Shown here piece after piece: positions 1 to 64,000 of a DNA stretch of 64,000 nt. The notes beneath the pieces are model-generated. The model saw only the letters and a program-made list of their open reading frames with translations, searched no databases and was not told the DNA's origin. The stretch spans positions 27,052 to 91,051 of the forward strand of contig MAAY01000031.1 in the NCBI GenBank assembly GCA_002162795.1. The letters are read 5' to 3'. The first letter of the stretch is position 1. The number at the start of each line of letters is the position of its first letter. A program made the position numbers and the translations under genes. This stretch comes from Rhodobacterales bacterium 56_14_T64 (GTDB lineage: Bacteria; Pseudomonadota; Alphaproteobacteria; Rhodobacterales; Rhodobacteraceae).

Positions 1-1
1 T

Positions 2-196
2 GGATATCTGGGGTTGTGTTCGTGCAGCCATGCAGCGGACCTTAGCAAATTCCGCGGTGCTTCGGCCCGTGGCATTGGTCGCGCTGGACGGTCGGCGCAA
101 CTGATCCGCACTGGCTATGCCGGTCCAGATCATCCGCAACTGCCGCAGCTGGCCGAAAGTGGCTATCTGAAGGCGGTATTCTTCCGGCTCGACTAA
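2..196 (+). CDS. RlmI-like rRNA cytosine methyltransferase, C-terminal fragment
   Basis: The open frame enters from the left edge and ends at TAA 194-196, giving the last 64 residues of a larger protein. It starts inside a GYLGLCSCSH stretch, which corresponds to the late SCSH motif of the RlmI/RlmK-type SAM-dependent 23S rRNA methyltransferases. It ends with DHPQLPQLAESGYLKAVFFRLD-like residues, typical of that family's C-terminus (proline-rich DHP segment, then GYLKA-FFRL). The PUA and SAM-binding parts lie outside the window. A PIN-domain gene follows 10 bp downstream on the same strand; in Rhodobacter-type genomes an RNA methyltransferase (RSP_2647 type) precedes this PIN protein (RSP_2648 type). 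The family call rests on motif memory, not alignment, and target specificity cannot be judged from the fragment. Confidence 0.7.
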   Translation, partial: GYLGLCSCSHAADLSKFRGASARGIGRAGRSAQLIRTGYAGPDHPQLPQLAESGYLKAVFFRLD

Positions 197-206
197 GGCG
201 CATTGC

Positions 207-749
207 GTGAAACTGCTGCTTGATACCTGCGTTCTTTATCCCACGGTGATGCGCGAAATGCTACTGGGCGCGGCCCGGTTGGGGCATTTCGTGCCACTGT
301 GGTCGACCCGCATCTTAGGCGAGTGGGAACGTGCGGCAGTGAAACTGGGGCCAGAGGGCTCGGCGCAGGCCTGCGCCGAGATTGTCTTGATCCGGGCCAA
401 TTGGCCGCAAGCCGAACTGGCCCCGGCACTTGGGCTCGAGTCGCGCTTATGGCTCCCGGATGTGGCAGATATCCATGTGCTGGCCTCGGCCATCTCCGGC
501 TCGGCGGACGCAGTGGTGACGATGAACAACAAGGATTTCCCGCACAATATTCTGGCTGAAGAAGGGTTGAAACGTCTTGGCCCAGACGAGCTGCTGCATA
601 GTCTCTGGCTGAAAGACAGTGCAGGCCTGCAACAGCTGGGTCAGCATGTCCTGGTTGAGGCAATCCGCCTGTCAGGTAAGGACTGGCAGATCCGCCCCTT
701 GCTGAAGAAAGCCCGACTACCAAGGCTGGCCAAAGCTTTGGCGGCTTAA
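207..749 (+). CDS. PIN domain-containing protein (RSP_2648-type)
   Basis: 180 residues. The N-terminus MKLLLDTCVLYP carries the first acidic residue of a PIN nuclease fold. A second acidic cluster lies around residues 88-92 (LPDVADIHVLA) and a third at the DAVVTMNNKDFP segment near residues 104-115, the usual order for a metal-dependent PIN ribonuclease. Start ATG 207 lies 10 bp after the methyltransferase stop, so the two are probably co-transcribed. There is no VapB-like antitoxin gene on either side, which argues against an ordinary VapBC module and for a role in RNA processing or quality control next to the rRNA methyltransferase (inference). The last bases TTAA are shared with the stop of the convergent protease gene. 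Confidence 0.85.
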   Translation: MKLLLDTCVLYPTVMREMLLGAARLGHFVPLWSTRILGEWERAAVKLGPEGSAQACAEIVLIRANWPQAELAPALGLESRLWLPDVADIHVLASAISGSADAVVTMNNKDFPHNILAEEGLKRLGPDELLHSLWLKDSAGLQQLGQHVLVEAIRLSGKDWQIRPLLKKARLPRLAKALAA

Positions 750-1438
750 CGCCCCGCCCATTTCCCCTGCAACCGATCCAGCGCTGCGATCCGTTCCTCG
801 GTCTTGGGGTGGCTCATCAGCCAGGCGGGTGCCATGCCTGCGCGTTCCTGGGTCAGCGCTTCCAGTTTCAGGAACAGGCTCTTTTGTGGCTCGACCCCAA
901 TCCCGGATTTGGTCAAAAGGGCTGCAGCATATTCATCAGCCTCATACTCATCCCCACGCGATAGCCGTGCGGCCAACAGGGTGGTCAGCATATTGGCAAT
1001 CCAGGCGCCAACAAAGGGAATGTAGCGCCCCAGGACCATCATCAATGCGGTGCGCAGGGCATTCTGACCGGAAAAGTCAATCATTCGCCGTTTGGCATGC
1101 CCCAGTGCCACATGACCCAACTCATGCGCGATTACCGAGGCCAGCTCTTCCGCACTGACCTCACCGGACTGGTATTTGCGATAAAACCCACGGGTGATAA
1201 AGATCCGACCATCCGGTGCCGCCAATCCATTGACCGGATCAATCTCGTAAATGAACACCGGAATTCGCGCCAGATCCAGCGAGGCAGCCAGTCGGTCGGT
1301 CAAACTCTTCAATCGAGGATCGGCAAGTTCGGTTGATTTTGCGTCCAATTCTTTGTGAGTGCGCCAGATCGAGATCCGGTACATGACGATGCCATAGGCC
1401 AGGGCGAGCAGAATTGGGGTCAGTCTGAGCATAAGCAA
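746..1438 (-). CDS. M48 family metalloprotease
   Basis: 230 residues with an N-terminal hydrophobic segment (about residues 3-20) that should anchor it in the inner membrane. The zinc motif HELGH is at residues 105-109, and the third-ligand helix RGDEYEADEYAA follows at about 160-171. The C-terminal SHPKTEERIAAL segment (around 208-219) is the conserved SHP motif of M48 peptidases such as HtpX, Oma1 and BepA. The likely role is degradation of damaged membrane or envelope proteins. The stop codon (TAA, minus strand) overlaps the stop of the PIN gene within the palindrome TTAA. It could be stress-regulated, but no operator was recognised. Family assignment is firm; substrate unknown. Confidence 0.9.
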   Translation of the reverse strand: MLMLRLTPILLALAYGIVMYRISIWRTHKELDAKSTELADPRLKSLTDRLAASLDLARIPVFIYEIDPVNGLAAPDGRIFITRGFYRKYQSGEVSAEELASVIAHELGHVALGHAKRRMIDFSGQNALRTALMMVLGRYIPFVGAWIANMLTTLLAARLSRGDEYEADEYAAALLTKSGIGVEPQKSLFLKLEALTQERAGMAPAWLMSHPKTEERIAALDRLQGKWAGR

Positions 1439-1524
1439 GATATGGGATGTACGAGAGAGTTGGACAAGAGGGAAAAACCACGGATCGTTTTGACGAGCGT
1501 AAATTTTCTTTGAAGGAAATTGTT

Positions 1525-1544
1525 CGGAATTTTCTAAAATTCCG
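1525..1544 (-). repeat. AT-rich hairpin 3' of the VWA gene
   Basis: CGGAATTTT and AAAATTCCG form a perfect 9-bp inverted repeat around a 2-nt loop, 11 nt downstream of the stop codon of the minus-strand VWA gene. The core GAATTTTNNAAAATTC recurs at 52838-52857, also just downstream of a minus-strand stop. It lacks the GC-rich stem and U-run of a classical terminator. It may be a 3' RNA element or a dispersed intergenic repeat. Confidence 0.55.
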
Positions 1545-1555
1545 GGTGGTGTGGG

Positions 1556-2740
1556 TCAGCGTGTTAGTTCCTTCATGCCCTTTTCCAGTCCTGACAAGGT
1601 CATAGGCACCATCTGATCGGCAAATATCTCACGGATCATGCTGATGGAATGGGTATAGTCCCAGTACTTTTCGGGCACCGGATTGATCCACAGGTTTGAC
1701 GACCAATGATCACGGGCGCGTTGCAGCCAGACTTGACCAGCCTCTTTGTTCCAATGCTCGTTTGCACCGCCGGGATAGGCGATCTCGTAGGGACTCATCG
1801 AGGCATCCCCGACAAAGATGCATTTGTAGTCCGGGCCATAGGTGCGCAATACTTCGTGGGTGGGGATCTGTGCATCCCAACGCCGTGCATTGTCGCGCCA
1901 CACGCCTTCGTACAGGCAGTTGTGGAAGTAGAAGTACTCCAGATGCTTGAATTCGGTCCGCGCGGCCGAGAACAGTTCTTCCACCACTTTGATATGCGGG
2001 TCCATTGACCCACCCACATCCAGAAATAGCAGAACTTTTACGGCGTTGTGGCGTTCTGGGCGGGTTTTAACATCCAAATACCCGTGCTCGGCAGTGGATC
2101 GAATAGTATTGTCCAGATCCAGCTCTTCATGCGCACCTTGACGGACCCAGCGGCGCAGCCGTTTCAAAGCGACCTTGATATTGCGGGTGCCCAGTTCGAC
2201 GTCGCCATCAAGGTTCTTGAACTCGCGTTTGTCCCAAACCTTGACCGCGCGCTGGTGGCGGCTTTCCTTCTGGCCGATGCGTACGCCTTCGGGATTATAG
2301 CCATAGGCACCAAACGGCGAGGTGCCAGCTGTGCCGACCCACTTGCTGCCGCCCTGATGACGCCCCTCTTGTTCTTTCAGGCGTTCTTTCAGGGTTTCCA
2401 TTAGCTTGTCAAAACCACCCAAGGCCTCGATCTCGGCGCGCTCTTCCTCGGACAGGTGTTTCTCCGCCATCTTGCGGATCCATTCTTCGGGAATGTCGAC
2501 CGCGTCCATCACTGCCTGTGCAGGGATCGCCTCCAGCCCTTCAAACGTCGCGGCAAAGGCGCGGTCGAACTTGTCAATGTTGCGCTCGTCTTTGACCATG
2601 GCGGTGCGGGCCAAAAAATAGAACGCTTCGATATCGTAGGTCGCCAGCCCAGCCTTAACCGCTTCGAGAAAGGTCAGATATTCGCGCAACGACACCGGGA
2701 CAGACGCATTGCGGAGATTTTCAAAGAAAGGCTGGAACAT
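1556..2740 (-). CDS. VWA domain-containing protein (CoxE-like)
   Basis: 394 residues. The N-terminal half is alpha-helical and charged; the von Willebrand factor A domain begins near residue 232 with VKVLLFLDVGGSMD, in which DVGGSMD (241-247) is the MIDAS metal site (D-x-G-x-S variant of DxSxS). This architecture is that of the CoxE-like partners of MoxR AAA+ ATPases, which act as chaperone pairs for metal-cofactor insertion or complex maturation. The MoxR partner is encoded 2.1 kb upstream on the same strand (4820-5659). A 55-residue membrane protein gene ends 3 bp before this start, so they form one transcription unit. The client protein is not evident here. First MIDAS Ser is replaced by Gly. 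Confidence 0.88.
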   Translation of the reverse strand: MFQPFFENLRNASVPVSLREYLTFLEAVKAGLATYDIEAFYFLARTAMVKDERNIDKFDRAFAATFEGLEAIPAQAVMDAVDIPEEWIRKMAEKHLSEEERAEIEALGGFDKLMETLKERLKEQEGRHQGGSKWVGTAGTSPFGAYGYNPEGVRIGQKESRHQRAVKVWDKREFKNLDGDVELGTRNIKVALKRLRRWVRQGAHEELDLDNTIRSTAEHGYLDVKTRPERHNAVKVLLFLDVGGSMDPHIKVVEELFSAARTEFKHLEYFYFHNCLYEGVWRDNARRWDAQIPTHEVLRTYGPDYKCIFVGDASMSPYEIAYPGGANEHWNKEAGQVWLQRARDHWSSNLWINPVPEKYWDYTHSISMIREIFADQMVPMTLSGLEKGMKELTR

Positions 2741-2743
2741 CGG

Positions 2744-2911
2744 TCAGACCGCCAGACGATGCACCACAATGGTGATCAGCATGCCGAAAAGACCCAACAA
2801 AATACCGTAAACTGCCGCATATTGCAGAATATCGCCGAGGCGTCCGCCCCGTTTGCGCGCAGTATAGGCCCCTAGCATAGCCCCAAGTATCAAACCGGCA
2901 ATTACGATCAT
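2744..2911 (-). CDS. Small two-helix membrane protein
   Basis: A 55-residue reading frame starting ATG 2911 and ending TGA 2744-2746. It has two hydrophobic helices (about residues 1-16, MIVIAGLILGAMLGAY, and 32-51) separated by a basic loop TARKRGGRLGD. The frame fills the gap between the DUF2927 lipoprotein gene (15 bp upstream) and the VWA gene (3 bp downstream), both on the same strand, so translation as part of the operon is very likely. The positive-inside pattern suggests both termini face the periplasm. No function is known to me. Confidence 0.75.
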   Translation of the reverse strand: MIVIAGLILGAMLGAYTARKRGGRLGDILQYAAVYGILLGLFGMLITIVVHRLAV

Positions 2912-2926
2912 GTCTCGTCCGTTCGT

Positions 2927-4282
2927 CTAAGTATTGGGACCCAGCGCCGCGATTTCGCTCATCTTGGCACGCACCGCCCAGTCCGAGCCAAAGCCGTAGC
3001 GCGCCCACCCCAGACTGTCCAGCCTGACCGCGCGCGCAGCCTCAAAATCGCCTGTGAGTTCCAGCGCCTCGGCTTGCAGTAACATCAGTGTCGACAACAG
3101 CGCGGCGTTCTCAAACTGCGCAGCTGTAGTGATGCTGGGCTGCACTAAGGTCAGCGCAGCAGGGCCGTTGCCACGTGCGATTTCATAAGCCGCCATGCGG
3201 GCCGCAATATGGGCGCGGTGAAGTACGGTGTTTGAGGACTGGCCGAGGAAATGCATAGATGTTTGAAAGTGCTTTTGCGCCAGCGTTGGGTCCGAGGCCT
3301 GGATCATGCGGCCCAGAATGTAATGGCTAAACGCACGCCGGTGATCCCGCCAGGCCAGCCGCTGTGCTGTGGCTACGGCTTGGTTGGCGGCTCGCTTGCG
3401 GGCCTCACCGTTTGTGTCAGGGCCAAGCGCAGCTTCTACCGATTTGATCCAGTCCCGCGACGTTTCCTGTAGTGGCGCCGAGGGCAGACTGTCGCCGCGC
3501 GGATTGTTGCGCGACAGGATCGCGGGCAGGCGCGCAGCCACTTCGGCGCGGCTCATGCCAGTGGTCAGTTCGGGCGCATAAGTGGCGCGCAAAATCAGCA
3601 TATCAAAGCCGGTCAGGACGGTATGGACATTGTCATCGTTAAAGACTGAATCGGGCAGGCGGTACAGGTCGTTCAGCGGTCCGATCGCCTGCGCCAGCTC
3701 TTCGTGCAGGCAGTCGCGGACTTCTTGTGGGCTGACGTCGTTGGGCAGGAAGATCGCCAGCCTGTTGCGCTGGCGCAGTTGTGACCAGTTGGTGCTGGGG
3801 TTGCGTTTGTTACGCCGGAATTCCGCTAGTGAGCTAACGTTAGGCACCACAAAGCAGGCTGCCTTGGGCAAGGCGCGGCGAATTTCGGCGCGGCTGACAG
3901 ATTGGATGGTGATGTGAGCACTGCCGTCATCGATGCGGCGGATATTTATGCCTGCTTCGCGTTGCAATCTTGACAGTAGTTTCGACAGATCTGCGTTGAA
4001 GCTGCTGGTGGGGCGGCCCGTGACACGCAGGGTTATCGGCCCCTCAAAACGGGTGAAGACGGGCAGGGTGCTGCCACCCTCAAGCATGAAATGCAGGTCC
4101 AGAAAATCACGCGCCATGTCGGCATTGGAGCGTTGCGGCGTAACAGGATGGGCGCTGGCGAAGTCCTTGATCGGGGGCAAGGAACTGTCGGCAATACGCG
4201 CCCGTGTTGGCGGTTGCTCCAATGGAACCGCATCACACCCAGCTACCAGCATGGCCAAAACAAGGACTGCGCGGTGGATCAT
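2927..4282 (-). CDS. DUF2927 domain-containing lipoprotein
   Basis: With the start at ATG 4282 the protein is 451 residues and opens with MIHRAVLVLAMLVAGCDA, a short signal peptide with a lipobox (LVAGC), so it should be lipid-anchored in the envelope. A longer in-frame start exists at 4369, but it would bury the signal sequence and overlap the GNAT gene by 91 bases; ATG 4282 makes a neat ATGA overlap instead. The middle part (RFEGPITLRVTG ... CLHEELAQAIGPLNDL) matches the DUF2927 pattern. The C-terminal third is rich in alpha-helical, TPR-like repeats. Function unknown; it travels with the MoxR/VWA cluster. Confidence 0.85.
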   Translation of the reverse strand: MIHRAVLVLAMLVAGCDAVPLEQPPTRARIADSSLPPIKDFASAHPVTPQRSNADMARDFLDLHFMLEGGSTLPVFTRFEGPITLRVTGRPTSSFNADLSKLLSRLQREAGINIRRIDDGSAHITIQSVSRAEIRRALPKAACFVVPNVSSLAEFRRNKRNPSTNWSQLRQRNRLAIFLPNDVSPQEVRDCLHEELAQAIGPLNDLYRLPDSVFNDDNVHTVLTGFDMLILRATYAPELTTGMSRAEVAARLPAILSRNNPRGDSLPSAPLQETSRDWIKSVEAALGPDTNGEARKRAANQAVATAQRLAWRDHRRAFSHYILGRMIQASDPTLAQKHFQTSMHFLGQSSNTVLHRAHIAARMAAYEIARGNGPAALTLVQPSITTAAQFENAALLSTLMLLQAEALELTGDFEAARAVRLDSLGWARYGFGSDWAVRAKMSEIAALGPNT

Positions 4283-4743
4283 TTGCGCTGGTACCGAATA
4301 AAGGGGGTCTGTTTGCCGATCCGGTCGTACAGCTTGCGCGCTGTTTGGTTGAATTCTTGTGTCAGCCAATAAACCGAACCGTTGCCCCGTTCGTCAGCAG
4401 CACCATAGACTGCTTCGATCAGGGCGCGGCCGACGCCAGTACCGCGGGTTTCTGGCCGGGCATAAAGATCCTGCAGATAGCAGGTGTTTTCCAGCGTCCA
4501 GGCGTGGCGGTGGAACAAGTAATGCGTCAGACCTACCAGACGCCCATCTTTTTCGGCCACATAACAGGAGAAATCCTGCGGGTCCTCACCGATCAACCGT
4601 GCAAAAGTGCTGTCATAGACATCATTTGCTAATGACGTTTCATAGAACGCCAGATAGTCGCGCCACATCTCAGCCCATTCAGAGCGATCATCGGCGCAGA
4701 GTGCTCGGATTGTCGCGGTGCCTGTCATAGTCAAAACTTTCAC
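4279..4743 (-). CDS. GNAT family N-acetyltransferase
   Basis: 154 residues from the first ATG; an internal ATG (4728, MTGTATIRAL) is an equally plausible start. The acetyl-CoA-binding signature appears as LQDLYARPETRGTGVGRALI at about residues 89-108 (R-x-x-G-x-G loop), followed by the typical C-terminal NQTARKLYDRIGK segment. The substrate is probably a small molecule amine or a protein N-terminus; it cannot be told from sequence. Its TGA overlaps the ATG of the downstream DUF2927 lipoprotein (ATGA), indicating translational coupling. Confidence 0.9.
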   Translation of the reverse strand: MKVLTMTGTATIRALCADDRSEWAEMWRDYLAFYETSLANDVYDSTFARLIGEDPQDFSCYVAEKDGRLVGLTHYLFHRHAWTLENTCYLQDLYARPETRGTGVGRALIEAVYGAADERGNGSVYWLTQEFNQTARKLYDRIGKQTPFIRYQRK

Positions 4744-4819
4744 TTGCCAATAAGTCGAATTCTCGCGCGGGTTTTCAGCATGGTGTCACTGCCACCTAGT
4801 CGTGGCAAGCAGCGCCGGG

Positions 4820-5659
4820 TCAGCGTTTGCCACGGGCTATAAAGGCCAGCCGCTCAAACAAATGCACGTCTTGTTCGTTTTTCAGCAGTGCCCCATGTAG
4901 TTTGGGCAGAGCATCAGCGCCGTCACGCGCCAGATCTTCGGGTGTCAGATCTTCGGCAAGCAGCAGCTTTAACCAATCCAGTACTTCGGAAGTCGAGGGT
5001 TTCTTTTTCAACCCTGCAGTGTCGCGGATCTCATAAAATTGAGTCAGAGCTGTGGCCAGCAGCGCCTGCTTGATGCCGGGATGATGTACTTCGACAATCT
5101 GCTTCATGGTCTCGGCATCGGGAAAGCGGATGTAGTGGAAAAAGCAGCGTCGCAGAAAAGCGTCGGGCAGTTCTTTTTCGTTGTTCGAGGTGATGATCAT
5201 GATTGGGCGATGTTTGGCCCGAATAGTTTCGCCGGTCTCGTAGACGTAGAACTCCATCTTGTCGAGTTCCTGCAGCAGGTCATTGGGGAACTCGATGTCG
5301 GCCTTGTCGATCTCATCAATTAGCAAAACAACCCGTTCGTCGGCGTCAAACGCCTCCCAGAGCTTGCCCGGTTTGATGTAGTTGCGCACATCGTGAACGC
5401 GTTCATCACCCAGTTGACTATCGCGCAGTCGCGACACGGCGTCGTATTCGTACAAACCCTGCTGTGCGCGGGTGGTGGATTTAATATTCCACTCGATCAT
5501 TCGCAGCCCTAGGGCGCCTGCTACTTGTCGGGCCAGTTCGGTCTTGCCAGTGCCAGGCTCCCCTTTGACCAACAAAGGCCGCTCGAGTGTGACCGCCGCA
5601 TTTACTGCGATTTTCAGGTCGTCGGTTGCAACATAGTCTTTAGTGCCCTGAAATCGCAT
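4820..5659 (-). CDS. MoxR family AAA+ ATPase
   Basis: 279 residues. Walker A is GEPGTGKT at residues 33-40; Walker B is VVLLIDEIDKAD near 110-121; sensor 1 follows in IMIITSNNEKELPDAFLRRC with the arginine finger. The length and the single AAA+ module fit the MoxR group, which works with VWA proteins to assemble or activate protein complexes. Its VWA partner is at 1556-2740 in the same orientation. Start ATG 5659. It is divergently transcribed from dksA across a 186-bp gap that must hold both promoters. Confidence 0.92.
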   Translation of the reverse strand: MRFQGTKDYVATDDLKIAVNAAVTLERPLLVKGEPGTGKTELARQVAGALGLRMIEWNIKSTTRAQQGLYEYDAVSRLRDSQLGDERVHDVRNYIKPGKLWEAFDADERVVLLIDEIDKADIEFPNDLLQELDKMEFYVYETGETIRAKHRPIMIITSNNEKELPDAFLRRCFFHYIRFPDAETMKQIVEVHHPGIKQALLATALTQFYEIRDTAGLKKKPSTSEVLDWLKLLLAEDLTPEDLARDGADALPKLHGALLKNEQDVHLFERLAFIARGKR

Positions 5660-5845
5660 ATTATTCCTACCTTGAGTACCGCAAAGTCTGCGACATGTTG
5701 CTGTTACGCTGCTTTTAACCCAGTACGGTTACTATTGTGTAGTGACAATCTCGAGTGGAGCAGATAAATGCTGCGACAGAGGGGGAGGCCAAATGTTTGG
5801 GAGTGCACTATGACCAGCATTAATGGCCAGACCGAAGGAGCCGAA

Positions 5846-6268
5846 ATGAAGCAAGAAGTGTTTCTGCCGGATGACTATCGACCGGCCGAAGATGAACCTT
5901 TCATGAATGAAAGGCAGTTGGAGTTTTTCCGACGCAAGTTATTGAACTGGAAGCAAGACCTTCTGGCGGATAGCCGCGACACCATTGAGGCGTTGCAGGA
6001 TAACACCCGCAATATTCCGGATGTTGCCGACCGCGCCAGTGAAGAAACCGATCGCGCTCTTGAGCTGCGAACCAGGGACCGTCAGCGCAAGCTGGTGTCC
6101 AAGATCGACTCAGCAATCCGTCGCATTACCGAAGGTGAATATGGCTATTGCAATGTTACTGGTGAGCCGATTTCGTTGAAACGTTTGAATGCCCGTCCAA
6201 TCGCCACCATGAGCCTGGAAGCGCAAGAACGTCATGAACGCCGTGAAAAGGTACATCGCGACGACTAA
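5846..6268 (+). CDS. dksA: DksA-type RNA polymerase-binding regulator, Zn-finger-less variant
   Basis: 140 residues from ATG 5846, chosen because GAAGGAG lies at the right distance upstream and the frame then opens with MKQEVFLPDDYRP; in-frame upstream starts have no such site. A long coiled coil carries the tip motif DVADRA (D-x-x-D-x-A), which in DksA enters the RNA polymerase secondary channel. The C-terminal globular region has one cysteine only (YGYCNVTGEPISL) instead of the four that bind zinc in E. coli DksA. This fits the group that includes Rhodobacter sphaeroides RSP2654, shown to act like DksA. It is expected to adjust rRNA and biosynthetic promoters with ppGpp. A strong terminator follows. 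Confidence 0.92.
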   Translation: MKQEVFLPDDYRPAEDEPFMNERQLEFFRRKLLNWKQDLLADSRDTIEALQDNTRNIPDVADRASEETDRALELRTRDRQRKLVSKIDSAIRRITEGEYGYCNVTGEPISLKRLNARPIATMSLEAQERHERREKVHRDD

Positions 6269-6295
6269 CGTCAGTTTGTCTGCTTGAAACAAATC

Positions 6296-6325
6296 AACGC
6301 CGGGGCCTGTTGTCCCGGCGTTTTT
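6296..6325 (+). terminator. Rho-independent terminator of dksA
   Basis: AACGCCGGG (6296-6304) pairs perfectly with CCCGGCGTT (6314-6322) around a 9-nt loop, and the stem runs into a T-tract (6321-6325). It lies 27 bp after the dksA stop. Confidence 0.9.
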
Positions 6326-6362
6326 CGTTTATGTGAGACGGGCATAAGTGAAGTTGGGCGCA

Positions 6363-7538
6363 ATGGAACTCAAGAGTCAAAAAATCTCAATCATCGGCGG
6401 TGGCATCGGCGGGCTGACGGCGGCGTTGGCTTTGCGACAGCACGGCGCCGAGGTGACGGTCTTGGAGCAGGCCGAGGCGATTTCTGAGGTTGGCGCCGGG
6501 TTGCAGATCACTCCCAATGGGGTTGCCGTGTTGGCCGCGCTTGGATTGCACGATGATCTCGCTTGGTGTTCGCAGCGTGCGCGCGCCGTGGTTCTACGCC
6601 ATCACAAGCGGGGGCGGCAGGTGGTGCGGCTGGATCTGGATCAATATGCCGCAGGTCAGAATTTCTATTTTGTGCATCGCTCGGATCTGATTTCAATCCT
6701 GGCAGATGCAGTGCGTCGGGCCGGGGTGCAGGTGCGTCTGCTGCAAAAGCTTGAGCGGATTGAAGCAAGTTCAACGCCCGTGGTGCATCTGTCCAACGGC
6801 GCCCAATGTGGCGGTGATCTGGTGATCGGAGCCGACGGGCTGCACTCAAAAATCCGCAAAGCCTTTAACGAACCCGGCCAGCCCTCGTTCACCGGTCAGG
6901 TGGCTTGGCGGGCGACGGTGCCAAATGTGTTGAACCTGCCGCCCGAGGCGCAGGTGTTCATGGGGCCAAAAAAGCATCTGGTCGCATATCCGCTGCGCGA
7001 TGGTAGTCAAGTCAATATCGTTGCAGTGCAGGAACGAGATGTCTGGGCTGATGAAGGCTGGAACCACGGCGATGATCCAGCCAATTTGCGGGCCGCCTTC
7101 AAAGAGTTCGGCGGCACCGCTGCTGGCTTGATCTCAGCCGTTGACGAGGTTCGTCTGTGGGGGCTGTTCCGTCATCCCGTGGCCAAGCACTGGTACCGAG
7201 GGAACGTAGCCATTCTGGGCGATGCGGCACATCCCACACTGCCCTTCATGGCGCAGGGGGCCAATATGGCGCTGGAAGACGCTTGGGTGCTCAGCGCCTC
7301 CCTGGCATCATCCAAGAGTATCGAGGCTGGACTACAACACTATCAGCAGCAGCGGCTTGTGCGCACCGAACGCATTGTTGCGGCTGCCAATAGTAATGCC
7401 TGGAAGTATCACCTGCGCGCGCCTCTGGCTTGGCCTGCGCATCAGATTTTGAAACTTGGCGGGCACTTTGCGCCGCAGCGGATGGTCAGCCAGTTTGATT
7501 GGATCTATCGACACGATGTGACTGCACCGCAGACGTAG
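6363..7538 (+). CDS. FAD-dependent monooxygenase (salicylate hydroxylase/UbiH-like)
   Basis: 391 residues from ATG 6363 (an in-frame GTG at 6348 is possible). The N-terminus has the Rossmann dinucleotide motif GGGIGGLTAALAL, then a DG motif (VIGADGLHSKIR, around residue 155) and the GD motif GDAAHPTLPFMAQGANMALED near residue 285, the three signatures of class A flavoprotein hydroxylases. These enzymes hydroxylate aromatic substrates using NAD(P)H and O2. Substrate cannot be assigned; salicylate-type or 6-hydroxynicotinate-type compounds are both possible. It is flanked by a terminator upstream and the convergent xth gene downstream, so it is probably monocistronic. Confidence 0.88.
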   Translation: MELKSQKISIIGGGIGGLTAALALRQHGAEVTVLEQAEAISEVGAGLQITPNGVAVLAALGLHDDLAWCSQRARAVVLRHHKRGRQVVRLDLDQYAAGQNFYFVHRSDLISILADAVRRAGVQVRLLQKLERIEASSTPVVHLSNGAQCGGDLVIGADGLHSKIRKAFNEPGQPSFTGQVAWRATVPNVLNLPPEAQVFMGPKKHLVAYPLRDGSQVNIVAVQERDVWADEGWNHGDDPANLRAAFKEFGGTAAGLISAVDEVRLWGLFRHPVAKHWYRGNVAILGDAAHPTLPFMAQGANMALEDAWVLSASLASSKSIEAGLQHYQQQRLVRTERIVAAANSNAWKYHLRAPLAWPAHQILKLGGHFAPQRMVSQFDWIYRHDVTAPQT

Positions 7539-7606
7539 GTTTGGAAAAAGAGGCTTCAGACTCACCCAAGCAGCGAGGTCAGGAACTTGACACTCGCTTG
7601 TTAGGG

Positions 7607-8413
7607 TCAGAGATCCAGGTCGACCCAGATCGGTACGTGGTCCGAAGGCTTATCACCCGCACGCACCTGTTTGTTGATTTGACAATCCAGCAACAGATCG
7701 GCGGCCTGAGGCGTCAGCAGGAAATGATCAATGCGAATGCCGTCGTCCCGGTTCCAAGCACCCGCCTGATAGTCCCAGAATGAATAGTGACCGGGCCCTT
7801 GGTGGCGGACGCGAAAGGCGTCGGTGAAGCCAAGGTTGACAATGCGCTGATAAGCGGCCCGGCTGGTTGGCCGATGTAACGCATCCTCGACCCAGGCCTC
7901 GGGGCGCTTGGCGTCTTCAGCTTGTGGGATGATGTTGTAGTCGCCGGCCATTAGGGCTGGTGCGTCCTGTGACATCAATTCCTCGGCCCGGGCTTGCAAA
8001 CGCTGCATCCAGCGAAGTTTGTAATCGTATTTGCCACCGGGTACGGGTGAGCCGTCTTCTTGCAACTCCACCGGATTGCCATTGGGCAGGTAGAGCCCGC
8101 ACAGACGCAGCGCCTGTTTGCCCACCACAGTTGCCTCGATCCAGCGAGCTTGCACGTCGTCCTCGTCGCCGGGCAATCCGCGTGTTACGTCCTCTAGCGG
8201 CAGTTTCGACAGGATGGCAACGCCGTTGAAGCCTTTCTGGCCATGGGTCTCGACGTTATAGCCGCGGTCTTCGAACAGCTCACGCGGGAAGTTTTCATCC
8301 ACCGATTTGACCTCTTGCAACAGCACAACATCAGGCTGCGCGTCATCCAGCCAAGTTGGCAGTGCCAAAGCGCGGGCCTTGATGCCGTTGATGTTAAAAC
8401 TGGCGATTTTCAT
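7607..8413 (-). CDS. xth: Exodeoxyribonuclease III
   Basis: 268 residues, the usual length for ExoIII/APE1-type AP endonucleases. Seen motifs: FNINGIKAR at the N-terminus (Asn metal contact), LLQEVKS with the catalytic Glu34, GLYLPNG, the GDYNI motif with Asp and Asn near residue 155, the WDYQAGAWNRDDGIRIDH segment and the terminal SDHVPI with the catalytic His. It cleaves at abasic sites and trims 3' ends during base excision repair. It is convergent with the FAD monooxygenase and divergent from the repeat-protein locus. Confidence 0.95.
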   Translation of the reverse strand: MKIASFNINGIKARALALPTWLDDAQPDVVLLQEVKSVDENFPRELFEDRGYNVETHGQKGFNGVAILSKLPLEDVTRGLPGDEDDVQARWIEATVVGKQALRLCGLYLPNGNPVELQEDGSPVPGGKYDYKLRWMQRLQARAEELMSQDAPALMAGDYNIIPQAEDAKRPEAWVEDALHRPTSRAAYQRIVNLGFTDAFRVRHQGPGHYSFWDYQAGAWNRDDGIRIDHFLLTPQAADLLLDCQINKQVRAGDKPSDHVPIWVDLDL

Positions 8414-8768
8414 CTCACGTCTCCTGTTGAGGCTTGTAATGATCTATCGCCGATGTTGGCTGCGGGGGCAAGCTGGAGGGTGCGGGATATTCCAACCGAT
8501 TCGGGTGGATTTGGCGCTGGTTATCAACGCAATATCGCAAAATCAACCATAGGTTGCATAAAGATGATTTGCATTTTTGCGCTTGCGGGTCAATTCAAGT
8601 AAATATTTTTTTGTACATTTATTGAACAATTATTTCAGGTGCTTGCAGGAGCTTCTGGCTCAAGGTTCATATAGAATGACGTCTGAACTGGTGTGTAACT
8701 GTTTCGAAGTACCGTTATGCGTGCAATTATAAGCCACTGCCACTCAACTTAATTAGGGAGTTTCTACC
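8414..8768. other. Intergenic region, divergent promoters of xth and the repeat-protein locus
   Basis: 355 bp without a convincing gene. The stretch 8560-8640 is clearly more AT-rich than its surroundings, with a run of seven T and several TTGCA/TTGCG words. The plus-strand gene at 8769 has AGGGAG as ribosome site 10 bp before its ATG. I cannot pin down a -35/-10 pair with confidence. Confidence 0.5.
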
Positions 8769-9062
8769 ATGACCGCTCTTCGTCAAAACACCACTTTTGC
8801 CGCAGCACATACAACAGATGCACACAGCCTGTTTGATGGTGGTGACACTGCATTGTTTTCCTCCGGTTCGGCCCCTGAGATGAGCTCCGACATGCTGGAC
8901 GGCGACGCAACCTGGGCATTTTCCTCAGGTTCTGCACCAGCCACTGCTACAGGCACCTTGTCGGGTGAAGGGACGCAACTGTTTTCTTCGGGCTCATCGC
9001 CTGTGCGCCTGCAATTGACCACTGATGGTGAAGGAACCGAGATGTTCTCGTCGGGCAGCTAA
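8769..9062 (+). CDS. Repeat protein with four 21-residue FSSGS units
   Basis: 97 residues. After a leader-like segment of about 20 residues with no signal peptide, the chain consists of four units of exactly 21 residues; the pentapeptide FSSGS begins at residues 30, 51, 72 and 93, and the last copy is the C-terminus. The aligned unit reads [DS]-G-x-x-T-x-x-F-S-S-G-S-[AS]-P, with Gly and Thr at fixed positions in all four. The five FSSGS codons differ between copies (for example TCC/TCA/TCT/TCG/AGC for Ser), so the peptide is conserved while the DNA drifts. There is no cysteine. AGGGAG precedes the ATG. A 356-residue unknown protein follows 66 bp downstream. A multi-core ribosomal-peptide precursor or a repetitive interaction protein are both possible; no function is known to me. 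Confidence 0.8.
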   Translation: MTALRQNTTFAAAHTTDAHSLFDGGDTALFSSGSAPEMSSDMLDGDATWAFSSGSAPATATGTLSGEGTQLFSSGSSPVRLQLTTDGEGTEMFSSGS

Positions 9063-9128
9063 GCCGGACCTTTGCCCTTGAGCAGGGGCGGTGCCTTGCG
9101 ATCACGTGGAATGAAGGAAGACAACCAG

Positions 9129-10199
9129 ATGTCAAATGTCATTTCCCTCAAGGCACCGGCCCCGCAGGCCAGTTCAGAGCAGCAACGCTCTGTGCTGATT
9201 GGCAATTTCTCACAACATAGACGACAACAGGACGATGTGTTCTGGCTTAAGGAAAACGCTGAACTGTTGAATATTCTGGAATGTACCGGGGCAGAGCTGA
9301 GTGAAGACCAACTGCTGCCCTTGATCGGTTTTTACAATCAGATCGAAGACCGGATTTGCTTTTTTCAACAGTACTACCGTTTCATTCTTTCAATATGCAT
9401 GGATCTTGAGGATCTCGGCCTAGCGGGGCACAAAAGTGAGGCGATTGCACAATGGGTGGCGCGCCAGGGTTTAGCCGAGGGTGAGCTATCGGATTTGCAA
9501 CGCGCCGAGGCGCATCGGTTGCTGCAAAGGCGCGGAGTATCTGGTGTTGATGATCCATCTGCACTGAATGCGCGCCTGCATGGTTTTATCAATCGGAGCG
9601 AGACCTTTACCCTGCCCAATAGAAAAGCCGCCTATGAGCTGACTCATATCGTGTTTTACTTGTCCGAATATGGCCGCCGCGACCCAAGGTTGGAACAGGG
9701 CGCGTTGATTAGTCTCGAATATGCGGGACTGTTGGCTTATCTTGATCAGAATTCTGACTTGTTGGCAGAGATCTGCATTGCCATGCTTTATGCCGGACTG
9801 CAGCCACCACAGGAATGGACGGGTTGGTTGCAGCGGCAGACAGCTGGATTTGTGATAGCTGACGGAGAGCTGGGGCAAGGACAAGATGCTTATCACGACT
9901 ATTTTGTGTGCAATTGGCTGATGGCCACCACTGAACAGCCGCATTTCACCCAACTGCTCACACCTGGTCCCATGCGGATCCGACAAAGCTGCAACCGGGT
10001 AGGGCCGCTTCGGCAGATGTCTCAGATGCTATTTGATATGCAAGACAAACGCAGTGCCGATTGGCCAGTGATGCGTCGGCACCTGCAGGCGGGGCTGAGC
10101 AAAGAAGGTCACGACATTTTATGCGCGGCTGAAAACAGTAGCCGAAATTTTGAGAGCTTCTTTGCTGGGTTTGCCCGTGTTGGCGCAGCGATTGACTAA
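9129..10199 (+). CDS. Uncharacterised helical protein, partner of the FSSGS repeat protein
   Basis: 356 residues from ATG 9129, chosen because GAAGGAAG sits upstream and the frame then opens with MSNVISLKAPAP; in-frame upstream codons lack a site. No signal peptide or membrane segment. It appears mostly alpha-helical and soluble, with an aromatic cluster ICFFQQYYRFIL near residue 78, a YELTHIVFYLSEYG motif near 175-188 and a DAYHDYFVCNWL motif near 255-266. The His, Asp and aromatic residues of the last two could form a site, but no enzyme family is recognised. Same strand as the repeat gene, so probably one operon. Perhaps a processing, binding or immunity partner (inference). Confidence 0.75.
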   Translation: MSNVISLKAPAPQASSEQQRSVLIGNFSQHRRQQDDVFWLKENAELLNILECTGAELSEDQLLPLIGFYNQIEDRICFFQQYYRFILSICMDLEDLGLAGHKSEAIAQWVARQGLAEGELSDLQRAEAHRLLQRRGVSGVDDPSALNARLHGFINRSETFTLPNRKAAYELTHIVFYLSEYGRRDPRLEQGALISLEYAGLLAYLDQNSDLLAEICIAMLYAGLQPPQEWTGWLQRQTAGFVIADGELGQGQDAYHDYFVCNWLMATTEQPHFTQLLTPGPMRIRQSCNRVGPLRQMSQMLFDMQDKRSADWPVMRRHLQAGLSKEGHDILCAAENSSRNFESFFAGFARVGAAID

Positions 10200-10239
10200 G
10201 CGCTGCCGGATAAACCGACAGCCTTTACCCAAAAGACAC

Positions 10240-10563
10240 TTACATTGAAAACGATGTGCCGCAGCCGCAGCTAGAGGTGGCATTGGGGTTTTCTATGGTG
10301 AACCGAGCGCCGATCAGCTCTTCGGTGAAGTCGATCACTGCGTTTTCTAGGAATGGCAGTGACACGGAATCGACCACCACGTTTTCGCCCTGACCCGTCA
10401 GCACCAGATCGTCGTCCTTGGCACTGTCCAGCTCAATCTCATACTGGAATCCGGAACACCCGCCACCCTCAACCGCGATACGCAGGGCCTGACCCTGACC
10501 GGCAGCGCCAATCTCGGCCAGACGGGCAAAGGCTCGATCGGTTACTTTTGGTGGTAATTGCAT
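10240..10563 (-). CDS. erpA: Iron-sulfur cluster insertion protein, ErpA/IscA type
   Basis: 107 residues from ATG 10563 (MQLPPKVTDRA); an upstream in-frame ATG at 10575 would add four residues. The three cluster-binding cysteines are present: Cys in GGGCSGFQY (around residue 36) and the pair in SSCGCGTSF at the C-terminus. It acts as an A-type carrier delivering [2Fe-2S] or [4Fe-4S] clusters to apo-enzymes. The gene is divergent from the dGTPase gene with about 90 bp between starts. Confidence 0.92.
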   Translation of the reverse strand: MQLPPKVTDRAFARLAEIGAAGQGQALRIAVEGGGCSGFQYEIELDSAKDDDLVLTGQGENVVVDSVSLPFLENAVIDFTEELIGARFTIENPNATSSCGCGTSFSM

Positions 10564-10653
10564 ACCCATCTCCACGATGTTCAGTTGCGGTGCAGGTCAT
10601 TATATACAAAGGTAGAGGCTGGGCGACAAGATTTGCAAAGGAAAAGATTACAG

Positions 10654-11808
10654 ATGCATGCGCCTTATGCCTCAAACCCGGAAAACACCCGTGGCCGCTT
10701 GGTTGATGAAGAGGAGAGCAGCTTTCGCTCGCCCTTCCAGCGGGACCGCGACCGGATCATTCATGCCAGTGCCTTTCGGCGGCTGAAACATAAGACGCAA
10801 GTCTTTGTCGAACATGAGGGTGACAACTACCGTACCCGGCTGACCCACACCATCGAGGTGGCGCAGGTTGGGCGGACCATTGCTGGAGCCTTGGGCCTGA
10901 ACCAGGAGCTGACCGAGGCCGTCGCACTGGCGCATGATCTGGGCCACACGCCCTTTGGTCACACTGGCGAGGATGCTCTGCACGCGCTGATGGTGCCTTA
11001 TGGCGGGTTTGACCATAATGCGCAGGCGATCCGTATCGTCACGGCACTGGAGCGGCACTATGCCGACTTCGACGGGCTGAACCTGACCTGGGAGACGCTG
11101 GAGGCAATTGCCAAGCATAACGGTCCGGTAGTGGGCGAGCTGCCTTATACATTGGCCGAGTATGATGCTCGTCATGATCTGGAACTGCACACCCATGCCA
11201 GCGCCGAGGCGCAGGTGGCGGCTCTGGCCGATGACGTGGCCTATAACAATCACGACCTGCACGACGGTTTGCGCGCGGGTTTGTTCAGCGATGATGATAT
11301 TGCTCAACTGCCAATGATTGGTCCTGCCTATGCCCGGGTAGACCAGCTTTATCCCGGTTTGGAGGCTAATCGGCGTCGCCACGAAGCGTTGCGTCGGGTG
11401 TTTGGGGTAATGGTAGAGGATGTGATTGGCACAGCCCGGACATTATTGGCCGAAACCGGCGTGCAAAGCGTCGAGGCTGTGCGGGCGTTGGATCACCCGG
11501 TGGTTCAGTTTTCTGACGGCATCTGGACTGAACTGAAGGAGCTCCGTGGGTTTCTGTTCACCCGCATGTACCGGGCGCCGACTGTGATGGTGAAACGCAC
11601 TGAAGTGGCTAAGGTGGTTGAGGCTCTGTTTCCCTATTACCAGCAGAACCCGTTGCACATGCCTGATCGCTGGCATGCCGAGATTAAGGCGGCGGGTAGT
11701 GAAACTGCGCTGGCACGGATCGTGTCAGACTATATCGCCGGTATGACTGACCGCTTTGCCTTGCAAGAGCATCAGAGGCTGATCAAGGGGCTGGAAGTGA
11801 GTAAGTGA
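10654..11808 (+). CDS. dgt: Deoxyguanosinetriphosphate triphosphohydrolase-like protein
   Basis: 384 residues from ATG 10654; the AAGGAAAAG upstream is a plausible ribosome site. The HD-domain metal ligands are visible: His65 in RLTHTIEVAQ, the HD pair at 94-95 in LAHDLGHTPFGHTGEDAL, and a later Asp in ADDVAYNNHD near 190. This is the type-2 dGTPase-like group common in alphaproteobacteria, which hydrolyses dNTPs to nucleosides and triphosphate and so affects dNTP balance. Substrate preference is inferred. Confidence 0.92.
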   Translation: MHAPYASNPENTRGRLVDEEESSFRSPFQRDRDRIIHASAFRRLKHKTQVFVEHEGDNYRTRLTHTIEVAQVGRTIAGALGLNQELTEAVALAHDLGHTPFGHTGEDALHALMVPYGGFDHNAQAIRIVTALERHYADFDGLNLTWETLEAIAKHNGPVVGELPYTLAEYDARHDLELHTHASAEAQVAALADDVAYNNHDLHDGLRAGLFSDDDIAQLPMIGPAYARVDQLYPGLEANRRRHEALRRVFGVMVEDVIGTARTLLAETGVQSVEAVRALDHPVVQFSDGIWTELKELRGFLFTRMYRAPTVMVKRTEVAKVVEALFPYYQQNPLHMPDRWHAEIKAAGSETALARIVSDYIAGMTDRFALQEHQRLIKGLEVSK

Positions 11809-11909
11809 CGGTACAGTGCAGTGGGTGGAAGTAAAGCTTACCCTAAACTGGCCCTATGGCTGTAGCGCATTATCCTTTCTTGGTGAGAGAGGATTGCGGG
11901 GAGGCTAGA

Positions 11910-12209
11910 ATGACAATTTGGACCGTCACTTTTCAGGACTCACCTGAAATGACTAAAATCCGTGCCGACAAGGCGCGCCGGGATGCGCATATTGCCTATG
12001 TACGGGCGCATGCGGAATTGCAAATTGGCGGCCCCTTGGCAATGAGGCCGCAACAGGACTTTCCGGGCGCAATCTGGACAGTTGAAGCCCAGTCTCGTGC
12101 TGACGTGGAAAGGTTGGTATTGAAGGATCCCTACTACATTCCGTCGCTGCGCAATTATTCTATCCACAACCAAGGTCAGACCACTGTCGTGCAAGATATT
12201 CTAACCTGA
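11910..12209 (+). CDS. YciI-like protein
   Basis: 99 residues from ATG 11910, chosen because GGGGAGG lies 8 bp upstream. The sequence MTIWTVTFQDSPEM...RADKARRDAHIAYVRAHAE and the GPLAMRPQQDFPGAIWTVEAQSRADVERLVLKDPYY region fit the ferredoxin-like YCII fold, with the conserved His and Asp. Members are small, often of unknown role, and some act as dehydrochlorinase-like enzymes. The gene sits between dgt and argS on the same strand. Confidence 0.85.
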   Translation: MTIWTVTFQDSPEMTKIRADKARRDAHIAYVRAHAELQIGGPLAMRPQQDFPGAIWTVEAQSRADVERLVLKDPYYIPSLRNYSIHNQGQTTVVQDILT

Positions 12210-12342
12210 GCTTTGCGTTCTTGGGGAATTGACCTTGAAACCTGTCATTTCCGACGGGCATTGCCAGCAGAGCAGGCCATAAGACATTGACCCTTGGGCT
12301 GGGCGTGATACTTCGCGTGACTGAACCTATGGGACGCCAGAC

Positions 12343-14088
12343 ATGAACCTGTTTACAGATATCCGCTCGCTTGTGATTGAAAGCCTTGACGCTATGGTGT
12401 CTGACGGCACGCTTCCGGCGGATCTGGACCTGCGAAACGTGGCGGTTGAGCCCCCGCGCGATGCGGCCCACGGTGACATGGCGACCAATGCCGCGATGGT
12501 GCTGGCCAAGCCTGCCAAGAAAAAGCCCCGCGACATTGCCGAGGCACTAGCCGCCAAACTGGTTGAAGATGTCCGGATCACCTCTGCCGAGGTGGCGGGC
12601 CCTGGGTTTCTGAACCTGCGTTTGGCTCCGTCAATCTGGCAAAGCCTCCCTAAATCAGTGCTTGGCGCTGGGCTGGGTTTTGGCCGGTCCGACATGGGGC
12701 AGGATCTGAAAGTTAACGTTGAATATGTATCCGCCAACCCCACCGGCCCGCTGCACGTAGGCCACACCCGTGGTGCGGTGTTTGGTGATGCGCTGGCCAG
12801 CCTGCTGGACTTTGCCGGTTATGACGTGACCCGCGAATACTACATCAACGATGGTGGTGGCCAGGTCGATGTTTTGGCGCGCTCGGTCTACCTGCGTTAT
12901 CTTGAGGCACACGGGCAAGAGGTTGCTTTCCCGGATGGGACCTACCCTGGCGACTACCTGGTTGCCACCGGCGAGGCGCTGAAGGACAAGGTGGGCGACG
13001 CCTATGTTGACCAGCCCGAAAGCGTTTGGCTGCAAGAGGTTCGCACATTCTCAACCGATGCAATGATGGAGTTGATCCGCGCTGACCTCAAGGCGCTGGG
13101 CATCACCATGGATGTGTTCTACTCGGAAAAATCGCTTTACGGCACTGGCCGGATCGAGGCTGCGATCTCTGAGTTGGACAGCAAGGGGTTGATCTACGAG
13201 GGCGTGCTGGAACCACCAAAGGGCAAGAAGCCTGAGGATTGGGAACCGCGCCAACAGACCCTGTTCAAATCCACCGAGCATGGCGACGATGTAGACCGCC
13301 CGGTGAAAAAATCCGACGGCGCCTGGACCTATTTTGCCCCCGATATTGCGTATCACTATGACAAGGTCGAACGTGGCTTTGACATGTTGATCGACGTCTT
13401 TGGCGCGGATCATGGTGGCTATGTCAAACGGATGAAAGCGGCGGTTTCTGCGCTGTCTGATGGCCGAGTACCACTGGACATCAAACTGACCCAGCTGGTC
13501 AAGCTGTTCAAAGATGGCAGTGAGTTCAAAATGTCCAAGCGGGCCGGCACCTTTGTCACTCTGCGTGATGTAGTCGATCAGGTGGGCAGCGACGTGACCC
13601 GTTTTGTGATGCTGACCCGTAAAAACGATGCGCCACTGGACTTTGATTTTGCCAAGGTTCTGGAGCAGTCCAAGGACAACCCGGTGTTTTATGTGCAATA
13701 CGCCAATGCGCGGATCTGTTCGACCCTGCGCAAAGCTGCGAGCGAAGGTATTGCCACTGACGATGCCACACTTTGGGACGCGGATCTGACGCTACTGGCG
13801 GATGACGCACAGCTTGCTTTGGCCAAAAAACTGGCTGAATGGCCGCGTTTGATCGAGATTGCCGCCCGGACCCATGAACCACATCGCGTGGCCTTCTATC
13901 TCTTCGATCTGGCGTCAGACCTGCACGGACTTTATCATCTGGGTAAATCTAACGATAATTTACGCTTTGTTAACACGCGCAGCCAATCGGCAACACATGC
14001 GAATTTGGCGCTGGCGCGGGCCGTTTCGATTGTTATTTCCGCCGGTTTAGGTATTCTAGGGGTGAAACCAGCGCAGGAGATGCGGTGA
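12343..14088 (+). CDS. argS: Arginine-tRNA ligase
   Basis: 581 residues, normal for class I ArgRS. The HIGH-like motif is HVGH at 138-141 ([13 protein letters not shown]), and the KMSKS loop appears as [13 protein letters not shown] around residue 400. The N-terminal Add-1 domain and the C-terminal helical anticodon-binding domain (ending with [13 protein letters not shown]) are complete. It charges tRNA-Arg with arginine. A SPOR-domain gene begins 85 bp downstream in the same direction. Confidence 0.97.
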
Positions 14089-14173
14089 CACAATCGCCCG
14101 AAACGCTGGTCTGAGGCAGTTCAAGAGACCCTAAATATGCGCTTTGGCGCATCAGATGGGCAGTGAGGCGGAC

Positions 14174-15283
14174 ATGGCGTTTAGCGCGCAAGCAGGCGAT
14201 AGCCAGGCTTATTCTTTACAAGGTGCATCCTCTTCGCGGGGTGCGACCTATGATGATCAGTACCAATCGCAGAATCAGCAATATGATCCGCAGTCCTATG
14301 GCCAGTCGGATTACGCGGCAGTGAACCAGCATGCTCCAGTTGGCGACCAGGGCGGTTTTGCCAAAACCTTTGGTATGCTGGGGGCAGTGGCCTCGCTGGC
14401 ATTGATCGTCGGTGTTGGCGTCTGGGGTTATAAACTGGTGGCCCGCGATGTCAGTGGTGTCCCCGTGGTGCGATCGCTCGAAGGTCCGATGCGAATTCAA
14501 CCCGACAACCCCGGTGGACAAGCGGCCGTAAATCAGGGGCTGGCGGTCAATGCCGTCGCCGCCAATGGCACCGCAGCTGATCCAGCCGACCGACTGACTC
14601 TCGCACCTGCCTCGATCAGCCTAACCGAAGATGATGTGCCGGTGGCCGAAGTGGCCCTTTCCGTGACCCCCGCAGTCATCCCGGCGCCGGACGATGCGGT
14701 CTCGGACGCTGCTGTGGCGGCTTATCAAAACGGTGAGATCAATGCGCTGGTGGCTGAATTGACCGCCGGTGTGACGCCTCTGAGTGACGCTGTAAGTAAT
14801 TCAACCACCACTTTGGTTTCGGTCTCTGTGCCTGCAATCGTGCAGCCCGCGCCATTGCTTCCAGTTGACGCTGCGGCCCTAACTGCTGCAGCGCCCGCCG
14901 TGCTTAATGCGCCGGGCGTGAAAGTCTCATTGCGGCCTTTGGTTCGTCCCGCGCGGTTCGCTCCGTCGCAGGGCAACAGCACCTCATCGCAAAGCGGCAC
15001 CGCGGTCGAGGTAGATGCCTCAACCCTGCCGGCCGGCACCCGTCTGGCCCAGCTTGGCGCTTATGAAAGCGCTGAAGTCGCGCGTGCCGAGTGGACCCGT
15101 ATTGATGGCCGGTTTGCGGTCTATTTGGACGGCAAGAAACGCGTGATCCAAAAGGCCGAGAGCGGTGGCCGGACCTTCTATCGCCTGCGGGCCATGGGAT
15201 TTAACGACCTGTCAGATGCACGCCGTTTCTGTGCCACTCTGGTTGCCGGCAAGGCGGATTGCATTCCTGTGACCACCCGCTGA
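14174..15283 (+). CDS. SPOR domain-containing membrane protein
   Basis: 369 residues from ATG 14174 (GAGG upstream). A Gln/Tyr-rich cytoplasmic N-terminus (DDQYQSQNQQYDPQSYGQ) precedes one transmembrane helix at about residues 69-90 (MLGAVASLALIVGVGVWGYKLV). A long Ala/Pro/Val-rich periplasmic linker follows, and then the C-terminal SPOR domain (LAQLGAYESAEVARAEWTRI ... FYRLRAMGFNDLSDARRFCATL). SPOR domains bind denuded septal peptidoglycan, so the protein is expected at the division site, FtsN-like in layout. Its TGA overlaps the ATG of nagZ (TGATG). Confidence 0.9.
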   Translation: MAFSAQAGDSQAYSLQGASSSRGATYDDQYQSQNQQYDPQSYGQSDYAAVNQHAPVGDQGGFAKTFGMLGAVASLALIVGVGVWGYKLVARDVSGVPVVRSLEGPMRIQPDNPGGQAAVNQGLAVNAVAANGTAADPADRLTLAPASISLTEDDVPVAEVALSVTPAVIPAPDDAVSDAAVAAYQNGEINALVAELTAGVTPLSDAVSNSTTTLVSVSVPAIVQPAPLLPVDAAALTAAAPAVLNAPGVKVSLRPLVRPARFAPSQGNSTSSQSGTAVEVDASTLPAGTRLAQLGAYESAEVARAEWTRIDGRFAVYLDGKKRVIQKAESGGRTFYRLRAMGFNDLSDARRFCATLVAGKADCIPVTTR

Positions 15284-16317
15284 TGCGGTTCGGGGCCACC
15301 ATCCTTGATGCCGAAGGGCTGCGGCTAACGGGTGAGGAGGTAGCGTTGTTTCGCGATAGCAACCCCTTTGGCTTCATTCTGTTTGCTCGCAATATCGATA
15401 CCCCTGACCAGATCCGCGCACTCTGTGGTGATTTCAGGGATGCAGTCGGGCGTCACTGTCCGATAACAATTGACCAAGAGGGTGGCCGCGTTCAACGACT
15501 GCGTCCGCCTATAGCCCGTCAATGGCTGCCGCCGCTTGTGCATGTCGAACGGGCTGCGGCCAACGTTGCTCCCGGTAACGCCGGGCAAAACCCAGTCGCA
15601 CGCGCCATTTATCTGCGCTACCGTTTAATTGCGGACGAGCTGCACGCGCTGGGGATCGACAGCAATTGCGCCCCCATGGTGGATCTGGCTGGCGACGACA
15701 CCCATCCCTTTCTCAAGAACCGCTGTTATGGCAGTGATGCCCAAACGGCGGCCGAGCTGGGCCGCGCCTCGGCGCAGGGACTGCTGGATGGAGGCGTGTT
15801 GCCAGTGTTGAAGCACATACCCGGCCACGGACGCGCCAGTGCCGACAGTCATCACGACTTGCCACATGTCGGCGCGGATATGGCCGCATTGGACAGTACC
15901 GATTTTGCTGCGTTTCGCAGCTTGAACGACCTCCCCATGGGGATGACCGCGCATTTGGTTTATGACGCCATCGACCCTGTGCCAGCCACGACCTCGCCGG
16001 TAATGATGCGGCTGATCCGTGACCAGATCGGCTTTGACGGGCTGATCATGACCGATGATATCTCCATGAAGGCCCTGTCCGGAACCCCGGCCGAGCTGTC
16101 ACGCGCGGCGCTGGATGCTGGATGCGACGTCATCTTGCATTGCAACGGAACGTTGAGCGAGCGGAGCGAAACCGCAATGGCCTCGGGTGAGATGACCGAG
16201 GCGGCGCAAACCCGCGCTGAACGCGCTCTGGCGGCCCGCCGCCCCCCCGTAGAACTTGACATTGATGCTGCTGAGGATGAACTATCTGCCCTAATGGGCG
16301 GACTGGTGTATGGCTGA
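15283..16317 (+). CDS. nagZ: Beta-N-acetylhexosaminidase NagZ
   Basis: 344 residues from ATG 15283, overlapping the SPOR gene stop by one base. The GH3 signature KHIPGHGRASADSHHDLP (about residues 182-199) contains the catalytic His/Asp pair characteristic of NagZ, and ITIDQEGGRVQRL and GLIMTDDISMKAL (catalytic Asp nucleophile) are present. It removes GlcNAc from GlcNAc-1,6-anhydro-muropeptides in the cytoplasm during cell-wall recycling. anmK, which acts downstream in the same pathway, lies at 33.7 kb. The 3' end overlaps scpA by 8 bases. Confidence 0.94.
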   Translation: MRFGATILDAEGLRLTGEEVALFRDSNPFGFILFARNIDTPDQIRALCGDFRDAVGRHCPITIDQEGGRVQRLRPPIARQWLPPLVHVERAAANVAPGNAGQNPVARAIYLRYRLIADELHALGIDSNCAPMVDLAGDDTHPFLKNRCYGSDAQTAAELGRASAQGLLDGGVLPVLKHIPGHGRASADSHHDLPHVGADMAALDSTDFAAFRSLNDLPMGMTAHLVYDAIDPVPATTSPVMMRLIRDQIGFDGLIMTDDISMKALSGTPAELSRAALDAGCDVILHCNGTLSERSETAMASGEMTEAAQTRAERALAARRPPVELDIDAAEDELSALMGGLVYG

Positions 16318-17101
16318 CGATCTGTTTCAGGAGACTGCACAATCGGTGGCCGAAAGGCTGGCGGCTGAAGCGCTGATTGTGGATGTTGACGGGTTCGAAG
16401 GCCCGCTCGACGTGTTGCTCAGCCTATCGCGCACCCAAAAAGTTGATCTCCGCAAGATTTCGGTTCTGGAGTTGGCCAAGCAATACCTGAGTTTTGTGGA
16501 ACGCGCCAAGGTGCTGCGGATCGAACTTGCTGCTGATTACCTAGTGATGGCAGCCTGGCTGGCGTTCCTGAAGTCCCGACTGCTACTTCCGCAAGAGCCG
16601 GGCGAAGATGGTCCAAGCGGCGAGGAATTGGCCGCACATCTGGCGTTCCAGTTGGAGCGATTGCAGGCGATGCGTGACTCGGCAGCTCAATTGATGGCGC
16701 AGGATCAGTTGGGTCGCGACTTCTTTGCCCGTGGTCAGGGCGAAGACATCACCCGCATCAAAACCGTGACCTATAGCGCCACATTGCTGGATCTGATGCA
16801 GGGCTACGCCCGCATTCGTACCCGCGATGATTTCCGCCCCTTTGTGCTGGACCGCGAGTCGGTGTTCACCATGGAAGAGGCACTGGAGAGAATGCGCAAG
16901 TTGATTGGCTTCACCGGCAGCTGGACAGATATGCTCAGCTATCTACCCGATGGGTGGCACAGTGACCCGGTCCGGCGGCGCTCGGCCACAGCTGCCACCT
17001 TTGCAGCGGCACTACAGCTGGTTAAAGAGGGTAAACTTGAGCTGCGACAGTCGGACACCTATGCTCCGATCCAACTGCGCAGCTGCGGCGAGGAGCCTTG
17101 A
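16310..17101 (+). CDS. scpA: Segregation and condensation protein A
   Basis: 263 residues. The N-terminal kleisin motif FEGPLDVLLSLSRTQKVDLRKISVLELAKQYL (residues 28-60) is diagnostic of ScpA, followed by AADYLVMAAWLAFLKSRLLLP. The C-terminus has a winged-helix part. ScpA bridges the SMC heads and works with ScpB in chromosome compaction and segregation. It overlaps nagZ by 8 bases and scpB by one (TGATG), so the cluster is translationally coupled. Confidence 0.95.
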   Translation: MADDLFQETAQSVAERLAAEALIVDVDGFEGPLDVLLSLSRTQKVDLRKISVLELAKQYLSFVERAKVLRIELAADYLVMAAWLAFLKSRLLLPQEPGEDGPSGEELAAHLAFQLERLQAMRDSAAQLMAQDQLGRDFFARGQGEDITRIKTVTYSATLLDLMQGYARIRTRDDFRPFVLDRESVFTMEEALERMRKLIGFTGSWTDMLSYLPDGWHSDPVRRRSATAATFAAALQLVKEGKLELRQSDTYAPIQLRSCGEEP

Positions 17102-17754
17102 TGGAAGATCACAGTGCAGTCCCGGATGGCGAAGGCGAAAGTCTGTTTGACGCGCCTCTGATGGCCGAGCAGGAACGTATGGTCGAAGCGGTTCTGTTTG
17201 CCAGTGCCGCGCCGGTCACGCTGCGCGACCTGACAGCGCGGATGCCACATGGTTGTAATCCGGCCGAAGCACTGGCGCATTTACGCAGAAAATACGAAGG
17301 GCGCGGTGTTCAGGTTGTCAAAATCGGCGACACATGGGCGATGCGCACGGCGCCAGATCTTGGCTTTTTAATGCAGAAAGAGACGGTAGAGAGCCGCAAA
17401 CTCAGCCGAGCAGCGATCGAAACACTGGCCATTATCGCCTATCACCAGCCAGTTACCCGCGCCGAAATCGAAGAGATCCGTGGTGTGTCGGTGTCACGCG
17501 GCACTGTTGATCAGCTGCTTGAAATGGAATGGATCCGGCTGGGGCGGCGCAAGATGACGCCAGGGCGCCCGGTAACATTTGTGGTGACGCCGCAGTTTCT
17601 GGATCATTTCGGGCTGGAAAGTGCCCGTGATCTGCCAGGGCTGAAGGAGCTGCGTGCTGCTGGTCTGTTGGAAAACCGTCCACCGCCGGGGGCTTTGGCG
17701 CTGGGGGATCTGGATGAAAGTGACGAAGAACAACCAGAATTGTTCGAGGACTAG
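17101..17754 (+). CDS. scpB: Segregation and condensation protein B
   Basis: 217 residues from ATG 17101, whose A is the last base of the scpA stop. Contains the tandem winged-helix pattern of ScpB: EQERMVEAVLFASAAPVTLRDL at the start, then LSRAAIETLAIIAYHQPVTRAEIEEIRGVSVSRGTVDQLLE and the RMTPGRPVTFVVTPQFLDHFGL-like region. An acidic tail ends the protein. Forms the SMC-ScpAB condensin with scpA. Confidence 0.95.
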   Translation: MEDHSAVPDGEGESLFDAPLMAEQERMVEAVLFASAAPVTLRDLTARMPHGCNPAEALAHLRRKYEGRGVQVVKIGDTWAMRTAPDLGFLMQKETVESRKLSRAAIETLAIIAYHQPVTRAEIEEIRGVSVSRGTVDQLLEMEWIRLGRRKMTPGRPVTFVVTPQFLDHFGLESARDLPGLKELRAAGLLENRPPPGALALGDLDESDEEQPELFED

Positions 17755-17831
17755 CTGAAAACCTGTTCCTGAGCCACTAAAACGACTTAATCACCAGTTA
17801 ATTTCTGGCAATAATCACAAGGAGTGCCGCC

Positions 17832-18035
17832 ATGAATATGAATGCCATAATCAATATGGTCATCAGGCAGCTGGTGCGTCGGGCAGTTAATTTCGGTATC
17901 GGCGCGGGAATCAACGCGGCGTCTAAGGCGGGCAAGTCAGCACCGCTGACTGGGTCCACTTCAACGCCGCCTATCGCCGATGCCAAACGGGCCGCTAAGC
18001 AGGCACGTCTGGCGCAGCGGGGGCCATGGACTTAA
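17832..18035 (+). CDS. Small basic hypothetical protein
   Basis: 67 residues with AAGGAG 8 bp before the ATG. The N-terminal half MNMNAIINMVIRQLVRRAVNFGIGAGINAASK is an amphipathic helix of alternating hydrophobic and basic residues; the C-terminal part is basic and Ala-rich. It lies 77 bp after scpB, and its last 41 bases overlap the 3' end of the convergent MFS gene. The good ribosome site supports it as real. Function unknown; membrane association is possible. Confidence 0.7.
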   Translation: MNMNAIINMVIRQLVRRAVNFGIGAGINAASKAGKSAPLTGSTSTPPIADAKRAAKQARLAQRGPWT

Positions 18036-19155
18036 TCCGACGCAGACACAGGGCCTCAATGGCCTCGATCAGACACAGCGCCGCCGAGATCGTCAGACAT
18101 CCGGCTAGGCCCCAGCTCGCGTAGGCCAGGCCTCCTAGAACCGGCACAGCGAAAATGCACAGATAGGTCACTGTGCTGAATAGCCCCATGATGGCACCGC
18201 GTTGTGACGGATCCAGTGCCGTCAAACGCGCCACCACCAAGTTTAGCCCTAAGTGCTGGAACACGCCCCAGACCACTGCAATCGTCAAAAACCAGTGAAA
18301 CTCACCCGCCACGGTAACCATGCCTGCGTAGGTCAGCGCAATTACGAAAAACACCGGTGCTGTGGAGCGTGCCAGCCCCAATCGGTCCAGCAGCGGGTCT
18401 GCCATCACCGCCAGGCCAAAGCCGATGCCGTAGAATAAAGGGACCAGTCCCGCTTTGGTGGTGCTTAATCCAAGTTCCACGGTGACATGGGCTCCGATAA
18501 AGAAATAGGTGACGTAAAAGCTGAGCATCAGCAGAACGGTCGCCAGCAGCCCGCGGGTGATACCGGTGACCTTTAGCGCAGTCAGCGGCGAGGTGGCATG
18601 GTTGCCGGATGCCCCCAGTTGCCGCAGTCTGGAACTCAACAACCACAGCAAGGCGGTACCAATCGACAGCCCTGCATAGACGGCACGCCAGCCCAGCAGA
18701 TCAGTGATCCAGGCGCCCAGACTGACGCCCATCACCAAGGACACAGTCCAGCCGGTCAGTACCGCGCCTAACGTTTGCGATTCGCGCCCCTGGGGGGCAA
18801 TTGTCACTGCCAGCGTGTAGATAGACGGCAGCGCTGCCCCAGCCGCCAACCCGCACAGCGTTTGCGCCGCGATCAGGGCAAAGATGTTCGGAGCAAGGGC
18901 GCTGGCGACCAGACCTATGGCCAGAACAACAAGTGCAGCGCGCAGCAGTCGCCCGGCTCCAAACCGATCCCCCAGTGGCGCAAGTAGCAATGCCGCGGCG
19001 GCCACACCCAACCCATAGGCGCTTGCGGCCTGCATCACCTGCGCTGCGCTGACCTGCAGATCACTGCCAACGGCGGTCACCAACGGCGATAGTAACAGGG
19101 AATTGGCCCCGATGACTCCAATAGCACTGAGTAGGATTAGAATCGATGCCACCAT
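17995..19155 (-). CDS. MFS transporter
   Basis: 386 residues with about 12 hydrophobic helices. The loop between helices 2 and 3 reads LLAPLGDRFGAGRLLR, the signature G-D-R-x-G of the major facilitator superfamily, and the C-terminal half repeats the pattern. Probably a proton-coupled exporter. It is divergent from a Lrp/AsnC regulator across 75 bp that contains a Lrp-type inverted repeat, so export of an amino acid or related compound under Lrp-like control is a reasonable inference. Its 3' end overlaps the convergent small gene. Confidence 0.9.
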   Translation of the reverse strand: MVASILILLSAIGVIGANSLLLSPLVTAVGSDLQVSAAQVMQAASAYGLGVAAAALLLAPLGDRFGAGRLLRAALVVLAIGLVASALAPNIFALIAAQTLCGLAAGAALPSIYTLAVTIAPQGRESQTLGAVLTGWTVSLVMGVSLGAWITDLLGWRAVYAGLSIGTALLWLLSSRLRQLGASGNHATSPLTALKVTGITRGLLATVLLMLSFYVTYFFIGAHVTVELGLSTTKAGLVPLFYGIGFGLAVMADPLLDRLGLARSTAPVFFVIALTYAGMVTVAGEFHWFLTIAVVWGVFQHLGLNLVVARLTALDPSQRGAIMGLFSTVTYLCIFAVPVLGGLAYASWGLAGCLTISAALCLIEAIEALCLRRIKSMAPAAPDVPA

Positions 19156-19196
19156 GGTCTTGCCCTCGAATGATGTTCAGAGGTACTCAATATTGG

Positions 19197-19211
19197 CAGA
19201 ACTCAATTCTG
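19197..19211. promoter_or_regulatory. Candidate Lrp/AsnC operator
   Basis: CAGAACTCAATTCTG is a perfect 5-bp inverted repeat with 5-nt spacer between the MFS and Lrp genes. It matches both flanks (YAGHA and WTDCTR) of the 15-bp Lrp consensus. The site ends about 22 bp before the regulator start, compatible with autoregulation and control of the transporter. Confidence 0.5.
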
Positions 19212-19233
19212 TGAAGAGACTGGAGGCAGGGTG

Positions 19234-19758
19234 ATGGAAAAAACAGATAGCATTCAGAAAAAACCACGATCAGGGCGGGGACTGGATGATCTGGACCGAA
19301 GAATATTAGGCGAAATGTGCCGGGATGCGACGCAGCCCTATGCCGCCATCGGTCAGGCAGTTGGCTTGTCGCCACCTGCGGTGCATGAGCGCGTCAAACG
19401 GTTGCGGGCTTCCGGTGCGATCAAGGCCACGGTGGCGCAGTTGGACGGCCCTGCAGTAGGTAAGCCACTGCTGGCGTTTATTCATGTGGATACCGTTGGC
19501 TGGGGTAAGACCGCCGCTCTTATGGCGCTAGAGGACTGGCCGGAGGTCGAAGAGATTCATTCGGCCACCGGTGACACCTGTTTGATCCTCAAAGTGCGGG
19601 TGGCCTCTCCACTGGCACTGGAGGGGCTACTGTCGCAGATCTATGACACTCAGGGGGTCCGAGGCACCCGAACCTATCTCACCCTGTCTACGCATCTTGA
19701 ACGGTCCGTTCAGGCCGAGATTTCGACCGATCTTGAGACTATGGCGGGTATCAAGTAG
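19234..19758 (+). CDS. Lrp/AsnC family transcriptional regulator
   Basis: 174 residues from ATG 19234 (GGAGGCAGGG upstream; a GTG sits directly before it). The N-terminal helix-turn-helix reads LDDLDRRILGEMCRDATQPYAAIGQAVGLSPPAVHERVKRLRASGAI, typical of the family, and the C-terminal RAM (effector-binding) domain follows (PLLAFIHVDT ... VEEIHSATGDTCLILKVRV). Divergent from the MFS gene, which is its probable target. The effector, likely an amino acid, is not identifiable. Confidence 0.93.
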   Translation: MEKTDSIQKKPRSGRGLDDLDRRILGEMCRDATQPYAAIGQAVGLSPPAVHERVKRLRASGAIKATVAQLDGPAVGKPLLAFIHVDTVGWGKTAALMALEDWPEVEEIHSATGDTCLILKVRVASPLALEGLLSQIYDTQGVRGTRTYLTLSTHLERSVQAEISTDLETMAGIK

Positions 19759-19764
19759 TCTAGG

Positions 19765-20844
19765 TTAATCCGGGCTTTTGAAGTGTTTGGACAGTTTTAA
19801 GCCTTGGCCCTGGTAGTTTGAAGCAATGCCGGAGCCATACAATTGCTCCGGTACCTCGGCCATCTTTTCATAGACCAATCGGCCAACCACTTGCCCATGT
19901 TCCAGAACAAACGGGGCCTCATGACAGCGTACTTCCAGCACTCCGCGTGAGCCTGCTCCCCCGGCAGCGTCATGGCCAAATCCGGGGTCAAAGAAACCGG
20001 CATAGTGCACCCGGAATTCACCGACCATGGCCAGATAGGGGGCCATTTCGGCTGCGTATTTCGGCGGAATATGCACCGCCTCGCGGCTGACCAGAATGTA
20101 GAAGGCTCCGGGGTCCAGGATGATGCGTCCATCAGAGGTGCGGACCTCCTCCCAGTAATCACGCGGATCGTATTCACCGATCCGCTCCAGATCGATCACT
20201 CCGGTGTGTGGCTTAGCGCGATAGCCCACCAGATCGCTGCCTGGCAGTTGCAGATCGACCGAGAACCCCAGCCCATCCTGGATGACGGCAGGGCCGTCCA
20301 CCAGCGGTGATTGCGCATGCAGTGCTTTCAACTCGTCATCCGTCAACACGGCCTGACCGGTGCGGAACCGAATTTGGTTCAGTCGCATTCCTGGTCGGAC
20401 CAGCACAGAAAACGAACGTGGGCAGATTTCTGCATAAAGAGGGCCAGAGTAGCCGGGTTTGATGCGGTCAAATTCGGCGCCGCCATCAGTGATAGTACGG
20501 GTCAGCAGGTCTAGCCGGCCGGTTGAGCTTTTGGCATTGGCAGCGGCCGAGATATGCTCGGGCAGGGCGAGGCCTTCCATCAGCGGCACCACATAGACGC
20601 AGCCTTTTTCCAACACAGCGCCACCGCTCAGATCAATGCGATGCATCTCGAATTCGCGCAGGCGGTCGCTGACGCTTTGCCCTTTGCCCGCCAGGAACGA
20701 GGCCCGCACGCGGTAGGCGACCTTGCCCAGTCGCAAATCCAGGCTAGCGGGCTGAACTTGCCCGGCAACAGGTGGTTCAGTGACGGTGATCTCACCGTGT
20801 TCAAGCATCTTTTCAATAGCTTGGCTGGGCAATACACCGGTCAT
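19765..20844 (-). CDS. dcd: dCTP deaminase, long two-domain form
   Basis: 359 residues, about twice the length of E. coli Dcd (193). Both halves show trimeric dUTPase-fold patterns: PASLDLRLGKVAYRVR with SSTGRLDLLTRTI in the first, and RDYWEEVRTSDGRIILDPGAFYILVSREAVHIPP with HYAGFFDPGFGH in the second. This fused form is found in alphaproteobacteria. It makes dUTP from dCTP for thymidylate synthesis. Whether both active sites work cannot be seen. It converges on the Lrp gene with 6 bp between stops. Confidence 0.92.
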   Translation of the reverse strand: MTGVLPSQAIEKMLEHGEITVTEPPVAGQVQPASLDLRLGKVAYRVRASFLAGKGQSVSDRLREFEMHRIDLSGGAVLEKGCVYVVPLMEGLALPEHISAAANAKSSTGRLDLLTRTITDGGAEFDRIKPGYSGPLYAEICPRSFSVLVRPGMRLNQIRFRTGQAVLTDDELKALHAQSPLVDGPAVIQDGLGFSVDLQLPGSDLVGYRAKPHTGVIDLERIGEYDPRDYWEEVRTSDGRIILDPGAFYILVSREAVHIPPKYAAEMAPYLAMVGEFRVHYAGFFDPGFGHDAAGGAGSRGVLEVRCHEAPFVLEHGQVVGRLVYEKMAEVPEQLYGSGIASNYQGQGLKLSKHFKSPD

Positions 20845-20951
20845 GACTGTTCCCTCTTATCGCAATCCCAGGTTTGGAACGCCGGGTGATGCTGACCTAT
20901 TTTTGTGCTGCATGCAATTCGTCCGGCATACAATCGAGTGCTTAGATACAC

Positions 20952-20986
20952 AAAACGCCCGAGTGAATGATCACTCGAGCGTTTTT
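20952..20986 (-). terminator. Hairpin downstream of tRNA-Pro
   Basis: On the minus strand AAAACGCTCGAGTGA pairs with TCACTCGGGCGTTTT (one G-U/mismatch position) around a 5-nt loop, ending in a short T-run. It lies directly after the tRNA 3' end and is the likely transcript terminator. Confidence 0.75.
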
Positions 20987-20989
20987 GTA

Positions 20990-21066
20990 TGGTCGGGCTA
21001 GCAGGACTCGAACCTGCGACCTTCCGTCCCCCAGACGGACGCGCTACCAGACTGCGCCATAGCCCG
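20990..21066 (-). tRNA. tRNA-Pro(GGG)
   Basis: 77 nt on the minus strand including an encoded CCA. The acceptor stem CGGGCTA/TAGCCCG is perfect, the D-arm has GCGC pairs, the T-arm contains GGTTCGAGTCC, and the anticodon loop is CTGGGGG with anticodon GGG, reading CCC/CCU proline codons. It stands alone, 59 bp after the merR stop. Confidence 0.96.
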
Positions 21067-21125
21067 TTATTGAGAGCGTTTTACTGGAATTCAGGACAGG
21101 AGCAAGAGGGAAAATCGGTCTTTTT

Positions 21126-21896
21126 CTAATTGGTTGAAAGATTGTCCTGCTCGCCAGTCAAGGCTCGAAGCTGGTCGGCACATATCACAGCCTCGTTCAG
21201 CGAGGATTCGGTCAGAGACGTGATTCGTGACAACAGCGCCAAAATGCCTGCCCGTGATACGTCTAAGGCGTCATCGGCAGTGTCTTCAACCGTAAGGACC
21301 TGAGGGCGTGCCTCGTCCGTACTGGCGGGCTCGTCAGCATTGTCGTTGAACTCAGTCTGCTCAACAGTTGTTTGAGCAGCAACGGACGGGACATTTTCAT
21401 CGGTAGTCAGCAGTTCTGCCTCGGGGTGCTGTTCTGAATCTGGCAGTGGTTGAAATTCGGCCTCAGTTGCAGGCCGCGAGTCCTCACCGCCAAAGTGTGG
21501 TTCTAGGTTTGAATGTGATTCCAGATCCATGTGCATCTGAGTTGAAGCAGGTTTGGGTGGTGCGGCAAACGCTACCACGGTTTCCGCGGTGTCAATCACC
21601 GGCATTGGATCAGCGGGGGACTCTAGCGAGGCGGACAATTCTGCTACGCGGGCAACGCCTTGATCGCGCAGCATGGCTTGAACTTCTTTGATGGATTTCC
21701 CGTTATCATGCAAAAGGGTCTTGATTCCACCCAATAAAAGCATGTCGGCAGGGCGATAATATCGCCTGCCGCCAGCCCGTTTGACTGGTTTGATCTGGGT
21801 AAATTTACTTTCCCAAAAGCGCAACACATGCGCCGGAATCCCCAACCAATCCGCAACTTCACTGATCGTGCGGAAGGCATCTGGTGATTTTGACAT
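21126..21896 (-). CDS. MerR family transcriptional regulator
   Basis: 256 residues. The N-terminal MerR winged helix ([44 protein letters not shown]) is clear. The rest is a long acidic, Ala/Glu-rich, low-complexity region and a short C-terminal helix. There is no Cys-based metal site, so it is not a classic metal sensor. In Rhodobacteraceae a MerR protein of this layout follows ihfA, as here (14 bp between them). Target genes unknown. Confidence 0.9.
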
Positions 21897-21910
21897 ATGT
21901 ACTGGTCCTG

Positions 21911-22213
21911 CTACGGCCGGTTGCCGTCAGCGACGCGGTTCTTCATTAAATGTGATGGTCGAAAAGTTAAAACCCGACGAGGTTGAATGGGGACTTCTTC
22001 ACCCGTCTTGGGGTTGCGGCCGATGCGCGCAGATTTGTCCCGTACGCTAAAGGTGCCAAAAGACGAGATTTTTACCTGTTCTCCACGTACCAAAGCGTCG
22101 GACATATGGCCAAGCATGCTCTCGACCAATGACGCACTTTCGTTGCGTGACAGGCCAACTTCGCGGAAAACCGCTTCGCTTAGATCCATACGTGTAAGAG
22201 TCGTGTCACTCAT
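21911..22213 (-). CDS. ihfA: Integration host factor subunit alpha
   Basis: 100 residues from ATG 22213 ([16 protein letters not shown]), preceded by AAGGGGA; a longer in-frame start at 22240 would add nine residues. The bacterial histone-like fold is seen with [40 protein letters not shown], which includes the DNA-intercalating proline arm. Forms a heterodimer with IhfB to bend DNA at specific sites. Follows fabH on the minus strand. Confidence 0.96.
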
Positions 22214-22303
22214 AACCAAATCCCCTTGTTTTATAAACAATAGGGCGTAGTCAATTTACCTGTCAATATCAATGATTTGCAGTCGTCGGATTAAGCGAAA
22301 TGC

Positions 22304-23275
22304 TTACCAGCGTAAAACTACGGCGCCCCAGGCCAAGCCGCCACCTATGGCTTCGGCAACAATCAGGTCGCCTTGCTTGATTTGGCCGCGCTGTTTTCCC
22401 ACCGATAGTGCCAGCGGAATCGAGGCGGCAGAGGTGTTGCCGTGGTCCTGAACCGTCACCACAACCTTGTCCATGCTCAGGCCCATTTTCTTAGCAGTGC
22501 CCTGGATAATGCGGATATTGGCCTGATGAGGCACGATCCAGTCGACGTCATCGGCGGTCAATTCGGCCTTTTCCAACGCGGTTGTCGCGGTTGAGGCCAG
22601 TTTTTCTACGGCATGGCGGAACACCTGGTTGCCCTGCATCCGTAGAAAACCGGTGTTCTCGGTAGATACGCCGCCATCGACATACAGCAGATCCTTATAT
22701 CGCCCGTCCGAGTTCAGGTCGGTCGATAACAGCCCGCGATCTTCGCTGCTGCCAGTGCCCTCTTGCGCCTCAAGCACCACTGCGCCGGCGCCATCGCCGA
22801 ACAGCACGCAGGTCGAGCGGTCAGTCCAGTCCATGATTCGGCTAAAGGTTTCGGCACCAATCACCAGAACTCGGTTGGCTTGACCTGACAGAATCAGCGC
22901 GTTGGCATTGCTCAATGCATAGACAAAACCTGCACAGACCGCCTGGAGATCAAAGGCAAAGCCGCGGGTCATGCCCAAAGCGGACTGCACCATGGTGGCG
23001 GCAGAGGGAAAAGTCAGATCGGCAGTCGAGGTGGCCAGTACGATGGCATCAATGTCTTCGACCTCACAGCCAGCGTCATTGAGTGCTGCTCTGGCAGCGT
23101 GGGTGGCCAGATCAGAGGTGGTTTCGCCCTCAGCCGCGAAGTGGCGCCGCTCGATGCCCGAGCGCGATCGGATCCATTCATCTGTGGTTTCCAGCGAGGC
23201 TTCGAACTCCGCGTTTTCGACGACACGCTCGGGAAGATAATGCCCAACACCGGTAATCACAGCACGTCGCGTCAT
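22304..23275 (-). CDS. fabH: 3-oxoacyl-[ACP] synthase III (FabH)
   Basis: 323 residues. The Cys-His-Asn triad is visible as Cys114 (DLQAVCAGFVYAL), His250 (VPHQANIRI) and Asn280 (DHGNTSAASIPLAL). It condenses acetyl-CoA with malonyl-ACP to start fatty acid synthesis. It follows plsX by 14 bp in the standard plsX-fabH arrangement, so fatty acid initiation and phospholipid synthesis are expressed together. Confidence 0.97.
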   Translation of the reverse strand: MTRRAVITGVGHYLPERVVENAEFEASLETTDEWIRSRSGIERRHFAAEGETTSDLATHAARAALNDAGCEVEDIDAIVLATSTADLTFPSAATMVQSALGMTRGFAFDLQAVCAGFVYALSNANALILSGQANRVLVIGAETFSRIMDWTDRSTCVLFGDGAGAVVLEAQEGTGSSEDRGLLSTDLNSDGRYKDLLYVDGGVSTENTGFLRMQGNQVFRHAVEKLASTATTALEKAELTADDVDWIVPHQANIRIIQGTAKKMGLSMDKVVVTVQDHGNTSAASIPLALSVGKQRGQIKQGDLIVAEAIGGGLAWGAVVLRW

Positions 23276-23289
23276 TCTATGGCCTGCCT

Positions 23290-24405
23290 TTAGTCTTTTT
23301 GTTGAGTCGTCGTCCGGGAGATGTCACCGAGAGGAGCATCTTGGGTAACCGCAACCGAGGATGCAACCCGTGCGGCCAGTTTTTCTGCAAAGCCTTGTTG
23401 GGCAAGGCGAAACGCCAGTTTTACTGCGGCTGATACGCCGGTGGCATCCGCGCCACCGTGAGATTTCACCACAGTTCCATTCAGGCCCAGGAACACGCCG
23501 CCGTTAACCCGTCGCGGGTCTATTTTCTTGGACAACCGCGCCAGCGAAGGCAGCGCCAGAAGTGCTGCCAGCCGTGACAGAATGGAGTATCTAAATGCTT
23601 CGCGCAGGGTCGTGCCGATCAGGCTGGCGGTTCCTTCACCGGTCTTGATAGCGACATTGCCGGTAAAGCCGTCAGTGACGATGACATCGGCAACGTCGCC
23701 GGGAATATCGCTGCCCTCGACAAAGCCGACAAACTCGAAATTGCCCCGGTCCGCGTGATCCGCGATCATCGCGTAGGCATCTTTCAATTCGGCATGGCCC
23801 TTGTGTTCCTCAGTGCCCACATTCAGGAGCCCCACCCGTGGGCGGGCTATGTCCATTGAATTGCGGGTATAGGAGGTGCCCATAAGAGCGTATTGTAGCA
23901 GATCCTGAGCGTCGGCGCGAACATCGGCCCCCACGTCCAGCATCACGTTAAACCCTTGTGGGTTTCGCGACGGCCAGAGGATGGCAATAGCGGGCCGATT
24001 AACACCCGGCAGCTTGCGCAATCGGATCATGCTAAGCGCCATTAGGGCGCCAGTATTGCCGCAGGATACAATACCGTCGGCTTCGCCCAGCTTAATTGAT
24101 TCGATGGCGGACCACATCGAAGTGCCCTTGCCATTGCGCATCACCTGGGACGGTTTGTCCTGCATGGTTACCACATCGCGGGCATCGCGAATTTCCACGC
24201 GACCATCTAGACCGCGTTTCTTGGCGACCAACGGTTTCAGTTGTTCAATGGGCCCATGCAAGATGAACCCAATGTCTGGGTTCTTCTTGGCGGAAAGAGC
24301 GATGCCGGCCACCACAACTGTGGGACCGGCATCTCCGCCCATGGCGTCAACCGAAATGGTGATACGGTTGGCAGATGCCTTTGTGTGATCGGTCTGACCG
24401 GTCAT
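23290..24405 (-). CDS. plsX: Phosphate acyltransferase PlsX
   Basis: 371 residues. N-terminal SVDAMGGDAGPTVVVAGI is the PlsX signature; SCGNTGALMALSMI and VTDGFTGNVAIKTGEG are further conserved motifs. It converts acyl-ACP to acyl-phosphate, the substrate of PlsY in phosphatidic acid synthesis. Sits between rpmF and fabH in the conserved yceD-rpmF-plsX-fabH order. Confidence 0.96.
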   Translation of the reverse strand: MTGQTDHTKASANRITISVDAMGGDAGPTVVVAGIALSAKKNPDIGFILHGPIEQLKPLVAKKRGLDGRVEIRDARDVVTMQDKPSQVMRNGKGTSMWSAIESIKLGEADGIVSCGNTGALMALSMIRLRKLPGVNRPAIAILWPSRNPQGFNVMLDVGADVRADAQDLLQYALMGTSYTRNSMDIARPRVGLLNVGTEEHKGHAELKDAYAMIADHADRGNFEFVGFVEGSDIPGDVADVIVTDGFTGNVAIKTGEGTASLIGTTLREAFRYSILSRLAALLALPSLARLSKKIDPRRVNGGVFLGLNGTVVKSHGGADATGVSAAVKLAFRLAQQGFAEKLAARVASSVAVTQDAPLGDISRTTTQQKD

Positions 24406-24442
24406 GCGTAAGCCTGCCTGGCAAATGAGCGTATGACGTGGC

Positions 24443-24643
24443 TTATGCCGCGTCCTCGTCGATTTCGTCGTTCATGGCGACGATTTCTTTTTCACCGTAG
24501 TTGCCGCACGAGGGGCAGACGTGGTGGGGACGCTTCAACTCGCCACAGCTCGAACATTCGTTCGGGTTTGCAGCAACCAGGGAATCGTGCGCACGACGAT
24601 TGTTGCGACGCGACTTGGATACTTTGTTCTGTTGGACAGCCAT
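24443..24643 (-). CDS. rpmF: 50S ribosomal protein L32
   Basis: 66 residues. [20 protein letters not shown] is the conserved basic start of L32. Four cysteines in two pairs (CSSCG and CPSCG) show the zinc-binding version. Co-directional with plsX 37 bp downstream. Confidence 0.97.
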
Positions 24644-24867
24644 GTCTCAACCTTTGTCTTTAGGGCTTATAGGGCAGATCCCGAAGCCGATTTCGTTGTC
24701 CGTTTCAAACGGTGTGACGTGCGTTTAGGCCGCGGCCCGTCCGATGTCCAACCATTAATCCATTGAGCGCGCGAAAATACTGCGAATCTTATGCTGTGCA
24801 AGTGTTTTCTGGGCTAGCATAGCCGCCTGCACGACGGCTCATATCGTACTAAGGCACAAATATTGCC

Positions 24868-25404
24868 CTAGTTATCCTTTTTTAGCTGATTGTGCAGGTC
24901 GGCGAGCCCAGCAAAGGGACGGGTATCTTCGTCGCGCATGGGTTCTTGCCCCGGCTCAGTGTAGATAGATTCGCCTAATTCGACACCTTCCTTGCGCGGA
25001 TATTGCGGCAAAGCCAGCGTCAGTGCTTCGATCATGATGGCCTGTGGGTCGATGTGACTGCCCAGTGGTTCGACGTTGTCATCTTCGGGCATTTCGACTT
25101 CTGGCTCGTCTGAGTGCTCCATCCCAGCTAGGAAGTGGCGCTGGATGGGGACGTCGATGCGGGTGCTGATCGGCTCTAGTGTCACCACGCAGTTTTGCAG
25201 GGCTGTCACGCCGAGCGTTGCGGTCAAATGCCAGTCGCGGCGGTCCTTCGCCTCGATCTGTCCATTAAAGCGAAGCTTGCGCAAGCCGCGCAGGCCCAAC
25301 TCATTGGCCAGCATCTTTAGTGCGTCGATATCGGGGCGTATATCAAAGCTGGTCGGGCTGTTTTGAGGCAGATCGGCAACGCGCAGGGCAGGGGTGTCAG
25401 ACAT
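24868..25404 (-). CDS. YceD/DUF177 protein
   Basis: 178 residues. Matches the DUF177 layout: a helical/beta N-terminal half with LRGLRKLRFNGQIEAKDRRDWHLTATLGVTALQNCVVTLEPISTRID and an acidic C-terminal part ending with a PFAGLADLHNQLKK motif. YceD is encoded upstream of rpmF across bacteria; plant and bacterial homologues have been linked to 23S rRNA accumulation. The 224-bp gap before rpmF shows nothing coding. Confidence 0.9.
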   Translation of the reverse strand: MSDTPALRVADLPQNSPTSFDIRPDIDALKMLANELGLRGLRKLRFNGQIEAKDRRDWHLTATLGVTALQNCVVTLEPISTRIDVPIQRHFLAGMEHSDEPEVEMPEDDNVEPLGSHIDPQAIMIEALTLALPQYPRKEGVELGESIYTEPGQEPMRDEDTRPFAGLADLHNQLKKDN

Positions 25405-25489
25405 TGCGAGGACTTTCGTTTCTTGAACCGGAGGCCGGGTTTAGGTAAGCGGGATCAAAGGCGTTATCAAGCCGCGACGGGGGAGCAGC

Positions 25490-25957
25490 ATGTTTGCAAT
25501 GGTAAATCGGTTGAAATTGGCAGCCAGAATAGTGGTTTTGGCGGGGGCAGGCATGGCTCTGGCCAGCTGTGCTGCGCAATACCGCAACCATGGATACGTG
25601 CCCAGCGAGGAAGATCTGGCTGAGGTTGTGGTTGGAGTTGATACTAGAGATTCGGTTGCTGAAAGCATTGGCGCACCGTCTTCCTCAGGGGTTTTGGACG
25701 AAAGTGGCTATTACTATATTGCAACGCGCTTGCGGCATTACGGCCCCAGCCAGCCGAAACCGGTATCCCGGGAGCTGGTGGCGATCAGTTTTGATCAATC
25801 CGGTGTGGTCAGCGGTGTCGAGCGCTTTGGTCTGGAGAACGGCAACGTGATTCCCTTGCAGCGTAGGGTGACCAGTTCTGGCATTCAGGATAAGACATTC
25901 CTGCGTCAGCTGCTGGGCAGTCTGGGCAACATTGGACCCGGCAACGTAATCCAGTAA
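25490..25957 (+). CDS. bamE: Outer membrane assembly lipoprotein BamE
   Basis: 155 residues. The signal peptide ends in the lipobox LASC (Cys27), and the SmpA/OmlA fold follows: SEEDLAEVVVGVDTRDSVAESIGAPSSSGVLDESGYYYIATRL, with the V-G-x-D-T-R-x-x-V-x-x-x-x-G-x-P pattern. It is a component of the BAM complex that folds outer-membrane beta-barrels. Divergent from yceD across 85 bp; GGGGAG lies upstream of the start. Confidence 0.93.
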   Translation: MFAMVNRLKLAARIVVLAGAGMALASCAAQYRNHGYVPSEEDLAEVVVGVDTRDSVAESIGAPSSSGVLDESGYYYIATRLRHYGPSQPKPVSRELVAISFDQSGVVSGVERFGLENGNVIPLQRRVTSSGIQDKTFLRQLLGSLGNIGPGNVIQ

Positions 25958-26020
25958 TTGGTCGGCCGCGTTTTGGCAGGCTTAACTCCGGAGGTTTCTG
26001 CGGAATTGCGAGGAATCGCC

Positions 26021-26761
26021 ATGTCATATCGCACAGAGATCTTGAGCAAAGGCTGCTACCGGGCCCGCTTTGCTGACCAATCTGAGGATTTGCCTGCGAC
26101 GCTGGCATTGCGAACCCTGTGTTTTGGCACTGCTCAAACGGATCTGGATTCGTTTGACAGTGCCTGTTCACATGTTCTGGTCGAGGATATCCGCTCGGGT
26201 GAATTGCTTTGCTCTTTTAGAGTTTTGGAATTGTCTGACGGGCGGCAGATTGGGCGCAGTTATTCAGCGCAGTATTATGGTCTGGCGGGGCTGGGTGGAT
26301 TTTCCAAGCCGATGATCGAAATGGGACGATTCTGTATTCATCCCAAGTGGAGCGATCCGGACATACTGCGTTTGGCCTGGGGCGCGCTGACCCGAATTGT
26401 CGATGACTGTGGCACCCAGATGCTTTTTGGCTGTTCGTCCTTTGCTGGCACTGACGTCGAGCCGTACTTGGATGCATTTGCGTTCTTAAAACATCGTTAT
26501 CAGGCGCCTGAGTGCTGGCAGCCTCAGCCCAAAGCGCCAAATGTGGTCCGGTTTGGTGAGATGTTGCAGGGCAAGCCTGACGTTAGGCGGGCCATGCTGG
26601 ATATGCCGCCGCTGTTGCGCAGCTATCTGCTGATGGGGGGATGGGTTAGTGATCACGCGGTGGTCGATGCCGAGATGAATACGCTGCATGTGTTCACTGG
26701 TTTGGAAATCGGCGCTATTCCAATAGGCCGCCAACGACTTCTCCGGGCGTTGGCGGGGTAA
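26021..26761 (+). CDS. olsB: L-ornithine N-acyltransferase OlsB
   Basis: 246 residues from ATG 26021, with AGGA upstream; longer in-frame codons from 25958 look untranslated. The sequence (MSYRTEILSKGCYRARFADQSEDL ... CFG ... CSHVLVEDI ... IEMGRFCIHPKW) fits the OlsB/hemolysin-like GNAT group that acylates ornithine from 3-hydroxyacyl-ACP, making lyso-ornithine lipid. This lipid replaces phospholipid under phosphate limitation. The usual partner OlsA does not follow; the next gene is an ABC-F ATPase. Confidence 0.87.
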   Translation: MSYRTEILSKGCYRARFADQSEDLPATLALRTLCFGTAQTDLDSFDSACSHVLVEDIRSGELLCSFRVLELSDGRQIGRSYSAQYYGLAGLGGFSKPMIEMGRFCIHPKWSDPDILRLAWGALTRIVDDCGTQMLFGCSSFAGTDVEPYLDAFAFLKHRYQAPECWQPQPKAPNVVRFGEMLQGKPDVRRAMLDMPPLLRSYLLMGGWVSDHAVVDAEMNTLHVFTGLEIGAIPIGRQRLLRALAG

Positions 26762-26847
26762 GATTTAGGTATTTGAGACAAGAAGAAAACAGGCTGCAGC
26801 CTCGTGGAGGCGTTGACCTGCCCATGTCGGCGGGGTAGCTGGCGGCT

Positions 26848-28653
26848 ATGGCACGTATTCCTCTTTTGCAGATGTCCGGTATTGCGCTGACTTTTGGCGG
26901 CGACCCGGTTTTTTCAGATCTTGATCTGGTGGTTCAGCCCGGCGACCGTGTGGCGCTGGTTGGCCGAAATGGGTCGGGTAAATCCACCTTGATGAAGGTG
27001 ATGGCTCGGTTGGTTGAAGCCGACTCCGGCACCATTGTGCTGCCACCGGGGCGCTCGGTTGGATATATGGAGCAGGAGCCGAGCATGGCGGGTTTTGCGA
27101 CCTTGGGCGAATTTGCCTGCAGTGAGCTGGATCCTGGCGAAATGTACAAGGTGGAGCGGGCTGGAGAAGGCTTGAAGTTTGATCCGGACCGGTCGATTGA
27201 AACCGCATCCGGCGGCGAGCGGCGTCGGGCGGCGCTGGCAAAATTGATGGCCGAATCGCCGGATCTGATGCTGCTGGACGAGCCGACCAACCATTTGGAC
27301 ATCGAAGCCATTGGTTGGCTGGAGCGCGAGCTGAAATCTACCCGTGCGGCTTTTGTGCTGATCTCGCACGACCGCGCGTTCCTGCGGGCGTTGACGCGGG
27401 CCACCTTGTGGATCGATCGCGGTCAGGTGCGGCGGCAGGAGAAGGGATTTGAGGCCTTTGAGGCCTGGCGGGATACCGTCTGGGAAGAAGAAGACATGCA
27501 GCGCCACAAGTTGAACCGGCTGATCAAGTCAGAGGCCCGCTGGGCGGTGGAAGGCATTAGTGCGCGGCGCAAGCGCAATATGGGACGCGTGCGGGCACTG
27601 CGGGATCTGCGGGAGCAACGCTCTGGCCAGATCAAGCGCCAGGGCACTGCCGATTTTGCGCTGGATACCTCGCCCAAATCGGGGCGCAAGGTGATCGAGG
27701 CCATTGGCCTGACCAAGGGTTTTGGCGACAAGCAGATTGTGGTGGATTTTGATCTCAAGGTGCAGCGCGGCGATCGGGTGGCCTTTGTTGGTCCCAACGG
27801 GGTTGGAAAGACCACACTGTTGAAGATGTTGCTGGGGCTGGAAGCGCCGGACGCAGGAACGGTCACGCAGGGCACCAAGCTGGAAATTGCCATGTTCGAC
27901 CAGGCCCGTGACCAGTTGAACCCGGATCTGAGCCTGTGGGACAACCTGACCACCGACCCCGAGATGGGGGTCTCGGGTAAATCCGATCAGGTGATGGTAC
28001 GTGGTATGCCCAAGCACGTTGTGGGCTATCTCAAGGATTTCCTGTTTGACGAAAGTCAGGCACGGGCTCCGGTGCGATCTTTGTCGGGCGGCGAGAAGGC
28101 GCGGTTACTGCTGGCCAAACTGATGGCGCGGCAGAGCAATCTGCTGGTGTTGGATGAGCCGACCAACGATCTGGATATCGAGACGCTGGATCTGCTGCAG
28201 GAGTTGCTGGATTCATATGACGGCACCGTGTTGCTGGTCAGCCACGACCGGGATTTCCTGGATCGCGTCGCCACCACCACCATTGCCATGGAGGGTGATG
28301 GCTGCGCCACGGCCTATGCGGGCGGTTGGAGCGATTATCTGTTTCAGCGCGGCCCCACCGATGCTGAGAAAGCTGCAAAATCAAAGGCTTCGAAAGGGAA
28401 GGCCAAGCAAGAGGCCAAAGTGGTATCCGGGCTGTCCTTTACCGAAAAACACCGGCTGGAAGCCCTACCGGGAGAGATCACGCGGCTGGAGCAGGAGATT
28501 GCCAAGCTGGAAGGGTTGATGGCGGACCCTGAGCTGTTCACTAAACAGCCGGTGAAGTTCAAAAAGGCCAATGAGGCCTTGGTGCAGCGGCAACAGAAAC
28601 TGGCGGCCTCGGAAGAGGAATGGCTGGAGCTGGAGGATAAGGCAGGCAGTTGA
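26848..28653 (+). CDS. ABC-F family ATPase (Uup-like)
   Basis: 601 residues with two ATP-binding cassettes and no membrane domain. Walker A motifs are GRNGSGKST and GPNGVGKTT; signature motifs SGGERRRAAL and LSGGEKARLL; Walker B LLDEPTNHLD and VLDEPTNDLD. A P-site interdomain linker lies between, and a basic, coiled-coil C-terminal region (about 510-601) marks the Uup type. ABC-F proteins act on the ribosome; Uup is also linked to DNA transposon excision and ribosome assembly in E. coli. Single gene, 86 bp after olsB. Confidence 0.93.
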   Translation: MARIPLLQMSGIALTFGGDPVFSDLDLVVQPGDRVALVGRNGSGKSTLMKVMARLVEADSGTIVLPPGRSVGYMEQEPSMAGFATLGEFACSELDPGEMYKVERAGEGLKFDPDRSIETASGGERRRAALAKLMAESPDLMLLDEPTNHLDIEAIGWLERELKSTRAAFVLISHDRAFLRALTRATLWIDRGQVRRQEKGFEAFEAWRDTVWEEEDMQRHKLNRLIKSEARWAVEGISARRKRNMGRVRALRDLREQRSGQIKRQGTADFALDTSPKSGRKVIEAIGLTKGFGDKQIVVDFDLKVQRGDRVAFVGPNGVGKTTLLKMLLGLEAPDAGTVTQGTKLEIAMFDQARDQLNPDLSLWDNLTTDPEMGVSGKSDQVMVRGMPKHVVGYLKDFLFDESQARAPVRSLSGGEKARLLLAKLMARQSNLLVLDEPTNDLDIETLDLLQELLDSYDGTVLLVSHDRDFLDRVATTTIAMEGDGCATAYAGGWSDYLFQRGPTDAEKAAKSKASKGKAKQEAKVVSGLSFTEKHRLEALPGEITRLEQEIAKLEGLMADPELFTKQPVKFKKANEALVQRQQKLAASEEEWLELEDKAGS

Positions 28654-28752
28654 ACTGCTGTGATGCACGCCCGAAACATTATTTAAAATCAGATAGCTAT
28701 CGTAGATACTTCATTTGGGCCTGCGAGTGGAGTTCGACGGCAGCGTAGCGAC

Positions 28753-29307
28753 TCAGCGCGGCAGTTTTCGCGCAGGGTTGCCAACTACGGTTGTGCCAGA
28801 AGGCACATCGCGCAGCACCACACTGCCTGCTCCGACAATGGCGCCGTTGCCGATCGTCACGCCGGGCATCAGGATGGCTCCACCGCCAATCCAGACATCA
28901 GTTCCCAGCGTTACCGGGCTTGCCCGCTCCATTCCTTGGGCCCGCAGTGACGTATCTTTGTGATGTTGGGCGCAATAGATCTGCACTCCAGGCCCTAGCA
29001 TGCTGCGGTCGCCAATCCGTACCGGCGCTGTGTCCAGAATGGTGCAGCCAGCGTTCAGGTAGACATTACTGCCCAGAGTAATGTTTATGCCATAGGCGCA
29101 GTGAAACGGTGTTTCGATAAAACAACCGGCGCCGTGATCGGCAAACAAATTTGACAGCGCCGGGCTCAAGGCGCAACCGGGATCCGGTGCGGCGGTGTTG
29201 TGCAAATGTAAGGCGCAACGGGCATTATGTTGCAATGCTTCAAGCTCGGGGTCCCGGCAGCTATACCAGTCCCCCGCCTGCATTTTGTCGCGCTCACTCT
29301 GCTGCAT
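28753..29307 (-). CDS. Sugar O-acetyltransferase (maltose/galactoside type)
   Basis: 184 residues. The N-terminus SERDKMQAGDWYSCRDPEL is the Mac domain start, followed by left-handed beta-helix hexapeptide repeats (GSNVYLNAGCTILDTAPVRIGDRSMLGPGVQIY ... DVWIGGGAILMPGVTIGNGAIVGAGSVVLRDVPSGTTVVGNPA). His in IYCAQHHKD is the catalytic position. Acetyl-CoA dependent acetylation of a sugar. It starts 3 bp after the SDR stop, so the two are co-transcribed. Confidence 0.92.
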   Translation of the reverse strand: MQQSERDKMQAGDWYSCRDPELEALQHNARCALHLHNTAAPDPGCALSPALSNLFADHGAGCFIETPFHCAYGINITLGSNVYLNAGCTILDTAPVRIGDRSMLGPGVQIYCAQHHKDTSLRAQGMERASPVTLGTDVWIGGGAILMPGVTIGNGAIVGAGSVVLRDVPSGTTVVGNPARKLPR

Positions 29308-29310
29308 CGC

Positions 29311-30066
29311 TCAGCGCATTCGCAGGGCGCCGTCGAGACGGATAACCTCGCCGTTGAGATAGCCCATTTCAACAATGAAACCGGCCATACGGCCATATTC
29401 CGAGGCCTCGCCCAGGCGTGGCGGGTTTGGAACATCCGCAGCTAATTGCTGTTGCACCTCTTCGGGAAGGCCTGCCAGCATCGGGGTCATGAAGATTCCC
29501 GGCGCGATGGTCATCACGCGGATGCCGGTCGAGGCCAGATCGCGCGCCATGGGGAGGCACATGCCTACCACGCCACCCTTGGAGGCGGCATAGGCGGCTT
29601 GGCCCTTTTGCCCGTCAAAGGCGGCAACCGAGGCGGTGTTGATGATCACCCCGCGGGCGCCATCGGATTCAGATTCATTCTTGGAGATCTCGACGGCGGC
29701 TAGGCGCGAGACGTTGAAGGTGCCAACCAAGTTGATATCGATGGTGCGTTTGAAGGCGTCCAGTGGATGCGGCCCATCACGGCCCACGGTCTTGATGCCA
29801 TAAGCAATGCCAGCACAGTTCACACAGGCTGAAATTCGACCCATTTTCTTGACCGCGTATGCGATGGCGGCAGCAACTGACGTTTCATCCGTCACATCTG
29901 TTTGCACAAAGTGCCCGCCAATCTCAGCGGCAACTGCGGTGCCGCGCTCGGCATCGCGGTCCAGAATAGTGACCTGGGCGCCGTGGTCGGCGAAATGACG
30001 CGCTGTGGCCTCACCCAGGCCCGAGGCGCCGCCGGTGATCACGGCGGCGGCGGTGGATAATTTCAT
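29311..30066 (-). CDS. SDR oxidoreductase, 3-hydroxyacyl-CoA dehydrogenase (HSD10-like)
   Basis: 251 residues. NAD-binding TGGASGLG (12-19), NAG-type motif (CVNCAGIAYG), catalytic Ser in INTASVAAFDG and YAASK (about 159-163). The short N-terminus, the D64-type acidic residue after beta-2 (LDRD) favouring NAD, and the PNPPRLGEASEYGRMAGFIVEMGYLNGEVIRLDGALRM C-terminus match the human 17-beta-HSD10/short-chain 3-hydroxyacyl-CoA dehydrogenase group, acting in branched-chain or fatty acid breakdown. A 24-bp palindrome lies 18 bp upstream of its start. Confidence 0.9.
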   Translation of the reverse strand: MKLSTAAAVITGGASGLGEATARHFADHGAQVTILDRDAERGTAVAAEIGGHFVQTDVTDETSVAAAIAYAVKKMGRISACVNCAGIAYGIKTVGRDGPHPLDAFKRTIDINLVGTFNVSRLAAVEISKNESESDGARGVIINTASVAAFDGQKGQAAYAASKGGVVGMCLPMARDLASTGIRVMTIAPGIFMTPMLAGLPEEVQQQLAADVPNPPRLGEASEYGRMAGFIVEMGYLNGEVIRLDGALRMR

Positions 30067-30083
30067 GAGCAGGACTCCTCGCG

Positions 30084-30107
30084 TTATCTGAACATATGTT
30101 CAGATAA
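30084..30107. promoter_or_regulatory. Perfect 24-bp palindrome, candidate operator
   Basis: The half-site TTATCTGAACAT is followed by its exact reverse complement. It sits in the 51-bp gap between the FemAB-like gene stop and the SDR start, 18 bp before the SDR ATG, where a repressor would block transcription. No terminator-like T-run. A TetR- or FadR-type repressor is the likely binder (inference); its gene is not in the window. Confidence 0.6.
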
Positions 30108-30117
30108 TCACGGCAGC

Positions 30118-31062
30118 TTAAGCCTGTCCAGTTTTTCGCGGCGTCATTAGGGTCCGATCCAAGGCTGCAAGGGGCCGCAGCAGACGCCCCATTGGCGGCC
30201 AATAGATCCATGTTCCGCCCAAATTCTGCATCTGCGCGCCAGTTCCCAGTTTAAAGCGAGCCAATCCAGCGGCATCTTCAGTATTGATCAAGCCTAGGTC
30301 TAGCTGTTGGTAATTTTTGGCTGCGAGCCAGTTCATTATCTTCCACATCAACAGGTTATGCGCCGACAAAGCGCGGCCCTGATCGGTCGTGTGGCTGATG
30401 TGATAGGTGGCACTGGTACCGTGACACAGAACTAAAACGGCAGCGATCACTTCCTTGCCGTCGAAGGCCTGGAACAATTTGGCCTTACTGGGATTCTCAT
30501 GCACATAGGCCATGGTCAGATCCAGTGGCCAGTTGCGATAGCCACGCTTCCCCTGTTGTTTGGCGTCGGCCTGGAGCAGCCAGTGGGCGGGGTCCAGCGG
30601 CATGTTTTGCCGGGTGACACGCAGGTTCTGCGATTCGGCGTGTTTCAAGCGATTGCGCCATTTCTGGTGCAGTGCCGCGCGACGTTCTTCCTTGGGGGCG
30701 GTCAGATCAAGCTGTGCGACCTGGGCCGGGCTCATCAGTGGGACGGCGCCGTGTTTGGCCAGGTCGGGCAATGGTTTATCTGGCGACAAGATGACAGGGG
30801 TGCGGCGCAGGCCCTGTTCTTGCAGCACTTCCAGCAGACGCAGCGGTTTGTCGATGCGGGCACGGTTGACCATGGCAACATCAATCCGACCCCAAAACCG
30901 ACGTCGCATCACCAATGTGTCACCAAGCTGATCAAGGATCAGTGGTTGTTGACCACGAAACCGCAAGGCGCGGGCAAATTCCTGCGATTGGGCAAGGGCG
31001 CGGATAGGAAGGGTGCGTTGAATGGGGCGGGGCATCACATCTGCTGGCATAAAGTCGAACAT
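30118..31062 (-). CDS. FemAB-like GNAT-fold protein
   Basis: 314 residues from ATG 31062; in-frame starts also exist at 31137 (25 residues longer) and just downstream (31050, 31035). The sequence (RNRLKHAESQNLRVTR ... LLQADAKQQGKRGYRNW ... FQAFDGKEVIAAVLVLCHGTSATYHISHTTDQGRALSAHNLLMWKIMNWLAAKNYQQLDLGLI) has the second GNAT half of FemX/FemAB-type aminoacyl transferases. In Gram-negatives these proteins often belong to exopolysaccharide or cell-surface pathways; the substrate is not known here. Confidence 0.72.
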   Translation of the reverse strand: MFDFMPADVMPRPIQRTLPIRALAQSQEFARALRFRGQQPLILDQLGDTLVMRRRFWGRIDVAMVNRARIDKPLRLLEVLQEQGLRRTPVILSPDKPLPDLAKHGAVPLMSPAQVAQLDLTAPKEERRAALHQKWRNRLKHAESQNLRVTRQNMPLDPAHWLLQADAKQQGKRGYRNWPLDLTMAYVHENPSKAKLFQAFDGKEVIAAVLVLCHGTSATYHISHTTDQGRALSAHNLLMWKIMNWLAAKNYQQLDLGLINTEDAAGLARFKLGTGAQMQNLGGTWIYWPPMGRLLRPLAALDRTLMTPRKTGQA

Positions 31063-31107
31063 GAACCCATTAACGCTGTATAAACCTAAATGATGGTTAA
31101 TGGTTTC

Positions 31108-31245
31108 ATGAAAAATCAAACTATTATCATGGGCCACAGCGCCCCCGGTCCCCGCATGACCAAAGCTGCCGCCGTCTTACTAGCCACCGCTCTGTCGGTG
31201 CCCGTTTTCATTCTGCTGAATTGCGTGGCCTGGCTGGTAAAATAG
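31108..31245 (+). CDS. Candidate small membrane protein
   Basis: A 45-residue frame ATG 31108 to TAG 31245 with an internal ATG at 31156 (MTKAAAVLLATALSVPVFI, then LLNCVAWLVK). The C-terminal 28 residues form one clean hydrophobic helix with basic flanks. It lies between the divergent FemAB-like and PhyH genes. No good ribosome site is visible, so it is only a candidate; the first part would overlap the longest version of the FemAB-like gene. Confidence 0.35.
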   Translation: MKNQTIIMGHSAPGPRMTKAAAVLLATALSVPVFILLNCVAWLVK

Positions 31246-31323
31246 CGGTATTTTCCCGCATGGCGTGTTGCAAAAAACCTCCACCAAACTTAGCCTGACC
31301 GCACAGCGATGTGAGGTTTGAAC

Positions 31324-32286
31324 ATGTTTTTTCGCAAGAAGTCGGGCAATGTCGTCAAAGGCAAGACGCCTTGGTATTGCGCGCCAATTGAACAACAACG
31401 CCAGTTTGTCCGGAAAAATGCACCGTCGGACCTGCGATATTGGGCTGAGCAGTTTATCGAGGAGGGTGTCGTTGTCGTCGAACAATCGGTTTCTGACGAG
31501 ATGACAGCAGATGCGCTGACCAGTTTTGACAAACTGATAAGAGATAACAAAGAGGCTTTTTCTTCTGCGGCTGATGCGCAGGGCAATTATGCGCGGCTGA
31601 TCAATCTGCACCTCGTGCTTCCACAATTACGAAGACTCTATTTTGAAAACAAAGCTCTGCGCCTGTTGGAGTTCCTTTTTCAGGCCCGGCCGGCGCTGTA
31701 TACTTCGTTGTATTTCCAACGCGGATCAACCCAACCTCTGCACCGCGATTCGCCGTTTTTTACCACCAACCCCCGCAACTATTACGTCGGGTTTTGGGTG
31801 GCACTCGAGGATGCAACGCTGAACAACGGCACTTTGCAGATTGTGCGCGGCGGACATCTTTTGCCTGAGTTGGATCTGGCTGAATTGGCGGCGACGAAAT
31901 ATGCCAGCGGTCAGGCCGTCGGGGCCTTTGATATGGATATGTGGAAACTCTACCAGGACGCAATGAGGGCATCGGTTGATGCGGCTGGGCTGAAAGTGGA
32001 AACGCTGGAGGTTAAAGCCGGGTCGACGGTATTGTGGCATCCCCATATCCCGCATGGTGGCAGTCAGATCAAAAATCTGGGGTCCACACGCAATTCCTTT
32101 GTGGTCCACACGACGCCCAAGGGAGTGCCGGTTGGGCATCAGGACGCGTTTTATGGCAGGGATGCGGACAGATCGTCCGAGGCAGCCTGGAGTTATCGCG
32201 ACATGGGGCCAGCCGAGATGGTCGAGCATGGCCAAATTGACATTGGTCACAATAAGCCGATCAAGCTGCAGGACGTTGTTGTTTGA
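31324..32286 (+). CDS. Phytanoyl-CoA dioxygenase (PhyH) family protein
   Basis: 320 residues from ATG 31324. A non-heme Fe(II)/2-oxoglutarate oxygenase fold is indicated by the HRD triad part PLHRDSPFF (His-x-Asp, around residue 141) and the distal His in WHPHIPHGGS near residue 244, followed by TRNSFVVHTTP, which should bind 2-oxoglutarate. Substrate unknown; relatives hydroxylate lipids, ectoine or secondary metabolites. Monocistronic, with the tyrS terminator downstream. Confidence 0.85.
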   Translation: MFFRKKSGNVVKGKTPWYCAPIEQQRQFVRKNAPSDLRYWAEQFIEEGVVVVEQSVSDEMTADALTSFDKLIRDNKEAFSSAADAQGNYARLINLHLVLPQLRRLYFENKALRLLEFLFQARPALYTSLYFQRGSTQPLHRDSPFFTTNPRNYYVGFWVALEDATLNNGTLQIVRGGHLLPELDLAELAATKYASGQAVGAFDMDMWKLYQDAMRASVDAAGLKVETLEVKAGSTVLWHPHIPHGGSQIKNLGSTRNSFVVHTTPKGVPVGHQDAFYGRDADRSSEAAWSYRDMGPAEMVEHGQIDIGHNKPIKLQDVVV

Positions 32287-32290
32287 TCGC

Positions 32291-32322
32291 AAATAAAACG
32301 ACCCGCATTTGCAGCGGGCCGT
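32291..32322 (-). terminator. Terminator of tyrS
   Basis: On the minus strand ACGGCCCGC pairs with GCGGGTCGT (one G-U) around the 7-nt loop TGCAAAT, followed by TTTTATTT. It begins 8 bp after the tyrS stop. Confidence 0.85.
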
Positions 32323-32329
32323 CAAAGTA

Positions 32330-33583
32330 CTATCCTTCCAGTTGCACCAATGCGTGACGCTTTTTGCCAGCGCTGAGTTTGATCGGCGAAGCAAGCGCCT
32401 CAGCATTGATCATCAACCCGGCGTTGGTCAGTGGTGCATCATCCAGTTTTGCACCATTTTCGGCAATCAGGCGTTTGGCCTCTTTGCCAGTTTTTGCCAG
32501 ACCTGATTTCACGATCAGTTGCACGATGGAGATGCCATCGCCTAGATCGGCGGCAGACAGCGACAGGGTGGGCAGGTCGTCGCCAACGCCGCCTTTTTCA
32601 AACACCTCACGTGCGGTGGATTCGGCGGCTTTGGCAGCCTCACTGCCGTGCAGCAGGGTGGTGACTTCGTTGGCCAACCGGATCTTGGCTGCGTTGATCT
32701 CGGACCCTTCAAGCGCCCCCAGACGGTCGCATTCGTCCACCGGCAGCTCGGTGTATAGCTTCAGGAAGCGGCCCACATCGGCATCGGTGGTGTTGCGCCA
32801 GAATTGCCAGAACTCATAAGACGACAACATGTCCGGGTTCAGCCAGACTGCACCAGACTGCGATTTGCCCATCTTCTTGCCGTCCGACGTGGTCAGCAGC
32901 GGTGAGGTAAGGCCAAAGACCTCGCCTTCGATGGTGCGGCGGGTCAGGTCGATACCGTTGACGATATTGCCCCACTGGTCCGAGCCACCCATCTGCAGGA
33001 TACAGCCATACCGTCGGTGCAGCTCCATAAAATCATAGGCCTGCAAGATCATGTAGTTGAATTCGAGAAACGACAGCGACTGTTCACGGTCCAGGCGCGA
33101 TTTCACGCTCTCAAACGCCAACATTCGGTTAACCGAGAAGTGACGACCAATGTCGCGCAGGAATTCCAGGTAGTTCAACCCATCCAGCCATTCGGCGTTG
33201 TTGATCATCACCGCGCCGTTTTCGCCGTCGTTGTAATCGACATAGGCCGAGAACACCCGCTTGATGCCGGCGATATTGTCGTCGATCTGGGCGTCGGTCA
33301 GCAGTGGGCGTTCATCCGCGCGGAACGAGGGGTCGCCCACCTTAGTGGTGCCGCCGCCCATCAGGGTAATCGGTTTGTGGCCACTTTTCTGCAACCAACG
33401 CAGCATCATGATCTGGATCAGCGAGCCAACATGCAGCGACTTGGCGGTGGCGTCGAAACCGATATAGGCAGGTTGGCCAGGGGTCATCAAAGCCTCATCC
33501 AGACCTTGATAATCGGTGCAATCGGCAAGATATCCACGCTCCATCATAATGCGCATGAATTCCGATTTGGGATGGTAGGTCAT
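32330..33583 (-). CDS. tyrS: Tyrosine-tRNA ligase
   Basis: 417 residues. HIGH-like motif HVGS at 51-54 ([10 protein letters not shown]), the KMSKS-like loop [16 protein letters not shown] near 232, tyrosine-binding residues in YIGFD and [14 protein letters not shown], and a C-terminal S4 RNA-binding domain ([22 protein letters not shown]). Class I enzyme that charges tRNA-Tyr. Divergent from anmK; a strong terminator follows. Confidence 0.97.
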
Positions 33584-33722
33584 GATGTGCCTCGGCTATG
33601 GATTGCGCCGTGTATATAAAACGCAAATGCCGCAGTGGGAACAGGTGTTCGGCAGAAAAACACTATCCCATGACGATGGTTAACGGGCAGGATAGGTCCG
33701 GCAGGGGTAATAGGGGCGGATG

Positions 33723-34832
33723 ATGAGCAAAGCCATTTCGAAAAAAGGTGTAGTGACGGCACTGGGCGCCATGAGCGGCACCTCGTTGGACGGCGTGGAT
33801 GCAGCCATTGTTGAAACAGATGGCCGGGTGATCCACGCTTTTGGAGCCGCGGCTTATCGTGAGTATTCCAAAGACGAACGCGACGTTCTGCGCGCTGGTC
33901 TGGGCAGCTGGGGCGGAAAGGCGGCTGAGGCAGCGGCCAAGGTGGTGGATGCAGCACATGCAGAACTGCTTTCAGGATTTGAACAGTATGATGTCGCCGG
34001 GTTTCACGGCCAGACCCTGGCCCATGCGCCGCGCCTTCAAGGCACCTTTCAGGTCGGCGATGGCGCTGCTCTGGCTGAGAGGCTCGGCAAACCGGTGGTT
34101 TGGGATTTTCGCTCTGATGACGTGGCGATGGGCGGCGAGGGCGCACCTTTGGCACCGTTCTTTCACTTTGCCTGCGCAAAATATCTAAATTTGCGCCACC
34201 CTGTGTGTTTTCTCAATCTCGGCGGAGTCGGCAATATCACCTATGTGGACCCGCGCTTTGACACACCCGAAGAAGAGGGCGCCTTGCTGGCTTTTGACAC
34301 TGGTCCTGCCAATGCGCCGGTGAATGATTTGATGCAGGCCCGGTTGGGGCTGGAGATGGATCATGGTGGCAAAATTGCCCAAAGCGGCACGGTGGAAACC
34401 GGCGCACTGGAGCTATTCCTGGCCGAGCCCTATTTCTCAAGACTTCCGCCCAAGTCGTTGGACCGCAACGATTTTGCCGAAATGATTACATTGGTGAGAG
34501 AGCTAAGCGATGCCGATGCCGCTGCCACGCTAACCGCAATGTGCGCCGCAAGTGTGGCGCAGGGGATGCAGCATTTCCCTGAACAGCCTTCGGCAGTTCT
34601 GGTCACTGGTGGCGGGCGTCACAACCCGGTGCTGATGCAGATGCTTTCGGTGTCGCTGGATTGCCTGGTGAAGCCGGTCGAGGACGTCGGGCTGGATGGC
34701 GACATGCTGGAGGCGCAGGCCTTTGCTTTTCTGGCGGTGCGGGTGGCGCGTGGTCTGGCCACGTCGGCCCCCGGCACCACCGGGGTCAGCGCTTGTGTGG
34801 GCGGCGGCATCGTCAGTACCCCCGACGGTTAA
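33723..34832 (+). CDS. anmK: Anhydro-N-acetylmuramic acid kinase
   Basis: 369 residues from the second of two adjacent ATG codons (33720, 33723). The N-terminal [16 protein letters not shown] motif is diagnostic of AnmK, with DLGGVGNIT-type and [11 protein letters not shown] motifs further on and [15 protein letters not shown] near the end. It phosphorylates and opens 1,6-anhydro-MurNAc released during peptidoglycan turnover, feeding MurNAc-6-P to recycling; NagZ, encoded at 15.3 kb, supplies its substrate. Confidence 0.95.
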
Positions 34833-34843
34833 CCTGGGTTGGC

Positions 34844-35263
34844 TCAGGTGCGTGGAATATCAAACCCGGTTTTGGCCAGCTCAAACCCATCGAACTGAAA
34901 CCCTGGAGAGACCGTGCAGCTGACCAGAGTGTACTCACCAGTGGTTCGCGCGGCTTGCCAGTGGCCTTCGGGGACGATCAACTGTGGCTCACCTTGGCTC
35001 AGGTCAGGTGTCAGCAAACGATCCCGGGCCGGGCCTTCGTCTCGTTCAGACAGTGACAGCACCAGCGGCGCTCCGGCATGAAACAACCAGATTTCGGTGG
35101 CATCGACCCGGTGCCAATGGCTGCTTTTTCCGGCGGCCAGCAGAAAATAGATGCAGGTGCCAGTGGCGCGGCCTGCGTTCTCAGCCTGCCAGGTTTGCCG
35201 GTACCAGCCACCTTCGGGGTGGGGCTGCAGATCTAGCCGGGTGATGATGTCTTGTGCAGTCAT
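34844..35263 (-). CDS. Cupin domain protein (DUF985)
   Basis: 139 residues from ATG 35263 (MTAQDIITRLDLQPHPEGGWYRQTW). The longer frame upstream overlaps the divergent selO leader and is less likely. HPEGGWYR, IYFLLAAGKSSHWHRVDATEIWLFHAG and VPEGHWQAAR are the conserved cupin_5 segments, with metal-binding His residues. Function unknown; members may be sugar epimerase-like. It is tail-to-tail with anmK, 11 bp apart. Confidence 0.87.
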   Translation of the reverse strand: MTAQDIITRLDLQPHPEGGWYRQTWQAENAGRATGTCIYFLLAAGKSSHWHRVDATEIWLFHAGAPLVLSLSERDEGPARDRLLTPDLSQGEPQLIVPEGHWQAARTTGEYTLVSCTVSPGFQFDGFELAKTGFDIPRT

Positions 35264-35320
35264 GGTGCGGCGCAGTCCTTTGTCTCTGGCATTTCTACAT
35301 TCAGCGCATATGTTCTGGGC

Positions 35321-36739
35321 ATGAGCATGCACATCCCCTTTGATAATTCATACGCCCGCCTCGCACCGGTGTTCTATAGCAAACAAGTGCCCGAGGTCGT
35401 GAAATCACCCAGCTTGATCGCATTCAACCAGGATTTGGCGCAGCTGTTGGGCGTCACGCCGGGTGAGACTGACGAGATGGCACAGGTGTTTGGCGGCAAT
35501 GAGGTGCCCGCTGGCGCCGAGCCACTGGCACAGCTTTATGCCGGGCACCAGTTTGGCAACTACAACCCGCAGCTTGGCGATGGCCGTGCGATCCTGCTGG
35601 GGGAAACTGTAGGCTCGGATGGCATTCGCCGCGATATTCAGCTCAAGGGATCAGGCCGCACGGCTTACTCACGCTCGGGAGATGGGCGCGCTTGGCTGGG
35701 GCCGGTGCTGCGAGAATATGTGGTGTCCGAAGCAATGCACGCGCTTGGCATCCCTACGACCCGGGCCTTGGCTGCAGTCGCAACCGGCGAGACAGTCTGG
35801 CGTGAGACTGGCCTGCCTGGCGCCGTGCTGACACGAGTGGCCGGGAGCCATCTGCGGGTGGGGAGTTTCGAAATTTTTGCCCGCCGAGGCGATACTGCCA
35901 GTCTGAAAGAACTGACCAAATATGCTCTGCAACGCCACTACCCGCAGGCCGAAGGACCAATGGGGTTGCTGCGTGCGGTGCGGGATGCACAGAGCAAACT
36001 GATCGCGGCTTGGATGGGGGTGGGGTTCATTCACGGGGTGATGAATACCGATAACTCTTCGATCTCTGGCGAAACCATCGACTATGGTCCTTGTGCGTTC
36101 ATGGATGTGTATCATCCGCAGACTGTGTTCAGCTCAATCGATCGCAATGGCCGCTATGCATATGACAACCAGCCGGACATCGCGGTTTGGAACCTGGCAC
36201 AACTGGCTTCGGCGTTGATCCAGCAGTTGGATGACCCGCAGGAAGGCGTCGAAGAGGCCACTGAGATTGTGCACGCTATGCCCGCACTGATGCAGGAGCA
36301 CTGGTTGCAAAACTTCCGGGCCAAGCTGGGTATAACAACGCCGCACGACGGGGACTTGATTTTGATTTCCGACCTGCTGGGCCTGATCGCGCAAAATCAA
36401 AGCGATTTCACCAACACCTTCCGCGCATTGGGAACCGACACTGCCCGTGACCAATTCACCAAACCCGTGGAATATGATGCCTGGCAGACCAACTGGCAGG
36501 AGCGGATGAAAGATGAACCTGATCCACAGGCCCTGATGCGCCGCACCAACCCGGCCTATATCCCGCGCAATCACCGGATTGAGCAAATGATCACCGCAGC
36601 AGTTTCCGGTGATTACACACCGTTCCACAGACTGAACCAGGTTCTGGCCCAGCCCTTCTCTGACCAACCCAAAAACACCGATCTTCGCCATCCCCCAACA
36701 CCGGATGAAGTGGTTCCGGCCACTTTCTGCGGTACTTGA
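35321..36739 (+). CDS. selO: Protein adenylyltransferase SelO (YdiU)
   Basis: 472 residues from ATG 35321 (MSMHIPFDNSYARL); ATG 35327 is possible. Characteristic SelO motifs are AGHQFGNYNPQLGDGRAILLGE, IQLKGSGRTAYSRSGDGRAWLGPVLREYVVSEAMHALGIPTTRAL and HGVMNTDNSSISGETIDYGPCAFMD. SelO is a pseudokinase-like enzyme that transfers AMP to protein hydroxyl side chains and takes part in redox homeostasis. The Cys third from the C-terminus (FCGT) matches the position of the redox-active Cys/Sec in SelO proteins, so the regulatory disulfide is probably kept. Confidence 0.95.
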   Translation: MSMHIPFDNSYARLAPVFYSKQVPEVVKSPSLIAFNQDLAQLLGVTPGETDEMAQVFGGNEVPAGAEPLAQLYAGHQFGNYNPQLGDGRAILLGETVGSDGIRRDIQLKGSGRTAYSRSGDGRAWLGPVLREYVVSEAMHALGIPTTRALAAVATGETVWRETGLPGAVLTRVAGSHLRVGSFEIFARRGDTASLKELTKYALQRHYPQAEGPMGLLRAVRDAQSKLIAAWMGVGFIHGVMNTDNSSISGETIDYGPCAFMDVYHPQTVFSSIDRNGRYAYDNQPDIAVWNLAQLASALIQQLDDPQEGVEEATEIVHAMPALMQEHWLQNFRAKLGITTPHDGDLILISDLLGLIAQNQSDFTNTFRALGTDTARDQFTKPVEYDAWQTNWQERMKDEPDPQALMRRTNPAYIPRNHRIEQMITAAVSGDYTPFHRLNQVLAQPFSDQPKNTDLRHPPTPDEVVPATFCGT

Positions 36740-36851
36740 CACCCTGTTATCAGGCCAAGAGGGGGGCACGGCCCCGTCTTGGTGTTGCAGGGGGAAACAC
36801 TCTGTACCTGTGATGTGAAATGCCCATAGATACGTACCCAAAGGAAAAATA

Positions 36852-37550
36852 ATGTCTGTCCCAACCCTGCGACTGGCCAGCTACAATATTCAGAAATGTG
36901 TTGGTCTGGACCTGCGCCGCCGACCGCGCCGCACGTTGCAGGTGATCGAAGGTACTGGCGCCCAGATCGTGCTGCTGCAAGAGGCCGACAAACGCCTGCC
37001 GCCGCGGCCTGCCGCGCTGCCGCACTTTGTGTTGGACGAGGCGGGCTGGCAGGTTGCCAATTTGGGCGGGGCAGGGTCATTGGGCTGGCACGGCAATGCT
37101 ATTTTGTGGCGCTCGGGATCTGCAACATTGCTGGATCATGGGCATATCCACCTGCCGGGGTTGGAACCACGCGGTGCGGTCTGGGCAGTGTTTGAGACGG
37201 TGATTGGGCCAGTGCGGGTGATTGGTGCCCATTTGGGCCTGACCGGCAAGGCGCGCCACGAACAGGTGCTGCATCTGGCACGGGAAAGCGCCAATTTCGA
37301 TGACGCACCCCTGGTCTGGGGCGGTGATTTCAACGAGTGGTCGCGCACACCGGTGCTGGATCATCTGGCCCCGGCCATGCAGTTTCTGGCCCCCAAACCC
37401 AGTTTCCCGGCGCTGCGACCCATTGGAGCGCTGGACCGGATGGCGGTGAGCAAAGAGCTGCAAGTCACAGCACATGGGGTCTACCGTGAGCGCCCAGCCC
37501 ATATAGCCTCGGATCACTTGCCAGTTTGGGCTGATCTGCGCCGGGCATAG
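36852..37550 (+). CDS. Endonuclease/exonuclease/phosphatase family protein
   Basis: 232 residues. LRLASYNIQKCVGLD (Asn metal ligand) and IVLLQEADKR (catalytic Glu, about residue 42) open the fold; LVWGGDFNEW supplies Asp/Asn and IASDHLPVWADL the C-terminal Asp-His. These are the hallmarks of EEP metallohydrolases (nuclease, phosphodiesterase or lipid phosphatase). It does not match exonuclease III as closely as the protein at 7.6 kb. AAGGAAAA precedes the ATG. Substrate unknown. Confidence 0.88.
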   Translation: MSVPTLRLASYNIQKCVGLDLRRRPRRTLQVIEGTGAQIVLLQEADKRLPPRPAALPHFVLDEAGWQVANLGGAGSLGWHGNAILWRSGSATLLDHGHIHLPGLEPRGAVWAVFETVIGPVRVIGAHLGLTGKARHEQVLHLARESANFDDAPLVWGGDFNEWSRTPVLDHLAPAMQFLAPKPSFPALRPIGALDRMAVSKELQVTAHGVYRERPAHIASDHLPVWADLRRA

Positions 37551-37562
37551 AATTTGGTATCG

Positions 37563-37602
37563 AAAAATCCCGCTGCAGATTTAACTGCAGCGGGATTTGT
37601 TA
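37563..37602. terminator. Bidirectional terminator
   Basis: AAATCCCGCTGCAG (37565-37578) pairs perfectly with CTGCAGCGGGATTT (37585-37598) around the 6-nt loop ATTTAA. A/T-runs on both sides allow it to end both the EEP transcript and the convergent helicase transcript. Confidence 0.88.
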
Positions 37603-37612
37603 TGTCTTCAGC

Positions 37613-38932
37613 TTAAGCTGCGGTGCGGTTGCCGCCGCCACCACCGCCACCACTGCGACGACGGCGACCGCCGCCCGGCTTTGCACCTTCGCCGCCATCG
37701 CCTGAGCTGCGTTGACCGCCCCGGCCACCGCCGCCACCGCCGCCACCGCGACGTCGGTTGCCGCTACCGCCATTGGGCTTTTTCTTGGCACCCGGTTGAA
37801 CTTCCCATGGGGTGCCGGACGCAACAGGAATGGTGGTTCCAAGTACTTTTTGAATGTCTTTCAATTCACCCATTTCGTCGGGTGCGCAGAATGCAATCGC
37901 AGCGCCTTCTTTGCCCGCGCGGGCTGTCCGGCCGATCCTGTGGACATAGGCGTCCGGCACGTTGGGCAAATCGTAGTTGTAGACGTGTTTGACGTCTGGA
38001 ATATCCAAACCACGTGCGGCAACATCCGTTGCTACAAGTACTTTGATCTGACCAGATTTAAACGCGGCAATTGCACGGTCGCGCTGGCCCTGGCTTTTGT
38101 TACCGTGAATAGACGCGGTTGAAAAACCAGCCTTCTCCAGGGTCTTCATCAGCTTTTCCGAGCCATGCTTGGTGCGACCAAAGACCAGCGAACGCTCATC
38201 CGTGTGCTTGGATAGCAACTCTTTCAGCAACGCAGTCTTTTCCGCCTTGGCGATAAAGTGAATTTCCTGAGTGACCTTGTCTGCGGCCTTGCCCGGAGGC
38301 GAGACTTCGACACGGACTGGGCTTTTGAGGTAGCTACTGGCAATCTCGTTCATCTGTTTTGGCATGGTGGCCGAGAACAGCATGGTCTGGCGTTCGGTGG
38401 GCAGCAGAGCGGCGATTTTGCGCAGGGCATGGATGAAACCCATGTCCAACATCTGATCCGCTTCGTCCAGCACCAGGAAGTCGCAGGAGCCAAGGTTCAG
38501 GGCGCGGCGATCCAGAATGTCCAGCAAGCGGCCAGGTGTGGCGACCAGAATGTCGGTACCTTTGGCAATGCGCTGGATCTGCGGGTTGATCGATACACCA
38601 CCGACAACCAGACCGATTTTCATCGGAGTGCCTTCGACCAGACCTTTGATCTGTTGGCTGATCTGATTGGCCAACTCGCGGGTTGGGGCCAGAACCAGAC
38701 CGCGCACGGTCTTGGGGGCGGGGCGGCGCTCGTATTGCATCATCTGGGCAATCAGCGGCACACCAAAGGCGGCGGTCTTACCGGTGCCGGTCTGGGCCAG
38801 GCCCAAAACGTCGCGGCCTTGCAGCGCATACGGGATTGCATGCGATTGAATTGGGGTTGGATCTTTGAAACCCATGGCTTCGATCCGGGCTAGAAGCTTC
38901 TCAGGAAGCCCCATAGTTGAGAATTCACTCAA
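37613..38932 (-). CDS. DEAD-box ATP-dependent RNA helicase (RhlE-like)
   Basis: 439 residues if started at TTG 38932 (SEFSTMGLPEKLLARI), which has AAAGGAT 7 bp upstream; an ATG start at 39016 would translate through a hairpin and lacks a site, and an internal ATG at 38911 is the alternative. Motifs Q (FKDPTPIQ), I (AQTGTGKT), II (DEAD), III (SAT) and VI (HRIGRTAR) are complete. The C-terminus is a long Gly/Arg-rich RGG-type tail (about residues 385-439) that should bind RNA. Role in RNA remodelling, ribosome assembly or cold adaptation; the structured leader suggests control at the RNA level. Confidence 0.9.
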   Translation of the reverse strand: MSEFSTMGLPEKLLARIEAMGFKDPTPIQSHAIPYALQGRDVLGLAQTGTGKTAAFGVPLIAQMMQYERRPAPKTVRGLVLAPTRELANQISQQIKGLVEGTPMKIGLVVGGVSINPQIQRIAKGTDILVATPGRLLDILDRRALNLGSCDFLVLDEADQMLDMGFIHALRKIAALLPTERQTMLFSATMPKQMNEIASSYLKSPVRVEVSPPGKAADKVTQEIHFIAKAEKTALLKELLSKHTDERSLVFGRTKHGSEKLMKTLEKAGFSTASIHGNKSQGQRDRAIAAFKSGQIKVLVATDVAARGLDIPDVKHVYNYDLPNVPDAYVHRIGRTARAGKEGAAIAFCAPDEMGELKDIQKVLGTTIPVASGTPWEVQPGAKKKPNGGSGNRRRGGGGGGGGRGGQRSSGDGGEGAKPGGGRRRRSGGGGGGGNRTAA

Positions 38933-39295
38933 GTCATATCCTTTCGCAGCCGTGCAGATGCACGGCCGGTGTTGCCGCATATCTAGCGGCTCATTGGGGG
39001 CAGGGACCTCGGGCACAGCTGGCCGTATGCCAGAGAGCCGGTCGTCTGCTCGTGCCCCACGCGTGATTCTGGGAACGCAGGTATGTCGCTGTAGGCGCTA
39101 GAGACCGGAGTCTCGGAGGAGGCGAAGTTGCCCGAACGCCTCTGCTCACGCGGCAGAGAGGGATACCTGATGGGGCAAATGGCTGTGGATAAGGCGTTTG
39201 TCAACTGGCATTCTGTTTTAATTCCCGGTTTTCGGATGTTGGTTCTTTCGTTACACAGGGAAGCCAAGAGCGCTGATTGCGCAAAGAGGATGCCG
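38933..39295. other. Structured intergenic region, leader of the DEAD-box helicase
   Basis: 363 bp without a gene. It contains several perfect inverted repeats: GCCGTGCA/TGCACGGC (38949-38966, 2-nt loop) just upstream of the helicase ribosome site, GCCGC/GCGGC at 38974-38990, CTGGC/GCCAG near 39019-39033 and CTCTGC/GCAGAG near 39140-39158. The first two would fold in the helicase 5' leader on the minus strand. The fur promoter must lie in the right part. Confidence 0.55.
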
Positions 39296-39706
39296 ATGTC
39301 TGACACAATTATATCCCGTTGCGAGGCCAAGGGCCTGCGTATGACCGGCCAGCGCCGGATCATTGCCCGCGTCTTGCAGGACAGCGAAGACCACCCGGAC
39401 GTCGAAGAACTGTATACCCGCGCCAGTGCGCTGGACGACGGGATCTCGATTGCGACGGTATACCGAACCGTAAAGCTGTTTGAGGAAGCGGGCATTCTGG
39501 AGCGATTGGAATTCGGCGATGGCCGCGCCCGGTACGAGGACGCCGAGCGCGAGCATCACGACCATCTGATTGATATGAACACCGGTGAGGTGATTGAATT
39601 TGTCGATCCCGAGATCGAGGCGCTGCAGGAGAAGATCGCCAAGAAGCTGGGTTATGAACTGAAAGGCCATAAACTGGAGCTTTATGGCGTGCCGATCAAA
39701 CCCTGA
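39296..39706 (+). CDS. Fur family transcriptional regulator (Fur/Mur)
   Basis: 136 residues from ATG 39296, with AGAGGA 5 bp upstream; a much longer in-frame extension lacks a ribosome site. N-terminal winged helix (CEAKGLRMTGQRRIIARVLQDSEDHPDVEELYTRASALDDGISIATVYRTVKLFEEAGIL) and the metal-binding EREHHDHLID motif at about 80-89. There is no CxxC zinc site. Alphaproteobacterial relatives with this sequence mostly control manganese (Mur) or iron uptake; which metal applies here is uncertain. The stop abuts the convergent lyase-like gene with no spacer. Confidence 0.92.
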   Translation: MSDTIISRCEAKGLRMTGQRRIIARVLQDSEDHPDVEELYTRASALDDGISIATVYRTVKLFEEAGILERLEFGDGRARYEDAEREHHDHLIDMNTGEVIEFVDPEIEALQEKIAKKLGYELKGHKLELYGVPIKP

Positions 39707-40546
39707 TTAGCCACGGTGTTTTGGTGGCGGAGCCATTAGGTTTGCAGCCTCGCTGTCGCCAATAGCCTCTTTTGCATAGGTAAAGGATCCATGGTCGCGA
39801 ACCTCGCGTGCGGCGCGCATCATTGCTCCCAGTGCGACCCGCGCAAACGAACCTCCGACGCTGACCCGTTTTACGCCGGCATTGGCGAGTTCGGCCAAAG
39901 ACCAGGTTGGCCCACTTAACCCCATCACCACGTTCACCGGCTTGTCCACTTCACGGCACAGGGTTGCGATGGACTGTAGGTCCGGCAGCCCCGGCGCATA
40001 AAGAACATCTGCACCGGCGTCGCTGAACGCTTGCAGGCGAGCAATGGTGTCGTCCAGATCAGGCCGACCGTTGATGAAGTTCTCGGCCCGCGCAGTCAGC
40101 AAAAATGGCTGATCTTTACAGGCTTGGGCAGCGGCCCGCATCCGATCTACCGAAAGGTCAAAGTCGTAAATAGGATTTTCCGGATCTCCGGTTGTGTCTT
40201 CGATGCATCCGCCGACCAGACCGATGTCCATAGCCTGCTTAATGGTCTCTTCGCAGGACTTCGGGGCCGCGCCAAAACCATTTTCCAGATCACCTGACAC
40301 CGGCAAGTCGCTTGCCATGACGATTTCTTTGGCATTGGCCAGAATCTGTTCGCGGCTGATGGCACCTTGCGAATCCCTTTGCCCGATCGAAAAGGCCAGA
40401 CCGGCACTGGTTGTCGCCAGTGCCTCAAAGCCAAGTGAGCCAAGCATCATTGCGGTACCTGCATTCCAGGGATTGGGAATCACAAAGGCCCCGGGGCGGG
40501 TATGCAAATCCCGGAATATCTCATACTTGCGTGTCGTGGTTGTCAT
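39707..40546 (-). CDS. Isocitrate lyase/PEP mutase family protein
   Basis: 279 residues from ATG 40546 (MTTTTRKYEIFRDLHTRPGAFVIPNPWNAGTAMML). A (beta/alpha)8 barrel with the substrate-metal residues typical of the superfamily: SAGLAFSIGQRD, the acidic SGDLENGFG and GCIEDTTGDP segments, and LTARAENFI. It lacks the KKCGH catalytic loop of true isocitrate lyase, so it is more like oxaloacetate decarboxylase or carboxyvinyl-phosphonate mutase relatives. C-C or P-C bond chemistry on a 2-oxo- or phosphono-substrate is expected. Divergent from a DMT exporter. Confidence 0.87.
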   Translation of the reverse strand: MTTTTRKYEIFRDLHTRPGAFVIPNPWNAGTAMMLGSLGFEALATTSAGLAFSIGQRDSQGAISREQILANAKEIVMASDLPVSGDLENGFGAAPKSCEETIKQAMDIGLVGGCIEDTTGDPENPIYDFDLSVDRMRAAAQACKDQPFLLTARAENFINGRPDLDDTIARLQAFSDAGADVLYAPGLPDLQSIATLCREVDKPVNVVMGLSGPTWSLAELANAGVKRVSVGGSFARVALGAMMRAAREVRDHGSFTYAKEAIGDSEAANLMAPPPKHRG

Positions 40547-40741
40547 GCGAGCGGTCTCCAATGCTGAACTCAAGTTAGCGGGCGTGGAACAAAATGTGAA
40601 CGCATAAAGGATTGTGATGAGCCTGTACACGACGCGTTGTGAAAAGGGGTCGCGAATAGCATAGCTCTTGGACAGATTTTGCGGTCTATCAGAGCACTAT
40701 GTGCCGGCCGTGTTGGCAGTGCACCTGTTGGATAGACACAA

Positions 40742-41626
40742 ATGAACAACCTTAACGGCATTCTGATGGTCATCGCTGCAATGGCGGCTTTCACACTGGA
40801 AGATATGTTTATCAAGCACCTGTCTCAGGACATGCCGGTTGGGCAAATTCTCATTCTGCTGGGACTAGGGGGGAGCGGCATTTTTGCTGGCTTGGCTCTT
40901 TTCAATAGGCAAAACCTGTTCGCTCGGGTGGCTTGGAAGCCGATGATGATCATGCGCATGCTAACCGAGGCCGTTGGCGGGATGTGTTTTGCCACAGGGC
41001 TGGCCCTGGTTGATTTGTCGACGGTTGCAGCTGTGTTCCAGGCCTTGCCTTTAGTAATAACCATGGGGGCAGCCTTGTTTTTGAACGAGCAGGTAGGTTG
41101 GCGTCGCTGGAGTGCAATCCTGGTTGGGTTTATTGGTGTGTTGTTTATCATTCGTCCCGGGTTTGAAGGGTTTGAGCCTTCTGCGTTGCTTGTCTTGGCT
41201 GCGGTTTTTGCCATTGCGGTGCGGGATCTTTTGACCCGACTGGTGGATAGCAATGTGTCGTCGATTGTTGTTAGCTTTCAGGGATGTGCAGCCTTTATTC
41301 TGGCGGGAGGCGCGTTGTTTGTTCTGAACCCGGTTGGTATTGTGCCGGTAAGTGTTCCCCAGGGAGGCATGATCCTCGCAGGTGTTATATTTGGCGTGCT
41401 TGGGTATTACGGCATCGTGGTGGCGATGCGGGTCGGCGATGCCTCGGCAGTGACACCTTTTCGCTACTCTAGGCTGCTGTTCTCGATCCTGGCGGGCATG
41501 GTGATGTTCAATGAGCGGCCGGATATGATGACGATGCTTGGCGCATCGCTGATTATCGGATCCGGGTTGTACACATTTCTGCGCGAGCGCCGATTGGCCC
41601 GATCCAGTCGGTTGGCTGTAGCCTGA
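40742..41626 (+). CDS. DMT superfamily (EamA) transporter
   Basis: 294 residues with about ten hydrophobic helices arranged as two EamA repeats (first AAMAAFTLEDMFIKHLS..., second ILAGVIFGVLGYYGIVVAMRVGDASAVTPFRYSRLLFSILAGMVMFNE). The P-F-x-Y/R-S/T motif before the last helices is typical. Probable efflux of metabolites. Ends 159 bp before enolase. Confidence 0.9.
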   Translation: MNNLNGILMVIAAMAAFTLEDMFIKHLSQDMPVGQILILLGLGGSGIFAGLALFNRQNLFARVAWKPMMIMRMLTEAVGGMCFATGLALVDLSTVAAVFQALPLVITMGAALFLNEQVGWRRWSAILVGFIGVLFIIRPGFEGFEPSALLVLAAVFAIAVRDLLTRLVDSNVSSIVVSFQGCAAFILAGGALFVLNPVGIVPVSVPQGGMILAGVIFGVLGYYGIVVAMRVGDASAVTPFRYSRLLFSILAGMVMFNERPDMMTMLGASLIIGSGLYTFLRERRLARSSRLAVA

Positions 41627-41683
41627 GATTTGTCACGGGCAATTTGCCGCCCGATGGCGCAAACAGCAAAATGTTTGCCCTAA

Positions 41684-43060
<1,377 letters not shown>

Positions 43061-43089
43061 TTCACCGTTTTGTGCACGCAAGACTATGG

Positions 43090-43120
43090 CCCCTGTCGAA
43101 GATATTTCGGCAGGGGTTTT
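43090..43120 (+). terminator. Terminator of eno
   Basis: CCCCTGTCGAA pairs with TTCGGCAGGGG (one G-U, 5-nt loop GATAT) and is followed by TTTTCTTG, 29 bp after the enolase stop. Confidence 0.88.
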
Positions 43121-43240
43121 CTTGTTGTTTTTTCGGATTTTGCGCTAGATACCCAAATGTATTGGGCACACAGGTTACGGGTGGTGTGCCTTGATCACAC
43201 CCTCAATCCTTTGACCTGTTGTGGGACAAAGAGGTGTGAG

Positions 43241-43408
43241 ATGATGTGGCGTTTTCTGAGTTTGGCCGCGGGCTGTGTGGTTCTGTCGCTTTTGGGGGGC
43301 TGTGAAGTCACTGATCAGTCAGGTGTGACTGCTTATGAACCGGAGAGAAATACGTTTGTACCGTCTAAGCAATTGGACAATATCTATGTTCCACCACGCT
43401 ACTATTAG
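43241..43408 (+). CDS. Small lipoprotein
   Basis: 55 residues from the first of two adjacent ATG codons (43241, 43244), with AAAGAGG upstream. The signal peptide MMWRFLSLAAGCVVLSLLGGCEV ends in the lipobox LLGGC, leaving a mature lipoprotein of about 35 residues, rich in polar and Pro/Tyr residues (ending YVPPRYY). No family known to me. It stands alone between enolase and a convergent GNAT gene. Confidence 0.75.
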   Translation: MMWRFLSLAAGCVVLSLLGGCEVTDQSGVTAYEPERNTFVPSKQLDNIYVPPRYY

Positions 43409-43468
43409 GGGCAGCGTGGGTCGTGGTAGGGCTGTCGCGGCACCGGAAACTGTTTTTGGTAGACTGGG

Positions 43469-43918
43469 CTATAGCTCTTTCGTCATCAGGATATAGCGTT
43501 CACGTGGTTTAAAACGTGTCCGGGCGTAAAGCCGTTGAGAACCCTCGTCGTCTCGGTCAACTTCGAGATGTAGAGCTTTGATGCCGGCCTCGGCTAGAGT
43601 TTTTGGCAGGGCGATCAGGACTTCTGTTGCGATACCGCGACCACGGATCGGCGGGCGCACATAAAGTTCGTCAATGTAGCCGTCCATGCCGCCAAATTCG
43701 ACCGACCAGCTGAAGGTGACCACGATATAGCCAATCGGGGCGCGTGTGGGGCCAGCCAGATAGACCGCGCCGTATGGGATGCCGTCAAGCAGCGGTGTTA
43801 TCGCGGCACGGCGGCTGTCGTCGCTGCTGGCAATACCCATCTCGTCATGAAATGCGGTGACCAGAGCCAGGACCTTTTCCAGATCCTCGGGGCGGGCTAG
43901 GTGCAGGGCGGCGCTCAT
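43469..43918 (-). CDS. GNAT family N-acetyltransferase
   Basis: 149 residues. ELYVRPPIRGRGIATEVLIALPKTL (about residues 88-112) carries the acetyl-CoA loop R-G-R-G-I, and EVDRDDEGSQRLYARTRFKPRERYILM the C-terminal part. Its start overlaps the end of the nucleoside hydrolase gene (ATGA), so they are translationally coupled. Substrate unknown. Confidence 0.9.
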   Translation of the reverse strand: MSAALHLARPEDLEKVLALVTAFHDEMGIASSDDSRRAAITPLLDGIPYGAVYLAGPTRAPIGYIVVTFSWSVEFGGMDGYIDELYVRPPIRGRGIATEVLIALPKTLAEAGIKALHLEVDRDDEGSQRLYARTRFKPRERYILMTKEL

Positions 43919-44856
43919 AACCGGGCCAGACGTTCGGTGAGCAGGTCGAAAAATCCGTCGGCATCCACATCACCGATAAAGGTGGCATTGGCGGTGCGAT
44001 CGGTGACACTCCACCAGTCGGCGACGGTCATACCCAGGGTCAGTTCGGACTGGGTTTCGATCTCGACGTTGATATGGCGACCAGTGAACAGCTCGGGCTG
44101 GATCAGGTAGGCGGTGACGCAGGGGTCATGAAGCGGTGCGCCAGCCGAGCCGTATTTGGCAACGTCATAACGTTCGAAAAAATCGGTCATATCAGCTACG
44201 AAAGTGCCAACTTTGGTGTCCAGTGCACGGAAGGCTTCGGTGCGGGGCTTGGTGACCAGCACTTTGTGAGTGACATCCAACGGCATGACCACGATGGGAC
44301 GACCGGATTTGAAAACGATATCAGCGGCCTCGGGGTCGACGTAGATGTTGAACTCGGCGGCTGGAGTGATGTTGCCAACTTCGAAATAGGCGCCGCCCAT
44401 CAGCACGATTTCCTGCACCTTTTCAATGATATCTGGCGCCCTTTGAAAGGCGGTGGCGATATTGGTCAAGGGGCCGAGAGGGCAAAGAGTAACGGTTCCC
44501 GAGGGGTGAGTGCGCAGAGTGTCGATGATGAAATCAACAGCGTGTCCGTCGCTTAAGGGCATCGTGGGGTCCGTCAGTTCCGGGCCATCCAGGCCGGTCT
44601 TGCCATGAACGTGCTCTGCAGTCACCAAGGGGCGTTTTAGTGGTGCATCACAGCCGGCATAAACAGGCACATCTTGTCTTCCGACCAGCTCGCAGATGAT
44701 GCGGGCGTTTTTCTGTGTCAGAGGCAAGGGCACATTGCCGGCAACCGTGGTAATTCCAAGGACATCGATCTCGTCCGGGCTGGCGAGGGCCAGCAGGATG
44801 GCGACGGCGTCGTCTTGGCCGGGGTCGGTGTCGATGATGATTTTACGTGTCGTCAT
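43915..44856 (-). CDS. Nucleoside hydrolase (IunH-type)
   Basis: 313 residues. The N-terminal IIDTDPGQDDAVAILLAL motif with its DxDxxxDD calcium site is diagnostic, and the later NITPAAEFNIYVDPEAADIVF and HDPCVTAYLI segments supply the ribose- and metal-binding residues. It cleaves ribonucleosides to base and ribose for purine/pyrimidine salvage. Followed by the coupled GNAT gene. Confidence 0.94.
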   Translation of the reverse strand: MTTRKIIIDTDPGQDDAVAILLALASPDEIDVLGITTVAGNVPLPLTQKNARIICELVGRQDVPVYAGCDAPLKRPLVTAEHVHGKTGLDGPELTDPTMPLSDGHAVDFIIDTLRTHPSGTVTLCPLGPLTNIATAFQRAPDIIEKVQEIVLMGGAYFEVGNITPAAEFNIYVDPEAADIVFKSGRPIVVMPLDVTHKVLVTKPRTEAFRALDTKVGTFVADMTDFFERYDVAKYGSAGAPLHDPCVTAYLIQPELFTGRHINVEIETQSELTLGMTVADWWSVTDRTANATFIGDVDADGFFDLLTERLARL

Positions 44857-44976
44857 AGGGGCCTCTAGGTATTGCAGAGAAGGACAGTTGCAAGGTGGAC
44901 GCCAATTGTCCAGCGATGGTGGCCCTTACCTCTGTGGCTATGAGTATTTTTGGCAAAAAGAAATTATGGGTAGGGA

Positions 44977-45807
44977 TCAAGGGCTTGGATTTTTGCTTCG
45001 CTCGTCGGCTTTGACTGCGTCCCATAGGGCATCCATTTCGTCGAGGTTACTTTCGGACGGTGATTTCCCACGTTCAGCGAGCTTGGTTTCCACGCCTTCA
45101 AAGCGGCGGGTGAATTTGGCGTTGGCGCGGCGTAGGGCGGCTTCGGGTTCAACCCCCAAATGTCGACCCAAATTGGCCATTACAAACAGCAAATCACCGA
45201 ATTCCTCTTCGATAGCCTCTTGGGTCAGCTCATCGCGCGCCTCGACCAGTTCGGCGCTTTCTTCGGCGATTTTGTCCAACACGTTTTGCGCTGAGGGCCA
45301 GTCAAAGCCAACACGGGCGGCACGTTTTTGCAGTTTGTATGCACGCAACAGGGCGGGAAGGCCCACGGCAACCCCGTCCAGCGTACCTTGTTGGGCTTTT
45401 CCTGCGCGTTCAGCGGCCTTTATGGCTTCCCAGTCGCGGGTCTGTTGTGCTGCGGATTTGTCGCGCGATTCGTCGCCAAATACATGGGGGTGGCGCGCCA
45501 CCATCTTGTCGCTGATGTTGCGCACCACGGATTGAAAACTGAAATGTCCGGCCTCTTCGCCCATCTGGGTGTGATAGACGCTTTGCAGCAGCAGATCCCC
45601 CAACTCACCTTCCAGTTCGGGCCAGTCCTGACGTTCGATGGCGTCCGCGACCTCGTAGGCTTCTTCAATGGTATAGGGAGCAATAGAGGTGAAATCTTGC
45701 TCGATGTCCCAGGGGCAGCCGCTTTTGGGATCGCGCAGGCGGCGCATGATTTCCAATAGCCGTTCAATACCGGCAGTTTGGTCGTTGATAAGGGGATTTT
45801 CGGGCAT
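44977..45807 (-). CDS. mazG: Nucleoside triphosphate pyrophosphohydrolase MazG
   Basis: 276 residues from ATG 45807 (MPENPLINDQTAGIERLLEIMRRLRDPKSGCPWD); the much longer upstream frame runs antisense to the M20 gene. Two MazG helical domains are seen, each with the EExxE/ExxD metal motif: EEAYEVADAIERQDWPELEGELGDLL and EESAELVEARDELTQEAIEEEFGDLL. It hydrolyses all (d)NTPs to monophosphates and can lower ppGpp indirectly. Divergent from the M20 gene. Confidence 0.95.
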   Translation of the reverse strand: MPENPLINDQTAGIERLLEIMRRLRDPKSGCPWDIEQDFTSIAPYTIEEAYEVADAIERQDWPELEGELGDLLLQSVYHTQMGEEAGHFSFQSVVRNISDKMVARHPHVFGDESRDKSAAQQTRDWEAIKAAERAGKAQQGTLDGVAVGLPALLRAYKLQKRAARVGFDWPSAQNVLDKIAEESAELVEARDELTQEAIEEEFGDLLFVMANLGRHLGVEPEAALRRANAKFTRRFEGVETKLAERGKSPSESNLDEMDALWDAVKADERSKNPSP

Positions 45808-45870
45808 TGCGGTGGCTTTCGTTCCAGTGTCAGATGCATCAATCCCGAGTCTGACCAAGGAGTCCAGCCC

Positions 45871-47034
45871 ATGCCCGTTGTCAACCGTATCGCTGATTTT
45901 GCCGAGGACATGAAGACCTGGCGTCGGCATCTGCATCAGATCCCTGAATTGTCCTTTGATCTGCCGCAGACCGCGGCTTATGTTGCGGACCGGTTGCGTG
46001 AGTTTGGAGTGGATGAGCTGCATGAGGGCATTGCCCAGACTGGAATGGTGGCAATCATCAATGGTCAGGGGCCGGGGCCGACCATTGGCTTGCGGGCGGA
46101 TATGGATGCCTTGCCGATCGCTGAGGAGACGGGCGTGGATTATGCCTCGGGGCATGACGGCAAGATGCATGCCTGTGGCCACGACGGGCACACCACGATG
46201 CTGTTAGGAGCGGCGAAATATCTGACGGAGACCCGCAATTTTCGCGGTCGGGTGGCGTTGATCTTTCAGCCGGCCGAAGAGAATGGCGGTGGCGCAGGGG
46301 TGATGGTCGACGAGGGCATTATGGACAAATTTGATGTCAGCCAGGTCTATGGCATCCATAATGCGCCAAATTATGCAGTGGGCAGTTTTATCACTACCTC
46401 GGGGGCTCTGATGGCTGCGGTGGACACCTTCCACATTTATATTCAGGGTGTTGGCGGTCATGGTGCGATGCCGCACGAAACCCGAGATCCGGTGATGGCA
46501 GCCTGTGGTATTGCTCAGGCGATACAGACCATTGTTAGTCGCAACCACTATGCGCTGGAGGAACTGGTGGTCTCGGTGACGCAGATCCACACTGGCACTG
46601 TTGATAATGTCATTCCCGATACAGCCTATATCAACGGCACGGTGCGCACCTTTGATCCTGCGGTGCAGGAAATGGTGATCCGGCGGATGCAGGAAATTGT
46701 TGACGGGCAAGCCGCCAGTTATGGGGTCGAGGCGCGTTTGGAGTATGAACGTGGGTATCCGGCAACCATCAATGATGCGGACAAGTCCGCTTTTGCGGTC
46801 GAGGTGGCCAGCGAGATTTCAGGTGCTGCTTTGGTCGAACCCGAGGGCGGGCGCGAGATGGGGGCCGAGGATTTCTCGTATATGCTGCAGTCCCGCCCCG
46901 GTGCTTATTTGTTCCTGGGGCAGGGCGACGGGGCTGGATTGCATCATCCAAAATACAACTTCAACGACGAGGTATCGCCGATTGGAGCGTCGTTCTTTGC
47001 ACGCTTAGTTGAGCGTGCGCAGCCGCTGAACTAA
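45871..47034 (+). CDS. M20 family metallo-amidohydrolase
   Basis: 387 residues from ATG 45871, with AAGGAG upstream. Di-zinc hydrolase motifs: RADMDALPIAEETG, HACGHDGHTTMLLG, FQPAEENGGGAGVMVDEG and the C-terminal GAEDFSYMLQSRPGAYLFLG. The lid domain is present. Relatives are hippurate/N-acyl-amino-acid hydrolases (AmhX/HipO type). The next two genes are ureohydrolases, so a role in breaking down N-acylated or guanidino compounds is possible (inference). Confidence 0.92.
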   Translation: MPVVNRIADFAEDMKTWRRHLHQIPELSFDLPQTAAYVADRLREFGVDELHEGIAQTGMVAIINGQGPGPTIGLRADMDALPIAEETGVDYASGHDGKMHACGHDGHTTMLLGAAKYLTETRNFRGRVALIFQPAEENGGGAGVMVDEGIMDKFDVSQVYGIHNAPNYAVGSFITTSGALMAAVDTFHIYIQGVGGHGAMPHETRDPVMAACGIAQAIQTIVSRNHYALEELVVSVTQIHTGTVDNVIPDTAYINGTVRTFDPAVQEMVIRRMQEIVDGQAASYGVEARLEYERGYPATINDADKSAFAVEVASEISGAALVEPEGGREMGAEDFSYMLQSRPGAYLFLGQGDGAGLHHPKYNFNDEVSPIGASFFARLVERAQPLN

Positions 47035-47115
47035 CAGTCAGAACAACAGCTATGGTGACAGGCGGCAGGTGGTCGGGTATGCCGGGCGCAGCTGCGGTGT
47101 GAAGGATATGCATAA

Positions 47116-48084
47116 ATGGCATTGGAAGATGCAAAACATAGCGTCGATGACGCGTTTACCCGCGAAGATCTAAAAGGTCTGAGTTTTGAGAACACCTTTG
47201 GTGGCGCCACCTCGTTTCTGCGTCGACGCTATCGCAAAGATCTGAGCGGTGTTGATATAGCTGTCACCGGGGTTCCCTTTGATCAGGCGGTGACCAATCG
47301 GCCCGGTACCCGGTTGGGACCACGTGCGATCCGTGAGGCAAGTGCGCTGCAAAGCCCGGATGCGCCTTATGGCTGGGGTTATGATCCGCTGAGCGAGTTT
47401 GCGATTGTCGACTATGGCGACCTGGCGTTTGACTACGCCAATGTCGCTGGTTTTCCTGATGCTTTAAGAGAGCATATTCGGCGCATCTTAGCGGCGGATG
47501 TAGCCTCGGTGACGCTGGGGGGGGATCACTATATTACCCTGCCGATCCTCAAGGCCTATGCTGAGAAATATGGGCCGATGGCTTTGTTGCAGTTTGATGC
47601 CCATACTGACAGCTGGGCGGATGATGACATGGATCGTGTGGACCACGGCACCTTTGTCTATAAGGCGGTCAAGATGGGTCTGATCGACCCGGCGCGCTCG
47701 GTTCAGGTGGGTATTCGCACCAGTAACGAAGACACCATGGGTATCAATACCATTGATGCTGCCGAGGTGCATGAGATTGGACCGGTGGAAACTGCCCGCC
47801 GGATCAAGGAAATCCTCGGCGATCATCCGACCTATCTTAGCTTTGATATCGACGGGTTGGATCCGGCCTATGCGCCGGGCACAGGAACGCCAGTTTGGGG
47901 CGGTCTGACCTCGGCACAGGCGACGCGGATGTTGCGCGATATCGCGGGTATCAACATCAAGGGCGGCGATGTGGTCGAAGTGTCACCGCCGTTTGACACC
48001 ACTGGGGCGACCGCCATCGCCGGCGCCCATGTGGCCACTGAAATTATCTGCCTGCTGGGCTGGAACATGAGAAACAATGACTGA
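47116..48084 (+). CDS. speB: Agmatinase family ureohydrolase
   Basis: 322 residues. Manganese-ligand motifs GGDHYITLP, FDAHTDSWADD and SFDIDGLDPAYAPGTGTP, and VVEVSPPFDTTGATA, are all intact. The DAHTD-S/T-x-x-D-D pattern followed by HGTFVYKAVKMGLI is closest to agmatinases, which split agmatine to putrescine and urea. It overlaps a second ureohydrolase gene by 8 bases. The two copies are clearly different proteins. Confidence 0.85.
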   Translation: MALEDAKHSVDDAFTREDLKGLSFENTFGGATSFLRRRYRKDLSGVDIAVTGVPFDQAVTNRPGTRLGPRAIREASALQSPDAPYGWGYDPLSEFAIVDYGDLAFDYANVAGFPDALREHIRRILAADVASVTLGGDHYITLPILKAYAEKYGPMALLQFDAHTDSWADDDMDRVDHGTFVYKAVKMGLIDPARSVQVGIRTSNEDTMGINTIDAAEVHEIGPVETARRIKEILGDHPTYLSFDIDGLDPAYAPGTGTPVWGGLTSAQATRMLRDIAGINIKGGDVVEVSPPFDTTGATAIAGAHVATEIICLLGWNMRNND

Positions 48085-49024
48085 GTATAATCAACCAATC
48101 AGCGGTAACGATCTGGCCCGGTTCTCGGGGCCAGGGACATTCATGCGATTGCCGCAGGCGACCTCGCTTGACGGTTTGGACGTGGCAGTACTGGGGATCC
48201 CGATGGATATCGGCACCTCGTGGCGGTCAGGCACTCGGTTTGGCCCCAAGCAGATCCGAGCCGAGAGCGCGATGATCCGGCCTTACAACATGGCCACCGG
48301 CGCGGCTCCGTTTGATAATCTGCAAGTGGCGGACATTGGCGATCTGGCGATCAACACGTTTTCACTGCCCGACAGCCTGCGCATTATCGAATCCAGCTAT
48401 GACGCGATCCTAAGCAGCAATGTGGTGCCGGTGGCGATGGGTGGAGATCATTCGATCACCTTGCCGATCTTGCGGGCGATTGCCAAGAAACACGGGCCTG
48501 TGGCGGTTGTACATGTGGATGCGCATGCCGATGTAAACGATGACATGTTCGGCGAGAAGGAAACCCACGGCACGGTGTTCCGCCGCGCCTATGAAGAAGG
48601 CCTAATCCAAGCGGACAAGACTTATCAGGTGGGGCTGCGCGGTACTGGCTATGCGGCCAGCGATTTCACCGAGGCAGCGGGCTGGGGATTCCAACAATTC
48701 CCGGCGTCCGAGCTGTGGCATCGCTCGCTGAACAACCTGGGTGCGGAAATACGTCGCGATATTGGCGATAGGCCAGTCTATGTCACCTATGATATCGATA
48801 GTCTTGATCCGGCCTATGCGCCGGGCACCGGAACGCCCGAAATTGGTGGCTTGACGACGCCGCAGGCGCTGGAGCTGATCCGGGCTCTGCGTGGGGTGAA
48901 TATCGTAGGCTGTGATTTGGTCGAGGTTTCGCCGCCGTATGATACGTCGGGAAATACCGCGTTGACCGGGGCGAACCTGCTGTATGAATTGCTGTGCGTG
49001 CTGCCGGGCGTGGCAACAAAGTAA
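48077..49024 (+). CDS. Guanidinobutyrase-like ureohydrolase
   Basis: 315 residues; starts 8 bases before the stop of the preceding paralogue. GGDHSITLP, VDAHADVNDDMFGEKETHGTVFRR, TYDIDSLDPAYAPGTGTPEIGGL and LVEVSPPYDTSGNTA carry all metal ligands. The DAHADVND-MFGEK-HGT-FRRA pattern is the one I know from guanidinobutyrase/guanidinopropionase proteins rather than agmatinases, so the substrate is probably a guanidino acid. Pathway: arginine or guanidino-compound use as nitrogen source. Substrate is inferred. Confidence 0.8.
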   Translation: MTEYNQPISGNDLARFSGPGTFMRLPQATSLDGLDVAVLGIPMDIGTSWRSGTRFGPKQIRAESAMIRPYNMATGAAPFDNLQVADIGDLAINTFSLPDSLRIIESSYDAILSSNVVPVAMGGDHSITLPILRAIAKKHGPVAVVHVDAHADVNDDMFGEKETHGTVFRRAYEEGLIQADKTYQVGLRGTGYAASDFTEAAGWGFQQFPASELWHRSLNNLGAEIRRDIGDRPVYVTYDIDSLDPAYAPGTGTPEIGGLTTPQALELIRALRGVNIVGCDLVEVSPPYDTSGNTALTGANLLYELLCVLPGVATK

Positions 49025-49082
49025 TGAGGTTCTCAAACTGCCAACTGGTTTTGGGAGCACAGACTATGGGACCAGGGCTGCG

Positions 49083-49538
49083 ATGGGACGAATGATGCTG
49101 TTTGCATGGATGAGTATCGCTGCGGTCATCGTTGTGCTTGGATTGATCCGACTGGCCCCGATTGATCCACTAGACTGGAATACTCAGCCCGAGTTCACCG
49201 AGGACAAGACCTTTCGCGGTGGCGTGTTCCGGGTGGTGCGCACCGGGCCGGATGGGCTGGCGCGGTTTGATCTGGTGGCCAGCGCGTCACCGCGGACCAA
49301 ACTGCTAGCGGGATCGGTTGAAGATGGTCTGGCGACCTATGTGACCCGCACCAAATTCCTGGGCTTTCCCGATTACACCACCGCACGTCAAGACGGAGAC
49401 CTGCTCAAGGTCTATGCTCGGCTGCGGTTCGGCCGGTCAGATTTGGGAGTGAACGGGGCACGGATTGCCGATTGGTTGGACGAAATGGGGATTCATCCAA
49501 CGTTGGGAACGGCGCCGGTTACGTCTCCCGGCGAATAG
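49083..49538 (+). CDS. DUF1499 family protein
   Basis: 151 residues from ATG 49083. One N-terminal transmembrane segment (MLFAWMSIAAVIVVLGLIRLAP) followed by a domain with TKFLGFPDYTTARQDGDLLKVYARLRFGRSDLGVNGARI, the DUF1499 pattern. Likely a membrane-attached periplasmic protein. Function unknown. Converges on the small secreted protein gene. Confidence 0.82.
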   Translation: MGRMMLFAWMSIAAVIVVLGLIRLAPIDPLDWNTQPEFTEDKTFRGGVFRVVRTGPDGLARFDLVASASPRTKLLAGSVEDGLATYVTRTKFLGFPDYTTARQDGDLLKVYARLRFGRSDLGVNGARIADWLDEMGIHPTLGTAPVTSPGE

Positions 49539-49550
49539 GTCGCCCGGCTT

Positions 49551-49850
49551 TTACAGCGGCGGCAATGTGGTGACCGGACTGGCGTTGACCAGTCGTTGAT
49601 CCAATGACGAAGACAGGCAGCCCTTCTGCACTTCGCGCCACATCGGAACATTCAACGACATTTGGCATTGCGCCATGAACATGCGGCCATCTACCTGCAG
49701 GCAGATCGTCTGGCCTAATTCGACCCTCGACCCAGACCGGTCGGTGCAATAACAATCGATCGTCTTGCCTCCGGGTGCAGTGACATCTGACAGCACTGGA
49801 TGGGCAAAAACGGCAAGGGCGGCGGCTAATACGGCTCTGGCATGTTGCAT
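49551..49850 (-). CDS. Small secreted cysteine-containing protein
   Basis: 99 residues with a cleavable-type signal peptide (MQHARAVLAAALAVFAHPVLSDV). The mature part has five cysteines (CYC, C in TICLQ, C in AQCQM, C in KGCLSS) that could form disulfides in the periplasm, and a C-terminal polar tail. No family known to me. Convergent with the DUF1499 gene, divergent from prfA. Confidence 0.7.
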   Translation of the reverse strand: MQHARAVLAAALAVFAHPVLSDVTAPGGKTIDCYCTDRSGSRVELGQTICLQVDGRMFMAQCQMSLNVPMWREVQKGCLSSSLDQRLVNASPVTTLPPL

Positions 49851-49912
49851 GGTGCTAGCATATCACATGGGGCAGGCCTGACCAAATTTTACCACGAACG
49901 GACTCAGCACCG

Positions 49913-50968
49913 ATGGTTCCCGAACAACGTCTTGAACAGATCATTCAGCGGTTTCAGTATCTTGAAGCAGCGATGTCCGACGGTGCCAGCGGCAGTGATA
50001 TTGCCCAGCTGGCCAAGGAATATTCGGACCTGCGTCCGGTGGTGGAACAGATCGAATCTTATCGCCGACTCGTTGGTGATCTGGATGAAGCACAAGAAAT
50101 GTTGTCAGACCCGGATATGAGAGAGCTGGCCGAGGAAGAAATTCCGAAACTGAAGGCGGCGATCCCGGGTGCCGAGAAAGCCCTGCAAGTTGCGCTGCTA
50201 CCCAAGGACGCAGCGGATACCAAACCGGCGATGCTGGAAATCCGCCCCGGTACCGGCGGTGACGAGGCGGCATTGTTTGCGAGTGATCTTCTTCGCATGT
50301 ACCAGCGTTATTCCGAGGCACGCGGTTGGAAGTTCGAGATCCTTGAAGAACAGTCGACGGAGCTGGGCGGCATCAAGGAAGTAGTTGCTCATATCAAAGG
50401 TGAGAACGTCTTTGCCCGGATGAAATTCGAATCCGGCGTGCATCGGGTCCAGCGGGTTCCGACCACTGAAAGTGGCGGACGTATCCATACCTCGGCAGCA
50501 ACTGTTGCCGTTCTGCCCGAAGCCGAAGATGTCGATATTGAGATCAACGCCAATGATTTGCGTATCGATACCATGCGATCGTCCGGGGCAGGTGGTCAGC
50601 ATGTGAATACGACAGACTCTGCTGTGCGTATCACTCACCTACCCAGTGGAGTGGTCGTGACCAGTTCGGAAAAATCCCAGCACCGAAACCGCGAGATTGC
50701 GATGCAGGTGCTAAAGACCCGGTTGTATGATCTTGAACGCCAACGGGTGGACAGTGAACGATCAGCGGATCGGGCGTCGCAGGTGGGGTCTGGCGATCGT
50801 TCAGAACGCATTCGAACCTATAATTTCCCACAGGGTCGGATGACCGATCACCGCATCAACCTGACGCTCTATAAGCTGGATCAGGTGATGACAGGGGATC
50901 TGGACGAGGTGATCGACGCGCTGACAGCTGACAATCAAGCACGGCTGTTGGCGGAAATGGGTCAATGA
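49913..50968 (+). CDS. prfA: Peptide chain release factor 1
   Basis: 351 residues. The GGQ peptide-release motif is in [25 protein letters not shown], about residue 230, and the codon-recognition region lies before it ([20 protein letters not shown] ... [15 protein letters not shown]). Reads UAA/UAG stop codons. prmC, which methylates the GGQ glutamine, overlaps its end by four bases (ATGA). Confidence 0.97.
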
Positions 50969-51816
50969 ACGGCCCACAAACAGCAGCACAGGCAATGGTC
51001 GCCGCTACCGCACGTTTGCGGGCGGCTGGGGTGCCTGATCCAGCCCGCGATGCGCGGGTGCTGCTGGCGCATGCGGCGCGGATCGAGGCCAGCCGGGTGA
51101 CGCTGATCGCGCCCGAGGATCTCGATCATGATATCGCTGAACGCTATGAGCAACTGATTGCCCTGCGCGCCATCCGGGTGCCGGTGTCGCATCTGCTGGG
51201 CGAACGCGAATTCTACGGTCGTCGGTTCAAGGTGTCAGGTGATGTGCTGGATCCGCGCCCGGAAACTGAATGTTTGGTCGAGGCCGCTCTGGCGGTTCCG
51301 TTTGAGCGTGTCTTGGACTTGGGCACCGGATCGGGTTGCATTCTGGTGACACTCTTGGGGGAACAGCCCAACGCGACTGGCCTGGGTGTGGATTTAAGCG
51401 AGGCGGCCTGTCTGCAAGCCAGTGCCAATGCGGTGCTGCATAGGGTCCAAGCCCGCGCTGACATACGACAGTCGGATTGGTTTCAGCGGGTCGAGGGGCA
51501 ATTTGATCTGGTCGTCTCAAACCCGCCTTACATCGCGTTGGATGAAATGCCGGGCCTGTCTGCAGAGGTGCGCAACCACGAGCCGCAGATGGCGCTTACT
51601 GATGGCGGTGACGGGCTAGGGGCATATCGACGGATCGCCAAGGATGTCAGCTTGTATCTAAAACCGGGGGGGCGGGTCTTGGTCGAAATAGGCCCTACCC
51701 AAGCACCAGCAGTTGCCGCCCTGTTCGAGCAGGCCGGGCTGCGTCAAATTCGGGTGGTTCAGGATCTGGACGGGCGCGACCGAGTGGTTTGTGCTGAATA
51801 CGCCCCGGTTGAGTGA
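50965..51816 (+). CDS. prmC: Release factor glutamine N5-methyltransferase
   Basis: 283 residues. The SAM-binding motif [16 protein letters not shown] and the catalytic NPPY motif ([14 protein letters not shown]) are characteristic, with the [26 protein letters not shown]-terminal junction. Methylates Gln of the GGQ motif in RF1/RF2. The ATGA overlap with prfA couples enzyme and substrate. Confidence 0.96.
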
Positions 51817-52035
51817 GGTTTTGAGCCGAAATAGGCCAAATTGATCGAAAAAAGTGGAAAAATCCAATCCTAGCTCTTGTCTGGATGCGCTGGACAGGGT
51901 TACACATAGGTGTCGCAAGTGTGTTTGGCTCACAACCCTTACCGGCGACACCAAGCCCAAAATGGTCGATGGTCCGGCGCTATCCTGCGCTCTTTGGGAT
52001 CTACGACACAACGAATCAAGGCTGACGTTAAACAA

Positions 52036-52746
52036 ATGAGATCGTCTAAATCACGTTCGCGTTCGAAATCGAACCGCAATCGCCCCACTAGTGGTGGTAA
52101 TGTTGTCAATCGGGTGTTCGATAGCTCGGGCCCAGAGGGTAAGGTGCGCGGCACCCCGCAACAGATCATTGATAAATATAACCAACTGGCGCGCGACGCG
52201 CAGTTGGGCAATGACCGAGTGGCCGTTGAAAACTTTCAACAGCACGCAGAGCATTACATGCGCATGCTGGGCGAAGCTCAGCGCGAGCAGGATGCCCGCC
52301 GCGACGAGCAGGAGCGGCAGAACCGCGAGCGCCAAGCCGAGCGTGACCGCGAACGCACCGAGCGTCAGGAACGCGATGCTGTTGCCCGCAGCGAAGCCGC
52401 TGCTCGCAACGAACCCGTGGCGGCGGCCCAGCCAAGTGCTGATCCAGCCGGCGCGCCGCAGCCTGATGTATTGGACCTGAGCAACACTGTTGAACCGGCA
52501 GGCGATTCCGGCCTGGTGGAAACACCAGAAAGTAAACCCAAAAAACCCAGCGCCCGCCGTCCGCGCACGCGTAAGCCCGCGCCTAAGGCTCAGGAAGCGG
52601 TTTCCGCAAAGGCAGAACAGCCAGTAGTGGCAGAGGCCAAAGAGCCTGCTCCAGCTAAAGTAGAAAAGCCTGTTGCCGCCAAGGTTGAGCAGCCTGTCGC
52701 CGCGCCTGAAGTCAAAGCTGGCGATGCGCCAGAAGCGGCTGAGTAA
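52036..52746 (+). CDS. DUF4167 domain-containing protein
   Basis: 236 residues from ATG 52036. The basic start MRSSKSRSRSKSNRNRP and the following NVVNRVFDSSGPEGKVRGTPQQIIDKYNQLARDAQLGNDRVAVENFQQHAEHYMRML form the DUF4167 domain; after it come a long Arg/Glu/Gln helix and a low-complexity Ala/Lys/Pro/Glu tail with repeated KxExPVAA units. The charged tail suggests binding to RNA or DNA. Function unknown. It follows prmC by about 220 bp and has its own terminator. Confidence 0.88.
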   Translation: MRSSKSRSRSKSNRNRPTSGGNVVNRVFDSSGPEGKVRGTPQQIIDKYNQLARDAQLGNDRVAVENFQQHAEHYMRMLGEAQREQDARRDEQERQNRERQAERDRERTERQERDAVARSEAAARNEPVAAAQPSADPAGAPQPDVLDLSNTVEPAGDSGLVETPESKPKKPSARRPRTRKPAPKAQEAVSAKAEQPVVAEAKEPAPAKVEKPVAAKVEQPVAAPEVKAGDAPEAAE

Positions 52747-52770
52747 GCCATTTAAGGCAGATACAAAGAG

Positions 52771-52804
52771 AAGCCCCGGTCTCCAATTGGAGCCGGGGCT
52801 TTTT
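52771..52804 (+). terminator. Terminator of the DUF4167 gene
   Basis: AAGCCCCGG-CTCC pairs with GGAG-CCGGGGCTT (one bulged T, 4-nt loop AATT), followed by TTTT. It lies 24 bp after the stop. Confidence 0.88.
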
Positions 52805-52814
52805 AGTTGCTAGC

Positions 52815-52857
52815 CGAAAAATTCGAATTTTTCGAGCAAGAATTTTCAAAAATTCTT
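52815..52857. repeat. Pair of AT-rich palindromes 3' of ksgA
   Basis: The first is a perfect 20-bp palindrome CGAAAAATTCGAATTTTTCG (52815-52834). The second is AAGAATTTT/AAAATTCTT with 2-nt loop (52838-52857), ending 15 nt from the ksgA stop. The second shares its core with the hairpin at 1525-1544. Confidence 0.6.
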
Positions 52858-52872
52858 ATACCAGATCTGATG

Positions 52873-53718
52873 TCAGCCAAGCGGCTTCAAGCTTCGCGCC
52901 AGGGCGCAAAAGGCCTCGAGACTGACTTGTTCCGCACGTTCAGTTGGTGGGATTCCGGCGGCGTGCAAATGGTCTTCGATATCCGGTGAGACGCTTTTCA
53001 AGGCTGCGCGTAGCATTTTACGGCGTTGGTTGAACGCTGCGGCCACCACCCAGTTCAAAGTGCCCGCATCCGCTGGAAAGCGCGGCTCGGGCAAGGCAGT
53101 CAGATGGACCACGGCGCTAGAGACTTTGGGTGGCGGAGTAAAGGCTTCGGGCGGCAGTGACAGCACGATATTGGGTTCTGCACGCCATTGCGCCAGCAGG
53201 GCCAGGCGGCCGTACTTTTTGGTGCCTGGTTGCGCCACGATACGTTCGGCCACCTCGCGCTGGAACATCAACGTCAGGCTTTGCCAAAACGGTGGCCATT
53301 GTTCTGGCGTTAGCCAACGTACCAGAAGCTCGGTGCCGATGTTATACGGCAGGTTGGCGGCAACCCGGATTGGTGGAGTCAGGTGTTCCAGTGGATTGAT
53401 CTCAAGCGCGTCCCCTTCGATCACCTGCAAACGACCGGGATAGGCATCTGCGATCTGGGCCAAGGCGGGCAGACAGCGCCCGTCTTTTTCCACTGCAAGT
53501 ACCCGACGAGCGCCTTCGGCCAGCAGGCCACGGGTCAGGCCGCCGGGACCAGGACCGATTTCCAGCACGTCACACCCAGTTAGGTCGCCTGCCTGGCGCG
53601 CGATCTTGGCGGTCAGGTTCAGGTCGAGCAGAAAGTTCTGACCCAGCGATTTGCGGGCAGAGAGCTGGTGGGTGGCGATCACCTCGCGCAGGGGAGGGAG
53701 GCTGTCGATGGTGGTCAT
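52873..53718 (-). CDS. rsmA: 16S rRNA dimethyladenosine methyltransferase
   Basis: 281 residues. The SAM site [15 protein letters not shown], the NLPYNIGT motif (catalytic N-L-P-Y) and the N-terminal [11 protein letters not shown] motif define KsgA/RsmA, which dimethylates two adjacent adenines of the 16S 3' hairpin. Follows pdxA (84 bp) at the end of the lpt-surA-pdxA cluster. Confidence 0.96.
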
Positions 53719-53802
53719 GTTGTTTCTAACTTGGGGCTGGGCCGTAGGCGTGGCGGAGAACGTTCTTGCCTTGGGCGGGAATATGTAAAGCCAGATGAAG
53801 GA

Positions 53803-54774
53803 TCAAGAGGCTTTGGCCATAGTTTGCGCCATTTTGAGTGCCTCGATCAGGCTGGTGGGGTTGGCAATTCCATGTCCTGCGATGTCACAGGCGGTGCCAT
53901 GGTCAGGCGAGGTGCGGATGAAGGGCAGGCCAAGGGTGATGTTGACGCCGCGATCAAAATCCAGCGTTTTGATCGGGATCAGCGCCTGGTCGTGATACAT
54001 ACAGATGGCGGCGTCATAGCGGGCGCGGGCGGCGGCGTGAAACAGGGTGTCGGCCGGGTGCGGGCCGGTTAGATCAAACGCGTGACTCTGCATGTCCTGT
54101 AGCAGTGCGTTGATCCAGTCGAGTTCCTCGTGGCCCATGGCGCCGCCTTCGCCGGCGTGCGGGTTTAGACCGGCCACTGCGATGCGAGGGTGCGGGATAC
54201 CAAATTGGTTCTTCAATCCCTCAGCAGTGATTTCGATGGTCTTGCGCAGCAGGTCGGGGGTCAGATCCTGTGAAACTTGTGCCAGCGCGATATGTATGGT
54301 GGCGGGCACCACGCGCAACTGCTCGGAGGCCAACATCATCACCACCTGTTTGCAACCAGACAATGCGGCCAGAAACTCGGTGTGGCCCGGATAGGCAAAA
54401 CCAGCCCCGTCAATCAGCGCTTTCTTGTGGATCGGCGCTGTGCAAAGCGCCGAGGCCTCACCAGCCTGAACCAGTCTGACCGCTGTTTCAATGGATTGGA
54501 TCACGTCGGCAGCGTGTTCTGCCTTGGGTTGACCGAGGGTGGCAGGGCTTTTGAAAGACATTGCCAGCACAGGCAGGGACGAAGCGCAGACAGAAAAGGC
54601 GTCCGCTGCTGAGGAGATTACTGCGAAGGCAGTTCCTGGCGGCAAATGCCGGGGGTCGCCGATCCAGAAAAACGGACAGCTGTCGCGCAATTTGTTCCAG
54701 GCTTTGACGGCGATTTCCGGACCTATGCCGGCAGGCTCCCCACAGCTGAGCGCAATGGGGCGGGCCTGGGTCAT
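53803..54774 (-). CDS. pdxA: 4-hydroxythreonine-4-phosphate dehydrogenase
   Basis: 323 residues. Start LSCGEPAGIGPEIAVKAW is the PdxA signature; metal-binding His and Asp lie in TAPIHKKALIDGAGFAYPGHTEFLA, GLNPHAGEGGAMGHEE and CMYHDQALIPIKTLDFDRGVNITLGLPFIRTSPDHGTA. Oxidises 4-phosphohydroxy-L-threonine in pyridoxal phosphate synthesis. Overlaps surA by four bases (ATGA). Confidence 0.95.
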   Translation of the reverse strand: MTQARPIALSCGEPAGIGPEIAVKAWNKLRDSCPFFWIGDPRHLPPGTAFAVISSAADAFSVCASSLPVLAMSFKSPATLGQPKAEHAADVIQSIETAVRLVQAGEASALCTAPIHKKALIDGAGFAYPGHTEFLAALSGCKQVVMMLASEQLRVVPATIHIALAQVSQDLTPDLLRKTIEITAEGLKNQFGIPHPRIAVAGLNPHAGEGGAMGHEELDWINALLQDMQSHAFDLTGPHPADTLFHAAARARYDAAICMYHDQALIPIKTLDFDRGVNITLGLPFIRTSPDHGTACDIAGHGIANPTSLIEALKMAQTMAKAS

Positions 54775-56003
54775 TTCACTACAATTTCCGCGTCGGCTCG
54801 CAGTTGTTCAATAAAGCTGTCCGAAAAGGCCGCCAGTCGTTGTTGAGTCAGTGCATTGGCCACTCCCTCGCGGCCATCATCTTCACCAATGCCCAGATCA
54901 GCGGTGCGGCCGCACAGCATCAGCAGCATGAGCGTTTGACCATTGTTGCGGGTCAGCGTGGTCGAGGTTTCACCGGAGTCGAGTTTTGCCAGTTCCAGTG
55001 CCACGTCTTGTGGAATCTCGGTTGGGGCCAGACTTTGACGCTCCAGCACGGCGGGATCTTGATCCTTAGCAACCCCATAAAGATCATCACAGGTGTCGAT
55101 CTGACCGGCAATATTCTGCGCGGTTTTTAATGCCTCGGCACTGCGACCGCCAGGAATGAAATAACTGGCGTATTCAATAGCGGCGTAACGCGGTGTTCCC
55201 CCGGTCAATTCCCGGATGCCGCGCATTTGGAACAACGCAACTGCGCCTTGCAGCGGCAAAGGAGCAGTGATTTCTCCTGGCTTCAGTGCCAGCACGACCT
55301 CTTGCAACTGCGGTGGCAGCTTGGTCAAAGCGATCCAGGGCAGATGGCCTTGGTCAGTGCGGCTGTCGGCGGCGGAATATTGTGTTGCTGCAGAAGAAAA
55401 GGCTGAATAGCTGTCCAACTGGCTGATCTGTTCGGCAATGTCTTCGACCTGCCGTACATTCTGTTCGTTGATCGGCATGATGACCTCGGACAACAGAACC
55501 TGCAGGCCGCCGGTTCCGGCCCGTCCCATCGCGCGATCAATTTCCTCATCGTTGGGTCGAGCCTGCGATAGGAAACGAGAACCAACATAGTCTCGCCAGT
55601 TAAGCCCCACTTTTGTATAGTCGCGCAGAGTTTCAGGAGAAACGCCATTTTCGCCGAGGACTTTGACAAACTCCTCAAGTGTAAGATTGGCCCGGCTCGC
55701 CAGCTCGGTCATTCCTGATATAATGTCTTCCTCTGACGCACTAATACCAGCTTGAGCAACTGCAGCTTTCTTGAGGCGTTCTTTGATGAGCTCTTCGCGA
55801 GCCAGATCTGTCGGGTCACCGGGGGTGCCCAACAGCTTCATGAACTGGGCCCGTTGTTCGAGTTCAAAATAAGTAATGACATCTTCGTTCACCGTGACGG
55901 CAGGTGAAAACAGACCCTGAGCCGCTACGGGCAAGGGCAGGCAAAGCGCCGAGGCCAGAAAGAGACTGGGGGCATTGAACCAAGACTTCAGGAATTGCTG
56001 CAT
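54771..56003 (-). CDS. surA: Periplasmic chaperone/peptidyl-prolyl isomerase SurA
   Basis: 410 residues. A signal peptide (SWFNAPSLFLASALCLPLPVAAQG) is followed by the SurA N-terminal helical domain (VNEDVITYFELEQRAQFMKLL) and one parvulin-type region (LPWIALTKLPPQLQEVVLALKPGEITAPLPLQGAVALFQMRGI). Escorts outer membrane proteins, including LptD, to the BAM complex. It lies directly downstream of lptD, overlapping it by 16 bases. Confidence 0.9.
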   Translation of the reverse strand: MQQFLKSWFNAPSLFLASALCLPLPVAAQGLFSPAVTVNEDVITYFELEQRAQFMKLLGTPGDPTDLAREELIKERLKKAAVAQAGISASEEDIISGMTELASRANLTLEEFVKVLGENGVSPETLRDYTKVGLNWRDYVGSRFLSQARPNDEEIDRAMGRAGTGGLQVLLSEVIMPINEQNVRQVEDIAEQISQLDSYSAFSSAATQYSAADSRTDQGHLPWIALTKLPPQLQEVVLALKPGEITAPLPLQGAVALFQMRGIRELTGGTPRYAAIEYASYFIPGGRSAEALKTAQNIAGQIDTCDDLYGVAKDQDPAVLERQSLAPTEIPQDVALELAKLDSGETSTTLTRNNGQTLMLLMLCGRTADLGIGEDDGREGVANALTQQRLAAFSDSFIEQLRADAEIVVK

Positions 56004-58135
56004 GATCGCCTGTACTTTTTTGTGCCGCCGTCGACGGAAAATCCATTTAATGCGATGGTAAAGCCGAAATCGGTCGTCGGCTCAACACTAGATGTCGAAG
56101 TATATCGTCTGTTCACCGAAAGATCGACCTTTACGCATTCGTTGCTGTATACAAATCCAAGGCCTGCGCGCGAGGCGCGGGCGTCTGAAATATCATAGCG
56201 CAGGTTGGCGCTGGCCGACCAGTTTGGGTGAATTTGATAACTGCCGTCGAACCAGATCTCCGAGGTTTCTTCGCTGCGCCCCTCGTCAGGGTCGGTGCCC
56301 AGCCAAAGATAACTGCTGGAAAGCTCGGCGCGGTCACTGATCCAATCGCCGCGAAGTTCAGCCTTGGAAAAATTCAGCGAACCGTTCAGCAACCCGCGTG
56401 CGGTGATCGCCAGACCGGTGTCGAGTTTTAGCTGGCCTGCCAATAGGATGTCGGAGGAGGTGCCGCTGAGGCCCGAGGATTTGGTGAACCGACTGTCGGC
56501 TGTTTCACGAAACACCTGGCCAACTGTGGCATTGGCCTGCCAGCCGCCAGCCGCATAGCGGGCCCAGTTGAAACCATAGACCAGGGAAATGCCATCTTCG
56601 CGGGCATCGGTAGCCGGGAACCGCGACAGTTCCAGAAGATTGCCTTGGTCAAATTCGACAAAGTTGCTTTCGTCGTTTGGCACATCATCACCAACAGCGT
56701 CACTCCAGCCCAGTTGCACAATGGGTTCCAGAAAGTGAGAAGCCCCGGAGGCAGTGTGGCGGGTCATCGGCAGTCGTAGAGTAACGGCGCCACGTGGCGT
56801 TAGTCGTGAAACGCTTGAGGCGTAGGCACTGTCATCGTGGATATCAAAGGCGTCGGCCGACAGGCCCAACTGAGTTTGCGCGATCACGCCGTTGAGCAGA
56901 TGCCAACTGCGCTGCCAGTCGGCATCAACAGTTACACGGGCAACGTCCCGGCCTATGACGTCGACATTCGAGGTGCGGCTGTGACCATGGGCATGCAGGG
57001 TCATTTGCAACTCACCACCCTGCTGCGCCGGGTGATACCGTTTCTGGTAGAAGATGTCTGCAATCGAAGACGGGATTTCAGTTTGTTCATCTGTGTCCCG
57101 CAACGTCTTGTAATAAAACGCTCCGGCTCGGAACAGGCTGTCGCGCCTTACCTGCGTCAGGGTCAATTGCGACCGGAGCCGGTCAAGGTCGGGCAGGCCA
57201 TAGTCGGCAAGGTAGGCGTCATCCGAGGATGTTTTGATCTCGAATTCTAATTTGAATCCCCGGCGCAGGTCAAATGCGCCGTCGCCAAACAGATAGCCGC
57301 GGGTGTCGCCCGGCTGTAGGTCATCGCGGGTGACTGCGACCTCAAATTCGATGTTGCCGTTGCGAAAAGCCTGTCGGTAGCGTGCATCCAAAGTGCGTGT
57401 TTTGGATGACAGATAAGGCGCCAATGTCAGATCCCGGTTTTCACCCAGGGTAAAGAAATAGGGAACCTTGAGCCCGGTTCCAAGGTTCGATGTGGTGCGC
57501 ACGGATGGCACCAGAAAACCGGTGGCCCGCTCTAGCGTTGGATCCGGCAGGCGCAAGCCTGGAAAGTAGAACACCGGCACGTCCAGAATACGGAACTGGG
57601 CGTTCTCAAAGTAAAGCTGTCTTTCCAGCTGGTCGTGAGTAACCTTCTGGGCCCTGATCTGCCAAAGCGGTGGTTTGCCGTCATCACAAACTTGGCAGGA
57701 TGTCGCTGCGGTTTTGTAAAGCTGGGTATAGCGGCCGCTCACCCGGGTCATTTGTACCGAGGCCAGCTGCAGCTGCTGTTGGAACACCATGCGCGCACCG
57801 CTGAGAATGCCGTTGCGCAGGTCTTTGTCCATCTCGGCGGCGTTCGCAATAATAGTAATCTCACCGCCCTGATCTATGCGAATGGGACCTTCGATCACCA
57901 GGGTGCCACTGTCGCGGTCAAAGGTGATTTTTTGGGCGCGCAGGCGGATGTCGCCCTGAAAGGCCTCGACATTGCCTTGGGCAATCAGCACGCGATTACT
58001 GGAGATAAACACCTGATCGGCGACCAGCATGGCTGGTTGGATGGTGTCGCCAGCGGTGGTCCCTTGTTGAGCACTGGCAATGGGGGCCAGAGCGATCCAA
58101 GGGACAACAGTGAGTAGATGTAAGGCACGCCGCAT
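55988..58135 (-). CDS. lptD: LPS-assembly protein LptD
   Basis: 715 residues from ATG 58135, preceded by GGAGG at 9 bp (an upstream ATG 58153 is less well placed). Signal peptide, then the OstA-like beta-jellyroll (VFISSNRVLIAQGNVEAFQGDIRLRAQKITFD), a cysteine pair CQVCDDG, and the large C-terminal barrel domain ending with a strand after NECVKVDLS. Cysteines at both ends allow the interdomain disulfides. It inserts LPS into the outer leaflet with LptE. Confidence 0.94.
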   Translation of the reverse strand: MRRALHLLTVVPWIALAPIASAQQGTTAGDTIQPAMLVADQVFISSNRVLIAQGNVEAFQGDIRLRAQKITFDRDSGTLVIEGPIRIDQGGEITIIANAAEMDKDLRNGILSGARMVFQQQLQLASVQMTRVSGRYTQLYKTAATSCQVCDDGKPPLWQIRAQKVTHDQLERQLYFENAQFRILDVPVFYFPGLRLPDPTLERATGFLVPSVRTTSNLGTGLKVPYFFTLGENRDLTLAPYLSSKTRTLDARYRQAFRNGNIEFEVAVTRDDLQPGDTRGYLFGDGAFDLRRGFKLEFEIKTSSDDAYLADYGLPDLDRLRSQLTLTQVRRDSLFRAGAFYYKTLRDTDEQTEIPSSIADIFYQKRYHPAQQGGELQMTLHAHGHSRTSNVDVIGRDVARVTVDADWQRSWHLLNGVIAQTQLGLSADAFDIHDDSAYASSVSRLTPRGAVTLRLPMTRHTASGASHFLEPIVQLGWSDAVGDDVPNDESNFVEFDQGNLLELSRFPATDAREDGISLVYGFNWARYAAGGWQANATVGQVFRETADSRFTKSSGLSGTSSDILLAGQLKLDTGLAITARGLLNGSLNFSKAELRGDWISDRAELSSSYLWLGTDPDEGRSEETSEIWFDGSYQIHPNWSASANLRYDISDARASRAGLGFVYSNECVKVDLSVNRRYTSTSSVEPTTDFGFTIALNGFSVDGGTKKYRRSCSNS

Positions 58136-58136
58136 C

Positions 58137-59240
58137 TTAGCCGTCCTCCGCATGCAGCAAAAGGCCCAAGGTTAGCAAGATCGCGGCAGCAGGCGGTGCC
58201 CAGGCCGCCAATGCCACCGGAATTTGGCCGTTTTCGCCGAGGATCTGAGCAAAGTTACGGATGAAATATAGCCCAAATCCCAACAACACAGCCGCCAGAA
58301 CTGCCAGCCCAGTGCCGCCAGAACGGGCGTGGCGCATGGTAAACGCGGCTCCGACCAGAACCATGGCCATCAGGAACAGTGGTCTTGCCAGCTCCACCTG
58401 CAACCAGACTTCATAACGTCTGGTCGAGAACCCAGCCTGCCCAAGTGCGCGGATGGTCTCTGGAAGATCGTAGACAGAAATGCCGGTGGAGGTGCCAAGA
58501 CTGTCGCGGATCCGGTCCTGGGTCAGTGTTGTGGCCAGCCGCAGTTCGTCATGTTCAACAGAATTGGTCTCGGGGTTGAGCCCGGGTGTCAACGGCCATG
58601 CCTTGGCCTTGCGCAGCAACCAGTGATCCCCTTGCAACTTAGCGCTTTCAGCGATGATCTGACGCACGGGTCCTCCGTTGGGGGCATAAGATACGATGGT
58701 GACATCCAACAGCGTGATATCTCCAGCTTCACCACCATAGCCGGTGGCATGGATGACCGACTGACCTTGAGCGCCACCCTGACGCAGCCACAGCCCCTCG
58801 CCAGAAAGCGACAGCGCCGCTGGGCCGCCTTTGCGGTAGGTGTCTGACAGTTCCTGGTATCGGTTCGAGGTGGCGGCAACAATGGGGTTTAGGGTGCTGA
58901 CCGTCAGCATACCAATCACCGCAGCCATGGCCAGCGGTGCGGCTAGTGCGCGGATACCCGAGCGACCTATGGCGCGGGTCACCACCAGCTCGCTGCTGCG
59001 CGCCAAGCCGACAAACAGCACGATGGTCGACAAGATCATGATCAGCGGTAAAAACTCGCTGAGCGCGGCAGGCGCGTTGAGCAAGGTCAGATTGACCAAC
59101 TGTCCGAAATTCAGATCAAGACCATCAAAGCGGCGGACCTGCTCGTTCAGGTCAATCAACATCACCAGAGTGAGCAAAACCATGCAGATGATGCCGAACC
59201 ATTGCAAGAAACGGCGGGCGTAATAGAGGTCTAGCTTCAT
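58137..59240 (-). CDS. lptG: LPS export permease LptG
   Basis: 367 residues from ATG 59240 (MKLDLYYARRFLQWFGIICMVLLTLVML). Six transmembrane helices, three before and three after a periplasmic beta-jellyroll domain, as in YjgP/YjgQ proteins. Its ATG overlaps the lptF stop (ATGA). Together with LptB and LptF it extracts LPS from the inner membrane. Followed 1 bp later by lptD. Confidence 0.95.
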   Translation of the reverse strand: MKLDLYYARRFLQWFGIICMVLLTLVMLIDLNEQVRRFDGLDLNFGQLVNLTLLNAPAALSEFLPLIMILSTIVLFVGLARSSELVVTRAIGRSGIRALAAPLAMAAVIGMLTVSTLNPIVAATSNRYQELSDTYRKGGPAALSLSGEGLWLRQGGAQGQSVIHATGYGGEAGDITLLDVTIVSYAPNGGPVRQIIAESAKLQGDHWLLRKAKAWPLTPGLNPETNSVEHDELRLATTLTQDRIRDSLGTSTGISVYDLPETIRALGQAGFSTRRYEVWLQVELARPLFLMAMVLVGAAFTMRHARSGGTGLAVLAAVLLGFGLYFIRNFAQILGENGQIPVALAAWAPPAAAILLTLGLLLHAEDG

Positions 59241-60379
59241 TGCGCAGCCTCTGTTGCAGCAGCCCTTGGTCGCCTGTTCCAAAGTTTGATGGGTTGGGCC
59301 GCCAGCTGCAGGAATACTGTTGCGATCAGCAGGCCAACCACTGATGGCAGGTAGATCAGCGGCCATAGGTCGGCATTGCCGAGAACCGGTTCCGCAACCA
59401 CGCCGCGCAGGCCTTCTATAAATATAAGCAGTACAAAGGCCAGCAGCGCCTGACGCCAGACCCCAAATCTCGAGAAAGTGCCCAGCATCAGCGAAGAGAA
59501 CCCGATCAAGGCAACGGCGACACAGATCAGCGCCCGGGCAAAACGCAAGTGCAGTTCTTCGGCCAATTGGCCGCGGCTAAACGGTTCGTGCGCTGCGATC
59601 TGATCTGGTCTTGTCAGCAATTCAAGGCTGGGGATGGCGCGAATGTTGCGCGCTTTATTTTCAACTTTGTCCGCCAGCGCACTGATATCGTATGAAAAGT
59701 CCGTAAAAGCTGTTGTTGACAAGGTGCGGCCATCAATGTCCAAACGCAGGGCCATGCCGTCTACCATGACAAGGTGGGTGCGGTCCTGATCTCTCACCAA
59801 AAAGGCCCGGGTTCCCGTATAAAGCGCAGTTTGTTCCGGGTTGCGACGGTCGGACAAAAAGACATCATTCAGTGTGCCATCAAGGTCGATCTGACGGATG
59901 TAGAAGGTCACGCCTTTTGCCGGGTGCAGGAAATTCCCCTCGCTCAATAGTTTGGCAGTGACATTGCGCGCCACTTCGGATTCGCGAGCTTTGAGCTGAT
60001 TGATCGACGCGGGCAGCAGAAAATGGGTCAAAGCCGACATCATCAGCGCGGTGATAATGCCAAAGGCCAGCGCCGGGCGGGCCATTTGCCAGGGGCTGGT
60101 GCCTGTGGCGCTCAGCACCGTCAGCTCGCTTTCGCTGTTCAAACGGTTGGTCACCCAGACGGCTGAGGCAAAGGCTGCAATCGGCAGCACCATGCGCACC
60201 AGATTGGGCAACGCCAATGCGGTGAACTCCAAAAACACCAAGGCAGATTGTCCATCCCCAATCAGGCGGTCGAACAGAACCACGGCACGGTTGATCCAGA
60301 ACACCGCCACCAGAATCAGCGCGAAGAAGCCGAAGAACAGTAAATATTGGGACAGCACGTATCTGTCGAATCGTGACAC
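59237..60379 (-). CDS. lptF: LPS export permease LptF
   Basis: 380 residues with GTG start 60379 (VSRFDRYVLSQYLLFFGFF); GGGGGG six bases upstream supports it, while the upstream ATG 60403 has no ribosome site. Same six-helix plus periplasmic-domain layout as LptG (FDRLIGDGQSALVFLEFTALALPNLVRMVLPIAAFASAVWVTNRL). First gene of the lptF-lptG-lptD-surA-pdxA-ksgA operon, divergent from pepA. Confidence 0.93.
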   Translation of the reverse strand: MSRFDRYVLSQYLLFFGFFALILVAVFWINRAVVLFDRLIGDGQSALVFLEFTALALPNLVRMVLPIAAFASAVWVTNRLNSESELTVLSATGTSPWQMARPALAFGIITALMMSALTHFLLPASINQLKARESEVARNVTAKLLSEGNFLHPAKGVTFYIRQIDLDGTLNDVFLSDRRNPEQTALYTGTRAFLVRDQDRTHLVMVDGMALRLDIDGRTLSTTAFTDFSYDISALADKVENKARNIRAIPSLELLTRPDQIAAHEPFSRGQLAEELHLRFARALICVAVALIGFSSLMLGTFSRFGVWRQALLAFVLLIFIEGLRGVVAEPVLGNADLWPLIYLPSVVGLLIATVFLQLAAQPIKLWNRRPRAAATEAAQ

Positions 60380-60557
60380 TGCGATCCCCCCAGACCTTGC
60401 CATAATTAGTTTCGCCGATCTTAGAGGAAATCGGTGCCGGGTAAAACTGCATTTATCACATGAATGCAGATCCTTCGGATCGTCTGGCCCTAGTCAATTG
60501 TTGCGTCGCAGGCTAGCTGTTGAGGCATTCGCATCAATCCAAGCAGGAGCCCGCCCC

Positions 60558-62039
60558 ATGAGCAGTCTGACCCCAATCCGTTTTGCCGACTACGATCCCA
60601 AAACATTGTCAGACTTGGATGGGCGTCTTGTCGTGCTGATCACCCCCGAAGGCCTGATGGATCAAGCAGGCCGCAGCGCCAACCGTCTGAGCAAAGGCGC
60701 TTTGGCCCGGTTGATTGCAAGTGAGGGTTTCCAGAAGGTTAAGACCGGTCAGGTTATTTCGCTAGGCTGGCCGGCTGGGATGCAGGTAGAAGCACTGGAT
60801 GTGCTGGTGATGCCACGCCGAGTAACCCCAATTGAGGCGCGTAAGGCGGGGGCGGCGCTGGCAAAAGTGGGTGCTGGCAAAACTATGACAGTGATGGCCG
60901 GTTCAATGCCAAAAGCGGCAGACCTGGCTTTGGGCATTGCTCTGCGCAGCTACAGCTTTGATGACCACAAAACGCCGGACGACAGCAAGCTCACTGGCGA
61001 GGTGGTGATTGCGCATAAGGCGCATGAAGATATCGCTGCAAAGTTTGGGCCCATGCGGGCTGTGGCCGAAGGCGCCCACATGACCCGCAATTTGATCAAC
61101 GAACCGGCCAATGTGCTGACCACAACTGAGTTCGCCAACCGGCTGGTTGAAATGGAAGCGATCGGCCTGAAGGTTGAGGTGCTGGACGAGCCGCAGCTGG
61201 AAGAGCTGGGTATGCGCTCGCTTCTCTGTGTCGGGCAGGGGTCGGATAGTCCCTCCAAAGTGGTGGTTATGCAGTGGAACGGCGGCAAAGAAAGCGACGC
61301 GCCGCTGGCACTGGTCGGCAAGGGCGTGGTGTTTGACACCGGCGGCATCTCGCTGAAGCCTGCCGGTGGTATGGAAGACATGACCATGGATATGGGCGGT
61401 GCAGGTGTGGTGGCGGGCACGATGCGGGCGCTGGCATTGCGCGGCGCCAAGGCCAATGTGGTTGGTTTGGTTGGCTTGGTCGAAAATATGCCCTCGGGCA
61501 ATGCCGTCCGTCCCGGTGATGTGGTTAAATCGATGAAAGGCGTGACCATTGAGGTGATCAACACCGACGCCGAAGGGCGTTTGGTTCTGTGTGACGTGAT
61601 GTGGTACACACAGGAACGGTTCAATCCGGTTGGCATGATTGATCTCGCTACTCTCACAGGTGCGATTATCGTCGGGTTGGGCCATGAAAATGCCGGTGTG
61701 TTCTCCAACAATGACGGGTTGTGCAATGCTTTCCTCAAGGCGGCGGCTGCCGAAGATGAAGGGGCTTGGCGAATGCCACTTGGCAAAGGCTATGACGATC
61801 TGATCAAGTCTCGTATCGCTGATATCAAGAATACAGGCGGGCGCGCTGCGGGATCGGTTACCGCCGCGCAGTTCCTGAAACGGTTCGTTAAAGACGAAAC
61901 CCCTTGGATCCATCTCGATATTGCCGGGGTTGCCTCGGTGAAATCTGACACCACCTACGCGCCCAAAGGGGCCACCGGTTGGGGAGTGGCTGCCCTGAAC
62001 CGATTGGTTCTGGATGGATTTGAGACCGAGACCGAGTGA
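60558..62039 (+). CDS. pepA: Leucyl aminopeptidase (PepA, M17)
   Basis: 493 residues from ATG 60558 with CAGGAG upstream. M17 signature NTDAEGRLVLCDVMWY, metal and catalytic residues in VGKGVVFDTGGISLKPAGGMEDMTMDMGGAG and the MTRNLINEPANVLTT segment; hexameric two-metal aminopeptidase. It removes N-terminal leucine and other residues from peptides. holC starts 7 bp downstream. Confidence 0.95.
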   Translation: MSSLTPIRFADYDPKTLSDLDGRLVVLITPEGLMDQAGRSANRLSKGALARLIASEGFQKVKTGQVISLGWPAGMQVEALDVLVMPRRVTPIEARKAGAALAKVGAGKTMTVMAGSMPKAADLALGIALRSYSFDDHKTPDDSKLTGEVVIAHKAHEDIAAKFGPMRAVAEGAHMTRNLINEPANVLTTTEFANRLVEMEAIGLKVEVLDEPQLEELGMRSLLCVGQGSDSPSKVVVMQWNGGKESDAPLALVGKGVVFDTGGISLKPAGGMEDMTMDMGGAGVVAGTMRALALRGAKANVVGLVGLVENMPSGNAVRPGDVVKSMKGVTIEVINTDAEGRLVLCDVMWYTQERFNPVGMIDLATLTGAIIVGLGHENAGVFSNNDGLCNAFLKAAAAEDEGAWRMPLGKGYDDLIKSRIADIKNTGGRAAGSVTAAQFLKRFVKDETPWIHLDIAGVASVKSDTTYAPKGATGWGVAALNRLVLDGFETETE

Positions 62040-62046
62040 GACGAAA

Positions 62047-62505
62047 ATGGGTGCGGTTTTCTTTTACCACCTGACGCTGGGACCGCTTGAACAAACCTTG
62101 CCGGTGTTGCTGGACAAGGCGCGTGGGGCAGGGTGGAGCATTGCGGTCCGCGGCAATGATCCTGATCGGATGGGTTGGCTTGATGATCGCCTTTGGCAGG
62201 GAACCAAGGACAGTTTTCTACCGCACGGATTGCAAGGAGGGCCGCATGACGCGCTGCAACCAATCTTGCTGACAACAGGGCCTGAAGCGGGCAATGCACC
62301 AGATTGCGTTATGTCCGTCGATGGTGCCGCGGTGACATCAAAAGAAGTTGATGGGATGCAGCGGGTTTGTGTTCTTTTTGATGGCACCGACCCCGAAGCC
62401 GTTCAGCGCGCTCGCGGGCAGTGGAAAGAACTGACTGATGCGGGCTGTTCAGCGCAATACTGGTCGCAGGAATCGGGGCGTTGGGAGAAAAAAGCAGAGA
62501 AGTAA
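62047..62505 (+). CDS. holC: DNA polymerase III subunit chi
   Basis: 152 residues from ATG 62047. MGAVFFYHLTLGPLEQTLPVLLDKARGAGWSIAVRGNDPDRMGWLDDRLWQ and VCVLFDGTDPEAVQRARGQWKEL are the HolC pattern. Links the clamp loader to SSB. pepA-holC is a widely conserved pair. Confidence 0.94.
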   Translation: MGAVFFYHLTLGPLEQTLPVLLDKARGAGWSIAVRGNDPDRMGWLDDRLWQGTKDSFLPHGLQGGPHDALQPILLTTGPEAGNAPDCVMSVDGAAVTSKEVDGMQRVCVLFDGTDPEAVQRARGQWKELTDAGCSAQYWSQESGRWEKKAEK

Positions 62506-62573
62506 GGGCAGGGGCGCTGCCCCTCCTGGTCGGCGGCCAAATCACCCGGAGGCTTGCGCCGCAAGGCGCTTTT

Positions 62574-63155
62574 TTAGCGGGTCAACAACAGTGATCCGTT
62601 GCGAATTTCGATGCTGGACCAGCGTTGTAGGTAGCTCATCCCAAGCAGCGATTGGTCTAGCTCGCCTTGGTTGACCCAGACGCGGATATTGTTGTCTGTT
62701 ATGGCTCCCAGTGAAACGCTGTCGAGCCAAACCGAAGCAGTGCGTACTTCACCATTGGCGGTGTTGGCGCGGCCGAGGTAGGCCAAGGAATCGGGGTCTA
62801 TTCCAGCTTTGCGGGCATCATCAGCGTTCAGCACAACATCAGTTGCGCCTGTGTCGATCAGAAATGTGATCGGGGCATCATTGACGTCGAGGGTCAGGTA
62901 GTAGTGGCCGTCGGTTGAGCGCGGAACCTCAATCTGGCCAGTGTTGGCGATCACGGATTGCTGCGGCCTGACGGTGCTGCGAATGTCGTCCCACAAGCCG
63001 TAGCCGGCAATCGCGCCCAGAAAGATGAAGGCCCAAATTGCAAGCTGTTGCACGGTCTTTCCTAAGCTTTGGCGGTTTTGCACCAAAACCCAGGAGCCAA
63101 CGGCCACCAGCAGGAGCACAAGGTAGATAACCCGGCCGTAGTCGACATCCATCAT
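62574..63155 (-). CDS. TIGR02281-type aspartic (retropepsin-like) protease
   Basis: 193 residues with two N-terminal hydrophobic segments, then a retropepsin-like domain: FLIDTGATDVVLNADDARKAGID carries the catalytic DTG (around residue 98). The C-terminal part LLGMSYLQRWSSIEIRNGSLLL is the dimer-type end. Membrane-anchored, single catalytic site so probably a dimer. Substrate unknown. Confidence 0.9.
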   Translation of the reverse strand: MMDVDYGRVIYLVLLLVAVGSWVLVQNRQSLGKTVQQLAIWAFIFLGAIAGYGLWDDIRSTVRPQQSVIANTGQIEVPRSTDGHYYLTLDVNDAPITFLIDTGATDVVLNADDARKAGIDPDSLAYLGRANTANGEVRTASVWLDSVSLGAITDNNIRVWVNQGELDQSLLGMSYLQRWSSIEIRNGSLLLTR

Positions 63156-63200
63156 GCAAATTCCTCCTGCGGTCTTATCTATGTCTTGTTGCCGCTGTTG

Positions 63201-63821
63201 CTAGGAGGCAAATCCAAAGTCTTTCAGCCCGTCGAGAATGAACTGGACCGACAAAGCGGCCAGCAGCATGCCCAAAAGGCGGGAAACCACATTGATTCCG
63301 GTTTTCCCCAACAGTCTTTCGAATAGGCCGGACGCCAGAAACATCGCTACCATGACCGCCAACACCGCGACCATCACGGTAACAACCATGGCAAAGCCTT
63401 CGATGCCCGGTCTTTGCCCGGCCAGCAGGATCACAGTGGCAATTGATCCGGGACCGGCAATCAGCGGCATGGCAAGTGGAAAGATCGAGGGATCTTCGAT
63501 ATCGTCCTCGCCGCCCTGATCCTGACGCCGTTTTGTGCGCCGTTCAAACAACATGTCCAATGCAGTCAAGAACAGTAGCGCGCCGCCGGCGACCCGGAAG
63601 GCGGCCATTGAGATGCCCACAAAACCCAGCACCGCCTCGCCAAAAGCCGCAAACAGTGCCAGCAAGCCTGCGGCCGTAAAACAGGCGCGCAGCCCAACCG
63701 AGCGGCGGGTTGCCGGGGTCATGCCCTGGGTCAGTGCCAGAAATACCGGCGTCAGGCCAATCGGATCAACAATGACGAACAGAGTCACAAAAGAGGTGAT
63801 CAGAAAGGCACTGTCGATCAT
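63201..63821 (-). CDS. MarC family membrane protein
   Basis: 206 residues from ATG 63821 (MIDSAFLITSFVTLFVIVDPIGLTPVFLALT). Six hydrophobic helices with the VDPIG and AGPGSIATVI repeats of the MarC/YchE family. Function unclear, although once linked to antibiotic resistance. Its ATG overlaps the stop of the preceding ABC-F gene (ATGA). Confidence 0.92.
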   Translation of the reverse strand: MIDSAFLITSFVTLFVIVDPIGLTPVFLALTQGMTPATRRSVGLRACFTAAGLLALFAAFGEAVLGFVGISMAAFRVAGGALLFLTALDMLFERRTKRRQDQGGEDDIEDPSIFPLAMPLIAGPGSIATVILLAGQRPGIEGFAMVVTVMVAVLAVMVAMFLASGLFERLLGKTGINVVSRLLGMLLAALSVQFILDGLKDFGFAS

Positions 63822-64000
63822 TGCGCTTCGGCTTTTTCCAGTTTCTCCAGCGCCTTCATCCACATGATCTCGGCGCGGCCCAAAGCGGTCATGACCTCGG
63901 CGTGTTTGCCTTGCCAGACTTTGGCCTGATCCTTGTTCTCTGGCTCGTACATCTCTGGGTCACCTAGTTTAGTGTCCAGTTTTTCCTTCATCTGCGTCAG
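63818..64000 (-). CDS. ABC-F family ATPase, C-terminal fragment
   Basis: 60 residues ending at TGA 63818-63820; the rest lies beyond the right edge. The segment LTQMKEKLDTKLGDPEMYEP ... EVMTALGRAEIMWMKALEKLEKAEAQ is a charged coiled coil like the C-terminus or end of an ABC-F (Uup/Ettinger-type) protein. It overlaps the marC start. The assignment is from the coiled-coil pattern only and is therefore tentative. Confidence 0.6.
   Translation of the reverse strand: MTQMKEKLDTKLGDPEMYEPENKDQAKVWQGKHAEVMTALGRAEIMWMKALEKLEKAEAQ

Follow-up and report, generated by a model that had tools for sequence, protein, structure and literature searches.

Several described systems resemble the locus analyzed here, none of them in all respects. 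Cyanobactin and microviridin precursors consist of a leader followed by several cores. The family described below has the same layout, but with up to 20 near-identical cores of only 4-5 residues; no sequence comparison underlies this likeness. FxsA/FXSXX-COOH proteins are paired with the radical SAM protein FxsB. Many members of our family also have an F-x-S-x-x C terminus, but in these the core is repeated inside the chain as well. Phr-type signaling pentapeptides and yeast alpha-factor are short peptides released from longer precursors, at times in multiple copies, whereas in our precursor no hydrophobic signal sequence was noticed by eye (no predictor was used) and no receptor is known. As for enzymes, the DUF6895 family includes, judging from a paper title (Shi et al., ACS Catal. 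2026; reference 371 of PMC13352647), an epimerase of a lasso peptide. The enzyme encoded next to our precursor is linked to it by an 85.7-bit match to the family and six invariant residues, but the precursor families differ, ours having many short identical cores, and no lasso genes were noticed among the recurrent neighbors that we read (no scan with lasso models was done). Whether the epimerase of Shi et al. is among the ten DUF6895 proteins that we aligned is unknown. MslH, the epimerase of the lasso peptide MS-271, acts on the C-terminal Trp21 of its precursor (PMC10406935). It is similar in being a RiPP epimerase that acts on one residue of a ribosomal precursor, and we claim no kinship with DUF6895 or DUF6902. 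In the open-access literature searched, we found no mention of DUF6902, nothing on a multi-core RiPP precursor peptide in Rhodobacteraceae, and no relevant mention of FSSGS, FTSGS, or FTSWS (matches were checked in part). DUF6895 was mentioned in a single paper, and the literature on FxsA and triceptides, lasso hydroxylases, and epimerases provided nothing beyond background.

The window, i.e. the whole 64,000-nt stretch of DNA that was analyzed, contains an ORF for a 97-aa protein (Table 1), which a preliminary description made from the sequence alone had presented as four exact 21-residue units in the layout of a multi-core peptide precursor. As it had claimed, FSSGS begins at residues 30, 51, 72, and 93, with a spacing of exactly 21 and no indel, and the fourth copy forms the C terminus. 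Likewise, every core Phe is preceded by Gly at -6 (Gly24 for the first core) and Thr at -3. The wording "four exact 21-residue units" holds for FSSGS, Gly-6, and Thr-3, which are constant in all four, but not for the whole units, which are not identical. When the protein was shuffled 20,000 times, no shuffle contained a 5-mer in four copies, the maximum copy number being one in 19,376 shuffles, two in 621, and three in 3. The four 15-nt stretches encoding the cores are all different (2-7 differences per pair), but individual codons do recur, such as TTT in three copies, and the claim that the codons differ in every copy thus held only in part. The protein matches no Pfam or NCBIfam family at E ≤ 1, and its AlphaFold2 (AF2) model, built on an alignment of five sequences, shows no confident fold anywhere (pLDDT 39.9, pTM 0.28), although it contains some strands.

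Table 1. Features of the precursor/DUF6902 region, in window positions
Feature	Position	Strand	Remarks
xth	7607-8413	minus	flanks pair
Region between divergent xth and precursor, 355 nt	8414..8768	+	presumed promoter, none mapped
Precursor gene, four FSSGS cores, 97 aa	8769..9062	+	orthologues in 7/7 congeners fetched
Presumed leader, residues 1-23	8769..8837	+	MTALR start common to 8 congeners; boundary inferred
Core 1 FSSGS, residues 30-34	8856..8870	+	
Core 2 FSSGS, residues 51-55	8919..8933	+	
Core 3 FSSGS, residues 72-76	8982..8996	+	
Core 4 FSSGS, residues 93-97, C-terminal	9045..9059	+	
Intergenic gap precursor/DUF6902, 66 nt	9063..9128	+	folding no better than shuffles (z 0.62)
DUF6902 protein, 356 aa, candidate peptide-modifying enzyme, DUF6895 relative	9129..10199	+	PF21843 516.5 bits (curated cut-off 27); PF21836 85.7 bits (curated cut-off 23.8)
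ErpA-like gene	10240-10575	minus	flanks pair

The preliminary description had also claimed that selection acts on the peptide, and this held. When all pairs of the eight congeneric orthologues (that of the window and L131-L137) were pooled, dN and dS were 0.006 and 1.56 for core codons, and 0.27 and 1.46 for non-core codons, i.e. a dN/dS of ∼0.004 in the cores versus 0.18 elsewhere in the precursor. These ratios are rough because dS is near saturation, but dS is similar in core and non-core codons. Because core dN is very low while dS is high, the DNA drifts while the peptide is kept. These results show that purifying selection acts on the core peptide.

The gene that follows the precursor encodes a DUF6902 protein, a linked candidate modifying enzyme that the preliminary description had not recognized. 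DUF6902 is present in 82 of 295 Rhodobacteraceae genomes (one per genus) and, in an order-wide sample, in 72 of 244 genomes (71 over the cut-off), all 72 listed as Rhodobacteraceae. When the window precursor was used as a query, it matched 13 of 101 relatives at E ≤ 0.001, all of which also have DUF6902. Such a search misses more distant precursors because these are too short and varied. Leaving out the window, one genome with a fragment that was not fetched (G139), and one without a tblastn match (G039), the 82 genomes with DUF6902 provided 79 genus-spread loci. In 77 of these, DUF6902 is preceded by an ORF encoding two or more repeats of a core, the exceptions being L082, which is masked, and L083, in which no precursor is visible. 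The same was true for 7/7 congeners and for 80/80 further loci taken from genome contigs, which are the best 80 of 374 matches and overlap the genus-spread sample. Homologues lacking the repeats would have refuted the precursor layout according to the preliminary description; among the 166 DUF6902 loci in total, only the two exceptions above are without repeats. In addition, a more distant DUF6902 relative in G039 (L245, 129 bits) has no visible precursor. The median gap between precursor and DUF6902 is 65 nt, and in four loci (L085, L096, L110, and L144) the precursor is 216-500 nt away.

Three other origins or roles of the pair were considered and rejected. For a phage origin, 51 viral stretches matched a pattern, but none was confirmed as a DUF6902 relative; no plasmid match to DUF6902 was found; and there was no PADLOC match at E ≤ 0.1 that would point to a defense system. 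Two loci show peculiarities. In L249 (G806), DUF6902 is fragmented and preceded by a decayed precursor with two FSSG remnants, and both genes seem to decay together. In L096, the FTSGS precursor and DUF6902 are separated by another short ORF, which contains LFGSSC twice and is perhaps a second precursor.

After removal of 30 precursors equal to others in their last 50 residues, and of 4 masked or empty loci, the 166 loci yielded 132 distinct precursors. These have 2-20 units (median 7), six of them having just two detected units. Among 787 steps between units, 362 are of 21 residues, 361 of 20, and 29 of 8. A variable number of units with constant spacing, which the preliminary description had proposed as a check, was thus borne out, the spacing being nearly constant, and, overall, the multi-core layout is supported, although cleavage, modification, and export have not been observed. 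The end of the protein is the exact end of a core in 92/132 precursors. There are 40 majority core types, including FSSGS, FTSGS, FTSWS, FTSGL, FTTSM, FSTSC, FTCGL, FPSWS, LSPSC, and YIAGL. Outside the set of 132, we observed further core types, with MAQSFSAP twice in L246 (G752), and STSSF seven times in L247 and six times in L248. In G027, repeat arrays are found at the ends of contigs C6 and C20; assemblies are probably interrupted by long arrays, and the counts of units may hence be too low.

Within one protein, core position 1 may vary (Phe, Tyr, Met, Val, or Cys), but positions 2-5 rarely do. Indeed, 125/132 precursors show a single tetrapeptide at positions 2-5 across all their counted units. 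Cores were detected from repeats (a wrong frame in L093, L097, and L174 was corrected by hand), and because this favors similar units, we added a core-blind count in which units were chosen without regard to positions 2-5, the only criteria being their spacing, the Gly at position -6, and the presence of a hydrophobic residue at position 0. In this count, 874/927 units have the majority tetrapeptide of their protein, and 97/132 proteins have a single tetrapeptide. Many of the deviating units are spurious, being located in leaders or before the start, and true mixtures occur in about a dozen precursors, e.g. FSSGS with FSTSC (L063, L165, L174, and L201), FTTSC with FSSGS (L077), and FTSGS with FTTSA (L145). 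Identity at positions 2-5 is 0.89-0.93 within proteins versus 0.34-0.68 between them, and at linker positions +7 to +12 it is 0.27-0.31 within versus 0.12-0.15 between.

In a FastTree phylogeny of 136 DUF6902 proteins, 134 of which have a known core, at least 59 tetrapeptide changes are needed, versus 85-92 in 200 label shuffles. This number is rough because the tree has long branches that meet. Concerted replacement of all the cores in a precursor is exemplified by L106 and L142, which have a common leader, several linkers in common, and DUF6902 proteins that are 95% identical: in one member of the pair all 7 cores are FTSGS, in the other all 6 are FSSGS.

As predicted by AF2 with high confidence (pLDDT 90.2, pTM 0.90), DUF6902 is nearly all helical. 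Six helices (residues 36-52, 80-95, 122-134, 165-178, 209-221, and 255-267) alternate with others in a predicted arrangement resembling a helical toroid, and might be the inner ones, which is our own reading of the model, made without coordinates. In 54 sequences, 35 of the 86 residues on these six helices are invariant, versus 8 of 88 on the others up to residue 267. For invariant charged, His, Asn, or Gln residues, the numbers are 17 and 1. The Fisher p value of 1e-6 exaggerates the contrast because the six helices were named once the places of the invariant residues were known. The best VIA-align match is the beta subunit of GGTase-III (Z 12.0, rmsd 3.8 over 234 residues), but chance level among helical folds is a Z of about 13. 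The names retrieved (prenyltransferase beta subunits, terpene cyclases, C3d, and transcobalamin) thus indicate only a common helical-toroid arrangement. The absence of LanC-type cyclases from the 50 VIA-align entries shown is no evidence against them. Foldseek returned no match to the model at E ≤ 0.001. The sole candidate for a solved sequence relative (E 0.39) was rejected as an unrelated channel subunit.

The relation of DUF6902 to DUF6895, which is shown by the family match (Table 1), extends to individual residues. Although sequence identity between the two families is only 9-19%, Tyr169, His173, Gly182, Asp210, Glu214, and His256 are invariant in 15/15 aligned proteins (5 DUF6902 and 10 DUF6895, the latter from Pseudomonadota, Bacillota, and Actinomycetota). 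It can be inferred, tentatively and with no activity data, that Tyr169, His173, Asp210, Glu214, and His256 are catalytic. We also read ten DUF6895 loci outside Rhodobacteraceae (L239-L241 and L263-L269), having set aside a fragment within the family (L242) and two loci below the cut-off (L243 and L244). A short ORF with a core-like stretch, assigned by eye, precedes DUF6895 in L239, L240, L241, L264, L266, and L268, with two copies of the stretch in L240, L241, and L264. In L265 and L269, there are short ORFs near DUF6895 with no clear core, and L263 and L267 gave no clear picture. Some of the core-like stretches, again by eye, have no Ser, Thr, or Cys, and therefore fit backbone chemistry. 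In L263 (2539-5247), a fusion joins the DUF6895 domain to a kinase domain of the APH type. In L269 (3833-6603), on a Streptomyces plasmid, two adjacent DUF6895 genes are found shortly after a 62-aa ORF and beside a cytochrome P450 gene.

The chromosomal place of the pair is common to relatives. Besides the flanking genes in Table 1, dgt is among the genes around the pair in the window, and an xth-like gene is found upstream in 66/86 loci and a dgt-like gene downstream in 65/86 (names assigned by reading representatives). The recurrent neighbors of DUF6902 that we read include xth, dgt, argS, dksA, and EamA; no protease or radical SAM gene was noticed among them. The start of the EamA transporter gene lies between -18 and +88 nt relative to the DUF6902 stop codon in 60/86 and 61/80 loci. 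The L096 transporter matches EamA (PF00892) with 44.4 bits, and the others, found by similarity to the L096 and L105 members, have a median identity of ∼59% with one another; L112 and its duplicate L154 show a partial EamA match only. No EamA gene is found beside the pair in the genus of the window, where the best match elsewhere in the window's own genome is 32% identical.

Expression signals were also inspected. An RNA attenuator between the two genes was considered and rejected, as folding of 15 gaps gave z scores from -3.61 to 1.63, with just one below -2. A GC-rich stem is visible in many of these gaps (e.g. L200:5937-6000), one of which clearly beats shuffles. In addition, TGTGGATAA, which we take to be a DnaA-box-like 9-mer, is present in 66/125 upstream regions (400 nt 5' of the precursor), with clusters around -186 and -110, and is missing from both control regions taken from the same 125 loci. 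It is found in related loci such as L062, L063, and L052, but is absent from the window and its seven congeners. Control of the precursor by a DnaA-like site in these related loci is conceivable.

Taken together, the linkage of DUF6902 to the precursor, the repeated cores, the selection on them, the polar residues shared with the related DUF6895 family, to which an epimerase belongs by title, and the linked transporter, all of which are shown, support a multi-core RiPP-like system. We consider it likely (probability ∼0.72) that the FSSGS protein serves as a multi-core precursor of a ribosomal peptide and that DUF6902 modifies its cores, whatever the chemistry. In this scenario, DUF6902 would recognize each unit of the form G-[DE]-x-[VT]-x-[MLA]-F, and the short core behind it (SSGS at positions 2-5 in the window protein) would be chemically altered by the enzyme. 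The most likely change would be to flip the configuration of one residue at the alpha carbon. Several cores on one disordered chain would provide many peptide copies per translation event. Release of the short peptides would then fall to a general protease, and the EamA transporter encoded downstream would move them out in most relatives examined, another export route being needed in the window's genus because it has no linked EamA. Modification, cleavage, and export are all inferred. Epimerization itself, inferred by analogy, is as likely to be wrong as right. It is our best guess for two reasons: by title, DUF6895 includes an epimerase, and some core-like stretches beside DUF6895 lack a dehydratable side chain. 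A bolder reading, which we find slightly more doubtful than credible, is an unrecognized class of ribosomal peptides in which a compact operon, consisting of precursor, DUF6902 epimerase, and small-molecule exporter, yields a four- or five-residue D-amino-acid peptide.

These interpretations have weak points. The link to an epimerase depends on a single paper title and a distant homology, and there is no known product, mass shift, or activity. No candidate protease was noticed, and in the window's genus the pair has no EamA gene beside it. The dozen or so mixed-core precursors, the DUF6902 proteins of L083 and G039 (L245) without visible precursor, and the four precursors lying 216-500 nt away also speak against them, as does a fold match that does not exceed chance level.

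A different chemistry, for instance cyclization, dehydration, or the addition of a group to Ser/Thr, is possible though less likely than not, and is a branch of our main reading rather than its opposite, with overlapping odds. It would be in line with cores rich in Ser, Thr, and Cys, with structural matches that include lipid transferases and terpene cyclases, and with the kinase fusion in L263. On the other hand, the core YIAGL (L099) and the core-like stretches next to DUF6895 in L240 (by eye) lack Ser, Thr, and Cys, the enzyme residues being the same in L240. Another rival is an FxsA-type cyclophane peptide. Members of the FxsA (FXSXX-COOH) family are acted upon by a radical SAM enzyme at F-x-S. 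Many of our cores are F-x-S-x-x, most precursors end exactly on a core (92/132), and the window's own genome has two SPASM matches. However, these are on other contigs, no radical SAM gene is among the recurrent neighbors read, the window protein has no NCBIfam match at E ≤ 1, and FSTSC, FTCGL, LSPSC, and YIAGL break the F-x-S pattern, which leaves this explanation very improbable.

Two further explanations were considered. The protein could act inside the cell as a scaffold, i.e. as a disordered chain to which several DUF6902 molecules bind through the repeated short motifs, without any modification or cleavage. The lack of a confident fold, the many copies of one short motif, and the single linked partner would agree with this. 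Nevertheless, it is unlikely considering the invariant polar residues gathered on alternate DUF6902 helices (albeit helices named afterwards), the relation to an epimerase family, and the EamA gene directly downstream in 60/86 loci. Moreover, a binding motif would be expected to remain constant across species, yet at least 59 changes are seen on the tree, although the partner could co-evolve. Finally, in a structural repeat protein, of surface or beta-solenoid type, the motif would be a requirement of the fold. The regular 20/21-residue period and the strands in the unconfident model speak for it. Against it are the pLDDT of only 39.9, the 29/787 steps of only 8 residues, the six precursors with two detected units, the poorly conserved linkers, and a core that itself differs between species, and we consider it very unlikely. 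The preliminary description had named a match to a known repeat fold as a refutation; because the AF2 precursor model is unconfident throughout, a beta-solenoid or other repeat fold was rejected.

If the multi-core precursor reading is true, a domain of unknown function would gain a role, and a marine family of ecological importance would gain a RiPP-like class whose cores are very short and present in many copies. Precursors in which all cores have been replaced in concert would then amount to a natural experiment on the specificity of the enzyme for its substrate, and the small operon lends itself to expression tests. On the bolder reading, the near uniformity of the tetrapeptide across copies within species, and its joint replacement between species, is what would be expected if the peptide served in species-specific signaling or recognition. 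Although any signaling role is inferred, a peptide that is uniform within species and varied between them would be a candidate signal in bacteria in which peptide signals are little known.
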